Assembly: GCA_034231615.1 (NCBI GenBank)
Contig: CM067322.1
Location: 67,131,354 to 67,195,353 of the forward strand
Direction: 5' to 3'
DNA: 64,000 nt
Origin: Meghimatium bilineatum
Taxonomy: Eukaryota; Mollusca; Gastropoda; Stylommatophora; Philomycidae
The notes under the pieces were generated by a model that saw only the letters and a list, made by a program, of their open reading frames with translations, was not told the origin of the DNA and made no database searches. The stretch's first letter is position 1, and every line of letters begins with the position of its first letter. This document shows positions 1-64,000 of the stretch, piece after piece. Position numbers and translations under genes: made by a program.

Positions 1-151
1 GGGAAAAACGGTGACAACAACACAAAAATGTGACTGCAGTAACTTCATTACTTGCACGTGTTCTGAGTTGAAAACTCGCCCACGAAAATTTAGTGTGTGA
101 AAAGACATCACGCGTACGATGCGTTATTAATGGTTGCTATTACATAGTATT

Positions 152-1070
152 CTTGATTAGAAACTAGCTTCATAGCACGCGGGACATTCCCATAAGTGCT
201 CCGCCCTCCGTTCCAGCAGCCATCCCAGTGTATGTAGACCCAGAGTCCCGGTCAGGTGTTGATTGTGTGATCTTTGGGACTTTCAAAAAATTTGCTTAGC
301 ACTATTGCATTTCCAATATCGATGTTATGTATTCATTTCTTCTCCTCCCTCTGTTATTCACACCGCGGCGACCGCGTTTTCTGACCTGATGGTGTTCAGA
401 GTCTAATGCGGCCAAAACAGACATCGACATCAGGACACATCTCTGGTCCTTGCGACAGGTTTCTTTGTTGTTCCGGCCGCCCACGCTGTGCCCGTCCACA
501 ATCTGTTAGGGCTGAAGCTCTAGCGTTGTTATTATATCTAACAGATTTTTTCCGAATATGCTGGACAGCGAGTTATCGTTCAACTTTGCGGGAATTCCCG
601 TTTAAATTGAAAAGTAGTGGTATGCGTGCTGGGAGGGAATTTCTTGATAACTCTTGTAATAATCGTAAATTATACCGACCTTCAATAGATGGGCTTTTGC
701 ACACATACTTTTCGCCTTTCCTGTCAAAGAAAAAAAACTGCATAAGACAACCACAATCTCTATCCATATAGCAGACCGCTCCCCGGCAAGCGGTATATTC
801 AGAATAATGTTGATAGCATGAGCTTGCGATCCGCTATTTTCACTGCAAACAAACGTTGTCACAGTTGTATTGTTGACAAATTTCGTCTTGCGTTTGTCGA
901 TGATCGCCTTCCTCATTAAACTCTTTAGTTCAAACACAACGTCGACTTTCGGAACAACATGGTAAATGTTATCAATGGTTACGACTACGAGATCCTCAAG
1001 AAAAAACGAAATCATATGCGCTTCAGAGTAACTGTGACCACTCATGACGCCATCTTTAACCGGAAACCCA
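152..1070 (-). mobile_element. Composite non-LTR-type insertion (U region plus family B 3' tail), copy U1
   Basis: A 919-bp insertion is bracketed by an exact 13-bp direct repeat, ATTACATAGTATT, at 139-151 and 1071-1083. This is a target-site duplication (TSD). Read on the minus strand, the 3' end (about 290 to 152) matches the family B retrotransposon tail: the coding end with a CxxC pair followed by an AATCAAGAAT-type tail. The 5' part (about 1070 to 388) is unrelated to the family B ORF2 copies seen elsewhere and is called U here. Since one TSD spans both parts, U and the B tail moved together. It is either an internally deleted B element keeping its 5' region, or a non-autonomous element borrowing the B tail. 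The TSD and the B tail are seen directly. The origin of U is inference. Confidence 0.75.
602..1045 (-). CDS. Hypothetical ORF in the U region (147 codons)
   Basis: This open frame lies entirely inside the U1 insertion and could be a remnant of an element-encoded protein. It starts at an ATG about 25 bases inside the 5' boundary. No domain is recognised. The only notable segment is near residues 18-32, where LVVVTIDNIYHVVP resembles a broken reading frame at 29900-30060 (VVVTFDISYHVVP). That similarity suggests a once-conserved protein rather than a chance frame. No catalytic motif, zinc knuckle or RT motif is visible. It may be the 5' protein of a family B relative or of an unrelated carrier. 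It may also be non-functional: no intact second copy is present. Confidence 0.25.
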   Translation of the reverse strand: MSGHSYSEAHMISFFLEDLVVVTIDNIYHVVPKVDVVFELKSLMRKAIIDKRKTKFVNNTTVTTFVCSENSGSQAHAINIILNIPLAGERSAIWIEIVVVLCSFFSLTGKAKSMCAKAHLLKVGIIYDYYKSYQEIPSQHAYHYFSI

Positions 1071-1083
1071 ATTACATAGTATT

Positions 1084-2172
1084 ACATAGCATATATTACA
1101 CCACCTTTGTTCTAGTGACAAGTATTACAATTTAATCAATAAGTAACTGCAATTTAACTATGAAGTTCCTGGCACCAAAAGTGTACCCCAAGAACAATTC
1201 TTCAACAACACAATTCGATTATCTGCCTAACGTTAAGGTAGGATCTAACAAGGAAGACTACTACATAAATGTTTACAAAATCTTTTTTTTTAAAATAGTA
1301 ACTTGCGCCTAAGTAGCGGGTTTCAGAAATGCTCACAACGATTCTTATTAACTGTGTGTGGAAACTCTGCTATTGAAGAAACATCACAGCAATGCATCGT
1401 TGAGCAGCTGAATATAATGTTTACAAAATATCACATTTGTAATATTACTTGTCACATGAAAATGCGCCTTATTTTCTCTCTCCCCCCCCCCCCCATCTGC
1501 TTTTGAGTTATTATTCAATATTAATATTAACACGACGTGTACGCTTTTAAAATGAGCACAGACTGATATAATTTGATACATAATTTGGTTCTTTTGTAGG
1601 AAATATAAATAAATTTAAACCTATAAGCAATGCTTACAATGCGTATACAGACGAATCGCAACTGGACTACACTAATGGTTGTTTACAATACATATTTACT
1701 ATGACGTGGTAAACTTCGTAGCATATCCTTGTGTCTATAGATCCATGGCTCGTGTAACTAAGACAGCCCGTGAACTTGTTCATTTTAGAAAACCAACCGT
1801 CCACATTGTTGTGGTGAAGCTACTGGCTGAAACCAGTGGTGCTTTTAAAGTCAACAATACTTGCAAAAACAATGTTATATATATACAAGAGCTGTTTAAA
1901 TTAATGTAACACATTTTCATTACTGTTCTACTACACGAGAATGTATTTCCATGCTATACGTAAATATATGACAGTCGGTGTTGTTGTTCTGACTGCGCAG
2001 TAAACATTGGCTTAACCTTGCACATTAACCCAGCTCTGTTTAGTTGAACAGGAAGCCAGTAAGTGCTGGGTAAAACAATATGTCTTCTAGCTGTGTTAGA
2101 GATTAGTGGCCAGTCTCACAAGCGTGTTTCACATTTGTTTTCGGAATATCTTAACTATATATTACTTAATCT
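1084..2172. other. Unassigned AT-rich spacer
   Basis: No coding region or repeat is supported. There is a C-run around 1486-1495 and ordinary AT-rich sequence. Short frames here are not convincing. Confidence 0.5.
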
Positions 2173-2400
2173 TTGTTCGTTCTCAAAATCATATAGATTC
2201 GCAGGACGAAGACGGTGAAACGGAATAAGTTGCGCCATTATGTACAGCGTGGTCGCGATATCTGCGCCTTTCGGTATGAAACATTTGACTTCAACGAGGT
2301 TTCTGGCACTTTGATCCACTGTAGAATGAGACAGCCAACCCCACCGCCAAACTCTTCTTAGTCCCCTCTGACGACACGCATGGAAAGTAACAATGTCACT
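2173..2400 (-). mobile_element. SINE1 copy, diverged
   Basis: Matches the SINE1 family by its conserved blocks in order: the gttcgttctcaaa end, ctgcgcctttcgg, a gagacagccaaccc block, and the gacacgcatgg block. Sense strand is set by the better copy at 21395, where a GAA-repeat tail lies at the end carrying gaacgaacg. The tail and 5' head are eroded here. It lies directly upstream of the R4 repeat with the 42-bp satellite. Confidence 0.7.
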
Positions 2401-2429
2401 GTTTTTTTTCTCTGAGAACACTGGAATGC

Positions 2430-3375
2430 GTGTATACTCATCATGATGATGGTGTTCCTCCTTCGCAGGCGAAAATAAGCATGGCATAAAAAAAAACCAC
2501 AAGATGTGAGCAAGTAGAAATACAACAAAACATTTGTGATTATCTAATATTGTTTGGATTTGTGAGTTTGTAGATGTCCGATTGTCTCATCTGGTTTGGA
2601 TTTGTGAGTTTGTAGATGTCCGATTGTCTCATATTGTTTGGATTTGTGAGTTTGTAGATGTCCGATTGTCTCATATTGTTTGGATTTGTGAGTTTGTAGA
2701 TGTCCGATTGTCTCATATTGTTTGGATTTGTGAGTTTGTAGATGTCCAATTGTCTCATATTGTTTGGATTTGTGAGTTTGTAGATGCCAGATTGTCTCAT
2801 CTGGTTTGGATTTGTGAGTTTGTAGATGCCCGATTTTCTCATATTGTTTGGATTTGTGAGTTTGTAGATGTCCGATTGTCTCATATTGTTTGGATTTGTG
2901 AGTTTGTAGATGCCCGATTGTCTCATCTGGTTTGGATTTGTGAGTTTGTAGATGCCCGATTGTCTCATATTGTTTGGATTTGTGAGTTTGTAGATGTCCG
3001 ATTGTCTCATATTGTTTGGATTTGTGAGTTTGTAAATGTCCGATTGTCTCATATTGTTTGGATTTGTGAGTTTGTAGATGTCCGATTGTCTCAAATTGTT
3101 TGGATTTGTGAGTTTGTAGATGCCCGATTGTCTCATATTGTTTGTATTTGTGAGTTTGTAGATGTCCGATTGTCTCATATTGTTTGGATTTGTGAGTTTG
3201 TAGATGTCCGATTGTCTCATATTGTTTGGATTTGTGAGTTTGTAGATGCCCGATGAGTCAAATTCGTGTCAGAAAAGTTCTATTGTAGTGCATGCAGGAG
3301 TGCAGAGGGTCCAGAGTAGGAGATTTTTCGGATTTGTCCTTCCGCTTCCGTCGCTTGTAAATTGCCCGTATTGTT
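2430..3375 (+). repeat. R4 interspersed repeat, expanded copy
   Basis: The flanks of the 42-bp array match a second locus at 26685-26900. The left flank carries a tgatgatggtgttcctcc block. The right flank (3245-3375) carries gtca/gtcc aat-cgtg, then ttgcagtg-like, then a ttgcc-ending block. The second locus has one unexpanded version of the satellite unit. R4 is therefore an older dispersed repeat of unknown type that hosts the array. Confidence 0.55.
2548..3254. repeat. Minisatellite, 42-bp unit, about 17 copies
   Basis: Units of 42 bp run head to tail with few substitutions (for example tgtccgat/tgcccgat and ctcatattg/ctcatctgg variants). Because 42 is a multiple of three and the unit lacks stops in some frames, long open frames appear on both strands (14-residue periods). 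They are artefacts of the array, not genes. The array sits inside the R4 repeat. Confidence 0.95.
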
Positions 3376-3696
3376 TTCTCTTTGTACATGAGCATATATA
3401 CGTGTCCTATTCGACATATTTTTATTTTTTATATATGTAGAAAACGATGTTGTCTCAGTCCGAGTTATGCAGCAAGAGACATGGCCTCTTTACACAACAG
3501 ACCTTGAGAGGGCTGCCACAATCAGGCATATGGTAATCAACCGAATCTAATTGGTTGTTGCTGTTGTTGTTAACATATGGTTTGACCTATTTATTTTTAG
3601 TAGGCACGTGTTTCGATCCTGGATAAACAGAGCATATTTGGCGAAGACCCTAAAGTGTAATTTTGGTGCACATTATCTTTACTGGTCAAATTGATC
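3376..3696. other. Unassigned spacer
   Basis: AT-rich sequence. I see no gene, tandem array or recognisable element end. Confidence 0.5.
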
Positions 3697-3704
3697 ATCT
3701 AGAT

Positions 3705-4426
3705 CCGGGGTTCTCAAACTGGGAGGGGGCGCCTGATGGTGATCTCAAAGGGGGAAACGAGGAGCTATTTAAAAGTATAGTGCTATAAGGAATGATTGCT
3801 TTTAGGTTAAAATAAAGCATGTTTCAAAAACGTTGAAACTGCTGGGGGCAGGTGAAACGAAAGAGCCGATGTGTTGGCTGGTAAAGCCTTGATGAACGGC
3901 ACCGAGATAAGAAGAGACATGATTGAATTGATTAGAGCAGTCATGGATATCCTACGAGAAGACGAGGAGGAAGTCGAACGAGACAATGTACATATTCAGA
4001 GAATGGTAGAAAAAGGAGTGACTGGAGGCGATGGAGAAAGTCCTCCCTCTCTGGAAAGATCGGAAGAACGCGTAATCAGCAACTGACTTGGACACTGAGC
4101 TTATACACTTTTAGATGGCTGACGAAACGGCAAGCAGCGAATATATGGGAATGCATCCAGTGATGTGACGCTTGTTTCTAATCAAGAATCATGTTTCAAA
4201 AAGTATGTTTAAGAAAAAATAGGGATAAAAATACTAAATATTGTTCAACAAATACATTATTTGTATAACAACAGTTAATTTGATAATGTCCTTATGAAAA
4301 TATCCTACTAACGAAGAGAGTAACGTTTTTTTTACCTACGTCAGTGGTTTGGGGGCAAGGGGGAGGGGAGTAGGACCTTTGCAAAACATTCAAGAGGCGC
4401 TAGCGGTAAAAGTTTGGGAATAACTG
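3705..4426. mobile_element. hAT-type miniature element with nested retrotransposon fragment
   Basis: The left end (CCGGGGTTCTCAAACT) and right end (AGTTTGGGAATAACTG) are inverted imperfect terminal repeats of the CAGnGGTTCTCAAAC type known from hAT elements. The flanks are ATCTAGAT (3697-3704) and ATCTAGGT (4427-4434), an 8-bp TSD with one mismatch, as expected for hAT. Without the inner family B insertion and its duplicated 13 bases the element is about 350 bp. There is no transposase, so it is non-autonomous. Confidence 0.75.
3831..4189 (+). mobile_element. Family B retrotransposon, 5'-truncated copy inside the hAT element
   Basis: An exact 13-bp TSD, CATGTTTCAAAAA, flanks it at 3818-3830 and 4190-4202. 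The coding remnant keeps the last RNase H block (NERADVLAGKA, the fourth catalytic Asp). A region follows that matches other B copies (HIQRMVEKGV), then the family tail gtttctaatcaagaatc. The Gly expected just before NERAD is a TGA stop, so it is dead. It belongs to the same diverged subfamily as the 28575-29515 copy: both share a tggacactgagctta block absent from the younger B copies. Inserted after the hAT element. Confidence 0.85.
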
Positions 4427-4434
4427 ATCTAGGT

Positions 4435-5100
4435 GGACTTAGAGTTAACCTGTCAAGAATTAAGAGACCCACCCCCTTTCCTTAATTATGTAAATAAATG
4501 TTGATCCCCTTAACGAATAACAAATCTTCAATAATACACCCATTTGACAACAAAGGACTAAAAAATCACATTTTGTTCATATTTTTATAATAATATTTCA
4601 CATTCAAAAAATTGATTGGTGTATAAAAAAACAGCATTGTTGACGTCAGCGTTTCTCAAACTTCCCCTTCCCTACAAATTTCATACTTTTTCAGACCCCC
4701 CCCCCCCCCCCCAATTGTTGACAGAATTTATGGGCAACCTCACGTGTAATTTTGTTTTCCAATTCAGTTACAGTACTAATGGTTACATAAAGTTAATCAC
4801 TAAGTAGTTACTAATGGTTACAGCTAATTTGGATACAATCATCGGGACATATTCCAACCACAGATTTCAGCGCGAATTTGTTTGAGTGTTTTCGTAGACC
4901 TTTAAATTATCGTTATGAGAAGGTTCACCAGACCCTCTCTGAGCTATGTTATTCTAAAATTCTGGAAGATCCAACAGAGAAAGCCCAAAAGCAATATTTT
5001 AATTGTCGAGATGGTATGCGTAAGGCATAGGGACACATATGGAATACATTGCTGATCTACGTTTAAGAAACCGATTATATCCCCTTTGATTGCCGCTGTA
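4435..5100. other. Unassigned spacer with one possible hAT end
   Basis: No gene seen. At 4647 the sequence CAGCGTTTCTCAAACTT resembles a hAT terminus, but I find no matching right end. A C-run lies at about 4697-4712. Confidence 0.35.
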
Positions 5101-5104
5101 TATA

Positions 5105-6098
5105 CACTTCAGATGGTGATGATTATACAACACCCGGGGAATACGAGTTTGTATCTACACTTCAGATGGTGATGATTATACAACACCCAGGGAATACGAG
5201 TTTGTATCTACACTTCAGATGGTGATGATTATACAACACCCAGGGAATACGAGTTTGTATCTACACTTCAGATGATGATGATTATACAACACCCAGGGAA
5301 TACGAGTTTGTATCTACACTTCAGATGGTGATGATTATACAACACCCGGGGAATACGAGTTTGTATCTACACTTCAGATGGTGATGATTATACAACACCC
5401 GGGGAATACGAGTTTGTATCTACACTTCAGATGGTGATTATACAACACCCGGGGAATACGAGTTTGTATCTACACTTCAGATGGTGGTGATTATACAACA
5501 CCCGGGGAATACGAGTTTGTATCTACACTTCAGATGGTGATGATTATACAACACCCGGGGAATACGAGTTTATATCTACACTTCAGATGGTGATGATTAT
5601 ACAACACCCGGGGAATACGAGTTTGTATCTACACTTCAGATGGTGATGATTATACAACACCCGGGGAATACGAGTTTGTATCTACACTTCAGATGGTGAT
5701 GATTATACAACACCCGGGGAATACGAGTTTGTATCTACACTTCAGATGGTGATGATTATACAACACCCGGGGAATACGAGTTTGTATCTACACTTCAGAT
5801 GGTGATGATTATACAACACCCGGGGAATACGAGTTTGTATCTACACTTCAGATGGTGATGATTATACAACACCCGGGGAATACGAGTTTGTATCTACACT
5901 TCAGATGGTGATGATTATACAACACCCGGGGAATACGAGTTTGTATCTACACTTCAGATGGTGATGATTATACAACACCCAGGGAATACGAGTTTGTATA
6001 TACACTTCCAGATGGTGGTGATTATACAACACCCAGGGAATACGAGTTTGTATATACACTTCAGATGGTGATGATTATACAACACCCGGGGAATACGA
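5105..6098. repeat. Minisatellite, 53-bp unit, about 19 copies
   Basis: Head-to-tail units of 53 bp begin acacttcagatggtgatg and contain a CCCGGGG or CCCAGGG variant. The CCCAGGG variant clusters near both ends of the array and CCCGGGG fills the middle. One unit lacks a gat triplet. The period is not a multiple of three, so long frames do not persist. Confidence 0.95.
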
Positions 6099-6611
6099 GA
6101 TAAGATCCAAATTAGTATTTCTCCGGCATTCTTTTTTATTTTTGAGAGGTTTAACATGTTACATACGACTGGTGTAGTCAATGTGGATTTTGGATGAAAT
6201 GTTACAACATGAACGTCTTCTAATCTGAAAGAAACTTTTGAATTTCTTTTGTCTCGATGCATGTTGTAGATAAAACGACTGATTATCTCTCATTAGTCTA
6301 GAAATGGGTATTTGACAGGTTTCATTCCAGTCGAGATCATAAGGTGGAGTGATGATGATGAACTAACACCTTTAGCTGTGAGCAGGTAGCTCTTGACAGC
6401 TAATAGTATTTCTGACTAAAGTATATGCCCATCTCCGTTGAGGCAACGAAGTGGTAACCAGATACGTATAAGGCTGTCTCAAAGACATGGTTATTTTAGG
6501 GCTATGGATGCATGTTTGATCCCTGAAGCGAGGCATTCCAGTACGTTGAAGCCATACCCCTCATGAATCTCTTAAATAATATACGGAGAGTTCAGACTTA
6601 CCGTGTGATCT
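6099..6611. other. Unassigned spacer
   Basis: No gene recognised. Several short palindromic segments are present but do not define an element. Confidence 0.4.
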
Positions 6612-6897
6612 TCTTCTTCTGCGTTCGTTCTCAAACTACTGCAGATTAGCAGGATGTAGTCTGGAGAACGGAATGCGTAGTGTCATGGTTTACAACAGTG
6701 CTGCGATGTCTGCGCCTTTCGACCTGATACATCCGACTTCGGCATGGCTTTGGGTTACTGGAAATATATGAGATGGGACAGCCAACTCCATCCCATAACC
6801 TCCTTAGTCGCCTTTTACGACATGCGTGGAAGGTAAACAGCGTTGCGATTCTTTGCTCCCCTTTCGGGCCCCGGCAACACACGGGTGACCTTGTGAG
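6612..6897 (-). mobile_element. SINE1, nearly full length
   Basis: A near-complete copy. It reads ttcttcttctgcgttcgttc on the plus strand at the left, which is the reverse complement of the GAA tail. The body follows, then cgggccccggcaacacacggg at the right (the 5' head). No tRNA-type A or B box is obvious in the head, so the promoter origin of SINE1 is not determined. Confidence 0.85.
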
Positions 6898-7009
6898 CTA
6901 AAACCGAGGGCAGATTGGAGAGGCATGATTAGACGAATATGTCTCATGTCTTCCGACTGTCTAAGCTGGTAATAATGACAAACGATGAAGGTCGAGAATG
7001 AGACGCGGG

Positions 7010-7140
7010 TGTGGAGTGAAATGAGAGAGTCGACAAGTTGGTTGGTTCCGCTATCACAACGGATGGCCAAAATATGGACAGAAAAGGCATACTCAATGCT
7101 GTAAAACAGTATGCACGATGAGATAATTTTGAGGTCAATG
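7010..7140 (+). pseudogene. RT C-terminal fragment (family D-like)
   Basis: A translation reads VGSAITTDGQN, then RKGILNAVKQYARDE. This resembles the segment after the RT palm in non-LTR elements (the YLGS-x-ITxDG block) found in the family D copies here. It is short and frame-broken. No catalytic residues are present. Confidence 0.45.
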
Positions 7141-7404
7141 ACCATGTCATATTAAAAAAATGTGCGAATTGAGGATCGGTGTGGCTCGGCTGAATGCCTA
7201 ATACATTTAAAAAAGAACACCCATCCAACGCAGAACCGCAACCATCAACAGCTACACCTGAGAGATTTGCTGAAGTAGTAATATGAGCAACTATAGAAAC
7301 GTCAGTTGTACGTGGACGATAATCGACATACCTGAACTTAAATGATGATGATAATGGCGATGATGAGAAATATGGAGATGTACCAACACTACGTACTTAA
7401 GCTA

Positions 7405-7545
7405 AAATTTGATAGCATGTCCTATTCAGAACCTGCGATCATTCCAGCAGTTTTGTTTGTAGTAATTTTCTAGACATAATAAATGCATTCAGTAGGTTGC
7501 TATTGCTTTCTGAATGGTCTGAATGTACATTTGCCTACAACAGGA
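7405..7545 (-). mobile_element. SINE3 (tRNA-derived), partial
   Basis: The reverse complement of the SINE3 3' half: gatagcatgtcctattcag, a gattttctag-like block, and attcagtaggttgctattgc. It lacks the tRNA-like head. The family is defined by the complete copy at 49094-49301. Confidence 0.7.
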
Positions 7546-7867
7546 TTTGGACGTGGCACATTGGATATCCTAGACGATTGATGTACCTCTCTGTCACAGA
7601 AACAGCTAGACTTTAATGAAATTCAGACCAGCACAATGGAAGAAATTGTTATAATACGAAGCTCGTGAAAATGTATAGTGTTGGCCAGATTGAAAAGAAT
7701 TCTTGGCCAGACACCTCTCAAATACTCGGAAGCAGAAACAACAAGGGCAGTCAAACAGAGTTGAGCGAGGGAACACAAACAAGAGACAAGCCAAGACAAC
7801 ACTAAATCTTCATTTCTGAGTTCTTTCTAGTACAACCATGTTGGTTTCTCTTTGTGATTTTATCCAT

Positions 7868-7935
7868 TTTAGCAAGGCGGCGATGTCTGTGCCTTTCTAC
7901 CCAGCACATCAGTTAGAAGCTAACACGTTGGTCGA
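7868..7935 (-). mobile_element. SINE1 internal fragment
   Basis: A short match to the SINE1 middle (gcgatgtctgtgcctttc, then an acacat block). Too eroded for boundaries. Confidence 0.4.
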
Positions 7936-8211
7936 GTTAGTATGTTCCAGTTCCTCAGTTTCCATAAATACCTAACGTAAAGTATCAATATATCCACTCT
8001 GTAAACATACTCACTAATCATCACCAAACTGAGTCATTCTCACTGACAGAACATTCTGAATAAGTAAACATCCCCTCTGACCTTTCCAACAGCAGAATGC
8101 AAGTTTCGAACACGCGACTCGACTCCTCCAGGCACACGATCCATATTATCTAGGAATGTTATCTGGTATAGGATCATTACCTCAGCAAAGTACTGGTAAA
8201 GAAAACATGTT

Positions 8212-8308
8212 GGTAGCGTGTACTATTCAAGTACAGCTCAACCAAGCATTTTTAGATGTAGTAATTTTCTAGGCAATTTAAATATGTTCAGTACGTCACC
8301 ATGCTTTC
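8212..8308 (-). mobile_element. SINE3 3'-end fragment
   Basis: A reverse-orientation match to the SINE3 tail and middle (tactattcaagtacagctcaacc, then gtaattttctaggcaa). It abuts the RT tail that follows. Confidence 0.6.
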
Positions 8309-8645
8309 TTAATGATTCTTCTTCTTCTTCTTTCTGTCCTCATGTACCTTTCGGTGTTGAGGGGAGAGTGAGTGTACGATCTTTTGCCCTTCTATTTGCC
8401 TCTTCCACTGTTATATTTCCGAGTGTCTCTAATACACTATCTATCCACCTTTTACGAGGACGTCCAATAGGTCGACTGTTTTCGTATCATTTGTTAAGTG
8501 TTTTTTTAATAATACTTTGCTCTTTCTGTCTGGTTATGTGGCCGTACCATTTAACTTGTTGTTTCTGGGTGTATTCTATCCTTATTGATTCAAGTGAAAA
8601 CTTATCTTCTTCTGGGTTTGAAGCTGATACATTGGCCACATGAGA
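8309..8645 (-). pseudogene. RT C-terminal tail with GAA-repeat 3' end
   Basis: On the minus strand the translation reads QQVKWYGHITRQKE, then GRPRKRWIDSVLETL and VEEANRRAKDR. This is the well-known C-terminal block of animal endonuclease/RT proteins (xWxGHxxR ... GRPxxxW ... AxDRxxW). A (GAA)n run follows the coding end at 8310-8325, typical of a non-LTR 3' tail. No RT palm is present, so the copy is 5'-truncated. At least one frameshift or stop interrupts it near the poly-T run at 8502. Confidence 0.7.
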
Positions 8646-8664
8646 CACGACATTTCCATCTCCG

Positions 8665-9265
8665 CCACAGTGCTGGACAAATTAAAGGAAGGCAAAGCAA
8701 AATAAAGCAATTAAAAAGAGGAAAGATTAGTAGTTTAAATTAATTAATCTGTATGCAAGGCAAAGTAAAATAACGTAAAGTAGAGTAGGTAAAGTGAAGT
8801 AAACTTTACGCAAAGAAAAGTAAACATTAAGTAAACTAAAGTCAACTTTATGCAAAGTGGAGCAAAGTAGAGTAGGTAAAGTCAACTTTAAGCAATGTAA
8901 AATAGGTGAAGTAAAGTCTACTTTAAGTAGAGCAAAATAGGTAAAGTAAACTTCAAATGAAGTAAAGTAAAGTAAAGTCAGCTTTATGTAAAGTAAAATA
9001 GGTAAAGTAATAACTTTAAGTAAATTAAGGTAGGTGAAGTAAAGTCAATTTTAAGTAAAGTAAGTGGAGTAAAGTCAACTTTAAGCAAAGTAGGTGAAGT
9101 GAAGTCAACTTTAAGTAAAGTAAGTGGAGTAAAGTCAACTTTAAGCAAAGTAGGTGGAGTAAAGTCAACTTTAATGAAAGTAAAGTAAACTTTAAGCAAA
9201 GTAAAATAGGTAAAGTCAATTTTAAGTAAAACAAAGTCAACCTTAAGTAAAGTAAAGTAATACCT
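8665..9265. repeat. AAGTA-rich degenerate tandem array
   Basis: Irregular repeats of aaagtaaagtag and agtcaactttaagcaaagtagg with a loose 36-40 bp higher period. The minus-strand frames here are products of the repeat. Confidence 0.85.
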
Positions 9266-9384
9266 TTTCGGTCCACTGAGTTGTATAAGTGAATGCAGTA
9301 TTAGGGCTCTACCTCTGGGCGACATACCTAGGAACAATGTGGTCAGTTTCTTGCCTTGCCGCCGCTTTTATTTGCACAGATCCC

Positions 9385-10200
9385 ATAGAAGCTCGGATAC
9401 AAGTATATACTGATGGATCAGCAACCAGGGCAGTGAAGAATAGTGGTGATGGAGTTTACTTAACATATCAAGAAAAAGAAAATGAATCCACATGTTCCCC
9501 AAATGGAATCTTCTGCTCCAAATACTCTACAGAAGTACAGGTCCTAAACATTGCTGCAGAAATATTTAAAAAACACAACAAGCGAATGTCAAGGTATTTC
9601 ACTGATGCACTAAGTTCATGTCCTACAAGCCATTGACAGTGATAAACTGCCAGTCCTGAAAGAAGCCATAAGAGAAGTGAGTATCCAAAGAAGAGTAGTA
9701 TTACAGTGGATACAATCTCACTGTGACATACCATGAAGCAAAGAGGTAGATATGCGAGCAAAATATAGAGCAATACCGGAACAAAAACATCAAGAAAAAA
9801 AATTACCTACCAGAGAAAGATGATTCTCATCAAAGATATTGAAAGTCGACCACTCAAAAGACAACTATCACTACCTTGACAGAACTGAGCAGGTTATCAT
9901 CTTCTGCATCAGAACAGGACACAACAAACTAAATATCCACTTAAATAGGCTAAGACTGATTCCATCACTTCTGCGTCCATGTGGACAGGCAGCACAGACC
10001 GTAGAATATATCCTGCAAGACTGCACTAAACATAACCAGAATGAAGATCACCCCAATTCATTAAATGGAAAAACATATACACATTCGGCCACTCGAAAAC
10101 AGGCGCACAGAAAGAGTACTCTTACGCAGAAAGAAGATGATTCGCATGCCAAACCATTCAATGCACTCCAAATGCAACATCTGCACACACACAAATAAAC
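9385..10200 (+). pseudogene. RNase H / C-terminal domain of a non-LTR retrotransposon (family C relative)
   Basis: Encodes an RNase H remnant: QVYTDGSATR (first catalytic Asp), YSTEVQVL (Glu), RYFTDALS (second Asp). A frame change follows, then VLQWIQSHCDIP with a stop. Downstream, 9839-10198 carries RTGHNKLNIHLNRL and CGQAAQTVEYILQDCTKH, the zinc-finger-like C-terminal block of RNase H-bearing non-LTR elements. The order matches the family C copies at 40926 and 42922, but divergence is high. Frameshifts between blocks make it non-functional. Confidence 0.75.
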
Positions 10201-10429
10201 AGATTGAAGAGAACTAGCTTCTTGCACATATCAAAACAACTCTATAATCAACAGGAAGATATCCTCCCCGTTGACCCCCCCCCCTAAACAAAAAGTATAA
10301 ATACTTTCTGGCTTTGATGAGCAAATGTACAGTCCAAAACACATCTCCGCCGTCAAAGAAGTCCCAGCGATCATTAACAGAGAACACCAGACACCAGCTC
10401 AGCTAAAGTATCTGACACATGAAATGATT

Positions 10430-10930
10430 GCACACAAATATGATCCTAAAATATGGACAAGTGTACACAGATGAATCGGCCGAAGGAGCTATAAAAATGG
10501 AGGAGGCGTCTTTATAAGATATAAACAACGAACAGAGAAAGAGTCTTAGTAAAGCATTCCTAACAGGAAAGACATGCTCACATTTCAGAGCAGAAGCTAA
10601 GGCACTCCTGCAGGCACTGATAGCTCTCGTTTCTACAGATAACTCAACACCATCTAATATAGTAAAATTCACGGACCGCAGATCCCTATTGGAAACATTA
10701 CAAAGCCACAAAAACGAAAACGCAATGCACAAAATTAGACTAGAACTAGCAAACATAAAAAAGCTCATACTTCACTCTTCAATGGCTACCCGCCCATTGT
10801 GGTATCACTGGAAATGAGAGAGCTCAGAGATGCCCTGGCAAAAGCAGGAGGTAAAATGGAACAAGTCAGCTATCCTCTGTTATACAGTGATGCAACAACA
10901 CTAATCCGCAACATTTATACATCACAGTGG
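10430..10930 (+). pseudogene. Second RNase H remnant
   Basis: A second degraded RNase H unit in the same orientation. It shows a broken YTDES-like start around 10456, HFRAEAKALLQALIAL (Glu region), VKFTDRRSLLETLQS (Asp region), and a decayed tail with LWYHWK followed by a stop where the GIPGNExAD block belongs. It lies about 200 bases after the first unit. The two may be separate insertions or one duplicated locus; no TSD was found. Confidence 0.65.
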
Positions 10931-11214
10931 AAGAAAGATATCTATATTGACTCAAACAGAGACAGGTATTCACATAAATCAGTATGGGAACACAGAGGAG
11001 CTTTCAAATGCAGACACATTTATTATTTTAAAAAAACGGACTTGCTGTGCAGATATGTTAAACTGCGAACGAAAAGAAGAAGATGTACACAGAGAATCTA
11101 GTATATTGGAAGCATCATATCATCGAGTGGAAAAAGCACCACAGAAATCCAACATAGATGCAACATAGTATACCAAATCTTGGGGAAGCAGATATCGCCT
11201 ATTATAAAAAAAAT

Positions 11215-11670
11215 CCAAATATGTGAGCATGAACACAAAAACTGCACTATATAAAACTATCATCATACCATCACTATGCTACCAATGTCAAACGTGGACA
11301 CTAACAACATAATAAAAAAAAACTTGCTACAACAGAAATGACTTGTCGACGTCGAATCCTCGGAGTAACAATATGAGACAGAATCAGGACGAAAACATCA
11401 GAAGACTAACATACACAATGCCAATTCTGGATTATATCAGAAGACAACAGATTAGGTCGTTTTCGCATGCTTCCAGACTACCATCAGACAGTGCCCCTAA
11501 AAAAGCATTACTATACAGACACTGTGATTACAAAGTCAGGGACAGACCTGGCAAACGATGGATTACAGAAATAAAAGAGTCAACGAAAACAAACATATAT
11601 GAAGCACTCAAAAAAATATATCTAGGGAACTTTCCTACACCTGACGCTGCAAGGCATAAAGCGGTATAAA
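11215..11670 (+). pseudogene. RT C-terminal tail
   Basis: The order of conserved blocks is that of the RT thumb and tail: TALYKTIIIPSLCYQCQTW, then a CRRRILGV block in another frame, DYIRRQQIRSFSHASRLPSD, and RPGKRWITEIKE. At least two frame changes are needed. A related tail lies at 36205-36440 (SLPSDSIPHTARY). The palm and endonuclease are missing. Confidence 0.7.
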
Positions 11671-12473
11671 GCGAAAAGAAAGAATCTGGTATCATTTTCT
11701 TAGACTAATTTAGATATACGAGCTTTTTGGTGGTCTAAGCTTTTTCCCCAAGTTAAACCGGAATAGTCAACATGAATTCCCTGACAAAGAAGCCACTGCA
11801 CTAACCACATGGCTAGAGCTTCTTTAATAATTACCTTAGATTATTTTGGAAGATAGTTAGCTTGTATATTATTAGCCCCAATTAAGGCCAGCTCCTTGTC
11901 ATAGAGATAGGCCAGCTCCTTGTCATGTAATTAAACACAACCAGTGGGTGAAAAAACTAAGCCTGGCCAGAATCACCGACATTCGCGCAAGACTACTGTC
12001 TATTCCGGCATGTTAAGTCTAGTCAAAAGGAAACTAAAGGCGTCCCAGTTGTTACAAGCTGTGTGGTAACTGGAAATGCACTGAGCATGGCAAATTATCC
12101 CAGCTGACGAAGTTAGATTGAAATGAACGGTTGAGTCTTACAAAAGCACCAAAGCATATCTGACACGGTCACTGAGAATCTGGCGCTTAATCAGAATACA
12201 TGAAAAAATTATGTACAAACTGTGCACTTATGACTAGCGGAGGCTAAAGAAGTGATACACCGTACATGTCTCCAACAACCTGGACCTATAACATCACCTA
12301 TTGGGTCGCTGCTAGACTAAGTGCACGAGCAGAAGATCCAAGTCCTATAACCTATGTGCGATGAAAAGATAACAAAAACCACGGCAACATAATAAACGTA
12401 ATTATTGCCTTGAGAATTCCTACAGTTAAAAATTATGCTTTGATCTCTAAGTCCTAAACTGAATATGCGACCA
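11671..12473. other. Unassigned spacer
   Basis: No gene seen. A short direct duplication (ggccagctccttgtcat) occurs at about 11887 and 11911. Confidence 0.45.
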
Positions 12474-12607
12474 CCATTTCCACTTACGCTTACTGTTACA
12501 CATTTCCACTTACGCTTACTGTTACACATTTCCACTTACGCTTACTGTTACACATTTCCACTTACGCTTACTGTTACACATTTCCACTTACGCTTACTGT
12601 TACATAT
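12474..12607. repeat. Short minisatellite, 26-bp unit, five copies
   Basis: Near-identical units tttccacttacgcttactg plus ttacaca follow each other. The lack of divergence indicates a young array. Confidence 0.95.
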
Positions 12608-12641
12608 TTTGACTACTTTCATCATTCTTAGCTTGAAACAA

Positions 12642-12935
12642 TGGTCTTCCTTTTCTATTTCCGTTCTCAAATTCTTGCAAATTAGCTGGATGTAATCTGA
12701 AGAACAGAATGCGCTGTCTAATGATTTTCAACTTTGCTGCGATATCTGCGTCTATCGCATTGACATATCCGACTTCAGTATGTTTTCTGGATCATTTTTA
12801 CTATACACGGGATGGGCCAGCCAGCACCATAACATAATCTCATTATGCGTTAATCTCATTAAACGATATGCATAGAAGGTAACCAGTGTTTCTATTCGTT
12901 GCTTCCCTTTCGGGACGCACCAATATACGGGCGAA
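12642..12935 (-). mobile_element. SINE1, diverged full-length-like copy
   Basis: Carries all SINE1 blocks from ccgttctcaaattcttgc to ccctttcgggacgc, with a small internal duplication of an aatctcatta motif near 12834-12860. The GAA tail is reduced to a pyrimidine-rich stretch. Confidence 0.75.
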
Positions 12936-13289
12936 ATGATATGACATTACATGTGAGTCTCATTACAATCGGCTGCTAGATGACAATGAAGTTTAACATA
13001 TTTACTTCTTGTGCTCCAGCACATTCCACTTGGGATATCAATTTACTAATTAAAACACACAACAAATGAATATAATGAAATATGTTATTGACTGAAAATT
13101 GCTGAGAAAAAGAGGAGTGAGATGACGAAATACATTTATTAAAAAATTGTTAAACAACGATTTCGTTCTATCGAAGAATGCTGAAAGTATCATGGACAAC
13201 TGAAAAAACAACAACTATCAAATGTGAAAGGAGGATAGGATGTGGTATATAACTCCCAAGTTCTCTGTATCTATAATACTATCATAAAA

Positions 13290-13515
13290 AGACAGTCCAT
13301 ATATTATGGCTAACAAAATCTGGAGAACACAGTTTAAAGCAGGTAAGATTGAAGACAAGAAAGATCGAGGACGACAGCTTGAGAAAACATTAGATAGCTT
13401 AACAGCGTGGCATGACAAAAATTCAACTGTTCTGATAAAAGATATTGGAAATAGATACTTGTGGAGATTCAAGATCGCTTACGCCATTCGGCACCTGATG
13501 ATGATGATGATAAAT
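13290..13515 (+). pseudogene. RT C-terminal tail with GAT-repeat 3' end
   Basis: Reads NKIWRTQFKAGKIEDKK, then LDSLTAWHDKNS and LWRFKIAYAIRHL. This is a decayed version of the GRPxxTWxDNL ... AEDRxxWR tail of animal non-LTR RT. The coding end runs directly into (GAT)n, the probable 3' tail repeat. Only the end of the element is present. Confidence 0.6.
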
Positions 13516-13639
13516 ATGAGGATGATGATGAAGTGTTAAAAAATAGACACTGATAAGACTTTAGTCTAATGAGTGCTAAATCCAGTTCTCATTATTCACG
13601 TCTGATGTCTATCGCGTAATATTGTGTTAAGCCCATATT

Positions 13640-13855
13640 TTTCATTGATCAACGGCATACCAATGGATGATGTGGTAAGCATCACGGCCACTGCCTCTGC
13701 CTCTACTTTTCCAAAAGATCTGATCTCATATTTAGGCTGTGTCGACTTAAAAATCATTGGTTATTTAAAAATAATTCAAATTGAGCTGGGCATTGAACCT
13801 TAGATCATCCGACTAGGAAGCCAGTGAGCTAACTACTGAGCTACCGTGGCCCCAT
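13640..13855 (-). mobile_element. SINE4, tRNA-derived, single copy
   Basis: On the minus strand the head is a clear tRNA-like sequence from 13855 to about 13787. It has an A-box-like TAGCTCAGTAGTTAG, an anticodon-arm-like region with CTTCCTAG, and a B-box-like GGTTCAATGCC. About 150 bases of non-tRNA body follow. The acceptor ends do not pair well and no introns or CCA-type flank support a real tRNA gene. A tRNA-derived SINE is the better reading. Confidence 0.65.
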
Positions 13856-14104
13856 GAAGATATTTACGAGAAATAATTTCATTTATACCTAGATAAATCA
13901 CAAAGTCTCCAGAGATAACTAGACACTTGAAACATAGAGGCAGCGGTAACACTGCAAAAATTAATATGGACGAAAATACGTAAACTAAAGTGATAGCGAT
14001 AGTAAACACGATATACTAACAACGAAACACAAGGTCAATGTCAACTTTTCGACTAAAAATAAACATCCGACAAATAAAATAGTCTCAACAATATCCGCTC
14101 TCAG

Positions 14105-14310
14105 TTTCCATAAAAGAACCTCAATAAAACACCTTGTCATCTACTAAGGTTTTTTTTTGTTGCATGGGTGCTCTCTCTCTCTCCCTCTCTCTTTTCTATC
14201 ACTCTTGTCAACTGGGGAATCTAAAAATGTAAAGAAAAAAAGTTCACCCATATCATTAATTAACGCCGTAGGGATGTGAGATGTTAGATCCGAGGACCTT
14301 AGTGGTCGGT
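14105..14310 (-). repeat. U-region fragments (copy U3)
   Basis: Two blocks are shared with other U copies. A catctactaaggttttt block (14135-14165) also occurs at 30050-30075, with a looser version at 54225. A 45-base block near 14253-14298 (atatcattaattaacgccg) is shared with 53843-53885. Their order is swapped relative to copy U4, so two partial insertions or a rearrangement lie here. A CT-rich microsatellite lies between them. Confidence 0.5.
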
Positions 14311-14819
14311 GACTAAACTACAATACCTGTCTGTCGTTCCCAACAGTTGGAAGGATCAACAGACAAACAACTACGTTGCAGACCGTTCGACGGCCAAAAA
14401 AAGCTCAAGTATGCAAACTTGCAAGAAATGCATGTTAACATCGAATGCCACAAACAAACCAAAACAATATAACTCCCTATATATATATATATATATATAT
14501 ACGATTCGGATTAATCATAAACTTAGTGATAGAGGTGGAACCGCGACCACTATTATTTGTGGTGATACATTAATTTCAAGCTCTACTAGGGGGAAAAATA
14601 TTCAACTCGATTCTTTGATGTGTACACAGAAAATATAGTTAAGAAAGAGGAACTCCATAGTTCACCCGAATCCGTAAATAGGATATATATATATGTTTTT
14701 TAATGCACAATGGCCGCTATGGACGGAGGAACTATAACGGCGTTCCTGTTTTCAACTTGTAAATTTATTTTTTGTTTTGTTTGTTGCAAACACCTCTGAT
14801 TTTGATCAGTGACATGCTG

Positions 14820-14960
14820 TTGTTTTTTATACCACTAGCTTGTTGTTCTGATGGTGCTTAGAGAACATTTTGTTAACGTCGAAACGTCGATTTGTGTGTA
14901 TTACTATGTGTGTCCTTAGGTCTTTGCAAAACTTCATTATCCTACAATTCCTGGATTTAC
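14820..14960 (+). mobile_element. Penelope-like element 3' end, diverged
   Basis: Contains cgaaacgtcgatttgtgtg, then tattactatgtgtgtcc and aaaacttcattatcct. The same blocks occur in order at 55639-55720 and, more distantly, in the PLE pair at 61757-63231. Known PLEs can carry hammerhead ribozymes in their terminal repeats. The CTGATG at 14849 and the GAAAC at 14882 are spaced like a degenerate hammerhead, but I cannot form a good stem II. Confidence 0.5.
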
Positions 14961-15047
14961 CTCCTGGAAACTAAGACTGGCCGACCCTCCTAACAGCATA
15001 TGGAAGGTCAGGTGGCATCTACTAGTGGCCACTAGACCAACCACCAT

Positions 15048-15209
15048 CAGTGCCGGATTTACCTATAAGCTAAACAAGCTATAGCTTAGGGCCCCTCTTT
15101 CTTGGGAGGCCCCAAATTTTTTTTATTTCGCTGTCTATATATTCTTAATCGTTAAAGAGCTCCATATCTCAAATAGCTTAGGGCCCTATCAAGTCTAAAT
15201 CCAGCCCTA
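15048..15209. mobile_element. hAT-type MITE, 162 bp
   Basis: Inverted ends CAGTGCCGGATTTA and TAAATCCAGCCCTA sit between exact 8-bp TSDs ACCACCAT (15040-15047 and 15210-15217). An internal tagcttagggccc/gggccc symmetry adds to the inverted-repeat structure. No coding capacity. Confidence 0.9.
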
Positions 15210-15217
15210 ACCACCAT

Positions 15218-15868
15218 GCTACATTATAGAAGATGATATGACTGTATAGTGAGGTTTTTAAAAATGAAAACTCCGCAGGCATTTTATCTTTACAGTTATG
15301 TGGGTTTTTTAATGTCGTAAAGTCTTGTTGTCAATCATCCCTTTGGCCGTCCAACTATGGCATTGGACTCCGTCATGGAACCTACGTCATGTGACCCGGA
15401 CTGTCAAGATCTCATGGGTTTCATGTTGTATGCCGAACATACCCAGAAAGCAAATGGAGACAATGGAAAACTGAAGTGAAACCATCCAATTCAAGACGTG
15501 ACGATTCTATATCTTTCCAAATTTGGCAGACTTGCTATACGTCTTGTGTGCCGGAAGACTGCATGCCATGAATGAAGAGTGATGAAGCACATATCAGAAC
15601 CACTACCAATAAATGAAAGAGTGGGAAATGTCAAGTCAAAGCAGCATCATGCCAGTTGGAAAATGGTGTTCCTTGTCCCAGGCCCTACTTTATATGATCA
15701 GTCCTCTGGGTTTGAAAACAAGCTTCAGAAACATAACACCAACATGAAAGTAAGTATCTAGGTATGTTAATCTATTCATACTTTCAATGATACACCATTT
15801 GCCTTTATGCAAGGTGAGTGATACATTTTGCCAGGTACTAGTTGTAACATAAATTCAGTTTTATTCCC
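15218..15868. other. Unassigned spacer
   Basis: No recognisable domain or repeat. The short plus frame near 15579-15761 has no homologue I recognise. Confidence 0.4.
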
Positions 15869-15883
15869 CTTCGTATTAATAGT

Positions 15884-16755
15884 TAGTTAGTTAGCTAGTT
15901 AGTTAGTCGTCGGATCATCATCACTGCAAACTGGACACGTCCATAGTTGCTCCGATCTCTCCTTGAGTGTATCCGCCATTACACTTCTGCTGACAGTACC
16001 GGTCCTATGCTGGTTGACCATCATTCTTCTGCGCCCTCCGAAATGTTCACCTCTAGCAACACCGCATTTCAATCCCTGATCTTTAATCCTAGCCATTGAA
16101 AAGGAATCATCATCCACATTAGTCTCACTCTCACGTGTTATATCTCGTAAGGAGTTCAAAACGTCAGCGCGGTCCATTGCCCCATCGCCCTGTGCCACAA
16201 TCGCGCACGATGCCAGTTGATCCGCTCTTTCATTGCCTCAAACGCCCACATGTCCCGGCACGAAAATAAATGTAACCACTTTCAAGCTCGCCTTTCTCAG
16301 GGCCTAAATCCACTGTTCGCGAACGAGATCGACTTGTACCTTCTTAAGCATACTCATAGAGTCACTCAAGATGCAGACCTGCGTTACCTTCTGTGTGCGT
16401 AGCCACTCACATGCCTTGGTCACCGCCATATTATCCATGGTCATACTACTCTTAGTGACCGCAAAGGCACCACTCTCCTCCTTGATTGTTTTACCTGCGC
16501 ACTGAGCTGTAAAGGCCCAAGCACTGCGAACATGCCTAATTACAGATCCATCAGTGTATACATCAGTGTCACAAATCACATCCCCCTCTTTGGTAGTCTC
16601 ACTGATTAAAGCCTGCACTTCTTTCTCCACAGCTGTGGGACACCATTCTCTGCATTCCCTGCTAAGTGATATTACTACTCTCAAACAAGTTTCGAAATCT
16701 GTGGGTAGACTTATCCATTCCGCACCTGCTGCCACATCCTGCAATCTGCAAACGT
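15884..16755 (-). mobile_element. Family A non-LTR retrotransposon, 5'-truncated (RNase H)
   Basis: An 872-bp copy with an exact 15-bp TSD, CTTCGTATTAATAGT, at 15869-15883 and 16756-16770. The minus strand encodes the end of ORF2. The RNase H domain shows VYTDGS (Asp), MDNMAV (Met-Asp where Glu is expected), CILSDSMSM (Asp) and GNERADQLA (Asp). A C-terminal region ends with a TCPVC zinc-binding-like pair, and the 3' tail is an AACT-unit run. Defects: a TGA just before GNERAD (16238-16240), a TAG earlier in the same domain, and a four-codon duplication-like insertion before YTDG. Copy 24145-25381 carries the same TGA. RNase H removes RNA from the RNA/DNA hybrid during element copying. Confidence 0.92.
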
Positions 16756-16770
16756 CTTCGTATTAATAGT

Positions 16771-17085
16771 AAACTCAAGTCGGAACAGGTTTTGATGAAA
16801 CTGTCTATAATAATTTGTAGATCAGTCTTAGTGTTGGCAATTATGGGCACATACATTAGCAAATGGAAGATCCATTTGATGTATGATTTGACTTTGGTTT
16901 TTGCCGTTAAAGTTTAAATAATTTTCTACCAATGCGATATCAGATGTCTACTCCCACGTCTAGATCTCTGAAAGCATAATCCACATATTATAGAACATGA
17001 TGTTAAATAGGATATGTGCCAGTACGCAATCCTATTTAACTCTGAGACAGGAAAAATTGTAGATAACTCTCCATCATCCTGAACT
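16771..17085. other. Unassigned spacer
   Basis: No gene or repeat recognised. Confidence 0.4.
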
Positions 17086-17093
17086 CTAAGCTT

Positions 17094-17215
17094 GCATTCC
17101 ATGATGCGATTGCTGCACCGTTGTGATCGAGAAGTGTGTACATATTGCACATATTCCATGATGCGATTGCTGCCCCATTGTGATCGAGAAGTGTGTACAC
17201 ATTCCATGCACCTAA
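17094..17215. repeat. Two-copy tandem duplication, about 60 bp
   Basis: The segment beginning attccatgatgcgattgctg and ending gatcgagaagtgtgtaca occurs twice in tandem with few changes. Parts of the unit start again at 17208. Confidence 0.85.
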
Positions 17216-18100
17216 AATCAGTGGGAAAATCTTTTCCCTTAATTCGAGTGAATTTTCTTGGTTGTGAAATGAGTTGCACCGGGGATTTTGATTTAACTGA
17301 GGAAGAGTTACACATTATATGTAACAATGATTTGATGTCTGGTCCAATCGGTAATATGAAACGTAATAGATTATTTAACAAGCAATACGTTTCTGAATCA
17401 TTTGATGCTGTAGAAATATTGATTATAGTATATACATTTTTTATATGATGAATGTTGATATATATTTTCGGATTATTGTGTGAAATACTAATAAATAATT
17501 GTTATAAATAATATATTTCCTTATTGATTTTCAATGCTCAATATGTGTACATTTCCGTGGATTTTTGCAATCAATTTAGAACACCTGCATTAGATTACCA
17601 AGCTACAATAATTTTGCCATGAATAGATTTTTGTGTGATTTTGGTCATTCTTTTGTTGTCATTTCACTAACTCTTTCTTCCATAATTAACTAATCATATA
17701 ATGTTATGTCATACTAACAATTTAATCGTGCTGTACAATCATTTCGCTTTCATTTGATATATAATCAAGGAGGTTTTCTTGAAAAATGTAAATGTTATTG
17801 AGTTCTGAACTTGTTGACATTTAGTGGTTTAAAATTCAAAGAAAGATAACTCCGCAACCGAGGAAAAGATAACTGAGGAAAATAATACATGAGAAAAAGA
17901 GTTAAGCATAAACCTGATTGTAGGGGTAAAATATTTCACTCTCTGGCGATTCCAGAGGAATGATTTTATTACAATATGTATCTAGAAAACTTTGTTACAT
18001 CTGTACAACTCAACATTCTTGAGACAAACAAAAAATGTTGCAAGGAAGACGTGCAGACAGATACGGATTGAAATCTAAAGCGCTCATATGTTACCGCTGC
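17216..18100. other. Unassigned AT-rich spacer
   Basis: Very AT-rich. No gene, array or element boundary seen. Confidence 0.5.
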
Positions 18101-18179
18101 AGGAATATATATATATATATATATATATATACACGTTTAGGGGGGGGGGGGTGTCGGAGAAGAGAGATGGGGGATTAAC

Positions 18180-18735
18180 TACACTGTGGTCTGCCATGTC
18201 GCTACTAAGCAGGTATTGGGGTGGGTTGGCTGGCACATCCCACAGAAAGTTAAGATGACCCGAAAGGTATGTAAGTCGGAAGTGTATTGTTGAAGGCATG
18301 TAAGTCGGATCTGTAGTGTTGAAGGTATGTAAGTCGGATGTGTATTGTTGAAGGCATGTAAGTCGGATCTGTAGTGCTGAAGGTACGTAATCCGGATGTG
18401 TAGTGTTTAAGGTATGTAAGTCGGATGTGTAGTGCTGAAGGTACGTAATCCGGATGTGTAGTGTTGAAGGTACGTAAGTCGGATGTGTATTGTTGAAGGT
18501 ATGTAAGTCAGGTGTGTAGCGTTGAAGGTATGTAAGTCAAGTGTGTAGTGCTGAAGTTATATAAGTCGGATGTGTAGTGTTTAAGGTATGTAAGTCCGAT
18601 GTGTAGTGCTGAAGGTACGTACGTTGGATATGTAGTGCTGACGGTTGCAGATATCGCCGTCAAGCTGTAAAACATAAAAACATCATTTCGTTCTCCGACT
18701 ACATTCTGCTAAATTGCAAGAGTTTGTTAACGAAT
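18180..18735 (+). mobile_element. SINE1 split by an internal minisatellite
   Basis: The left flank (18180-18265) matches the 5' half of SINE1: tgggttggctggcacatccc. The right flank (18640-18735) matches its 3' half: ttgcagatatcgccg, then ctacattctgctaaattgc and the gaatgcagac end. Between them lies the 29-bp array, whose unit resembles the SINE segment aagtcggatgtgtcaggc followed by agaagg. The array thus expanded in place from one SINE segment. Confidence 0.8.
18266..18640. repeat. Minisatellite, 29-bp unit, about 13 copies
   Basis: Units of the form taagtcggatgtgtagtg plus ttgaaggtatg, with scattered substitutions (gtaatccgg variants). The period is 29, so no frame stays open. An adjacent TA microsatellite and a G-run lie at 18103-18151. 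Confidence 0.9.
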
Positions 18736-18789
18736 GCAGACAGAAAATAAATACTCAAGTATTTTAAAATAAATATATTGAAAATCAAT

Positions 18790-18842
18790 ATTTGCTTCAT
18801 AGACTACAACAAGGCCTTCGACAGAGTCCAACTATTGTCTAT
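18790..18842 (+). pseudogene. Tiny RT palm fragment
   Basis: Encodes CFIDYNKAFDRVQ, the conserved RT motif A (FxDxxKAFDxV) of non-LTR elements, including the first catalytic Asp. Nothing else of this element is visible. The next sequence belongs to an RT in the opposite orientation. Confidence 0.7.
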
Positions 18843-18844
18843 TG

Positions 18845-19990
18845 TGTTATCCCCAGGTGGATGATGGTCAGAATACCCACACTTGCTGTTAAGCGTAGGG
18901 GTGGTGGCTGGGAGATTTAGTTATCTGTCCAAGGTCAGATGTGTGGCCGTGGCTGCGTTGAATCAGCATCTGTTCAGGGTTGCCTTGATGTTATCTATTA
19001 ATTTTTTTTAGGTCTTCCTCTGACCTTTTATCCGGATCTTCTTATTTATGTTATATGTTCTTGTGGGTAGTTGGTTATAGTTCATTCTCATAAGGTGTCC
19101 AAACCATTTTATTTGTTGTTTCTCGATATATGTTGTGCTTGATCTTATACCGATTCTTATCCTGGTTTTATCATTTCTCGCTTTGTCTAGTTTGGTCACT
19201 CTTGAGGCTTTTCTCGGGCATTTCATCTCACGTGTTATAAGTTTTCTCTGCTGGGCTGCTGTCATCGCCCATGTCAGGCATTGATAGCAGAGTAAAAAAA
19301 AAAGCATTTGTACAACTTACTCCTCTCGAGAATCGAAACTGAGAGGAGCTCAAATGTGGATTTGTGATGTATCTTAGAAGTATTTCTAATATTTCGTCAT
19401 ATATGTTTCCTGTGTGACTTAGTAAGGAGATACCTCTGTATGATCGCATTCTCTTTTATTTCCTTTGCTCCTCCATATTGGTACTATTATTGAGCTTTTC
19501 CAGTCTTCTGGTATTTTCTTTCTTTCTATGCTATTTCGAATTATTTGTGCTAGACATTTCACCCATGTTTCCTTGTATGCTCTTATCGCTTCGTTAGTTA
19601 TACCATCTGCTTTTGGTGATTTGATATTGGGAATATATTTTAAACTGCTTCTATTTCTTGATTTAGTATATCAGGTTCTGTAGTGTCTTAGTTTATTGGA
19701 ATGAAATTATACTCTGTTATTATGTTGGGATTGTATAACTCTTCACAGTATTCTTTCCATCTTTCTTTTCTTTCTAGATTATTCAGTACATGATTGCCTA
19801 TTTTTATCATTTATGAGAATGGTGGGGTTGTAGCTTTTGTAGATATGATACTTTTTGAAAAATGTTTGAGGCCTTGTCCAGCAAATTTGATGTAGATGTT
19901 CTCCATATTCATTGCAGGAGTTAGATTGTGCTTCTTTTATTATGCGTTTGGCGTTAATCCTTGCTTGTCAATATTGTAAATAGTGTTTTT
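18845..19990 (-). pseudogene. Non-LTR RT pseudogene (family F)
   Basis: Minus-strand blocks in order: SPKADGITNEAIRAYKE and IPEDWKSSIIVPIW (fingers, about 19600-19480), YRGISLLSHTGNIYDEILE (19440-19375), and RGVSCTNAF (about 19320). A jump then deletes the whole palm with its YADD box. After it come LCYQCLTWAMTAAQQRKLITREMKC, QQIKWFGHLMRMN and a decayed GRPxKxW tail ending about 18850. Stops and frame changes occur throughout. It was an endonuclease/RT ORF2. The last block is related to the tail at 36735-37000. Confidence 0.85.
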
Positions 19991-20119
19991 GTTGTTTAGC
20001 GTCCAACATGAGAAATTAACTGAATGTCTTTAAGAAATACGTATAGTTAGGAAAAAACAGCAGATTGAGTAGAAATATTTATTGGGAATAAGCTGCATCA
20101 ATAAGGTGTGAAACAGTTA

Positions 20120-20345
20120 CTATACACATAAATTAAAAGAGGAGTGAGACAAGGGTGTATTTTATCCTCCAGTTAATTTAACATCTACACAAAGAACATT
20201 TTAAACATATAGAAGGAATACCAGGACTAAAGACCAATAGTAAAATACTAAACAGCCTGCGTTATACAGATACCACTATCCTCGTAGCAGAAAGTGAACT
20301 GAAACTACACAGACTAATAGATCAAGTCAATAAATCAATTAAAGA
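20120..20345 (+). pseudogene. RT palm fragment with mutated active site
   Basis: Encodes KRGVRQGCILS (RT motif B region), then in another frame LRYTDTTILVAES, corresponding to the YADD motif C box with Ala-Asp-Asp changed to Thr-Asp-Thr. SELKLHRLIDQVNKSIKEY follows. One catalytic Asp is lost and frames are broken, so it is inactive. It ends at the SINE2 insertion. Confidence 0.75.
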
Positions 20346-20349
20346 ATAT

Positions 20350-20530
20350 CGACCAGATATCTTCTTCATCTTCAGCGTTCATTCTCAAACACCCGCTGGA
20401 TCTCCCTTGTAGCAGGACCATGACCATACTAGATTTCAAGCAGGATGTAGTCAAGAGAATGGAAATGAGTTGTGTTATCGTTTTATTTGTGCCAATGGCC
20501 CAACAGATCCGTCTACGGTAGGGAATAGAT
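20350..20530 (-). mobile_element. SINE2 copy
   Basis: Blocks cttcatcttcagcgttcattctcaaac, ctggatctcccttgtagcagg, aggatgtagtca and gccaatggcccaacagatccgtc match the copies at 54297 and 61203. The terminal 40 bases near the GAA tail are shared with SINE1, so the two families are related or share a 3' end. Confidence 0.75.
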
Positions 20531-20534
20531 ATAA

Positions 20535-20628
20535 AGATCGTTAGTCTAGCAGAGTGCATCACCACAGCAAGAGACAGAGGAACCTGGAGTTCCATTACGG
20601 AGACGGCACATGATGATTTAAAATATTC
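20535..20628 (+). pseudogene. Family D RT C-terminus fragment
   Basis: Encodes SLAECITTARDRGTW, corresponding to SLAECTTKTRDRSYW in the family D copy at 44699-45118. It may be the same element as the palm fragment at 20120, separated by the SINE2 insertion, but the middle part is missing. Confidence 0.6.
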
Positions 20629-21384
20629 CCCTAGGACATGCATCTATATGACAGTGGTTCTCAATATTGAAAGCCCATATGACCCTTGGAGACCACAGAG
20701 ACTTCAAGGGGGGCGCGGAGAAATAATTAAAACGGGGGGGGGGGTAACAGACACGCCTGGGGGGCACAGGATGATAATCACACTGAATACAATTGAAACT
20801 ATTACACACGTACTCGTACACACGCACGCACACACACACATATGTGTGGGGCCCGATAACATAATTGAATTTGTAAGCTGGCCTCGTAAAACCACCTCGT
20901 CGAACTAGTTAGTTTGAACACCGACCATCCAAATTGTACTGGCGATACGATTGCACTCTTAAGTAATACACACGTTTCATGTAATAACATGTCTCACTAA
21001 TTAGTATAGCTTACCAGTACATGAAATTACATCTATACGTTTACACGAGTCTGCATAACTCACACAGATTTCTGTCTTACCGTAATCTTTTCCGTGGACC
21101 ACGGTCTTATAAAGCAAGAAACAACCACACTTTAGTGCAAAAAGGCTACGTACAATGTCAATTATTTGAAATCAGGCAAGCTCTCCTGCGTTACACATGC
21201 AGTGAGATACACAACCACTCTCCAGAGGTTGGCACATATTCATTCAGCTATATCACAAACACAACTATATATCATTACCGTTGTGCACATTTACTAACAC
21301 ACTTCAATATGTGTAAAGTATAGATATTTACATAAAATATTTGATGTGTAATCACAGCTGTATGAAACTAAGACTTAACAATAC
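20629..21384. other. Unassigned spacer with G-runs, CA microsatellite and one possible hAT end
   Basis: CAGTGGTTCTCAATATTG at 20652 resembles a hAT 5' terminus, but no partner end was found. A G-run (20733-20743) and a CA/CG-rich microsatellite (20810-20845) follow. No gene supported. Confidence 0.4.
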
Positions 21385-21394
21385 ATACTTCATA

Positions 21395-21680
21395 ACACCC
21401 GTGTGTTGACGGGGCCCGAAAGGGGAGAAAAGAATAGCAACATTGTTTACCTTCCACGCATGTCGTAAAAGGTGACTAAGGAGGTTATGGGATGGAGTTC
21501 GCTGCCCCATACCATATAGTGTCAGTGACCTAAACCATGCTGAAGTCGGATGTGTCAGGCAGAAGGCGCAGATATCGCAGCAATGATGTAAACCATGACA
21601 CAACGCATTCCGTACTCCAGACTACATCCTGCTAATCTGCAGGAGTTTGAGAACGAACGCGGAAGAAGAAGAAGAAGAAG
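21395..21680 (+). mobile_element. SINE1 reference copy with TSD
   Basis: A complete 286-bp copy flanked by the exact 10-bp repeat ATACTTCATA (21385-21394 and 21681-21690). It runs from acacccgtgtgttg, through tttaccttccacgcatgtcg, ggttatgggatgg and gcagatatcgcag, to gagtttgagaacgaacgcgg and a (GAAGAA)n tail at 21661-21680. The tail position fixes the sense strand. The TSD shows true retrotransposition. I see no convincing A/B box, so the RNA origin of its head is open. Confidence 0.92.
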
Positions 21681-21776
21681 ATACTTCATATCATAGCTAC
21701 CTATTCCAGCACACATAACCACCTCTACTCTCCAGTCTTATAATTCCCGTAAACTACAACAATGCAGTCCCGTGAA

Positions 21777-21905
21777 CTCATCGGGAATCATCCTTATAGA
21801 GTGACGCTGTTTACTTTTATCGTTATTGTCATTTACTGTCTACATAAAATATACACAGAGTGACCAATGACACGAGCCAAATACTCATAACCACTCAACC
21901 GCCAG
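21777..21905. mobile_element. Palindromic MITE, truncated copy
   Basis: Begins gaactcatcgggaatcatcc and contains the core blocks attgtcatttactgtctaca and gtgaccaatgacacg of the neighbouring complete copy. The right terminal repeat is missing or degraded. Confidence 0.7.
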
Positions 21906-21935
21906 AATGTGTCTCTCGAAAATGTAGTCCAAAAT

Positions 21936-22086
21936 GACTCATTAGGAATCATCCTTCTAAAATGAAGCAATTTGACTTTTCCAGTGATTTTCATTGGCTG
22001 TAGACACAAAATATATACATAGTGACCAATGAAAACACGGAAAAAGTCAATTAACGTCATTTTAGAAGGATTATTTCCCACGAGTC
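21936..22086. mobile_element. Palindromic MITE (foldback), 151 bp
   Basis: About 30-bp terminal inverted repeats: GACTCATTAGGAATCATCC on the left against the complement of ATTTCCCACGAGTC on the right. Internally, gattttcattggc also pairs with gaccaatgaaaac, so nearly the whole element folds. Related copies lie at 27680, 53680 and 57285. TSD is not clear, so superfamily is not assigned. Confidence 0.75.
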
Positions 22087-22639
22087 CATAGTTCATAATT
22101 GATGAGAGACATGGTCCTACATGCTGGAAGACTATTTACAGCAAACATAAAAAAGGAGTACCTTGTCAAAAAAAGGCTTGAATTCCCCTCCCCTAAGCCC
22201 TCAAATCAATATAAGCCACGAATGATTAACCATTAAACATAATATGAAAGCAAAAAAAAGCACTCACACGCATCACAAAATATGAATTCTATAAACTTAA
22301 GTCATTTATCAAAGATCAAGTAGAAGTTTCATGCAACAGGAACGTCAGCTCTATCAGTGAACTAAAGTAAGATAAAACATCTAATTGTAGGATGACTTAG
22401 CATGGGTGCGGATGACATATCATGGGTGGGGATGACATATCATGGGTGGGGATATAGCGATTATAGGTTGAGATGCGCTAAAACGGGCTGTAACGAATAC
22501 ATCCCACAGACATTAAACAGATCAGTATTATTCTATTTTGATTGCGTATCTCTAAAAATAGGGATTCTATATGTATCCTAAATTATGTGTACCTAAGTAA
22601 AGTAAAGACAACATTTCACAAGATGAAGAAAATACTATT
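22087..22639. other. Unassigned spacer
   Basis: AT-rich. A short tandem of gatgacatatcatgggtgg (22390-22450, about three copies) is the only structure. Confidence 0.5.
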
Positions 22640-22735
22640 TAATACATCTTTGTCAACTGTGGTGAGAAAGAGTCCTTAGACGCTGCGTAGATCCAAATCT
22701 GATGTATGGAAGTGAATCTTGGACACTCAGCAGAA
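22640..22735 (+). pseudogene. RT thumb fragment (family E, upstream part)
   Basis: Encodes NLMYGSESWTLSR, the conserved YGSExWxL block after the RT palm. The continuation of the same type of tail is found at 23245-23525, after the hairpin and the 31-bp array. The two parts were probably one element interrupted by the array. Confidence 0.6.
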
Positions 22736-22755
22736 TAGTAATATATATATATATT

Positions 22756-22833
22756 ACGGAAAAGTACCAACTACTATAATATATTATCGATATATATGTC
22801 GATAATATATTATAGTAGTTGGTACTTTTCCGT
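22756..22833. repeat. Perfect inverted repeat, 35-bp arms, 8-base loop
   Basis: Arms at 22756-22790 and 22799-22833 are exact reverse complements, with loop tatatatg. The outer ends read ACGGAAAAGTACC and GGTACTTTTCCGT. It directly follows a TA run and precedes the 31-bp array by about 35 bases. Confidence 0.95.
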
Positions 22834-22867
22834 CTATCTCTAGACGATTGTATTATTGTTGTGCTAT

Positions 22868-23148
22868 TAGAGATATAATCTATAGTGCTGATGGATATTA
22901 GAGATATAATCTATAATGCTGATGGATATTAGAGATATAATCTATAGTGCTGATGGATATTAGAGATATAATCTATAGTGCTGATGGATATTAGAGATAT
23001 AATCTATAGTGCTGATGGATATTAGAGATATAATCTATAGTGCTGATGGATATTAGAGATATAATCTATAGTGCTGATGGATATTAGAGATATAATCTAT
23101 AAGTGCTGATGGATATTAGAGATATAATCTATAGTGCTGATGGATATG
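22868..23148. repeat. Minisatellite, 31-bp unit, nine copies
   Basis: Units gctgatggatattagagat plus ataatctatagt are almost identical (one atgct variant, one taagtg insertion). Such low divergence indicates recent expansion. Confidence 0.95.
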
Positions 23149-23244
23149 ACTCACAAACTCAATCTAAGCCACAACGAGTCTTAAACATTATCTGCAAGGA
23201 GTCACAGGCTCAATTGTATGATCGGGTGATGTTACGAGTTTATA

Positions 23245-23530
23245 TATATAGACAAAACAAGAATATGTGACGAACATCATCAGAAAACGTCGCTGCAAAT
23301 ACATCGGCCACATAATTAGAATGAAGGAAGACAAAATTCCATGACAAGCCTTCATGTTGACACCAGACGGAAAAGAAAACAGGGTAGACAAAAAACAACG
23401 ATCAGAAGTACTGTTGATAATGAATTAAAATCAACAGGCCTGCAATCCTTGGCAACTGACCGACAGGCATGGAGAACTATGATATCCACCCTATGTGTCG
23501 AACTTGACCAAAGAGGAACTGACTGACTGA
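23245..23530 (+). pseudogene. RT C-terminal tail (family E, downstream part)
   Basis: Reads NIIRKRRCKYIGHIIRMKED and QAFMLTPDGK in one frame, then RKRKQGRQKTTIRSTVDNEL, DRQAWRTMISTLC in the next. This is the canonical xxIGHxxRM ... GRxxTxRxTVxxEL ... DRxxWR tail. An in-frame stop follows KIP, and a frameshift is needed. The element ends near a TA run at 23530. Confidence 0.75.
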
Positions 23531-23544
23531 TATATATATATATA

Positions 23545-24132
23545 TATTAGTTAGGATCTTAGGGGTGTCACATTGAGCCATCATCACAACAAGGAAACAC
23601 AGCAGCAAAACTATCTTCAGGTGTGCACAAATAACTTCTCGAACATTCATTGGTGTTATCAAGTTAATATTTCGGTACAACTACGGATCAACTCTTCACC
23701 TTGACCTTTGTTCTAGTTTCGAGGTATTACCTAACCTTTGTAGTGTGAGTAGTGGTTAAAATTTAAGTATTTTATTTGAAACGGAATACTAATTTGGCAT
23801 TATCATTAAGATTAGGGAGGGGGGGGAGGGTTAGGATCAGTTATAAATTAAAAAATTAATTAATTATAAAAGTTGTAATTATAAATGTGGTTGATGTCGT
23901 TTTCTTCGGGTGATATGACGTCACGGCATATATTAAATTTCATTGTGTTACACGGAAATCCCCGTGACGTGGGATAGTTAAAAATGTAAACGTTCTGTGC
24001 TATTTATAGCACAGTGAAGAGTTGATTGGTAGTTTTACCAATATTTCTTTCCCCAAATCTTCTCCTTCCGTCCTCAACTATTCCTTGGATGATAATCTTC
24101 GAAAAGTAAATGGTGTATCCTTACCTATGCAC
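23545..24132. other. Unassigned spacer
   Basis: No gene. A G-run (23818-23828) and a small palindrome around tgtgctatttatagcaca (23998-24013) are present. Confidence 0.45.
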
Positions 24133-24144
24133 ACTACTCACTTT

Positions 24145-25381
24145 TCATAACTCATTCAGGTTATGGCTGCTGTGCAGTGTGAGCAAAGATTGTTATTTCT
24201 TTTGTACCAGGGTTTGGTTGTTGCTGTGGTGGAATATGCACTGGCAATTCTGACTCTTAGCCAAACTCAGATCGAAAGACTGGATAGAGTCCAGAATGCA
24301 GCAATGCGTATCATTCTGGGATGCACAAGAGACATATCGACAAGAGCTATGCGATACCTACTTGACTGCCCAACAGCTGAGCATAGATTACAGTATTGCC
24401 GTGCACGGGCGTACCTTCAAATACATGCAGATAAGGAACACCCGTTGCATTCCGAAATACAGAAAGTTAAAGGCAGCAGACTCAAGAGAGGAAGGTCATG
24501 GATGGGACGTGCTGAGGATGTAATACAAAGAGTGTGCAGATTACAGGATGTGGCAGCAGGTGCGGAATGGATAGGTCTACCCACAGATTTCGAAACTTGT
24601 TTGAGAGTAGTAATATCACTTAGCAGGGAATGCAGAGAATGGTGTCCCACAGCTGTGGATAAAGAAGTGCAGGCTTTAATCAGTGCGAATACCAAAGAGG
24701 GGGATGTGATTATATACACTGATGGATCTGTAATTAGGTATGTTCGCAGTGCTTGGGCCTTTACAGCTCAGTGCGCATGTAAAACGTTCAAGGAGGAAAG
24801 TGGTGCCTATGTGGTCACTACAAGTAGTATGACCATGGAGACTATGGCGGTGACCAAGGCATTTGAGTGGCTACGCACACAGAAGGTAACGCAGGTCTGC
24901 ATCTTGAGTGACTATATGAGTATGATTAAGAAGGTACAAGTGGGTCTCGTTCGCGAACAGTGGATTGAGGCCTTGAGAAATGCGAGCTTGAAAGCGGTTA
25001 CATTTATTTTCGTGCCGGGACATGTGGGCGTTTGAGGCAATGAAAGAGCGGATCAACTGGCATCGTGTGCGATTGTGGCACAGGGCGATGGGGCAATGGA
25101 TCGCGCTGACGTTTTAAACTCCTTAAGAGATATAACACGCGAGAGTGAGACTAATGTGGATGCTGATTCCTTTTCAATGGCTAGGATTAAAGATCAGGGA
25201 TTGAAATGCGGTGTTGCTAGAGGTGAACATTTTGGAGGGCGCAGAAGAATGATGGTCAACCAGCATAGGACTAGTACTGTCAGCAGATGTGTGATGGCGG
25301 ATACACTCAAGGAGAGATCGGAGCAACTATGGACGTGTCCAGTTTGCAGTGATGATGATCCGACGACTAACTAACTAAGTA
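24145..25381 (+). mobile_element. Family A non-LTR retrotransposon, longest copy (5'-truncated)
   Basis: A 1237-bp insertion with an exact 12-bp TSD, ACTACTCACTTT (24133-24144 and 25382-25393). It contains the end of the RT region, the RNase H domain, a C-terminal zinc-pair region and an AACT-unit tail. It is truncated before the RT palm. The coding content is described in the next entry. Confidence 0.92.
24163..25374 (+). pseudogene. ORF2 C-terminal part: RT thumb, RNase H, zinc-pair tail
   Basis: One open frame of 290 codons ends at a TGA (25033-25035). The same frame then continues from the next codon for 113 more codons, to a TAA at 25372. Blocks: YALAILTLSQTQIERLDRVQN and MRIILGC (thumb, residues 25-70), IIYTDGS (RNase H Asp 1, about residue 185), METMAV (Glu), ILSDYMSM (Asp), GNERADQLA (Asp, after the stop), and EQLWTCPVCSD near the end. 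All four RNase H acidic residues are retained. The TGA replaces one codon between GV and GNERAD and is shared with copy 15884-16755. It could be an inherited defect of the source element or, less likely, a recoded codon. Confidence 0.9.
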
Positions 25382-25393
25382 ACTACTCACTTT

Positions 25394-25802
25394 AACGACG
25401 TTTCACTATTCTGTTTCGCAACAGTGATTTCTGCTGACAAGTAAGCTTCAGTTATTGTATCTCGGACTCGTACATTCGTTGTCTGTTCTTTCAAACACAT
25501 TTTAATACACGTTTGTAAAAATTGTATTCAAACGTTTGAATTTTACTGCAGTAAAATTATGATCACATCGAAAAAGAAACATATAGGGGTTTTATAATCC
25601 ACTAAAAACATTACAAAAATAACACATCCTTTTCTCAGAATTTTGTTGTTAACTAAGGGATTAAAGTATTCCATTTTCAGGGCTCGACTCTTCCAACTTA
25701 AAACCGGAGCCTATTAAGTTACATCTGTCCTATGTTGCTTTTATCTTCGTATCACCCTATGGTCTAGTTACATCCTACAAACTTACGCAAGACCCCAACG
25801 AG
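25394..25802. other. Unassigned spacer
   Basis: No gene or repeat recognised. Confidence 0.45.
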
Positions 25803-26148
25803 TATATCCCCTAACGTGTGTGTTTTATATCCCCTAACGTGTGTATTTTATGTCCCCTAACGTGTGTGTTTTATGTCCCCTAACGTGTGTATTTTATGTC
25901 CCCTAACGTGTGTGTTTTATGTCCCCTAACGTGTGTATTTTATATCCCCTAACGTGTGTGTTTTATGTCCCCTAACGTGTGTGTTTTATGTCCCCTAACG
26001 TGTGCTTTATATCCCCTAACGTGTGTGTTTTATATCCCCTAACGTGTGTGTTTTATGTCCCCTAACGTGTGTGCTTTATGTGCCCTAACGTGTGTATTTT
26101 ATGTCCCCTAACGTGTGTATTTTATGTCCCCTAACGTGTGTGTTTGTC
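25803..26148. repeat. Minisatellite, 23-bp unit, about 15 copies
   Basis: Units cccctaacgtgtgtgtttta plus tgt or tat. One short unit lacks four bases and one has a tgcccta change. Alternation of gtgtgtt and gtgtatt variants hints at a dimer-level order in the first half. Confidence 0.92.
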
Positions 26149-26684
26149 ATCAACATATTTGAATTTCGCAAGGAGCAATATTTCTAGCGCTTCTGTTCCA
26201 AGAGATCAATAAAATAACTATACACAACCAGACTTACAAGTATTCTCATAACTGATTTTTCTATGGAGATATGTGCAATTCAAATAACAATAAAAAAGTC
26301 TAATACGCATGTTTACTCTGATATGTCACATCAATTATTTTTTTTAATACCTCTTATAATGTGGTACGGTACTTTCAACCATGGACGCTAGTCCATTTTG
26401 GTTATGTTTTACAATTCTTGGTTCCATTATATTATATTTTTGACCTCCAAAAATAATGAAGGTCGTGATTCAGGAAGTACTGCCACCACGAGTTCCAAAT
26501 TGTGTTCAAATTAAAATAAACTTGAATGCACACATTTATCATCAGTGTTAGCAAGCATGATATATTATTAAGCCTGAAAAAAGGCAGCCATGTCGCGAAT
26601 CTCTTAGTCACCTTATCATAAAACTACCTCAGGAACTAGTGCATATATACGAGTAGCAATTATACATCATACCGGTGATCCAGT
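26149..26684. other. Unassigned spacer
   Basis: AT-rich. No feature supported. Confidence 0.45.
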
Positions 26685-26900
26685 GATGATGATGTTCCTC
26701 CTTCGCAAAGATAAGAGTGATATTGAAAATAAAGTGCCTTTGGTTTGTGTATTTTGAGTCCTGGAATGCCTGATCAGTCCAATCCGTGCTCTAAAAGACC
26801 TGTTGCAGTGTGAACACGAATGTTGTCGATCTTGAGATGAGGGAAAGATGAGAGATGATAACCTCTCTTTTCGTTTTTATCTCCTTCGAATTGCCTACAT
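26685..26900 (+). repeat. R4 interspersed repeat, unexpanded copy
   Basis: Matches both flanks of the 42-bp satellite at 2430-3375: gatgatgttcctccttcgc, then gatcagtccaatccgtgc, ctgttgcagtg, and a ttcgaattgcc end. Between them it has a single segment, tttggtttgtgtattttgag plus tcctggaatgcctgat, which aligns to one satellite unit. This copy shows the pre-expansion state. Confidence 0.55.
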
Positions 26901-27679
26901 TTGATTAAGTAAAATGGACCTCTTATGGTGACCTCTTATAGTTATGTACGATCATTTCAACCCTGGAAGTTGGTCCAATTTCGTTATATAAGAGTTTTAC
27001 AAATATAAAATAATAGCGGAGGCCAATCCAGTCCCCACGTCTTCTCCATATTATAACCAAAACTTTTTATGCTCGCAATTTCTGACCATTCTGGGCTGGA
27101 TCATGACCAATCGTCACGGATACACGATCAAGAACTGTGGTTTCCCCAAGAGCTTAGGTCAATCCTGCAATGTTTGAGAGATGTCTGGAAATAAACCGTG
27201 AAACATTTTTATCTGGACTTCACTTGAACGCTTGCTTGACATAGTTCACAATAGAAGTCTTTTTTCAAGGCGCCCGAGCGACATGCGAATGACGTCTTCG
27301 GACCAACAAAGTTGACGACCTGATCAACAAGGCGCATGCTTTCTATCTTAGACTTATGGAGAATCTCAGTGTCAGGGTTGTATTCCTGTCATGTACAATA
27401 ATGAAGATTTCTCGAGAGCTGCAAGCAAAGAGAATTAGGCTACCTTTCATATCTATCACAGACAATTCAGAACTCCGCTGCATAAAACATCAAAGACGGC
27501 ATGACTGCACGGTATTCAATTCAGTTTCCTGTCTTAGAGAACGATGGATCCAGATAATCGCACGATGACCACCAAACGCTGCACTGGCACGAGCAACATG
27601 ATGGTAAGGTCAGTAAAAATAACTTAGCTAGTCAAATTTGGCTAGCATGCTGTATTTTTCCCACCACTTTACTGACGTT
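26901..27679. other. Unassigned spacer, possible decayed RT remnant
   Basis: Minus-strand frames around 27240-27560 contain short stretches such as RNLHYCT and YNPDTEILHKS that vaguely recall RT tails. They fall below what I would call. Confidence 0.3.
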
Positions 27680-27800
27680 TCTTAAATCTGACTGTTCCCA
27701 AAATTGTTATTGATCATGTGATTATACTGTGTATTGACAGCCAATAAAAATCATGGTAAAGTCAAATTAGTCTTTCTAGAAGGATCTGATCCCATTAGCC
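27680..27800. mobile_element. Palindromic MITE, diverged copy
   Basis: The tgtgtattgacagccaataa core and tctttctagaaggatctgatccc end match the family defined at 21936-22086. The left repeat is eroded. Confidence 0.55.
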
Positions 27801-28574
27801 AGTAGGTCTTATACTATAGTGTGAACGGTCATGACTCAGAATTCTATACAAGTAGGTGAGTTACCTCTATGATTTCAGTGATCAGAAGTAGGCTCTCATG
27901 GTGCACTACAGGTTCACTTCCATTTCATATTTTAATTTAACAAATATAAAGAAGCACCATCGTTTCATATGTTCACATTTGTTCCATACTTAACAACAAT
28001 GTGCTTGCAACCCGGATACTGTTTACCTGTATACGTATACCTCTGTGTACCTGTCCTCAATCGATCATCATTAATCATTCAATATTGTTTTTGCTTAACA
28101 ATCATTTTTATACCCGCTGTCTCTAAACAGCCCACACACATACACACCTATTCACATTTTTGAGCAGCTCACAATAATGATGTAACAGTGTGCACAATGG
28201 TATATCTTGTAAATATATTATCTACGAAAGTCTGCGCAAACACAGTCAGAATAGAAACAAAATAAAGCTAGTGATTTATGATGTATAGAGTCATCAAATC
28301 AATGAAACCCATATACTAATAGTATGCATATCCTTGCACTACCTAACGGAAAATAATGCAGTAATGACAATGTTTATTTTAAATAGTATTATGTACGTAT
28401 GATGGCAAATAATCGACTGTTGAGCCAAATTTTGAATATAAATTTCATCTGGACCATGGCATCACCAACCTATAGAATAAATTACAATTTATCTTTTGGA
28501 GCACCCTATCTTATCCGCTAAGTTTCAGTACTGGTCTACTGACCTAATGGCTGGTCTAATGAAATTTCTAGTTA
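27801..28574. other. Unassigned spacer
   Basis: No gene, array or element boundary recognised. Confidence 0.45.
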
Positions 28575-29515
28575 TCCTACGTTAAGTGATTCTTGATCAC
28601 GAACCAGCATCCCTGCAAATGGGGCAATCCTACAAATGTTCTGCTTGCCATTCCGTCAGCCATCAAAAAGTATATAAGCTCAGTGTCCCAATCAGTTGTT
28701 GGTTCCGATCTCTATAATGAGGGTGTACTTCATCCCCTTCCCCTGGTCACTCCTATTTCTATCATTCTTTGAACATGCACACTCTCTTTTTCAGCATCCC
28801 ATTCATCGTTTTTTGCTGTATCGAGGACTGCTATAATTAATAAAGCCCAGCCTCTTCCCATCACTTTGCCAATCTATTATAGTTATACCCGTCAATATGT
28901 CAGCTCTTTCGTTGCCCCTCACTCCCGCATGACCAGAACAGTAGAATCATGTGATGCTCTGGGCGTTGTTGAGAAGAGTGTCTCTTATCATGCATTTTCA
29001 GATCTTGCTCACTCTACTCTGGGAGTGTGATAAGGTCATTGTATGTGTTGGTAGTTACGTCGTCAGCCAAGTCAAGCTCACTGTTATTTCCTCTATTTGC
29101 ATTTTTATGATCGACTTTGTGGTGGGACAGGCAGTAGACTTGTCCTCCACTTACTTGCCAATTTGGTGGGCGATGAAAACCCACCCACATCTGCTTTTTT
29201 CTCTTAATAATGAATTATCCGTGAAAATAATTATATGTGTAGCTTTGAGTACTGTTCTTTGAGTTAAGTATCATTCTTTCTGCTTTATTTGCAGCCCAAT
29301 TGTCGCACATTTAAAAAAAGACACTCTCGACCCAGCTGTATTACAACATTCATGAATGATTTCTCTCTCTTTATTTACTTCTATCCATTCACATCATCTT
29401 CCTACCTCTTCCAGCTCACAGACTCTGAGTAGTGTATATTCTGCTTCTGTCATCCAATACCTTCCACCTTATATGCGTCTTCCTTTTGTTATCTAGATGT
29501 TGCTATAAAGAGTGA
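28575..29515 (-). pseudogene. Family B retrotransposon, old diverged copy (RNase H)
   Basis: Minus strand, 5' to 3': an upstream block matching 45930-46070 of the young copy (atggatgacagaagcagaat region), a broken RNase H start (IIIFTDNS), then FYCSGHAGVRGNERADILTG, VHVQRMIEIGVTRG, and a degraded tail ending gtgatcaagaatcac. The tgggacactgagcttata block ties it to the fragment inside the hAT element at 3831-4189, so two B subfamilies exist in the window. Many stops and indels. TSD not found. Confidence 0.75.
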
Positions 29516-29728
29516 GGCAGAATAAGTGTCTAGTACTATCACAGATGGTTTCGCTCTACAGATCGTCAACGTCATAAGACATGCACTTTTCTAAGAATAG
29601 TATTAAGCTGCCAAGTGTAGAAATACTCAGCAGCAATTGGATATCGAGAACAGCAACATCAATGATAGTCGGCAGGCAGTACCAGGTCTGGTGTGAAAAA
29701 TGTGCATTCTAGAAAACCATTGACAATT

Positions 29729-30110
29729 CATACTTGATTCTTGATTACAAACTGGCTTCACAACACGTGGGATATTCCCACAAGTGATCCGCTCTCTGTT
29801 CCAGCAGCCATCCTACTCGACGTGTTTCGAGTCTAATGCCGCCGAAACAGATGTCGACATCAGGGCACAACTCTGGCCCTTGCGACAGGTTTCTTTGTTG
29901 GTTCGCCCTCCCACGCCGTGCCCGTAACTAGTTCAACACAACGTCGGCCTATCGGAACAACATGGTAACTGATATCGAAGGTTACGACTACGCGATTGTA
30001 TAGATGACGTGCCATGAAGCTTCTATAAGAAGATAACCTCAATATAACGGCATACCATCTACTAAGGTTTTCTGTTACATGGTTGGTTTGTCTAGTGAGC
30101 CATTGGTGAG
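29729..30110 (-). mobile_element. Second U plus family B composite (copy U2)
   Basis: The B 3' end (29729-29812) reads ERADHLWEYPTCCEAS-like on the minus strand, followed by the AATCAAG tail. It is joined directly to U sequence (29815-30110). U2 shares gagtctaatgc, ccttgcgacaggtttctttg and ggaacaacatggtaa blocks with U1 but lacks about 420 bases of U1 (roughly 510-925). A 7-base AATTCAT repeat at the ends is too short to be sure of the TSD. The same pairing of parts as in U1 supports a real composite family. Confidence 0.6.
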
Positions 30111-30175
30111 ACCCACAGACGCAACCGCATGCGGTGAAAATTCATTGAAAAAAACTAACTTGTTGTTGGTAAGAT

Positions 30176-30330
30176 TTCCAATTCAAGATGCTATCATCAA
30201 CCCAGCAAATTTTTTTTATGTGGTGATTTCCTCGGCAATATAAATACGATAAGTAGGTTGCCATTGTTGTCTGAATAGCTCGAGACAGTTACCTGCGGCC
30301 GATTGTGAGTCTGATACTCTGGCTGTCTGA
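30176..30330 (-). mobile_element. SINE3 partial copy
   Basis: A reverse match to the SINE3 tail and body: gatgctatcatcaacccagc, gtggtgatttcctcggcaat, agtaggttgccattg. Head degraded. Confidence 0.65.
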
Positions 30331-31850
30331 AACGCGTTATGTACCAATCCATCACAGAGCCAAATGAAACATGGATAGGACGTGATCATATACATCGGAA
30401 GTTTTGTTCTCGAAATACAACCTCCATTATTTTGCATGGTGAAAAAAAGCTGATATAACCGAATTGGACCAACGTCTGCGGTTGAAAAGTGAGTACCTCG
30501 CCATAAGATGTATTGTTTAAACCCAGATTAAGAGCAGGCTTCAAGCAAAAACATTTAAAAGATTCATTAGAACAAGTTCGACAAACACCATTACGGGAAA
30601 AAAAAGTAACTGGTCACCCGTGTGATCCTCGACGGTGCTACGGGGCTTATGCACTATCGCAGAGATATTAAATGTCAAAACATGACTACTGAAAGTGCAA
30701 ATATTATTATGGTTCTATCATGCAAGCAAAGAAAAACAAGTATGTGAAAAATCCAACTAAAGTTATTCTTTGTTCAAAATAGATAGACATATGCTTTGGA
30801 ATAAATCGAATTTTATAGTTTGTAACAAACTAGCTAAAGATATGTTTTAGAGTAAATTATCTAATGTTATCGTTTGTAACAACTAGATAATGATATGTTT
30901 TAAAACAAACTATCGGACTATATCTTTTCTTGACTTTCTAGTCTTATTATTTTGGCACCAATCTAGTTACTACTATCCTTTCAACACATTACCTAAATTC
31001 ATCCTTTGGAAAACACTATTTAATCATGTCCGTTGTAGTTACCAAGTGAAATATCCATAAGTAAGTTTTCCAACATAATTCACAATCAACACTGCCGTTG
31101 TCTCGTATAAATAAGCTGTGGTCTATTGTTCTTGTATCTTAATAATTCGGAAAGAACTCTAGGCCCAGTTCGCAACCAGCTGGGAAGTTCGGTGAGTGCC
31201 GCATGCTACCACAAGTAGGACTGCAATCAGCTATCAGCTGTTTCAATTACTGCTCCCTACACGGACTGTTCGCGTTCTATTACTGTTTTACGGTGGTGTC
31301 CAATATCGCATGGGTTGTTAGTTAATTATATTTTTCGTAAGAGATAAAAGAGAGGTGACGGGAGAAAACCGATAATATAAATTCAAGGGATGGGATAACA
31401 CATGACAAATATCAAGAATCAAGATAAATAGGAATAGGTATATATATTTCCAATATTTATAAACATAATATACTAAGAACGAGACGCATCAACAGACCAC
31501 GTTACGACTAAACAACCTTAAGCAGGATGAAAGACAACATACCAACAAATAATATACTTTATATAAGAATGGACAAACTGTGTGACACTGAAAGTGGGAG
31601 AGGTTAAAGCATGGAATGAAACATTTCATGAGAAATGGAAAATATGAAATCTGGAAGAGTCCAGAAAGATAAGAGGGGACAGACACAGCATGAAGAGCGG
31701 ATAGAGTGGACAAGAGAATGATGATGGTGAGAATGATTTAGTAAGGTATGAAAGTGAGACACTAAAATTAAACAGAACGTCAGTGACTGTGCTCTGTATA
31801 AGGTGTCCCAAACACGTTTAGATGCCATATGACAAAACTAATAAGCAGGG
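30331..31850. other. Unassigned spacer
   Basis: 1.5 kb without a supported gene. Minor direct repeats of a tatgtttt-aa-aaactat motif occur at 30780-30920. Confidence 0.45.
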
Positions 31851-31852
31851 AT

Positions 31853-31854
<2 letters not shown>

Positions 31855-31914
<60 letters not shown>

Positions 31915-31975
31915 GCACGCACGCAAAACGCACGCACGCACGTACGCACGCACAACACACACACACACACACGGA
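31855..31975. repeat. Compound microsatellite (TA)n-(ACGC)n-(CA)n
   Basis: About 50 bases of TA repeats pass into acgcacgc and then cacaca repeats. Overlapping Tyr/Ile-rich frames on both strands are artefacts. Confidence 0.95.
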
Positions 31976-32228
31976 CTGTTCTATTTTTGTCAGGAGAGTT
32001 GGTTACCTATGGCTTTTTCACTACAAAAAACCGTTTTATCCAGTCATAGGAAAATGGGTACCACGACTCACACTCTTGGAATTCCGAGAACTACATCAAC
32101 GGTACCAAGTATGAGCTGAAGGTGGTCACTACGTTAATATCGTTTACTTTGGTTCATGTTCATATGTAATCTTTACCTGTATATGGTTCTATTCTCTTCT
32201 AAATTGTATTCCTTACCCCCGATGGACA

Positions 32229-32440
32229 GTTTGGCTCTGTGGCGAAGTGGTGCATCTGTGAAAGCCAAGGTACCTAGATCGATATCCGCCACAGACAATT
32301 GAGCTTCCTGACCGTTCAGGAGGCAATGGCAAACTACTGTATGTATTTATATTGCCTAGAAAATCACGACAGCCAAAAAATTATGGGTTGATGGCTGCAT
32401 CCTGAATAGGATACACTACCAATTTTTGTTTAACCCTGGT
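32229..32440 (+). mobile_element. SINE3, tRNA-derived, near full length
   Basis: The head tggctctgtggcgaagtgg resembles an A-box region, and the decayed B box reads agatcgatatccg. The family body follows (ctgaccgttcaggaggcaatgg, tttatattgcctagaaaatc), ending in gcatcctgaataggata and a T-rich run. TSD not evident. Confidence 0.8.
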
Positions 32441-33284
32441 TGATGGATGTGCCATGACCGTCAACAATATAAAATTGTTGACAATATATAATAAACAATA
32501 TACAATAGCAAATCCAGTTTTCTTAAACGATTCATTTGACTACTCCAAGACTTTCATTTTTCATGACGGTCATATTGTGTGTGCCCGTCAATGAAAGTCA
32601 CAGAAATAGACAGATGAGTTGATTTAAAATACTGAATTTTTTATTAGCGAGTAGGTTTTATATACAAGACGGTCATGGATGTAGGCGATTGTGCAAATAT
32701 ATCTATAGCACGTTTCACTAACTTTGCCCAACTTCAAAATGATTTATCTTAGCAAATATATAGCCATACAATTGAATTGTTGTGTGTGAATGTGAAATGG
32801 TATAGACCCTCTGAATTAAATTTTTCATTAAAATGCAGTCAATGGTTTGAATTCTTGTTTATTTGTGATTTATATCAAAAGTCTAATTATCAAAAAGTCT
32901 AACACATCACACACACACATTTTATAGATGTTTACAGTCAATTATAAGACCTAATTTACACATAATTGGTTTATCATACAAATGGCATGATTTATGGGTG
33001 AAATTGTACTATTTTAACACTTGAACATTAAGGCAGACTGTGTTTAAGGACGTAATGTCTGAAGTGATAACTTTTATTTTCTCGCTATGCACAAATACAA
33101 TGTATATATTTGTTGGTTCTAACCAAATATAATATCATATGCAACAACTGGCATTACAAAGTTAGCTGTTAATCAGATAATTAATTACATTTCTTTGAGA
33201 GCAAAGCTAGTAAAACGTGCTATAACACGTCATATTAGCAGGGGATGTAAACAATCATCGTCGAGATTTCTCTTACAGTGCATA
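32441..33284. other. Unassigned AT-rich spacer
   Basis: No gene or repeat recognised. Confidence 0.45.
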
Positions 33285-34050
33285 GGACGAATTGAAGCTT
33301 TTAGATGTGGATATATAGAAGGGTAGACATAACTTCATAGAAAGAGAAGAAAACAAATACAGAGGTTCTAACATTTCGTATAAAAAAGAACTATTAAAAG
33401 AAATAAAAATCAAATAAAGTATTGTGGACTATTACACGACATAGTCACAAATGACGGCAGATGTGAAACAGAAGTTAAAAGGAGAATAGGAATAGCTAAA
33501 AGTACCTTCAATGACATGAGGAAAATAGTAACATCTAAACAAATTACAAACAAGTTAAAAATTAGAATTATAAAATGCTATATCTATTATATATTAATGT
33601 ATGGCTCAGAAACATGGACACTAAATAAACAATTAGAAGACAGAATTGATGCCTTTGAGATGTGGGTATATAGAAGAATAGGGAGAACATCATGGACAGA
33701 GAAGAAAGCAAATAAAGAGGTGCTAAAGACAATATGAAGAAAGAATTACTAAGAGAAATAAAGAGTAGAAGAATACAATATTTTGGACACATTAAAAGAC
33801 CTTATTGAAGATCTTACTTGAGGGTAAAGTCGAGGTGAAGTGAGTAAGAGGTAAGTAGAGGTACACATGGGTGAATAACACCACTAGATGTACAAGTGAC
33901 AGTCTAGCAGAGTGCACAATTAAGGCAAGATACAGGAGATATTGAAGGTCCGTTGCAGTCAACCTACGTGTAGAGACGGCAGTTAATAATGAGTTACGAC
34001 GCCTGTGCAGTTGTGCTGTAAAAATTGGTTCAAAGTCATTCATAGCTGGG
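33285..34050 (+). pseudogene. Family D RT C-terminal region, rearranged
   Basis: The first 150 bases (33285-33430) are a decayed copy of the later part of the family (RIEAFRCGYIEG, ELLKEIKI). The sequence then steps back to an earlier part: VTNDGRCETEVKRRIG, TSKQITNKLKIRIIKC, LMYGSETWTLNKQLEDRIDAFEMWVYRRIGRTSW (33450-33735), REIKSRRIQYFGHIKR and a broken SLAECTIKARYRR end. So two overlapping D pieces lie in tandem. The RT palm is absent. Family D lacks an RNase H in all copies seen here. Confidence 0.8.
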
Positions 34051-34104
34051 GACGTTTACATCAGTAACGCTCAAAAATGAAAATGAAAAGTACAGAAAAG
34101 CGCA

Positions 34105-34375
34105 TACTCTCTCATATGTTCATATTGTAACGGCAATATTCTCCTATAAGCTCATACTGTAAACCTCATACTCCTTCATGAGATCATACTGTAAACCTCA
34201 TACTCCTTCATGAGATCATACTGTAAACCTCATACTGTTCCATAAGATCATACTGTAAACCTCATACTGTTCCATAAGATCATACTGTAAACCTTGTACT
34301 CCTCCATAAACTCATGTAAAGCTCGTACTCCTCCATAAATTCATATTTTAACGCTCGTACTGCTACATAAGCGAT
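34105..34375. repeat. Minisatellite, 32-bp unit, about eight diverged copies
   Basis: Units of cctcatactccttcatgag plus atcatactgtaaa. The middle copies are near-identical and the edges diverged (cttgtactcctccataaac). Confidence 0.88.
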
Positions 34376-35308
34376 ACTTCAGATGTCTCTAGGGAGAAAC
34401 ATGACGTCAATATATTGACATATTTCTATTGTGTTTACTGCCCCAATGTCTCTGAATCCTGTACGTGTCATGGCACCGTATACACATATTTTATAGATTA
34501 TTACTGAATTACCGCCACATTTTCTGCTGTATTTCTCATTCTTTTATTATTATATGCGTCAAGTTCGACATTTAAAGTGATATCCAACCTGAAGTTATAC
34601 CCGAAAATAAATGTCCACTATCTTCGTAAAAAAAAAAAAATTACGAATTTCTTTAACCAACACACCTAAAATTAACTCACCAATTGGAAGTCAGCTGACT
34701 TTATGAAACCACGCTTACGTTATGTTTGTTGTCAACATTAAAGGACTGTGTACATAGTGACGTCATTTACGAAAATATCTTTTATATAGAAACAACTACA
34801 ATTTTTTTGCTCATAATCAAGTGTCGGGGGTATTCGCAATAAGCACATCAGTCAAGCTGATGACATAAATCATAGAATGTATATACAGCGTTAATTTCTT
34901 CAACAAAGTAATGTAACACGTCTTATTTTTATTTTAACGCAAAGAAATGGTTTTCCCTTACAATGTTTCAGAGGAGATCTAAAATATATCAATAAAATTG
35001 CATGTTTTTGTCTTCCTTCATGCACTGACAATGTACGAGTAGAAAGTTTTTTTTTAATGTGAGTATGTGTTGATTGTTTCATTGTTCCTAGGTAGTTAAT
35101 GAGTTTGCCTCTCTTTTGGAGAGGCGTGCCCTTTCAACCAGAGGACAAAGTCAAATTAGGTTATATCAGGAAACACTACCATAAAATATTAGAGGTAACA
35201 AAGACTCCATCGATATAACCAATGATCTCAATTCATTGTTCCTATAATATTTTTTTTTACCTTTATCCACTTGACCTGAAATGTCTTATCACAAGATTAT
35301 ACTTCTGT
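34376..35308. other. Unassigned spacer
   Basis: No gene recognised. An A-run lies at 34628-34641. Confidence 0.45.
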
Positions 35309-36105
35309 GCATACTACCTGACAGAAACAACCAGATACTACCTGGCAGAAACAAACACATACGACCTGACAGAAACAACCAGATACTACCTGACAGAAAC
35401 AAACACATACTACCTGACAGAAACAACCAGATACTACCTGACAGAAACAAACACATACTACCTGACAGAAACAACCAGATACTACCTGACAGAAACAAAC
35501 ACATACTACCTGACAGAAACAACCACATACTACCTGACAGAAACAACCACATAGTACCTGGCAGAAACAACCACATAGTACCTGGCAGAAACAAACACAT
35601 ACTACCTGACAGAAACAACCACATACTACCTGACAGAAACAAACACATACTACCTGACAGAAACAACCACATACTACCTGACAGAAACAAACACATACTA
35701 CCTGACAGAAACAACCACATACTACCTGACAGAAACAACCACATACTACCTGACAGAAACAACCACATACTACCTGACAGAAACAAACACATACTACCTG
35801 ACAGAAACAACCACATACTACCTGACAGAAACAACCACATACTACCTGACAGAAACAACCACATACTACCTGACAGAAACAACCACATACTACCTGACAG
35901 AAACAACCAGATACTACCTGACAGAAACAAACACATACTACCTGACAGAAACAACCACATACTACTTGACATAAACAACCACATACTACTTGACATAAAC
36001 AACCACATACTACCTGACAGAAACAACCACATACTACATGACAGAAACAACCACATACTACTTGACATAAACAACCACATACTACCTGACAGAAACAAAC
36101 ATTCT
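35309..36105. repeat. Minisatellite, 24-bp unit, about 33 copies
   Basis: Units actacctgacagaaacaac plus cacat. The first quarter is ordered as a 48-bp dimer alternating accagat and aacacat variants; the rest is mostly monomeric. Since 24 is divisible by three and the unit has no stop in several frames, frames of 270-300 codons are open on both strands (an eight-residue period such as ILPDRNNH). No start context, splice site or signal peptide supports translation. Confidence 0.95.
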
Positions 36106-36204
36106 TTACGTCATTCATCACGGCTAATTCGATTTGTTCATATTAGAAGTTGGGTATGTTTTATGTCGCAGCCAATGAACATCACAGATCAATAAAACCG
36201 GCAC

Positions 36205-36440
36205 TACCACAATCTTAGAATTCATCAAGAGACAACATATCAAATGGTTTCCACGCATCAGAAGTCTACCATCAGACAGCATACCACACACAGCAAGATA
36301 TGTTACACAGATACAGCGAAGGCAGACCTAGAGGCCGACCACGAAAACGATGGAACATTGACATGAAAGAGGCGACAAATTTCACAATGTACTCAGCACA
36401 CAAGGGGGCCGTCTCCAGAAAACTCTTCTACCACTGACGC
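36205..36440 (+). pseudogene. RT C-terminal tail
   Basis: Encodes LEFIKRQHIKWFPRIRSLPSD, then GRPRGRPRKRWNIDMKEAT in another frame. This is the decayed xxIKWFGH ... GRPxKRW tail, closest here to 11215-11670. One frameshift at least. Confidence 0.65.
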
Positions 36441-36734
36441 CAAAAGGGAACAAAGGGTTTCAGCGAATAAAATAAACGGTACGTCGGCCGATGTGGCACG
36501 TTGTAAATGCCCTAATAACCTGGAGAATGACATGCTTATCACTGACTTCCAAGTTACCTTGTATCACACAATCTTTAGAAATAAAATTGATAATGCAATC
36601 TTGGATTTATATCTGTTGATATCATTGTTCACAAAATTTGGGAGTTGATTTAATAAAGCAGAAGCACAAGATTTTCCATGTTTGGTTTTCATATGGATTG
36701 TGATTAATTTCCATTAACAAATATTCTGTACAAT

Positions 36735-37000
36735 ATACAAGTATAATATCTTGTACAGATTACATAGAGAGAGAACATATCAAGTGGTTTGGCCACATTA
36801 TGAGAATGCACCACGAAAAGGTGCCCCTACAAGCATATAACCAAATGAGATCAGGGTACAAAGACAGAGGAAGACCACAGAAAAGATGGATAGAAAACGT
36901 CAGGGACATCCTGTACAGACACGGTCATAACACTGCCGAGGCCACACATCTGGCGAAGAACGCAAGCTCGAGCTCCAATCACCCCTACGCTTAACGGCAA
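36735..37000 (+). pseudogene. RT C-terminal tail
   Basis: Encodes EREHIKWFGHIMRMHHEK, GYKDRGRPQKRWIENVRDIL and a HGHNTAEATHLAKNA end, one of the better-kept RT tails here. A related end lies on the minus strand at 18850-18960 (NAATATHLTLDR). The upstream RT is absent. Confidence 0.75.
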
Positions 37001-37617
37001 GAGTGGATCACAAGCCACGTGGGGAAAGACAATAAACAACACATATTTTTAAAATGTATGTACATTACATGTACTCATACAAATTATAGCACAGTTTCAT
37101 GTACTATCTGCAGAGAATGTTCTGTTGCGAACCCTTAATCAGACCAACAGATCAACAACTTGTGAATATTCTATGATTAATTCCACTTTAAAGAAACTTA
37201 ATTTATCTCTGGTAGTAATTCATAAAATATATAGACCTGGTAATCTTCTGTTATTTCAAGCTTTGCTGCAGTCGTCAAACTTAAGTGCCAGTACTGCAAA
37301 ATATTACCCATATGCATAGTCAACATGCAGTATACTGTAACAAGACTGTCGCCAGTGTTTCGTTAATTCTGTCCTGACTAGGGACAGTCAAGCAAGCGGG
37401 CAGCAGCTTGTTCATGAGTCGTACTGAAACAAAGCACAGCCAGCAGAGCACAGCGGCTGTGTATAAAGCACTTTTATGCTGGGAAGAACTATTGACCGTC
37501 GCTACTTCACAACAACATAAAATGGTTGTGTTCATCATTCTTACATCTTAGTGATTTGAAATGTGCAAACCTGAAAGAACAAATAGACTGAACATTATAT
37601 GAAAATAATGTTTATGT
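37001..37617. other. Unassigned spacer
   Basis: No gene supported. Confidence 0.45.
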
Positions 37618-37755
37618 TTCTGCGTCCGCCCATATATTCCAGCAGTGTGGAGAAGGAAAAGGATGTGTCGTGGTTTACAACTTATCTGGGATATCTGCCC
37701 TTTTTTTTTTGGTTACGGTACATCAGCCTACATGAGCTTGGTATGGTTGTGCCAA
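37618..37755 (-). mobile_element. SINE1, degraded
   Basis: Weak but ordered matches: ttctgcgtccg, gtgtcgtggtttacaac and gggatatctgccctt, with a T-run insertion. Confidence 0.5.
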
Positions 37756-38229
37756 GTAGAGGCACATTGATCTAACGGTTGATGTAATCAATCTCACACC
37801 CAAAACTTATTAGCCTCATGTTACGATATCGCGGGGATCTCTGTGACGTAGCGGTCAGGGCTGAGGTTATGATTTCAGTAAAGAGAAGGTTTTACATAAA
37901 AACAAAAGTCAGCAGTTTTCGTGTATAATATTCTGTGTTTTTAATGACAAATGTGATGACCTTCTTGCGAATAATCTACAAGGGAGGGATTTCCCTCACC
38001 TTGTGGCTAAATTCCATTCCTACTACATAAAGGGATCTCTGATTTCATAGAGATGAAACCCCAAAGCCTCCCCTTGTGTAAGGGCTTAGTCAGAATAACG
38101 GGGAATTATCGTTTGATGCTATGTAGTTATGTAATATTAGTCGCACTTGCAGCTGGCAGCTTATGGACTTAGCATGTATGAAATACCCGAATACAATGAA
38201 GTTAATCATCTACGCCATTTCAACCTTGT
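37756..38229. other. Unassigned spacer with a weak tRNA-like stretch
   Basis: tgacgtagcggtcagggctg at 37849 vaguely recalls an A-box region, but no B box follows. Confidence 0.35.
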
Positions 38230-38520
38230 TTTATTTATCTTACGGCATGCACTGTAGACAACAGTGGTACCGTACTTTGCTCCTCGGACATGATGCTTTG
38301 AAACAAAAACACGCTAGAAGAAAGGCAAGCATTGATCAATGTCCTACAAACTCCGTGCACACATGCTCAAACTGCAGTAGAAAATTCCAGGCACACATAG
38401 GACTTATAAGTCACAGCCGCGTACATTATCATCTTCATTATTATCCACTTGCGCTGGATAATGATCGTCGATTACAACGGAGGAGCAATATACTTAACTC
38501 CCTTTTGTGTACTTAGCATA
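38230..38520 (+). pseudogene. Retrotransposon RT C-terminus with C2H2 finger
   Basis: Encodes ARRKASIDQCPTNSVHTCSN followed by CSRKFQAHIGLISHSRVH. Cys-x2-Cys ... His-x3-5-His with the IGLISHxRxH core is typical of the very end of endonuclease/RT proteins in lophotrochozoan and other animal genomes. It follows a conserved region rich in Lys and Arg. No upstream RT remains. This is not a zinc-finger transcription factor: there is one finger, in element-tail context. Confidence 0.75.
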
Positions 38521-38529
38521 ACATTAGTG

Positions 38530-38680
38530 CCGACAAATAAAACATCGCAGATGGTAATACAGATAGACTGAACACTGCAAGCAATAATGAACACAAATGC
38601 GAAACATTGCACTTTGTACATATATCGTCGAATTGCATATACTTTAAATAGGTTGAACATTGTACATGGCTGCTTCATCG
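38530..38680. repeat. Degenerate short repeat (gaacattg motif)
   Basis: Irregular copies of agatagactgaacactg and ggttgaacattgtacatgg. The same motif recurs at 37580 and 48480-48665. Confidence 0.45.
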
Positions 38681-39129
38681 AGATGGATGGAGTACATATG
38701 GAGAAACCATTACAATAAAGTCAATTCTTTACGCCTTCACAATTTTCGATATATATATATATATATATAATGTTTCTGTGTTACTTCAGTGGTTGGGGAA
38801 AAAAAGCAGCCAGCTCAACCATTTTTGCTGATCCGCTATGCTGATTTAAAATTAGTAGAAATACTGATTAAATGAATAACATAATATAGAAGTGTCGAGG
38901 ATTGCCTTATTAGACCTAACTGGTCCTCATAGTAATGGCACGTACTAACGTTACATTTTTATGGTTCTGAAGGAATGTACATACATGTGCAGTGTATGGA
39001 TGTTGTTGTATGTGGATGTTGTTGTATGTGAGTCGATGCACCGCTCCATATTCATAGTAGATTCAGAATATACACGTTCGAATTCTTGACTAAACTCGCA
39101 TCCTATTTAGGGTCCAATATGGAACAAAT

Positions 39130-39370
39130 TATTGCTTGCTGTTGCGAGGCCAATAGGTGCTAGCTGAAGAGACCTGGTTCAAATTCCGTTTGATTACCTA
39201 TTATTATTTTCTATAAGTACTGGCCCCTGAGCTCAGATGATACTTGTATAAATGAGTGCTATAAATAGGAAGAATCGAGAAGTTATAGAAAAACATCAAA
39301 GACAGTAGATGGGATTTGAACCATGTTCATTTATCTGGCACCTATTTCAATCGCAACTTGAGTTAACAAG
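39130..39370. repeat. Inverted pair of tRNA-like segments
   Basis: Plus strand 39140-39185 has a caataggtgctagctg stretch and a B-box-like GGTTCAAATTC. Minus strand 39365-39305 has aataggtgccag and a B-box-like GGTTCAAATCC. They face each other across about 120 bases. Possibly two SINE heads in inverted orientation. Confidence 0.4.
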
Positions 39371-39670
39371 TCACGTCGCATCTGTAAAAAAAAAAACGAT
39401 GCGATTTTAGTCAAGATTTTCAATGTGTATATTCTTAAGTTACTATGAATACAGAACCGAGATCGAAAGACATACAAAAACAATACACACACACAACAAC
39501 GCGCGCGCACGCACGCACACTGCATATGTATGTACATTGCTCCAGGATCACAAATATGTAACATCATTATGTGCCATAAGGCCTCAGTACTACAATGACC
39601 AATTATGTCTATTTGTAAAAATAAATAACACATAAGCAGAAAGAACGTTGCTGCAAATGTATCGTTATAT

Positions 39671-40075
39671 CTATTTATTTTCCTTTCTCTGATTTTCCTG
39701 TAAGGCGTCGTAGAATTGAATAACAATCGGTTTTCCAGCTATTGCACGTTCGCTCGCTTGACATGCAGTAACATTATGACGTCTTAGAATCTTGGTAACT
39801 CCTTCAATGCACCTTCTTCTTGGTCTTCCTCTGCATTTTGTTGTTTCCATTTTCATGCTGCATGTTCTTGCAGCTGGCCATAAAGGTTTCACTTTCATTA
39901 AGTGGTTGAACCATTTCAGCCTCTGTTTTTAAATACATTTGACCGCAGACGTTGTTCCAACAGTTCTTGCAATCTCTTTTTTCCTCGCATGATCTCTTCT
40001 TGTTCTGTTCACTGCTTTTAATAGACATCTCATTTCACGCGTAGTAAGCTTTCTCTTTTGTTCTTTAATTAGTGT
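39671..40075 (-). pseudogene. RT C-terminal tail
   Basis: Minus-strand blocks: LTTREMRCLLKAVNRTRRD-like start, QRLKWFNHLMKVKPL, KCRGRPRRRCIEGVTKIL and ASERAIAGKP. This is the thumb-to-tail order with at least one frameshift. Confidence 0.75.
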
Positions 40076-40119
40076 CCCTTAGATTGTGTTATACTATTGT
40101 TATTCTTTTAAATGATATA

Positions 40120-40855
40120 AAGGGATTGGAACAACTAATCAAGAACACAAAGAAATTTAGCGAAGCAAAAAACTTTTGTATTTAAACACACAAAAAACAA
40201 ACATTATATCAACAGGTATAACAACACAACAACCAAAATCAGAATAGACAATACCGAATAGAATGTGTGGATGGATTTGAATACTTAGGAGCAAACATCA
40301 ACGGTGCAGGAGATTGCATGACAGAAATAAGGAAGAGATTGGCAATGGCATATTGCAAAATAACACGGTTGAAAAACATATGGAAAAACAACAAAATAGA
40401 AACGAAAGTGCTAATGTTACGAACTTTTATTTTTCCGGTTGCAAAATACGGCTGTGAAACATGGACTCAAGTAAAACAGCGGCAAAGAATATCAACGCCT
40501 TCGAGCTGAAATGCGACAGAAATATACTTAGAATATCATGGAAGGATAATATCAGAAACTAAGATATTATAAACACATTGAAGATTCCAGAGTGTTATTT
40601 ACTAAACACAATGACAAAAATAAAACTACACCTGTTTGGTCATATAAAGAGACACAAATGTTTAGAAAGTCAAATAATGGAGTGAAGAGTACATGGGTAA
40701 AAGGAGAAAGGGCAGACCAAGAAGACGATGGACTGACGACATTAAAGATAACATGAATACATCGCTAGAAAATTAAATACACATCGCCCAAGACAGAGAG
40801 AGGTTCAAAAAGTTCATTGGGAATAGAACGTTCTGGAAGGAATACATCACATGAC
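40120..40855 (+). pseudogene. RT C-terminal half
   Basis: Encodes CVDGFEYLGANINGAGDCMTE, RKRLAMAYCKITRLKNIWKN, KVLMLRTFIFPVAKYGCETW, then frame-broken ISWKDNISETKI and a GRPRRRWTDDIKDNM-like end near 40730. It represents the post-palm RT region of a distinct family (GxxI ... DCxxEIRKRLA). The palm YADD is missing. Confidence 0.8.
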
Positions 40856-40925
40856 TATTGTTATATAGTTTTGCAGCAGTCTTACCCATTATAGATTTTC
40901 GTCTTTAGATGTAACATTGGTAAAT

Positions 40926-41706
40926 TCTTCTTCTTCTTTCGTTCACTTGAAACATGTCTATATCTGTAATTCTGTCTCCTTAATAAAACTCACTGTCTTT
41001 TGTAGTTCATACAGTGTCCCATAGAGCTTTGATTCCAGTGTTGTTTCCTCTGGCCAATATGTCTGCCTCAGCGGTTCATGCTCAGAACACTCTTGAAGTA
41101 TATGTTTGGCACGCTGTGCTGCCTGTACACATGGCCGTGTTGCCAATCTTGAACTTTGTATACATGTGACTGCGGAGTCGGTTGTGTCCTGTTCTGAGAC
41201 GTAGAATTATAACTTGTTCTGATCTGTTCATATTGTGATAGTCATCTTGTGTTGGTGTTTGTGGCTTTCTTATTGACTTTATCATCTGTTTTTTCTGATG
41301 GTAGGTGATTGGTATATCTGGTTGGTCTTCAGCAGCACCTTCCTTAGCCAGTTGGTCTGCTTTTTCATTTCCTGGTATTCCACAGTGAGAGGGTATCCAC
41401 TGCATGGTTACCCTATACTGGTAAGACAATTCGCTAAGTAGTTTTTTTAAGTCTGTTAGTTTTCCAGACTGGAGAGCTTGAAGCACTGACCTTGCATCTG
41501 TCAGGAATACCACAGGCTGTAGGTCAGAGTTGGAGTTCAGCAGTTTTTTAGCTGCCACACTAATTGCCTGGATTTCTGCATCATAATTATTGCAGAATTT
41601 TCCTGTCGGTGTTCTGATTGTATCTCTAGGCTTGTGTGGATATTCTATATATACACCTGCACCTCCATTCCTCACAGCATTCTGTGCTGACCCATCTGTG
41701 TACACT
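40926..41706 (-). mobile_element. Family C non-LTR retrotransposon copy 1 (RNase H), with TSD
   Basis: 781 bp flanked by the exact 12-bp repeat ACATTGGTAAAT (40914-40925 and 41707-41718). The minus strand starts directly at YTDGSAQNA (RNase H Asp 1) and runs open for 207 codons: YDAEIQAISVAAK (Glu), VVFLTDARSVLQALQ (Asp), QWIPSHCGIPGNEKADQLAK (Asp). Then comes RTGHNRLRSHM and, after a small frame change near 41130, the AAQRAKHILQECSEH zinc-like block. All four acidic residues are intact. A (GAA)n 3' tail abuts the left TSD. The 5' truncation removes endonuclease and RT. Confidence 0.92.
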
Positions 41707-41718
41707 ACATTGGTAAAT

Positions 41719-42139
41719 GAATAATATACACAGAATCATCGAGAAATCATGATAGTACTTAAGTAAAACACAAGGTCACTCAGCATTACAATTAACGAGC
41801 AGACTATCAAAACTATATGGTATGGGAACGAAAACAATACAAACAACAGTTTACAAGAAAATTTCAACATCAATGTCTTATTCAAGAAAATGAAAGACAA
41901 ACAGTAAAAAATAGTGGCACTAACATGAAAGCATTAGACGGCAGGCATTTAAATAGCAGAGACATCCAAGGTAGCAATGACGTACGTATACACAAGTTGT
42001 CATAGAGACGCTCATTAAATAGATATGGGGAATGAGAACGAAATAAAACAACTATGAATGAAAACAATATGAACAACAACAATGGTCCACCCAAAATCTA
42101 AATAAATGAATGACCAGTATTAAGACCAAATGACTTAAG
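41719..42139. other. Unassigned spacer
   Basis: No feature recognised. Confidence 0.45.
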
Positions 42140-42660
42140 GATATCAAACAACAATATATAGTGATATTTAAGGGTGCATCTAGCTCTATCGTCACTGGTG
42201 CATGATCTTAACGCAGTGACCTGAATAACACTGGTACCACGATAATAAGCGACATAGCAATGTATCGCAACAAGAGTTGGTGTTCTGTGGTTAATGGTAT
42301 GCAGATGTCGGCAGAAACGGACACTTAGTCGTTTGCCTATTCACCTATATATTTCTGGTCACATCGTTTACAAAAGATAAAGTAAATGATGTTACGGAAT
42401 TCACATATGAAAGCATAGTCAGTGGTGAAAGTTGCCTTAGGAAATGAAATAGGATTTGCGCCACATTGGAACATGTATAGCAACGCCGGAGTATGCATCG
42501 AACTTTGCTTAAATGGTCTGAAACATTAGCTCTGAGGTGGTTGTGGACCATTATGTTATGATTTTTGTCAAGTCTATAGACAATAAGAGGACAGTCTTGA
42601 AAGATGGAAGAGATTGAAAGATGAAAGTCTTGAAGATGTACCAGAACAGTGTTGAAAGAT
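42140..42660 (-). pseudogene. Penelope-like element GIY-YIG region, degraded
   Basis: Base-level similarity along 500 bp to the minus-strand PLE at 61757-62607. Translation retains YRLDKNHNIMVHNHLRANVSD and RCILRRCYTCSNVA (the Cys-rich finger before the nuclease). The GIY-YIG core itself is frameshifted. Known PLEs encode RT plus a GIY-YIG endonuclease. Only the latter part remains here. Confidence 0.75.
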
Positions 42661-42921
42661 GGCAAGAGTTAAGAATCAGACTGGAGAAGGGAATAATGTT
42701 TAAACGGGGTTCTATTGACAGTATAGTAAAGGGGAAGACATTGAGGACAAGTTTAACTCCATCAGAAGAGGAAGTACCATAAGTATTAGTCAAGGTATTA
42801 TCATGTTGTGAGAATTTATGGATACGAAGCCAAGTCAATAAAATTACACTGTCAAGGTATGAGCGTCTACGAATGAAATTAGTTATCTAATACGATGTAT
42901 CACGAGTCATCATCATCACTA

Positions 42922-44033
42922 CAAAAAAGTTTCGGTGTATGCCAAGTCATCCAATGAAGGAAAGATTCCAAAATCTAGCAATGGGGCGACTGAAAAGAAG
43001 CAGCTTTATCCACCAAGCTAAACGACTCCGTAGACAACTTACAGACCTACCTGAAGTTGACAGCCCCTTAAGGTCTGTACCAGAACAAACCCCCTTGGAG
43101 TGAAAGGCATGGAATGTCAATATACATTCAGATCCATGTGAAAGGAATACTAAGCGAAGACGAACAGAACAATGTGCAGTGAAGGACAGTCACCCTCTGT
43201 TTCCTGGATGAGGAATATCCACAAGATATATGGGTCAGAGTATACACAGATGGGTCAGCACAGAATGCAGTGAGCAATGGAGGTGCAGGTGTGTACATGG
43301 AATATCCACACAATCCTAGAGATACGATCAGAACACCATCAGGGACATTCTTCAACAATTATGATGCAGAAATCCAGGCAATTAGTGTGGCAACTAAAAA
43401 ACTGCTGAACTCCAACTATGGTCTACAGCCGGTGGTATTCCCAACATATGCAAGGTCAGTGCTTCAAGCTCTCCAGTCTGGAAAACTAACAGACTTGCAA
43501 AAACTACTTAATGAATTGTCTTACCAGTATAGGGTAACCATGCAGTATATACCCTCTCACTGTGGAATACCAGGAAATGAAAAAAAAACACCAACTGGCT
43601 AAGGAAGGTGCTGCCGAATACCAACCAGATATACCAATCACCTACCATCAGAAAAAACAGATTATCAAGTCAATAAGAAAGCCACAAACACGAACACAAG
43701 ATGACTATCACATTATGAACAGATCAGAACAAGTAATAATTCTACGCCTCAGAATAGGACACAACCGACTCCGCAGTCACATGTATACAAAGTTCAAGAT
43801 TGGCAACACTGCCAAGTGTACATGTGGACAAGCAGCACAGAGTGCCAAACATATACTTCAAGAATGTTCTGAGCATGAAACTCTGAGGCAGACATATTGG
43901 CCAGAGGAAACAACACTGGAATCAAAGCTCTATGGGACACTGTATGAACTACAAAAGACAGTGAGTTTTATTCAGGAGACAGAATTACAGATATAGACAT
44001 GTTTCAAGTGAACGAAAGAAGAAGAAGAAGAAA
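42922..44033 (+). mobile_element. Family C non-LTR retrotransposon copy 2, with TSD
   Basis: 1112 bp flanked by the exact 10-bp repeat ATCATCACTA (42912-42921 and 44034-44043). It extends about 310 bases further 5' than copy 1, into a frame-broken region upstream of RNase H. Blocks: VYTDGSAQN (43237, in a shifted frame), YDAEIQAISVATK, VVFPTYARSV (catalytic Asp region FLTDARS changed to FPTYARS), GIPGNEKK with a frameshift at an A-run (43580), RIGHNRLRSHM and CTCGQAAQSAKHILQECSEH. It ends in (GAA)n. It has lost one RNase H Asp, unlike copy 1. Confidence 0.92.
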
Positions 44034-44215
44034 TCATCACTATATAAGCGATGAAGACGAAGAAGATTGACGAGTTACAGCAAGCAGGTGGATGACAAGA
44101 AGTGAAAATCAAAAAACGATGTGCATCAGTAGGTTTGTAGCACACAGATGTGCTAGGGTAAGAGGGATGATTTGTGACACTTATATCAAGATAGTTGACA
44201 AAGGCAGTCCCAACG

Positions 44216-44283
<68 letters not shown>

Positions 44284-44698
44284 AGAGATGTGATGTAAGC
44301 AGCACACACAAAAAACGAATTTTTCTGGGTAATAAGCCTTCCACACGTGCATTGAATAGCAGGGTTAAAATCTTTGAAAAAGCTCATTAAACGGACAATT
44401 TCGCATCAGGAATGTCAATAATACCTACACCATCATCAATGTATGCATGGAAAATAAATGTAAAAGGGCCTCCTTCTATTGGTCTCCCAAACTTGATGTT
44501 TCAAATGTCTCATATAATGGCAATCATAAATAGACCCCGCCTTAGTACCCATATCAACACTGATATAATCAAACAAATGACCATCGTATTCAAAGTCAGT
44601 ACACGTACAGTCTCCATATTAGGCCACATTTTCCCTACATTCAATAGAAACATATTTCATTGATGTCGTGCGTATATCTTTATATCTCATCATCATCG
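44034..44698. other. Spacer with GA microsatellite
   Basis: A (GA)n run lies at about 44221-44280. Otherwise no feature recognised. Confidence 0.6.
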
Positions 44699-46714
44699 TT
44701 AAGTGCCGTCTCCGCAACGAAGGTTGGCTGAAACGTATGTCCAATAACTCCTGTCTCTTGTCTTGGTGGTGCACTCTGCTAGACTGTAACTTGCCCATCG
44801 TGTGATGTTACTCTCCCACTTGTATCTCTGCCTCCCTCTTGCTCGCTTCCCTTTGACTTTACCCTCAAGTAAGGTCTTCAATAAGGTATCATGTCTTTTA
44901 ACGTGTCCAAAGTATTTTATTTGCCTGTTCTTTATTTCTCTTAGTAGTTCTTTCTTCATATTAAGTGCTTTTAGTATCTATTTATTTGTTTTCTTCTCTT
45001 TCCATGATGTTCTCCCTATTTTTCTATATACCCACATCTCAAAGGCATCAATTTTGTCTTCTAATTGTTTATTTAGTGGCCATGTTTCTGAGCCATACAT
45101 TAATATAGAATAGATGTAGCATTTTATAATTCTTCTCTTGATTCTTGATTAGAAACTGGCTTCACAGCACGCGGGACATTCCCATAAGTGCTCCGCCCTC
45201 CGCTCAAGCAGGCATTCCAGTGTATGTAGACTCATTGTTCCGGTCAGGTTTTGATTGTGTGATCTTCGGGACTTTCCAATAAATTTACTTTTCCTCCATT
45301 CACCTCTGAATACTCCCATTTCTAACATTCTCTGTATGTGTAGTTTTTCAACCTCATTGACATAATCTGCATCTTGAAATGAATATATTACTGCCTTTAT
45401 TAAATCTGCTTTATCTTTTCTCAGCAATGTGCCGTCTATCGCCGCATTGCCTGCCAATAAGTCGGCTCTCTCGTTTCCTCTGACCCCAGCATGACCAGGG
45501 CAGTATATCCATGTAATGTTCTGGAAAACTGAGTTGTTCAATAAGTCCCACCATTCTTTTCTTAGCATGAACTTTTCTAACTTGTGCAACATGCTTTGAG
45601 AGTCTGAATTACCGCGTGTCTTGATGTATCAGTTATCAACCAATTAAGAGCTGCTGTAACTCCCTCTATCTCCATCCTCATGCTCGATGTGACAGTAGAA
45701 TATGCTGAAGATTTCTCAACCAACTTCACGCCATTTCCGTAGGCAACAAAACCCCAACCGCTTTTATTGTGTTTCTGCTAACAGAGCCATCTGTGTATAT
45801 AATTATGTCTTGTGGTTTCGATTGTAGTTGGGCGAGTTCGTACACTGTATCCTGAGCCCTGACTGCCGTCCATTTTCGACACGCTTTATCTTTTTGTATT
45901 ATTACTTTAGTGATTTCTTCTCAGTGTCTACCTCCACCCATTCACTGCCCTTTCCTATTTCTTCCAATTCACATACTATTCGCAGTGTGTCTTCAGCCTC
46001 TGCCATCCATGATCTGCCACGCATGATTCGTTTTCCCTTTGACTCATCTAGGTGTATGGCGATGGTGTAATGGGTGGTGGTTGTATTCTGCCACTTTAAG
46101 GTACGACTTAACTTGTGCTACCTTATATCACTTTAAGGTAAGACTTAACTTGTGCTACCTGATGTCGCACTCATCTGCTGGGGAGATCAAGCAGAAATCT
46201 CATAGCAGAGATGGGTGTATCTCTAGTACACCCCAGTACCGCTTTCATTGCCTCATTTTGAACTTTTTCCAATCTATCGACTTGCGTCTGTGACAAAGTT
46301 AGTAGGCCGAGGCCATAATCTATTACAGATAGCACCACCACTTGCAGAAGCAGAAAAAGTACCCATTGTTGCATGTCGAAGGTCGCCATAACCTTGATAA
46401 CACTGATCCCTCTTCCAGCCTTCTGAATCATATTTGTAACGTGCATTTTATAATTCTCATTTTTAACGTGTTTGTAATTTGTTTAGATGTTAATATTTTC
46501 CTCATGTTACTGAAAGTACTTTTAGCCATGCCTATTCTCCTTTTAACTTCTGTTTCACATCTGCCATCATTTGTGACTCTGTGTCCAAGATATTGATAAT
46601 GTTTTATTTGTTGTAGTTTCTCTCCATGCATGTTTATGTTTACCTCCTGTTCTTCTGTGTCTTTGCTGATTATCATGGTTGTTATGGCTTTATATCTCAT
46701 GATTGATCTACTGA
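44699..46714 (-). pseudogene. Family D RT C-terminal region split by a family B insertion
   Basis: The 5' part (46714-46458) encodes EKLQQIKHYQYLGHRVTNDG, CETEVKRRIGMAKS and TLKMRIIKC. The 3' part (45118-44699) continues with the MYGSE-like block, DAFEMWVYRKIGRTSW-like block (stops and frame changes), LREIKNRQIKYFGHVKRHD, RARGRQRYKWESNITRW and SLAECTTKTRDRSYW. Between them sits the family B copy 45134-46442. The two D halves join without gap once B and one TSD copy are removed. No palm or endonuclease. Confidence 0.85.
45134..46442 (-). mobile_element. Family B non-LTR retrotransposon, copy inserted into family D
   Basis: 1309 bp flanked by the exact 15-bp repeat GCATTTTATAATTCT (45119-45133 and 46443-46457). 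Minus strand order: RT thumb (DYGLGLLTLSQTQVDRLEKV, AVLGCTRDTPISAMRFLLD, 46350-46180), a frame-breaking 37-bp tandem duplication (46085-46165), RNase H (IIYTDGSVSR, then frameshifts, WIYCPGHAGVRGNERADLLA), HIQRMLEMGVFRGEWRKSKF, RRAEHLWECPACCEAS and the AATCAAG tail. The thumb block is close to that of family A, so A and B are sister families of RNase H-bearing elements. Confidence 0.92.
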
Positions 46715-47030
46715 TATCTTATTTCTCTTCTGAAAGTTCGTCAAACAATATCTGCTTTGGGACACGGTTGTTATTCATTCTTTGCACATGACCCAGATAG
46801 CTGCAGCTGAGTATTCACATTATTTATAGCAATGTTTACCTGCTGTGTTTGTGATGTTTTTTCTTGCCCATTAATGTGGCTAAGTCAGTGAAGGTGAAAT
46901 ATATTTAGACTTCTCTCATGTCTGGAGTATGATGATCATGTTTCTGAGCCGTATAATAATAAAGTGGTGAGGACACGAGGCCGACAAATCTGTATTTATT
47001 TTCGTCAACATTATTAATTGTATGTTTTTC
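46715..47030 (-). pseudogene. RT C-terminal tail (family G)
   Basis: Minus-strand translation: TLLLYGSET, YSRHERSLNIFHLHCLSHIN-like, then SYLGHVQRMNNNRVPKQILF. This matches the RT tail type xLLYGSExW ... RHExxLNxFHxRxLxxI ... WLGHVxRMxxxRxPKxLLxGEL, with stops and a frame change. It lies immediately upstream of the D remnant. Confidence 0.65.
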
Positions 47031-47898
47031 CAGGCTGAAGACACACTGAGAATAGTATGTGAATTGGAAGAAATAGGAAATGGCAGTGAATGGGTGGAGG
47101 TAGACACTAAGTAGAAATCACTGACTAAAGTAATAATACAACTAGATAAAGCGTGTAGAAAATGGACGGTAGTCAAGGCTCAGGATACAGTGCACGAACT
47201 CGCCCAACTACACTCGAAACCACAAGACATAATTATATACACAGATGGCTCTGCTAGCAGAAACACAAATAAACGCGGTTGGGGTTTTGTTGCCTACAGA
47301 AATGGCGTGAAGTTGGTTGAGAAATCTTCAGCATATTCTACTGTCACATCGAGCATGAGGATGGGGATAGAGGGAGTTACAGCAGCTCTTAATTGGTTGA
47401 TAACTGATACATCAACAAACGCGGTAATACTCACAGACTCTTAAAGCACGTTGCGCAAGATAGAAAAATTTATGCTAAGAAAAGAATGGTGGGACTTATT
47501 GAACAACTCAGTTGTCCAGAACATTACATGGATATACTGCCCTGGTCATGCTGGGGTCAGAGGAAACGAGAGAGCCGACTTATTGGCAGGCAATGCGGCT
47601 ATAAACGGCACATTGCTGAGAGGAGATAAGCAGGTTTAATAAAGGCAGTAATAAATTCATTTCAAGATGCAGATTATGTCAATGAGCCTGAGAACGTACA
47701 CATACAGAGAATGTTAGAAATGGGAGTATTCAGAGGTGAGAGGAGGAAAAGTAAATTGTTTGGAAATCCCGAAGATCACACAATCAACACCTGACTGGAA
47801 CTATGAGTCTACATACACTGGGATGGCTGCTGGAGCGGAGGGCGGAGCACTTATGGGAATGTCCCGCGTGCTGTGAAGCCAGTTTCTAATCAAGAATC
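47031..47898 (+). mobile_element. Family B non-LTR retrotransposon, second young copy (RNase H)
   Basis: Nearly identical to the minus-strand copy 45134-46442, in inverted orientation about 0.6 kb away. It begins at the region after the thumb. Coding: IIYTDGSASR, SMRMGIEGVTAALNW, VILTDS followed by a TAA (47442-47444), then in frame WIYCPGHAGVRGNERADLLA (47530-47590), a small frameshift at 47630, HIQRMLEMGVFRG, ERRAEHLWECPACCEAS and the AATCAAGAATCAAG tail. TSD is not clear, so the 5' boundary is approximate. Confidence 0.85.
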
Positions 47899-48479
47899 AA
47901 GAAACCAAGCTCTTTGCCAAACATATTCACTGAACTTCCTATTCGTCCATTGCTGTCTTCCTCTAATAGTGTGACAGTGACACCAAAGAGCGTACATTTT
48001 CATTTTCTTAAGATGGTTATCATTGAGAAAGATATGTGTCAGTCGGTGCAGTAGTTTCTTGACATAAAACCAATCTTTGTAAAACATCACAGAGATAATG
48101 AATCAATGAGTCAAAGAGAAAATGTTACAGGTTTCTTCCCATATCCATCTGATGACTCAATTTTGCTATGCTTCTGATGAAAGGTTATAGAGTATCATCA
48201 GATCTGGAAACAATGGCATCAACATTCGCGAAAAGGAGTCCCCTATGAATAACTTTTTTTAAAATTATTCTCGTGCGTTTCGTTGGATGCGTTAGCGGGT
48301 GATAAAGTATATAAATAGTGGTCAATGAAAATCACGGGAATAATAGAAAACATGGACCAAAATGCGTATTATATTTTTGTCGGTATGTCCTATACTGGCG
48401 ATTGTTCAAGACTGAACATAAATTACAATACAATTATAATGTACATGTATATGTTTGACGGGTAGACTAAACAGTGTAC
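47899..48479. other. Unassigned spacer with one palindrome
   Basis: A foldback segment lies around 48265-48345 (cgtgcgtttcgttggatgcg against gtggtcaatgaaaatcacgg), with relatives at 55345-55418. No gene. Confidence 0.4.
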
Positions 48480-48665
48480 GTACTACAGATATACTTAGCA
48501 TTGCTTGAAGTACATATCGATTGAAGATTGCACGTGATACGAATAGGCTGAACATTGTACATGGTACGAATAGATTGATCAATGAACGCATTATAAAAAG
48601 ACAGGACTTTGCAATCAGTTCACGTAAATTTAACAGTATTGGTAACACAAATAGATTGAATATTG
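48480..48665. repeat. Degenerate short tandem motif
   Basis: Irregular copies of aataggctgaacattgtac / aatagattgaatattgcac in both tandem and inverted context. Related to 38530-38680. Confidence 0.5.
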
Positions 48666-49057
48666 CACGTGTTAATGCAGCACTCTCCTCTGTTGCGGAT
48701 TATCCTCTCGGAACTTTGGTTATTACAATGAGCTTGTTATAAGTTTTTACACTGAGCACGAAGGAATAGTAGGATACAGTTAACATTTGGTACAATGCGT
48801 ATCTCTTCTCAATGTAGCCACCACCTGAATTTATACAGTTTTGATGTCTCTGCGTTACCTTGAAAAGACCAGAAAAAACAATGTTTTTCTAACTCAACCA
48901 GTTATCACAAGTCAGTATGACATCATAGGTTTTCTCATCCCCGTCTGAATTTACACAATAATAGTGTAGCGTCCAACAGTTTCTGTTCGATGCTGGTGTA
49001 TCAGCCTCCTCGTATATCTATTATGTTTCTCGTTACGGGGCTATTCGATCTGTACAC

Positions 49058-49337
49058 CCAATCTCGCGCAGTCATGAGAGCGATCATGCTTCAGTCCGGC
49101 TCTGTGGCGAAGTGGTACAGAGCGCGTCTGTGACGGCAAAGGTACCGAGTTCGATCCTCACCACAGGCAATTGTGCATCCGGACCGTTCAGAAAGCAATG
49201 GCAACCTACTGAACGTATTTATACTGCCTAGAAAATCACCACAGCCAAGAAATGCTGGGTTGATAGCTACGTCCTGGATAGGATATGCTACCAATTAAAC
49301 ACCAATCTCGCGCAGTCATGAGAGCGATCATGCTTCA
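49058..49337 (+). mobile_element. SINE3 reference copy between 36-bp direct repeats
   Basis: The SINE lies at 49094-49301. Its head, ggctctgtggcgaagtggta, carries an A-box-like TGGCGAAGTGG, and gagttcgatcctc is a good B box. The body follows (ccggaccgttcagaaagcaa, atactgcctagaaaatcacc), with end gtcctggataggatatgc. An exact 36-bp sequence containing ctcgcgcagtcatgagagcg is present on both sides (49058-49093 and 49302-49337). It is either an unusually long TSD or a pre-existing duplication. Confidence 0.85.
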
Positions 49338-49404
49338 TACTTTTTGAAAATCTAGCTGGCGGTCCCATTACGCATTAACTATATCAGATCAATTAAAAAA
49401 ATAT

Positions 49405-49546
49405 TTGGAAAGTCCCGAAGATCACACAATCAACACATGACCAGGACTCTGAGTCTACATACACTGGGATGTCTGCTGGAGTGGAGGCTGGAGCACTTAT
49501 GGGTATGTCCCGCGAGCCGTGAAACCAGTTTCTAATCAAGAATCAA
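49405..49546 (+). mobile_element. Family B 3'-end fragment
   Basis: ggaaagtcccgaagatcaca through gtgaaaccagtttctaatcaagaatcaag, the terminal 140 bases of family B. A short AGATCAAT flank repeat (8 bp) is possible. Confidence 0.75.
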
Positions 49547-49549
49547 GAT

Positions 49550-50200
49550 CAATCCATTGATGTACCTATTGACACTGTGACGATGCTCGCCAGTGTATCG
49601 GCTACCTAATTCCCTCAACACCCACATGTCCTGGTACGATGGTACGAATATAAAAGTAATCTTTCTGGTCATAGAATGTAACAATAACTCCACCCATTGA
49701 CGGCGACGACTCCCACTCAACTTCGCGGATCACGTTTATTGGGACACCAAGTATTCATAAATGAGTATAGTCCTGTGACATCAGTTATGACAATTCCTCG
49801 TCACATCGTTTATCTCCATCGTAAGACTGTTAGTTGTTGTAGTAAAGGCACCACTGGATTCTTTGCCAGTTTTCCAACCGGACTGTGTGGAAATAGCCCA
49901 AGCACAGCGTTGATGACGAATTGCGGAACCATCAGTGTAGATTATTACATCACCCTCTGCGGCGTTATCGTCAATGGCTACTGCATCCACCGCAACCGGA
50001 TTTTGTCCCTGCAACTTCTGTCCGGTGTGTTGACCACAGAGAAGGCACCACTTATTGCAAGCGGTGTGGACATTCACTTCTCCCCAGGAACAATGCAAAA
50101 AGGGTTACACTTGCCTGATGATATCTTCTGCATGTCTCAACCATCATATGCCCATTTTGAGACTGGGGCCATTCACCTTATTGAGATCCGGATGTAATGG
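49550..50200 (-). pseudogene. RNase H region of a family A relative
   Basis: Minus strand: DVIIYTDGSAIRHQRCAWAI (Asp 1), SLTMEINDVT (Glu), then after a frame change LLHSMTRKITFIFVPSYQDM (the FVPGHVG block decayed) and a lost GNERAD. It is about as far from family A as a separate subfamily. It is adjacent to the B fragment at 49405-49546. No intact frame. Confidence 0.75.
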
Positions 50201-51744
50201 GTGAAGTGTATTGGCATTGATTTTATGATATGCCTTTGCTCGTCACATTTTGATTCTGTTGGCTGCGGTTGGGAAATGAAGCGGGGATTTCATTTGTAAA
50301 AATTAATGCCATCTTTTCAAACGTACCAAATTATGAAAATGGCCGAACAATAAATTTCACAGCTAGTAATTTATCAAAATTTCTTAAATTTAACTATCAA
50401 ACGGAAAATATGGCAACCCCATTTTTTACACTTCGGAAGAGTTCGGAGTTTGAGTGTTAGACTGCATGTTAGCTAAGCAATGCAATTCAAATATGCATTT
50501 TATAATTGTCTATAGTAGAGAGAAATTACTTGCAGAAGTGTAAGTGAGTGAGTGAGTGAGAGAAAGAGAGAGAGAGATATGTGAACAGCAAAAAAAAAAA
50601 AAACTAGAATTTTTCTGGGTAATTAACCTTCCACTTAAATTATGTCGCTAAGTTCCAGCTGCTATAAGCCATGCTTATGAAATTCCAACTCTGCAGTCAT
50701 GATTTTGCTAGAGGCCATATCATCGTAGATCGAATTCCACTGTTGTCAGTACTAAAATAAATGAACAACCTAGAGGAACATTATCAATCTGAACAGAGTG
50801 AAAGTTATCAAGTAAATCTGTTTCGCAGATTATTTGAGAAGTTATGAGTGAAACTGGCAACTGTAAAACTAATACATCGCGATCGTTGTTCAAGAGGGCG
50901 TAAATCACCAAATAGAGGCTTTAATCCCCTACACACCAACAGGAAAAACATTGAGAAATGATATAATTGACGATTTAACATCATGTCATGGAAGAATGCC
51001 AAAAACACAACTGCTTAATATAGTTTATCATCAGCAGGTATGATGCCTGTTGCCATTGATAACCATGCATCTACAGAACACCCGATATTATATTTTTGTT
51101 TTCTAATAATTCTGTTGTTGATCGCCTATCATCTCATGAATATCGTTTCGGTTAGTCTTATCACTGGATTCAGGTTAAAAGTCAAACCAGATTGAGGTCG
51201 ACTCTATGCACAACCCTTTCCCACTTAATTCGAAACCATCAGCGCAAGTCACTATCCCATTCACGAAATTCACAATAAAAGAAACGGTTTTACTCAGTTT
51301 TTTTTAGGTGCATATAATGCAGCAGAACAATAGGAAAGACTCGATAGAAAGTCGAGGGAAGATCAAACATCATCTAGAGCTGATGTTGGAAAAGGTGACA
51401 GAAATATTCGGGTATGTCAGCATAAGTAAGTACGAATAAAATGTAACTAGAAAATAACCTGCGTAATGTAAAATTTAAAAATTAACAATTTCTTTGTAAT
51501 GATCCTAAAACATCAAAAGAATTCGCCAATGTACAAAATCCGTAACATCTATAGACTAATAGCAATATTTTAGCTTCATTGGTATTAAAAAGTAGCATGC
51601 CCAAAATAACTGCGATTAAAAACAGATAGTTTTGGACAAAATCGCTTCTGATCATGTCTATGAATTAGTATAAGGAATATAGAAAAGAAGGTACACATAA
51701 TATAAATTGAAAATTTTAGAGACGGAATACTTGAATAATTACTC
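50201..51744. other. Unassigned spacer
   Basis: 1.5 kb with no supported gene. Microsatellite-like gtga/ga run at 50537-50577 and an A-run at 50591-50602. Confidence 0.45.
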
Positions 51745-51842
51745 CGTTCTGGACTACATCCGTTCTCTGGACTACATCCTGCTGGAAATCTAGTAGAGAT
51801 ATTGTACTGCTGTAATGGAGATCCAGAAGGGTTTGAGAATAT
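51745..51842 (+). mobile_element. SINE2, 3' part
   Basis: ctggactacatcctgctgga, aaatctagtagagatattgt and gatccagaagggtttgagaa match SINE2. A second ctggactacatccg lies just upstream, a small duplication. Confidence 0.65.
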
Positions 51843-52152
51843 CCAAACAAAACTTGGATGGATAATTTTTCTGACAATATCTTATACGTTCTGTTGAGGA
51901 GAAAATAATGTTGAGCTTTAACGACTGAACTAAACGGAGATAACAATAGCATAATAGTTGAGACGGTTGCCTTGTGCTCAAGAGCTCATGGGTTGAATCC
52001 AACTCGTGTCGTCTTGTTTACAAGTTTATTATTTCCGAAATCTCTAGGTGTTATTGTTTCAAGTTACGGATTTACGTGATATGAGCCTAGACAGCATCTT
52101 CGTTGAAAGGGACGGAGTACATATGGGGAGCACGAGCATAAAGATGTTATTC
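51843..52152. other. Spacer with tRNA-like segment
   Basis: ggttgccttgtgctcaagag, then a B-box-like GGGTTGAATCC (51990) suggest a SINE head, but there is no second copy here. Confidence 0.35.
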
Positions 52153-52160
52153 GTCTACGC

Positions 52161-53002
52161 CAGGGGTCGAGAACCTTTTTGTCTGAGAGAGCCATGGACA
52201 CCACATATTTTGTCTGAGAGAGCCATGGACACCACATATTTTGTCTGTGGGAGCCATGGACACCACATATTTTGTCTGAGAGAGCCATGGACACCACATA
52301 TTTTGCCTGAGAGAGCCATGGACCACATATTTTGTCTGAGAGAGCCATGGACACCACATATTGTGTCTGAGTGAGCCATGGACACCACATATTTTATCTG
52401 AGAGAGCCATGGACACCACATATTTTGTCTGAGAGAGCCATGGACACCACATATTTTGTCTGAGAGAGCCATGGACACCACAAATTTTTCTGAGAGAGCC
52501 ATGGACACCACATATTTTGTCTGAGAGAGCCATGGACACACATATTTTGTCTGAGAGAGCCATGGACACCACATATTTTGTCTGAGAGAGCCATGGACAC
52601 CACATATTTTGTCTGAGAGAGCCATGGACACCACATATTTTGAAAAGTAATTCTGTGTGAGCCATACATTATGATTAAAACTAAAAATTCAAGTAAATGT
52701 GTGCATTTTGTGTAATTTAGACACTAAAAGTACAATAATTATGTCTCTAAATTCTTTTTAATAACATTGTTATGCTGTTACTAATCAATAATGAATATTT
52801 CTTACCATTAATGCGACTTCTGATGCTGAGCTGCAGTAGACTTTAGCTCATTTGTAGAATGAAATATTGATATGTAATTAATATGTAGATCAAAGGTGTC
52901 TAAAGAAACATTTTTTTTTATAATCGAACATTTGTCTGCGAGCCAGATGCAGTCATCAATTGAGTCACATCTGGCTAGCGAGCCATGGGTTCCCGATCCC
53001 TG
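52161..53002. mobile_element. hAT-type non-autonomous element with internal satellite, 842 bp
   Basis: Ends CAGGGGTCGAGAACC and GGTTCCCGATCCCTG form inverted repeats of a widespread hAT terminal type. Exact 8-bp TSD GTCTACGC lies at 52153-52160 and 53003-53010. The 31-bp array starts about 18 bases inside the left end. The right subterminal part (52930-53002) contains a related gcgagccag/gcgagccatggg motif. There is no transposase ORF. Confidence 0.93.
52180..52645. repeat. Minisatellite inside the hAT element, 31-bp unit, about 15 copies
   Basis: Units gtctgagagagccatggaca plus ccacatatttt, nearly identical, with a few single deletions. The first unit is the normal subterminal sequence of this hAT type, so the array grew from it. 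Overlapping frames are artefacts. Confidence 0.95.
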
Positions 53003-53010
53003 GTCTACGC

Positions 53011-53679
53011 CTTTCCAACCATTTTTCAACTGACCTAAATAAAGTAGAAGGAGAAAGCAAAAGACATAACAGGAAATATGGAAGAAATCAGTCGAATAAG
53101 ATCAACAAGGTATTTCATATGGACCACCAAGAACCGGAAATTATGGAGGAAATAATCATATCCAGCCAGTAGAATGCTGGGAGGAAACGGACAATATTTC
53201 ATGTAATAAAATCTGGCAGAATCATGGAGTGCTTTTGGGGCACAGCGAAACATAGAACAGAAATTACATTCATATATTGGTTTACTCCAACATATAATGT
53301 GTAGATTTCACTCCTGCTGTGCACTGTTTATATACCTCTCTGCGTGTTTCTCTGCTACAATCATCAGAAATTACGAGCAATAGATCTCTTATATTATTGT
53401 GTGTGTGGTGTGGAAGCTTACCCCATAGCTTTATTTCATATGCAGAAAATTCCCACTCTGCGATGAGTAATGCTTTGAGAAGAAATATCTTAGAGAGAGT
53501 ACATTATAAGGGTTATGTGGCTATTCGATACTTAAGCAACATACAGAGTTGTGATCATGAGATTCAGCTCCCATGTACATCACCCTTTCCTATCTGAGGT
53601 GTCCATAGTATCCCACTTCTAGGCTATGGTCAGTGGAATTGGTGGGACCGCCAGCTAATTATGCAGGGCTAACACGTCA
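53011..53679. other. Unassigned spacer
   Basis: No gene or repeat recognised. Confidence 0.45.
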
Positions 53680-53822
53680 ATTACAGCCCTGTAAACTCAT
53701 GTGGAATCATCCTTTTAAAGAGACGTTATTTAACTTCTTCCATTAATTTCATTGGCTATCAATACACATTATACATAGGGGGACCTATTAAAAATGAGGG
53801 TAAAGACAAATAACGTCTTTAG
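53680..53822. mobile_element. Palindromic MITE, diverged copy
   Basis: ctgtaaactcatgtggaatc, atcctttta at the left and a tttcattggctatcaatac core match the 21936 family. The right end is reduced to gtctttagaaag. Confidence 0.6.
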
Positions 53823-53824
53823 AA

Positions 53825-54290
53825 AGTAAAGTAAAAGTGAACCCATATCATTTATTAATGCCGTAGGGTGTAAGATGTTAGCGATCTCACATTTCAGTGG
53901 CTCTAGAAGATTTCCCATCATTCCACATGAATGTAATTGATGAGAGTCGCGGCTAACATGTTTGTCCGATTCTGGGCTCTTCCAGGTAATAGTCACGTCC
54001 AGCACAGAGTTGCTTCTCACCACCTCAATACGACACGTCTTCATAGCCATCGCACCACGTACGCGTTGACAGCTAGAACCATGGTCAGGAGTTAATCTGT
54101 TCCATTCAACGTGATGTACAATACATGGTTTTTTAAATGCTGCACCACAAAGAGAAACGTAATCGTACACATGAAGTTCTGCGTGTCTTCCAAAAGAAGA
54201 AAGCCTAAATATATTGGCATGTCATCTACTGTAAGTTTACTGTTGCACAATGGCTGATTTGATAGGCCAATATTCATTTCTTTCCCGTGT
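53825..54290 (-). repeat. U-region copy (U4) with broken frame
   Basis: Shares the atatcatttattaatgccg block with 14253 and a ggcatgtcatctactg block with U2/U3. On the minus strand an open stretch reads YDYVSLCGAAFKKPCIVHHV and continues for about 115 codons without a recognisable domain. A frame change joins it upstream to VDDMPIYLGFLLLEDTQNF, similar to VDGMPLY in U2. It appears to encode the same unknown protein as U1/U2. No B tail is attached here. Confidence 0.45.
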
Positions 54291-54296
54291 GGCTAT

Positions 54297-54475
54297 TCGT
54301 CTTCTTCTTCTTCAGTGCCCATTCTCAAACTCCCGCTGGATCTTTCCTATAACAGAACAATGGTCCTACTAGATTTCCAGGAGGATGTAGTCCAGAGAAT
54401 GTAAATGCTTTGTGTCACCGTTTTATTTGTTTGCGCCAATGGCCCGGCACATCCGTCTTCGGTGGGAAATTATTA
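54297..54475 (-). mobile_element. SINE2 copy
   Basis: Good match along its length: cttcttcttcttcagtgccc, cccgctggatctttcctat, gaggatgtagtccagagaat and ggcacatccgtcttcggtgg. The CTT run at the left is the GAA tail on the sense strand. Confidence 0.85.
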
Positions 54476-54939
54476 AATTATAAACATGAAATTTACAAAC
54501 ATACACAGCTATACTTCTCATGCTCTGCACGTATAAATAAAAAAGTGCACATGCCATTAACCAGCCACCTAAAATAGTTATATCTTCATCTCTCTCTCCC
54601 ACTTTCATGTATCTGCTTCTTATATATAACGTCTACATTGACTTGTTAGTCTTATAATATACCTGGCCACATTCGTAGCATGATTGATCGTGTACAATTA
54701 ACACCGTTACACTATGAGCAAGTCATGATACCTAACTAGGTTTAGTTCCGAAAATGGTTCCTTTAGTGCGGATATTGATTCGATCGTATTTCTGCGAGTG
54801 TCTTTTTTTCCTAGTTTTTCGTGTGGTTGATCTTTGGTTACGAGGAAGCAAAATTTATTTATAAGATGTCGGCGGCAGGAAAATATAATTATAGGGATCT
54901 GCGGAAGAAATATATTTATAAGAAGTTATCAGTAACGAA
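54476..54939. other. Unassigned spacer
   Basis: No gene supported. Confidence 0.45.
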
Positions 54940-55330
54940 AATGTTAAAAACCACAGCTCCGTGGCATACTGTTTGGAGGAGTGCTAAGTCTTCTGACCAT
55001 GCAACTTCACTTATCAAAAAAGATCCCTTGGGCTCAGCATTAGCCCATATGCTCTTGACCAGCTTCTTCCAGTGTCATGTTCAGAAGGTCTTCGATGTCA
55101 TGTGTCCATCGTCGTCTTGGTCTGCCTCTTATTCTCTTTCCCAAATGTATTCCTCCATGATTAATCTTTCCAAACCATTGTCTTTTTATGTGTCTGAAAT
55201 ATGTAAGTTTGCGGTTTTTGTTGTTGATAGTTTTAAGGAGCCAGTCTTCTTTTATGTTCAGATTTTTGCGGGCATCTACGTTAGTCCTAACAGAAGAATC
55301 AAAACAAAAGCACAATCAGTCTTTTTATGT
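54940..55330 (-). pseudogene. RT C-terminal tail
   Basis: Minus strand: RKLTYFRHIKRQ, then GKRIRGRPRRRWTHDIEDLL and LEEAGQEHMG, followed in other frames by VTWSEDLALLQTVCHG. This is the usual RT tail order with the last block frame-broken. Confidence 0.75.
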
Positions 55331-55344
55331 CGTGTTTTCAATTA

Positions 55345-55420
55345 CTTTCGTACATTTCGTTGGTCAGCGTTCGCTGGCGACAAAAAGTGTATAAATAGTG
55401 ACCAACGAATGTCATGTATG
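55345..55420. repeat. Palindromic segment
   Basis: cgtacatttcgttggtcagc pairs with tgaccaacgaatgtcatg around a tataaata centre. Similar to 48265-48345. Confidence 0.6.
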
Positions 55421-55599
55421 AATTTGACAGGACTGAACACTTTGGGATAAATGCTCGTCAGTCGTATGGATATGTTGTTACGTCTGTTGTTTCTCTGCTT
55501 TTCTTGTTTCATCAATATCTGGGTGTGTTTTGTTCATTTTCTGTTTGCGTTGTTTCATCTTTGACTTCTTATTTAGCTATTCCATGTGAACGTCAATAC

Positions 55600-55725
55600 G
55601 TTCTTACTCTCCATTTTTTGTGTGGTTATGACTGTATTCTTGATAAATTCCTTTTGGTAGAAACGTTGATTTGTGTGTGTTACTATGTATGTTTCCAGTA
55701 ATTAGCAGAACTTCATTATCCTTTT
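55600..55725 (+). mobile_element. Penelope-like element 3' end, diverged
   Basis: cttgataaattccttttggt, then agaaacgttgatttgtgtg, tgttactatgtatgtttcc and gaacttcattatcct. Parallel to the blocks at 14849-14950 and 63011-63180. Upstream sequence shows no GIY-YIG core. Confidence 0.5.
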
Positions 55726-56324
55726 TCTAGTCTCGTCTGTTCGATTTCAATTTTGCTGCAGTGAGTACACATCGATCCTTAAAAAGAGGCAATTTTTTGT
55801 CAGACATAATATGTACATTATTTTGTATTTACGTTTAGGAGATTGCGGAGAAGTAGACATATGAGGAGACGGGGCGTAACACAGAATCGAATATCATTCT
55901 TGCTTTTAACAGCGTTATGATAACCATTCTCTGTTAGCAGAAACTAGCATTCTGCCCTTGGCCTACTGTACACATTTAGCACTGTGGAGAGATTGTAAGA
56001 GTTCAAGATAAAATTAGTAAGGGCCCTGAAACGTGACTTTCAAAACTTCATATCACCATTAGTGGCTTACTCGGTTTAAAAATGTAAATCAAATGTTCTA
56101 TAAATAATCATCTGACTCATATTCTTCTTCTTCGTTCGCCTTAGTGTAAGAGGGTGGATTTAGTTATGGTATTTCAGTCATATGAACGCTAGAAAGTTGT
56201 ACTTGCTAGTTGTCGGTGAGTGTATTTGTGAATGTCGGTCAGTGAACTCGCTGTGTTAAATGGTTTTGATTTGTTAGCTGATGGGTAGCCTATTGTAAGT
56301 TATATCCTGCATGCATGACAACTT
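55726..56324. other. Unassigned spacer
   Basis: No gene or repeat recognised. Confidence 0.45.
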
Positions 56325-56480
56325 CAATCCTGAATACATGGCATATAGCACAGTTATCATTCTCAATCCTGAATACATGGCATATAGCACAGTTATCATT
56401 CTCAATCCTGAATACATGGCATATAGCACAGTTATCATTCTCAATCCTGAATACATGGCATATATCACAGTTATCATTCT
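56325..56480. repeat. Short minisatellite, 39-bp unit, four copies
   Basis: Units caatcctgaatacatggcat plus atagcacagttatcattct, near-perfect. 39 is divisible by three, so frames remain open on both strands. Confidence 0.95.
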
Positions 56481-56595
56481 GTGTTCTCCTTTCAGACCTG
56501 TACACCACGGACTTTCTCTTCATGATTTTAGTCATTTTAACTAAACATATTCTAGTGACATGTTACAGAAGAACTGCTAACGTGTGCCTTACGGC

Positions 56596-56768
56596 CAGTG
56601 GCGTAGAGTGGATCAATGGCGCCCGGGGCGGAATCATAATTTTCCGCCCTTGTGACATTTAAAAAATATGTCAGTGATTGTGAAAGACTGGACGAAAATA
56701 AATTTGCCGCCCTCCCGATGATGCCGCCCGGGGCGGTCCGAACTTCCGCCCCCGTCGCTACGCCACTG
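56596..56768. mobile_element. hAT-type MITE, 173 bp
   Basis: Ends CAGTGGCGTAG and CTACGCCACTG are perfect 11-bp inverted repeats. Subterminal GCCCGGGGCGG blocks recur on both sides. Exact 8-bp TSD CTTACGGC at 56588-56595 and 56769-56776. GC-rich compared with its surroundings. Confidence 0.93.
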
Positions 56769-56894
56769 CTTACGGCACATCATATATCTATTTGCGACAA
56801 TTGTTGGTTTTACACTTCTTTAAAATTAAATTAGTTAATTGCATGGCAAGCCCTCTTATTTGACTCTTAAGATATGCACTTTGAGTCATAATTT

Positions 56895-56945
56895 ACCGAT
56901 TCTTTGCTCCCCTTCATGGGCCCATATATGTACGGGTTCCGTTCT
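56895..56945 (-). mobile_element. SINE1 head fragment
   Basis: gattctttgctccccttcat, gggcccatatatgtacggg match the SINE1 5' head only. Confidence 0.55.
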
Positions 56946-57002
56946 GAAATGTAACGTGTTCTTATTGTGTAGTTGTATACATTATATTCACAATTATTCA
57001 GC

Positions 57003-57245
57003 AATCGTTCTCAAATTCCTGCTCGCTGGTAGGATATAATCCGAAGAATGAAATACGATATGTCATGTTTATAGCGTTCGTGCGATATCTGCGCCTTCGG
57101 ACAAACAGTATTTAGCATAGCCTGTGAATCATTTTGACCTATGGGATGGGACAACCAACCCCACCACAACTCTCCTTACTTGTCTCTTACGACACACATA
57201 TATATCTCGATGTTACCATTCTTTGCCCCCATTTCAGTTGTTGTA
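57003..57245 (-). mobile_element. SINE1, diverged
   Basis: atcgttctcaaattcctgct, gatatctgcgccttcgg, gggatgggacaaccaacccc, and a tttgcccccatttc end. Ordered blocks with several gaps. Confidence 0.75.
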
Positions 57246-57284
57246 AAAGGGGCACATTATCGTATCTTTCGTCAATTACACAGT

Positions 57285-57440
57285 CCTGCTGGCTCATCCG
57301 GAATCATCCTTCTAAAGTTGGATTTTACTTTTTTCCGAGATTTTGATTGGTCACTTTATGTATACTTTGTGTCTGCAGCGAATGAACATCCTGGAAAAAG
57401 TCAAATGTATCACTTTTCGAAGGGTGATTCCGAAATTAGC
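57285..57440. mobile_element. Palindromic MITE copy
   Basis: ccggaatcatccttctaaag on the left pairs with the cttttcgaagggtgattccg end on the right; gattttgattggtcac pairs with cagcgaatgaacatc. A good second full copy of the 21936 family. Confidence 0.75.
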
Positions 57441-57799
57441 CTACGGGTCTTAAAAAAGTTGATAGTCACGGATCTACAATTCCAAATCTGTAACACATTG
57501 ATTGACTCGGCGTTTCTCTATTACCTTTTATAACTTTAACATATCAACTAAAAGCTGTAGGTAAGTATCATTTAGACGATGACATCGTGACTACATCAAT
57601 CGATATTCGCCGATCATGAGTTTAAGTGTGTCTACATGGATATTTAGTTTCTCCACATAAAAACTAAAGTAAAATGGATATAACTGGTACGAATAGAACC
57701 GTGCACAAAAATAGGCTAGTCACTGTCAGTCTTAAGGACTAGATCGATGAAGACAGTGCCATGTAGGATGAATATTATAGGCAGCAGTGGCAGAATTGT
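57441..57799. other. Unassigned spacer
   Basis: No gene recognised. Confidence 0.45.
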
Positions 57800-57868
57800 C
57801 CGGCTCTGTGGCCAAGGGTTGATAGCCACGTCCTGAATAGGATATGCTACCGATTTTTTTAGTGGCAG
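57800..57868 (+). mobile_element. SINE3, internally deleted copy
   Basis: The first 18 bases of the head (ccggctctgtggccaagg) are joined directly to the 3' end (gttgatagccacgtcctgaa, taggatatgctacc). Confidence 0.75.
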
Positions 57869-57974
57869 AATTACTGCCATCGCGACATTCATTATTATTG
57901 ATGGTAATGTATTCTGAAATAAACAAATGGAATCATGTCTGCGGTTGAGAGTAGCGTATCTCACCTTACAAAAG

Positions 57975-58525
57975 TTGGTAGCATATCCTATTCAGGAAGC
58001 AGACATCAACCAGCACCCATCATATTTGTTACTATATATTTATTTACAGTGTTTACGATTTAATTCTTTCTCAGCGATCCAGATGCACAATTGCCCGAGG
58101 CGGGATTTGAACCCTGTAAAGCCCTTCTTCTTCTTCTGTGTTCGTTCTCAAACTCCTGCAGATTAGCAGGATGTAGTCCGGAGAACGGAATGCGTTGCGT
58201 CATGGTTTACAGCATGGCTGCAATATCTGCACCTTTATACCTGACACATCCAATTTCAGCATGGCTTTGGGCCACTGACCCTATATGGGATGGGACAGCC
58301 AACACCATCCCATAACCTCCTTAGTCGCCTTTTACGACATGCATGGAAGGTAAACAGTGTTGCTATTCTTTACTCCCCTTTCGGGCCTCGGCAACACACG
58401 GGCGTTATTCGCAGTGTTTACACTTTATTTATTTCTCAACGATCCAGATGCATATTTGCCCGAGGCGGGATGTGAACCCAATAAGGCCGTTATAGACGCG
58501 CGCTCAACCTCACCGCAACAGACCC
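57975..58525 (-). mobile_element. SINE3-type copies interrupted by SINE1
   Basis: 57975-58120 reads as a minus-strand SINE3: tail ttggtagcatatcctattca, then cgatccagatgcacaattgc and a B-box complement gggatttgaaccc. SINE1 (58125-58402) follows. Then 58410-58525 repeats about 80 bases of the same SINE body (agtgtttac ... cgatccagatgcatatttgc, gggatgtgaaccc) and continues through a full tRNA-like head to gacccggc. So there are either two tandem SINE3 relatives or one interrupted copy with local duplication. Confidence 0.65.
58125..58402 (-). mobile_element. SINE1, full length
   Basis: The closest match to the 21395 copy: tgtgttcgttctcaaactcc, gcagattagcaggatgtag, gcgtcatggtttacagc, ccataacctccttagtcgcc, ctttcgggcctcggcaac. 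(CTT)n at 58125-58138 is the complement of its tail. Confidence 0.9.
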
Positions 58526-58654
58526 GGCGACATCAGATGCATCACCATAAGAGGTACCATTAACCAGACATATGATGACGTAACGATATTAATAACACGC
58601 AGCTTTAGCTAAAACGGCATCCAGTAAACATCCAGGATATTGATCATAGAACTT

Positions 58655-58760
58655 TCTATTCCGGGCCCCGTCAGGGGAGCAAAGAATAGCAACACATTTT
58701 ACCTTCTGTGCATGTCGTATGAGGCGATTAAGAAAGTTATGGGATGGAGTTGGTTCATCC
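58655..58760 (+). mobile_element. SINE1, 5' half
   Basis: ccgggccccgtcaggggagc, agaatagcaacacattttac and gttatgggatggagttgg are the sense-strand 5' half. The 3' half is absent here, but one lies in the same orientation at 59797-59888. Confidence 0.75.
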
Positions 58761-59349
58761 AGCACAAATTCTAAGCCGCCAGACCAGCAGAGTGTGAATC
58801 TGACTATATTTTTACGTATGCAGTTGGTCAAGAAAAATACGTGCTTAAACACCGAATTTCCAAATGTACCTGCAGCACATGTTGACCAAATGTGGGTATG
58901 TGAATGAAATAAGTTCTCTATGTGGCCAAAAGAAAAGTGTTACACAATGACTAGATAAAAACCTCAATGAAATTATTTTTTCTATAAGCCATGACACATT
59001 GGAAGACAGCAACGGAACAGAGATATAGGATAGGGCGTTCAACAGTAAAAAAGAAATGACACATCATCTTATGAAAAAATATGAAATTCGGCAGCTCAAC
59101 AACAGAGAATACCTAGAAATCACGGGCAAATCAAACACCATCTAAAGTGATAATAACATGCCCAGCTTGTTCACTAACCTGTGGCGGTCAGCTTAGGACC
59201 TATTAGTCATTTACAAACTCATATACAAGGAGATAAATCTAGATGAGTTTCAAAAAAGTGGACGTAACATAGTGGCCATCATGATTTGTGATGGACGAAC
59301 AACAACTCCAGGGAAGGAAAATATACATTTTACTATTATTTTTTGCCCT
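58761..59349. other. Unassigned spacer
   Basis: No gene recognised. It could be an insertion separating two SINE1 halves, but ends are not evident. Confidence 0.35.
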
Positions 59350-59535
59350 GCTCTATGGCAAAGTGGTATAAAGCGTATCTCAGACGAATAAGGTACCATG
59401 TTCGAATAGCGACAGATACAACTGTGCCTCCTGACCGTTCAGAAAGTAATGGCAACCTGCATTTATATTGCCCATAAAATCACTGAAGTGACAAAAGTCG
59501 GGTCGATTGTTATGTCTTGAATATGCTATACTCTG
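59350..59535 (+). mobile_element. SINE3, diverged
   Basis: gctctatggcaaagtggtat, B-box-like catgttcgaatag, then cctgaccgttcagaaagtaa and gcccataaaatcac. Ends near atgtcttgaatatgctata. Confidence 0.75.
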
Positions 59536-59796
59536 CTCACTTTAAGAATGAAGAGGGTCACAACACGCCCCCATATTACTCCGCTACAACAGGTGATTTT
59601 TAAACAGCTGATGACATGTAAGAACAATATTATTTCAAACATTTTAAAACAATTAAAAACAATATTTAAACTATATTTTTTAAAACCAATTAAACGAAAT
59701 TTAAAAACAATATTATTGGGCACATAACAATCGATTAATGCGTTCTGCGTCCAACAACCAATCAGAAGCACTGACCCACTTCAGTCTTATAGTGAA

Positions 59797-59888
59797 CTGT
59801 AAACCATGACACAACGCATTCCGATCCACTGGACTACATCTTGTTGATCTGCAGGAGTTTGAGAACGAACGCAGACGAAGAAGAAGAA
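59797..59888 (+). mobile_element. SINE1, 3' half
   Basis: gtaaaccatgacacaacgca, ggactacatcttgttgatct, gcaggagtttgagaacgaac and a GAAGAAGAA tail. Confidence 0.8.
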
Positions 59889-60655
59889 TAGTTGTATACC
59901 GAATTTGTGTTTACTTAGCATATCTATGCACTTACATGTATATTATTGGTTTCCCAACACCATCACATGTAGATATTTGTATCTGTATCTCAGTAGATAC
60001 GATCACTGTTGTTTCATATATGATAAAATAATTAGAAACAATGAACATAAACATTTGACTACACAACACATAATATATATGTAAGCACATACTATAGAAG
60101 AAAGATTTGTGATCCTGCACGCATTACCTGGCTAGATATTACGTCGTGTAAACGCTCCTGTGCAGTTGTGCTACCTGAGCACAAAAGGCGACCAAAGAAT
60201 ACTAACACTGACCTGTTATCCGTGCTGTAATATGCCCGTAAAGGTCAGTTGAGGTGGTGTTGAGTACCTTTTCCTGAAGAGCAGTGATTCGCAATGTGGG
60301 TCAAATGACTCAGGGGGGGGGGAGTCCATATTGTTTTGCTGGGGACCCACAATCCCGTCTAATTTTGACAGAAAGGTAACTATTTGGATGACATTAGTGG
60401 CATACGTAATATAGGGCATCGAAGATGGTTTACAGATTGTTTTTTTTATTTCAAGCGGAAGGAAATTTTCTTCGACAGGGGACTCACGCGAACCCTAGAA
60501 GGCGTATTGGTGTACATTGTATACAGGTTGTTCACTACTTGGTGATCCCTCTAACATCAATGCATATCATGAATATGAATATTGAATTGGCTCCAATTGT
60601 GACATATATATGTGTAATAACGTTTATTGCTATTCACACTTTACAGCCTGCTACA
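59889..60655. other. Unassigned spacer with possible single hAT end
   Basis: CAGTGATTCGCAATGTGGG at 60282 is hAT-terminus-like, with a G-run at 60313-60322. No partner end found. Confidence 0.35.
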
Positions 60656-60657
60656 AA

Positions 60658-60696
60658 AGACAACCAGCAGGAGTTTGAGAATGAATGCTGGAGAAA
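60658..60696 (+). mobile_element. SINE1/SINE2 3'-end scrap
   Basis: agcaggagtttgagaatgaa plus tgctgg only. Confidence 0.4.
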
Positions 60697-60944
60697 AAAT
60701 AATTGACTGTCTTCTTTCAGAACAATTTGGCCTTCAAGTCAACACTAACAGGAGATAAATGTTCCAGTGTAGGGTAACAATCCTAAACAGAAATTAGGTA
60801 GCTGGAGTAACACAGGGCAAATATGAAAATAAACAAAAATAGGTATATTTTGATAACATATCTACCTATTTTTGTTGATCTTGATATCAACACTAATAAG
60901 ACTAAGATCATGAATTTACTAACTGTAATTTAAAAAACACTCTC

Positions 60945-61195
60945 AACAGATAAACGATTCAAACAATTGATTACTATTCCTATTTAGGCAGCAATATGAC
61001 ACAAGACGGAGATAAAAAAAAAAAAAAAGAGAGATCTGACAGAATTGCGTTGGACTCAAGTTTGTTCAACTGCCAAACAACTGGAAATAAAAAACAATAT
61101 GTAAATATACCAAACTACGACTGTTAAACTTATTCTAATATCCGCATTAACACATGGTTGTGAAATTTGGAAAATAACAAAAGTACTCCAGAAGT
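60945..61195 (+). pseudogene. RT C-terminal fragment interrupted by SINE2
   Basis: In shifting frames: YLGSNMTQDGD, then DRIALDSSLFNC, and TKLRLLNLF with an HGCEIW block. These are the post-palm RT blocks of a further family. An A-run (61016-61028) breaks the frame. SINE2 (61203) begins right after. Confidence 0.55.
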
Positions 61196-61202
61196 TAATT
61201 TC

Positions 61203-61375
61203 CTTTCTCCTTCTTCAAAGTTCATTCTCAAACTCCCTCTGGTTCTCTCTTGTAGCAGGACAATGGTCCTACTAGATTCCAGCACAATTTAGTCCAGAGA
61301 ATGGAAATGCCTTATGTCATAGTTTTATTAGCGCCAATTACCCGCCACATCCGTCTTCGGTGGGAAATTCATTTG
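61203..61375 (-). mobile_element. SINE2 copy
   Basis: ctccttcttcaaagttcatt, ctctggttctctcttgtagc, ggacaatggtcctactagat and catccgtcttcggtgggaaa match the other SINE2 copies. Confidence 0.8.
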
Positions 61376-61742
61376 AAAATAAATATCTTTGAAAACTTAA
61401 ATATTTATTGGGAAGAATTCAAGTCAAACAAACAATTAAGAAAAGACACAAAACAGCAAAATGTTAATACAACATTAAGAAATAACAGATGGACACATCT
61501 ATCACGGTTAAGGCGGTGTACAGGTTGGGTACATGTGTACACATAAGTTGTGTTCTCTACTTGTGATCCCTCTAACTGACAATGCATATCTTGAATATGA
61601 ATATTGAATGGACTCCACTAGTGGCATATATATATGTAACCACATGTATTAATATTCACACTTTTCTTGTTTCGTGGGATAACAATATTTGTATCGCCCG
61701 TTGCCGTGCGAAGCATTTTGCCAGACAAAGAAGCAACCACTC
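61376..61742. other. Unassigned spacer
   Basis: No gene recognised. Confidence 0.4.
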
Positions 61743-61908
61743 CTTTCTTGTAAAATAATACTCACGTGGAAGACAGGTAATGAAGTCCTACTGAATGACG
61801 ATGAACACACTACACACTATCACTAGCGGATGTTGGCATGAATAAATATGGTACATACAACAAAACAAAACACAGAATATAATCATACAAATGACAATAC
61901 ACAGGACA

Positions 61909-61942
61909 AAGTCGACGTTTCGGACCAATAGGCCTTTTTCAA
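61909..61942 (-). ncRNA. Possible vestigial hammerhead-like motif, minus PLE unit
   Basis: Minus strand reads CTTGAAAAAGGCC, a TATT loop, GGTCCGAAAC and GTCGAC. GGCC/GGTC could form a 4-bp stem II. GAAAC and GTC fit hammerhead positions, but the CUGANGA box is CUUGAAA-like and stem III would be only a palindromic ACGT. Activity is doubtful. Confidence 0.3.
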
Positions 61943-62118
61943 GATACGGACATAACATACAAACATAAAACAAACACAAGTAGAAATGAATGCGTGTCCG
62001 AGTGAAATATGGTCGTTAGATACCGGAAGCATACGAACAGGAAGCACACAAAGACGATAATACAGGTGGAACTAGAGGAAGAAAACGATGACGTAACAAA
62101 GACCAATACGACCGAGAA

Positions 62119-62607
62119 CTAAGCGAAAGAGTGGTCGAAATTGAGTCCAAATGGCTTGATAGTACCCAACTCGAAAATGAGACGATTTTCTAGGGCATAC
62201 CTAGATCTATCATCGGTGGTGTAGGATCTGATGGCAGTGACTTGAATGTCAAGGACACCACTGTGGTCATCGCCATTGAAGTGATTAGCCACAGGAGTGG
62301 GTGTTCTGTGTTTGATAGCATGCAGGTGGTTACAGAAGCGGTCGCTCGGTCTAAGGCCAGTCTCACCGATATATTGCTTACCACAGCGTTTACATATGAT
62401 CACGTAAATAACATTACGGGATTCGCATGTAAAGGCCTCATCGATGGAGAAACTGGCCTTGGGAAATGAGATGGAGCACATCTGAACCACATAAGAACAT
62501 GTGTAGCAACGACCGCGTGAGCAACGAACGGTACCAAAATGGTCAGGTGCAGAGGACCTGAGGTGGCTGTGGACCAAGATGTCAGTCAGATTTTTGTCGC
62601 GCCTATA
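62119..62607 (-). pseudogene. PLE GIY-YIG endonuclease domain (partial, open frame)
   Basis: Encodes the C-terminal nuclease of a PLE polyprotein, which nicks DNA for target-primed copying. Blocks in order: RRDKNLTDILVHSHLRSSAP, CSRGRCYTCSYV (Cys-rich finger), RNVIYVIICKRCGKQYIGET (the VIY...YIG core with a CxxC insert), LRPSDRFCNHL (catalytic Arg region), PVANHFN, ENRLIFELGT (catalytic Glu) and FDHSFA before a stop. The first 35 codons of the longer open frame are antisense to the other unit and are not part of the gene. The RT domain is missing through truncation. Confidence 0.9.
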
Positions 62608-62612
62608 GGCCA

Positions 62613-62835
62613 ACGCTTCTGTAACCACCTGCCTGCTATCAAACACAGAACACCCACTCCTGTTGCTAATCACTTCAACGGCGATGGCCACCGTGGTGTC
62701 CTTGACATTCAAGTCACTGCCATCAGATCCTGCACCACCGATGATAGATCTAGGTACGCCCTAGAAAATCGTCTCATTTTTGAGTTGGGTACTATCAAGC
62801 CATTTGGACTCCATTCCGACCACTCTTTCGCTTAG
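62613..62835 (+). pseudogene. PLE GIY-YIG domain, second unit (truncated)
   Basis: Starts at RFCNHLPAIKHRTPTPVANH and runs open to LENRLIFELGTIKPFG and DHSFA with a stop. It lacks the VIY...YIG core. Nearly identical to the minus unit. Confidence 0.85.
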
Positions 62836-63010
62836 TTCTCGGTCGTATTGGTCTTTGTTACGTCATCGTTTTCTTCCTCTAGTTCCACCTGTATTATCGT
62901 CTTTGTGTACTTCCTGTTCGTATGCTTCCGGTATCTAACTACCATATTTCACTCGGACACGCATTCATTTCTACTTGTTGTTGTTTTATGTCTGTATGTT
63001 ATGTCCGTAT

Positions 63011-63044
63011 CTTGAAAAAGGCCTATTGGTCCGAAACGTCGACT
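63011..63044 (+). ncRNA. Possible vestigial hammerhead-like motif, plus PLE unit
   Basis: Same sequence as in the minus unit. It sits about 175 bases downstream of the PLE stop codon, within the terminal region where PLE hammerheads are known. Related GAAACGTYGA blocks occur at 14881 and 55660. Confidence 0.3.
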
Positions 63045-63254
63045 TTGTCCTGTGTATTGTCATTTGTATGATTATATTCTGTGTTTTGTTTTGTTGTATG
63101 TACCATATTTATTCATGTCAACATCCCCTAGTGATAGTGTGTAGTGTGTTAATCATCATTCAGTAGGACTTCATTACCTGTCTTCCACGTGAGTATTATT
63201 TTCAATTATGTTCTACTAGCAGTACCACCTTCTTTCTTGTAAAATGGATGTGAT

Positions 63255-63430
63255 GGTTTCTAACTAACTTGTGCGATATTTCCGGACCAGGTGTCTTAAC
63301 ATCCTGGTACACATCGGACATAGCATGAAAACAGACTGCCAGTACAATCATTAAAATTAGTACCCGATGGAACAATAAGAAGAGGAAGACCAAGAGGGAC
63401 TCTTCACATAAGAACCGTCAAAGAAGGTAT
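63255..63430 (+). pseudogene. RT C-terminal tail scrap
   Basis: DIGHSMKTDCQYNH, then KLVPDGTIRRGRPRGTLHIR in another frame recall the IGHxxR ... PDGxRxRGRPRxT tail. Frameshift around 63350. Confidence 0.55.
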
Positions 63431-64000
63431 TTTATATAGTTCTCAACAACATTCAATTATTACACACAGTAGCATTACATCGCTCGAACTGGTGAGCTAG
63501 TGGCTTATGACCTGTGCAAAATATTCGGCGCTGATAGATAGAACACTTTAAATCTTAGCGGTGTACAATGCTTTGAGAACAAGTATCACACGCAGAGAGA
63601 TATATTCGAATATTTATATGGTCTTTCTACCCTTCCGCAAACTGCAGAATTGAATTCACGAGCTTCAGCTCTTCTACCAAGCATTCTTTTCTGACAGGTG
63701 TCCATAGCAACTCAGTGCTTTGGGTCATGGTCAGTGAGGTGGGTGTTGCAACCAGCCATGCATTTCCCTCCATCCAAAGGGACTCTCCAATTATACAGTG
63801 GTGATGGTTGAGGACAGTCATGAAGAATGTGGAAGAAGGAAACTAGAACAGCAATACAATGCTGAAGAAGGTCCAACTGAGAAGGGCTAGACAAGTTGAG
63901 CACATGCAATACAAAAAAATATCCCAAAACAGCTGATGTAAGGTGATCTCCTTAAGGAAAAACGACCAGCAGTGGACAGAAGAAACGCTTCAATAACTCA
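63431..64000. other. Unassigned spacer
   Basis: No gene or repeat recognised to the window end. Confidence 0.4.

Follow-up and report, generated by a model that had tools for sequence, protein, structure and literature searches.

Penelope-like elements (PLEs) are retroelements related to telomerase. A hammerhead motif has been reported for many, but not all, of the endonuclease-containing PLEs. In LINE-1 elements, an inverted structure within one target site duplication (TSD) arises by twin priming (5′ inversions), in which both nicked strands prime on the element RNA. The second primer pairs with an internal stretch of the RNA, and the 3′ end of the element is present in one unit only.

Head-to-head PLEs with one TSD are already known. 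An endonuclease-containing Penelope of the rotifer Adineta vaga forms inverted terminal pieces within one short target duplication. Head-to-head is the most frequent inverted form there, a tail is optional on one of the inverted pLTRs, and the head-to-head copies have been ascribed to self-priming on antisense RNA (PMC3846280). In the accessible part of that report, the A. vaga PLEs are few and mostly unique copies without a count of tails, whereas the family described here is large enough for counting and shows exactly one tail in every one of 55 scored pairs. The extension of both strands and the use of two start sites are also already known in vitro. The protein of PAc (Poseidon from Anolis carolinensis) cuts and extends both target strands, and its reverse transcription begins at two adjacent RNA sites, the tail being the stretch between them (PMC11167929). 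PAc resembles the present family in being an element with GIY-YIG and reverse transcriptase domains, in its tandem pLTRs, in its AT-rich targets and in a corresponding tail. It differs in that its products were observed in vitro, in bulk and not as single molecules, and genomic head-to-head pairs are not treated in the accessible portion of the paper (PMC11167929).

The route of PLE integration is unsettled, as the extension of both strands is seen in vitro and self-priming has been proposed for the genomic copies. A countable genomic rule (one TSD, 3′ ends outward and one tail, in 55 of 55 pairs) ties the in vitro and the genomic evidence together. Models of the PLE complex have to accommodate the one-tail rule, which can also be looked for in other PLE genomes and in the existing in vitro system. 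Such a strict rule was not found in the open literature (titles and the beginnings of abstracts, the older work on Penelope of Drosophila virilis lying outside this scope), and neither was a statement linking the genomic head-to-head PLEs to the both-strand, two-start data obtained in vitro.

The head-to-head pair in the window

The window analyzed here is a stretch of 64,000 nucleotides from the gastropod Meghimatium bilineatum (contig CM067322.1, positions 67,131,354 to 67,195,353). As the initial annotation recognized, its segment 61743-63245 consists of two 5′-truncated PLE 3′ portions, the 3′ ends of which point outward, within a single TSD. Positions along the element are given on a ruler, which is one natural PLE copy (L028, 5655-8454) plus 31 nt. 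The locus has the following features:

61640..61742, no strand: left flank, part of an old host repeat split by the insertion; when joined, the flanks are 70-86% identical to 8 other places
61743..61756, no strand: left copy of the 14-bp TSD, an exact repeat, present as a single copy in paralogs
61752..62612, minus strand: left PLE unit, 5′-truncated, 3′ end leftward (outward), tail-less; other copies are up to 95% identical
62122..62612, minus strand: coding sequence for the C-terminus of the PLE protein, including its GIY-YIG endonuclease domain (Pfam PF01541)
62612..62614, no strand: point at which the two units adjoin directly, one base being unassigned
62614..63202, plus strand: right PLE unit, 5′-truncated, 3′ end rightward (outward), matching ruler 2220-2800 at 92.6-92.8%
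63203..63231, plus strand: PLE tail, on the right arm only; identical letters lie past one arm in other pairs
63232..63245, no strand: right copy of the 14-bp TSD, an exact repeat
63246..63360, no strand: right flank, where the same old host repeat resumes

The two arms, 61752-62345 and 62609-63202, are inverted relative to each other, 96% complementary over 594 nt and separated by 263 nt. In a BLAST comparison the left and right units are 96.8% identical over 589 nt. On the ruler, the left unit (61749-62612, minus strand) corresponds to 1948-2803 and the right unit (62614-63233, plus strand) to 2220-2831, and this matching confirms that the units meet at about 62613. The direct repeat CTTTCTTGTAAAAT, 14 bp long and exact, is found at 61743-61756 and 63232-63245 as annotated; the last five bases of its left copy also fit the element end. 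The right arm does not stop at 63190, as annotated earlier. It runs 29-30 nt further than the left arm, the extra letters recur in other copies, and this element-derived tail (63203-63231), absent from the left unit, had been overlooked. It is because of the intervening tail that the right repeat is located 29 nt from the end of the arm. In the tandem copy L069, the tail letters come after the internal terminal repeat. The tail is therefore element sequence located just past the usual end.

The assignment of the pair to the PLEs agrees with the domains found. The GIY-YIG domain is positioned at the C-terminal end of the protein, as is characteristic of PLEs. Pfam PF01541 matches the left unit with E=2.8e-4 and 21.6 bits, slightly under the curated cut-off of 22.6, and matches the L028 copy with E=0.0018, also a little below the curated cut-off. 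The reverse transcriptase is absent from the truncated units of the window. The longer copy L028 carries it upstream of the endonuclease as a match to Pfam RVT_1 (E=4.7e-6 and 26.9 bits in a partial read, below the cut-off of 29.6); the whole 812-aa read of L028 gives no Pfam match at 1e-3. The optional 3′ tail of PLEs is present at 63203-63231. The tandem arrangement with an internal pLTR occurs elsewhere in the genome and not in the window pair: four same-strand neighbors, at 646-3252 bp, were found among the first 100 of 209 young ends, and one internal repeat was read (L069). A twin-priming inversion of a LINE has the 3′ end in only one unit, whereas both units of the window pair have a 3′ end and overlap over 589 nt.

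Between 61000 and 64000, Rfam lists no hammerhead ribozyme at E-values up to 5, a motif that is not treated as defining here, and the only known RNAs suggested for the locus were four weak lncRNA matches far under their gathering scores. The RNA fold near the two start sites (63091-63245) has a z-score of 0.30, and a search of PDB sequences returned nothing beyond chance matches. If the pair were transcribed throughout, the RNA would form a long hairpin, for which an energy of -1146 kcal/mol is predicted between 61752 and 63202, and which might be the source of double-stranded RNA suggested in the initial annotation.

The history of the insertion site can be read from its paralogs. The query consisted of the joined flanks with one copy of the duplication, and the two flank halves at the locus itself are not counted among the matches. 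Seven of the eight paralogs run through the insertion point and the eighth begins at the duplicated stretch; when aligned, they have a single copy of this stretch and no PLE. The pair was therefore inserted as one unit. The single integration event proposed earlier is borne out by the 14-bp TSD around both units and by the seven of eight paralogs (which are not alleles) that span the site, and the counter-case raised with that proposal, a single unit with its own duplication, is not seen among the flank paralogs. PLE copies are abundant (6749 loose candidates), and two separate insertions might have landed next to each other. This is very improbable, as there is one TSD round the pair, the junction is direct without a second TSD and the paralogs are uninterrupted; close PLE neighbors among the listed ends, moreover, are all head-to-head save four same-strand cases.

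The youth ascribed to the pair in the initial annotation is not supported. Its arms differ at 18 of 577 compared sites (3.1%) as against 0.1-0.7% in four young pairs, L036-L039, and it is older than these. Its junction is spanned by no other listed match when 40 of the 6749 candidates are scored, and the other listed matches among these 40 cover the pair query up to position 913 or from position 915 on.

Head-to-head insertions and the one-tail rule

The search covered the genome of 1.61 Gb in 32 contigs, from which the 6749 loose candidates derive. Head-to-head pairs with both 3′ ends outward number 12 among 20 fetched loci and the window, and L013, read on its 5′ side, is the thirteenth. The frequency of pairs in the 20 loci is biased because these were chosen as the best matches to a head-to-head query. 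For the older type, the first 100 of 824 exact 3′ ends include 8 head-to-head neighbors within 6 kb, against a chance expectation of 0.33, and 0 in other orders. In the young subfamily (first 100 of 209 exact ends), 29 neighbors at up to 6 kb are arranged head-to-head, 4 lie on the same strand and 0 are tail-to-tail. These 209 places were obtained with a pattern used instead of a first young 3′-end pattern, which had been found in 4 places only. The 84 older-type ends outside the exact pairs were sampled by taking the first 20 on the list. Six of the 20 have an inverted partner (L043, L045, L052, L055, L058 and L059) and five of these could be scored for the tail, the partner in L052 having no readable 3′ tip; another four ran off the fetched stretch (L041, L048, L051 and L054). 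The window locus is an ordinary instance and nothing special in the M. bilineatum genome.

Twenty loci have exact TSDs, which are 9-15 bp long (median 13) and contain 73% A+T compared with 61% in the window. The duplications of some older pairs have mismatches. A duplication was looked for in the L013 pair and none was found; L058, truncated at the left edge of its fetched stretch, was outside the duplication test.

Exactly one outer end is tailed in 55 of 55 distinct scorable head-to-head insertions. Of these pairs, 38 were read letter by letter (12, L013, 11, 5, 8 and 1, the last being C5) and 17 were scored by the exact pattern only. The definition of a pair was blind to the tail. Partial tails are found in L009, L013, L043 and the C5 pair. 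The composite insertions L039, L074 and L077, which have extra PLE pieces inside, were scored by their outermost ends, and the count omits L015, L024 and L052, which have a short inverted fragment and an unreadable second end. The rule applies to one genome and to one PLE family with its subfamilies, as sampled in partial lists (100 of 824 and 100 of 209).

In the exact-pattern test of the young pairs (first 100 of 209 ends), one tail was scored in 27 of 29 pairs, two tails in 2 and none in 0. In both two-tail exceptions, C5 and C9, one of the scored ends is the internal repeat of a tandem copy. The listed outer end of C9 is tail-less. For C5, a tail-less outer end was predicted near 18774894 and was then found there, with an exact 11-bp duplication. 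By their outermost ends, all 29 young pairs are one-tailed, 12 of them being among the 38 read by letters.

A tail is present in 10 of 20 listed ends in the older sample and in 59 of the first 100 of the 209 young ends. As this frequency is about one half, independent starts predict that about half of the pairs would be discordant. It could be imagined that the two target ends prime on two RNAs, that their start sites are chosen independently and that the one-tail pattern is a result of chance or sampling. Both start sites are indeed common among the listed ends, and L017 and L026 hint at two templates. At a tail frequency of about one half, however, the probability that all pairs would be discordant is ~3e-17 for 55 of 55 and ~4e-12 for the 38 of 38 read by letters, and the tail played no part in defining the pairs. 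An independent choice of start sites is hardly credible in the face of these numbers.

Unpaired copies with a TSD include tailed (L044 and L049) and tail-less (L011, L022 and L057) ones, and either start can therefore act alone. The tailed single copies rule out that the tail comes from the second strand only. A preference of the tail for the shorter arm was also considered and dropped, since, of 27 pairs (L013 and L020 omitted from 29), 14 have the tail on the longer arm and 13 have it on the shorter one, as was a target motif that would set the side of the tail, since only weak base preferences are present at 20 oriented sites.

Probable two-ended priming and its alternatives

The head-to-head order within one TSD suggests priming on sense RNA from each of the two 3′ ends that a staggered cut sets free, and the two unlike outer ends of each pair suggest two initiations that never coincide. 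The 55 of 55 unlike ends, together with the occurrence of either end alone with a TSD, point to two initiations, one per DNA end. A head-to-head pair is probably produced in one PLE integration, by target-primed reverse transcription that proceeds from both DNA ends, uses two start sites and leaves one tail per pair.

The process can be envisaged in some detail. Both strands of an AT-rich target would be cut, presumably by the PLE endonuclease, with a stagger of ~13 bp that gives rise to the TSD. Each free 3′ end would then prime near the 3′ region of the sense PLE RNA, producing the outward arrangement seen in the pairs. One of the two reactions would begin at the tail site and the other ~30-40 nt upstream of it, perhaps because two enzyme copies positioned on one RNA start region are unable to share one spot. 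Each cDNA would stop independently or at the 5′ end of the RNA, and the cDNA ends would be joined, often via a few shared bases. Filling in of the stagger would finally leave the one TSD that surrounds the whole. In the window locus, the upstream start would have generated the left unit and the tail start the right unit.

We are inclined, by a small measure, to go further and to regard PLE integration as a concerted two-ended reaction with a built-in asymmetry: the two enzyme copies would never use the same start and, hence, exactly one tail would be made. If this is true, head-to-head PLEs are a normal product of the reaction and not an accident, and the tail reports which enzyme copy made which end. 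Against starts that never coincide speaks the PAc system, in which the two strands, observed in bulk, did not differ in their start sites (PMC11167929).

The arms carry information about the templates. Differences at family-polymorphic sites amount to 2.2 per kb between the arms of a pair (17 pairs) versus 12.1 per kb between loci (953 comparisons). The arms of a pair thus mostly come from the same source, in keeping with a single shared RNA or with two RNAs from one locus. In L017 and L026 the arms carry differing subfamily variants, and these fit two RNAs, a template jump or later conversion; if one shared RNA served both ends, they would require a template jump or later conversion, which counts against that form of two-ended priming. 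Measured as raw BLAST ends, uncorrected for chance, the junction overlaps amount to 1-16 nt in the four young pairs (L036-L039) and to 11 nt in L028. The correlation of arm lengths (Spearman 0.56) was set aside since L036-L039 had been selected for long arms.

The self-priming put forward for palindromic junctions in the available part of PMC3846280 would make a pair from one molecule: antisense PLE RNA folds back and primes its own copying, and the head-to-head product is then integrated. The mostly shared source of the arms agrees with it, and so do some short pairs, in which the two arms stop at nearly equal positions (L030, L035, L045, L055, L071, L073, L074 and L077). Near-equal arms fit two cDNAs that reach the same RNA end and equally a fold-back, so that these eight pairs also weigh against the two-ended reading. 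Copies of one molecule, however, should end alike, whereas in each of the 55 pairs a tail is present at one end and missing at the other; the arms of many pairs stop at points that differ by hundreds of bases, and no loop separates them; and each type of end is also found alone with its own TSD. Judged by the genomic copies, the counts favor two-ended priming, and self-priming is unlikely.

According to the initial annotation, the template had either switched or been an inverted dimer. That account holds for PLE identity, head-to-head order and single integration; the route it proposed is not the best explanation of 55 of 55 pairs with differing outer ends. In a template-switching scheme, a single reverse transcriptase would copy sense RNA and then jump to an antisense template, the 5′ end of which lies at the tail-less site. 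Such a jump would account for the head-to-head order and for a tail-less end at a fixed site. Tail-less starts are also seen alone with a TSD (L011, L022 and L057), so that the first end, too, would be expected to lack the tail in many cases, but 0 of 55 pairs have two tail-less ends, and template switching is quite unlikely.

Other truncated and inverted copies

Several copies depart from the common form. The shortest partner seen is that of L043, where the second arm is merely 24 nt of tail (782-805), inside a 12-bp duplication. In L013 (5761-5903), L015 (3201-3225) and L024 (7085-7296), the 5′ side of a unit bears a short piece of internal PLE sequence in inverted orientation, which resembles the 5′ inversions of LINEs. 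The short copies L034, L035, L040, L052, L056 and L057 start near ruler 2648-2665, ~150 nt from the 3′ end; this common start might reflect a strong stop or a short template RNA whose 5′ end lies there. The flanks of the tailed single copy L042 share a similar stretch of tens of bases, much longer than the usual TSD of 9-15 bp.

The window contains two further inverted pairs, 40925-41706 with 43239-44029 and 45136-45999 with 47032-47902, each of which has arms of 0.8-0.9 kb that are ~93% identical and contain LINE coding sequence similar to RNase H. A flanking duplication was looked for and found at neither pair. Remains of an older and different PLE lie in pieces on the minus strand at 42104-44606, with 68-73% DNA identity to the ruler, and a break in them is filled by the LINE-like RNase H sequence at 43239-44029.
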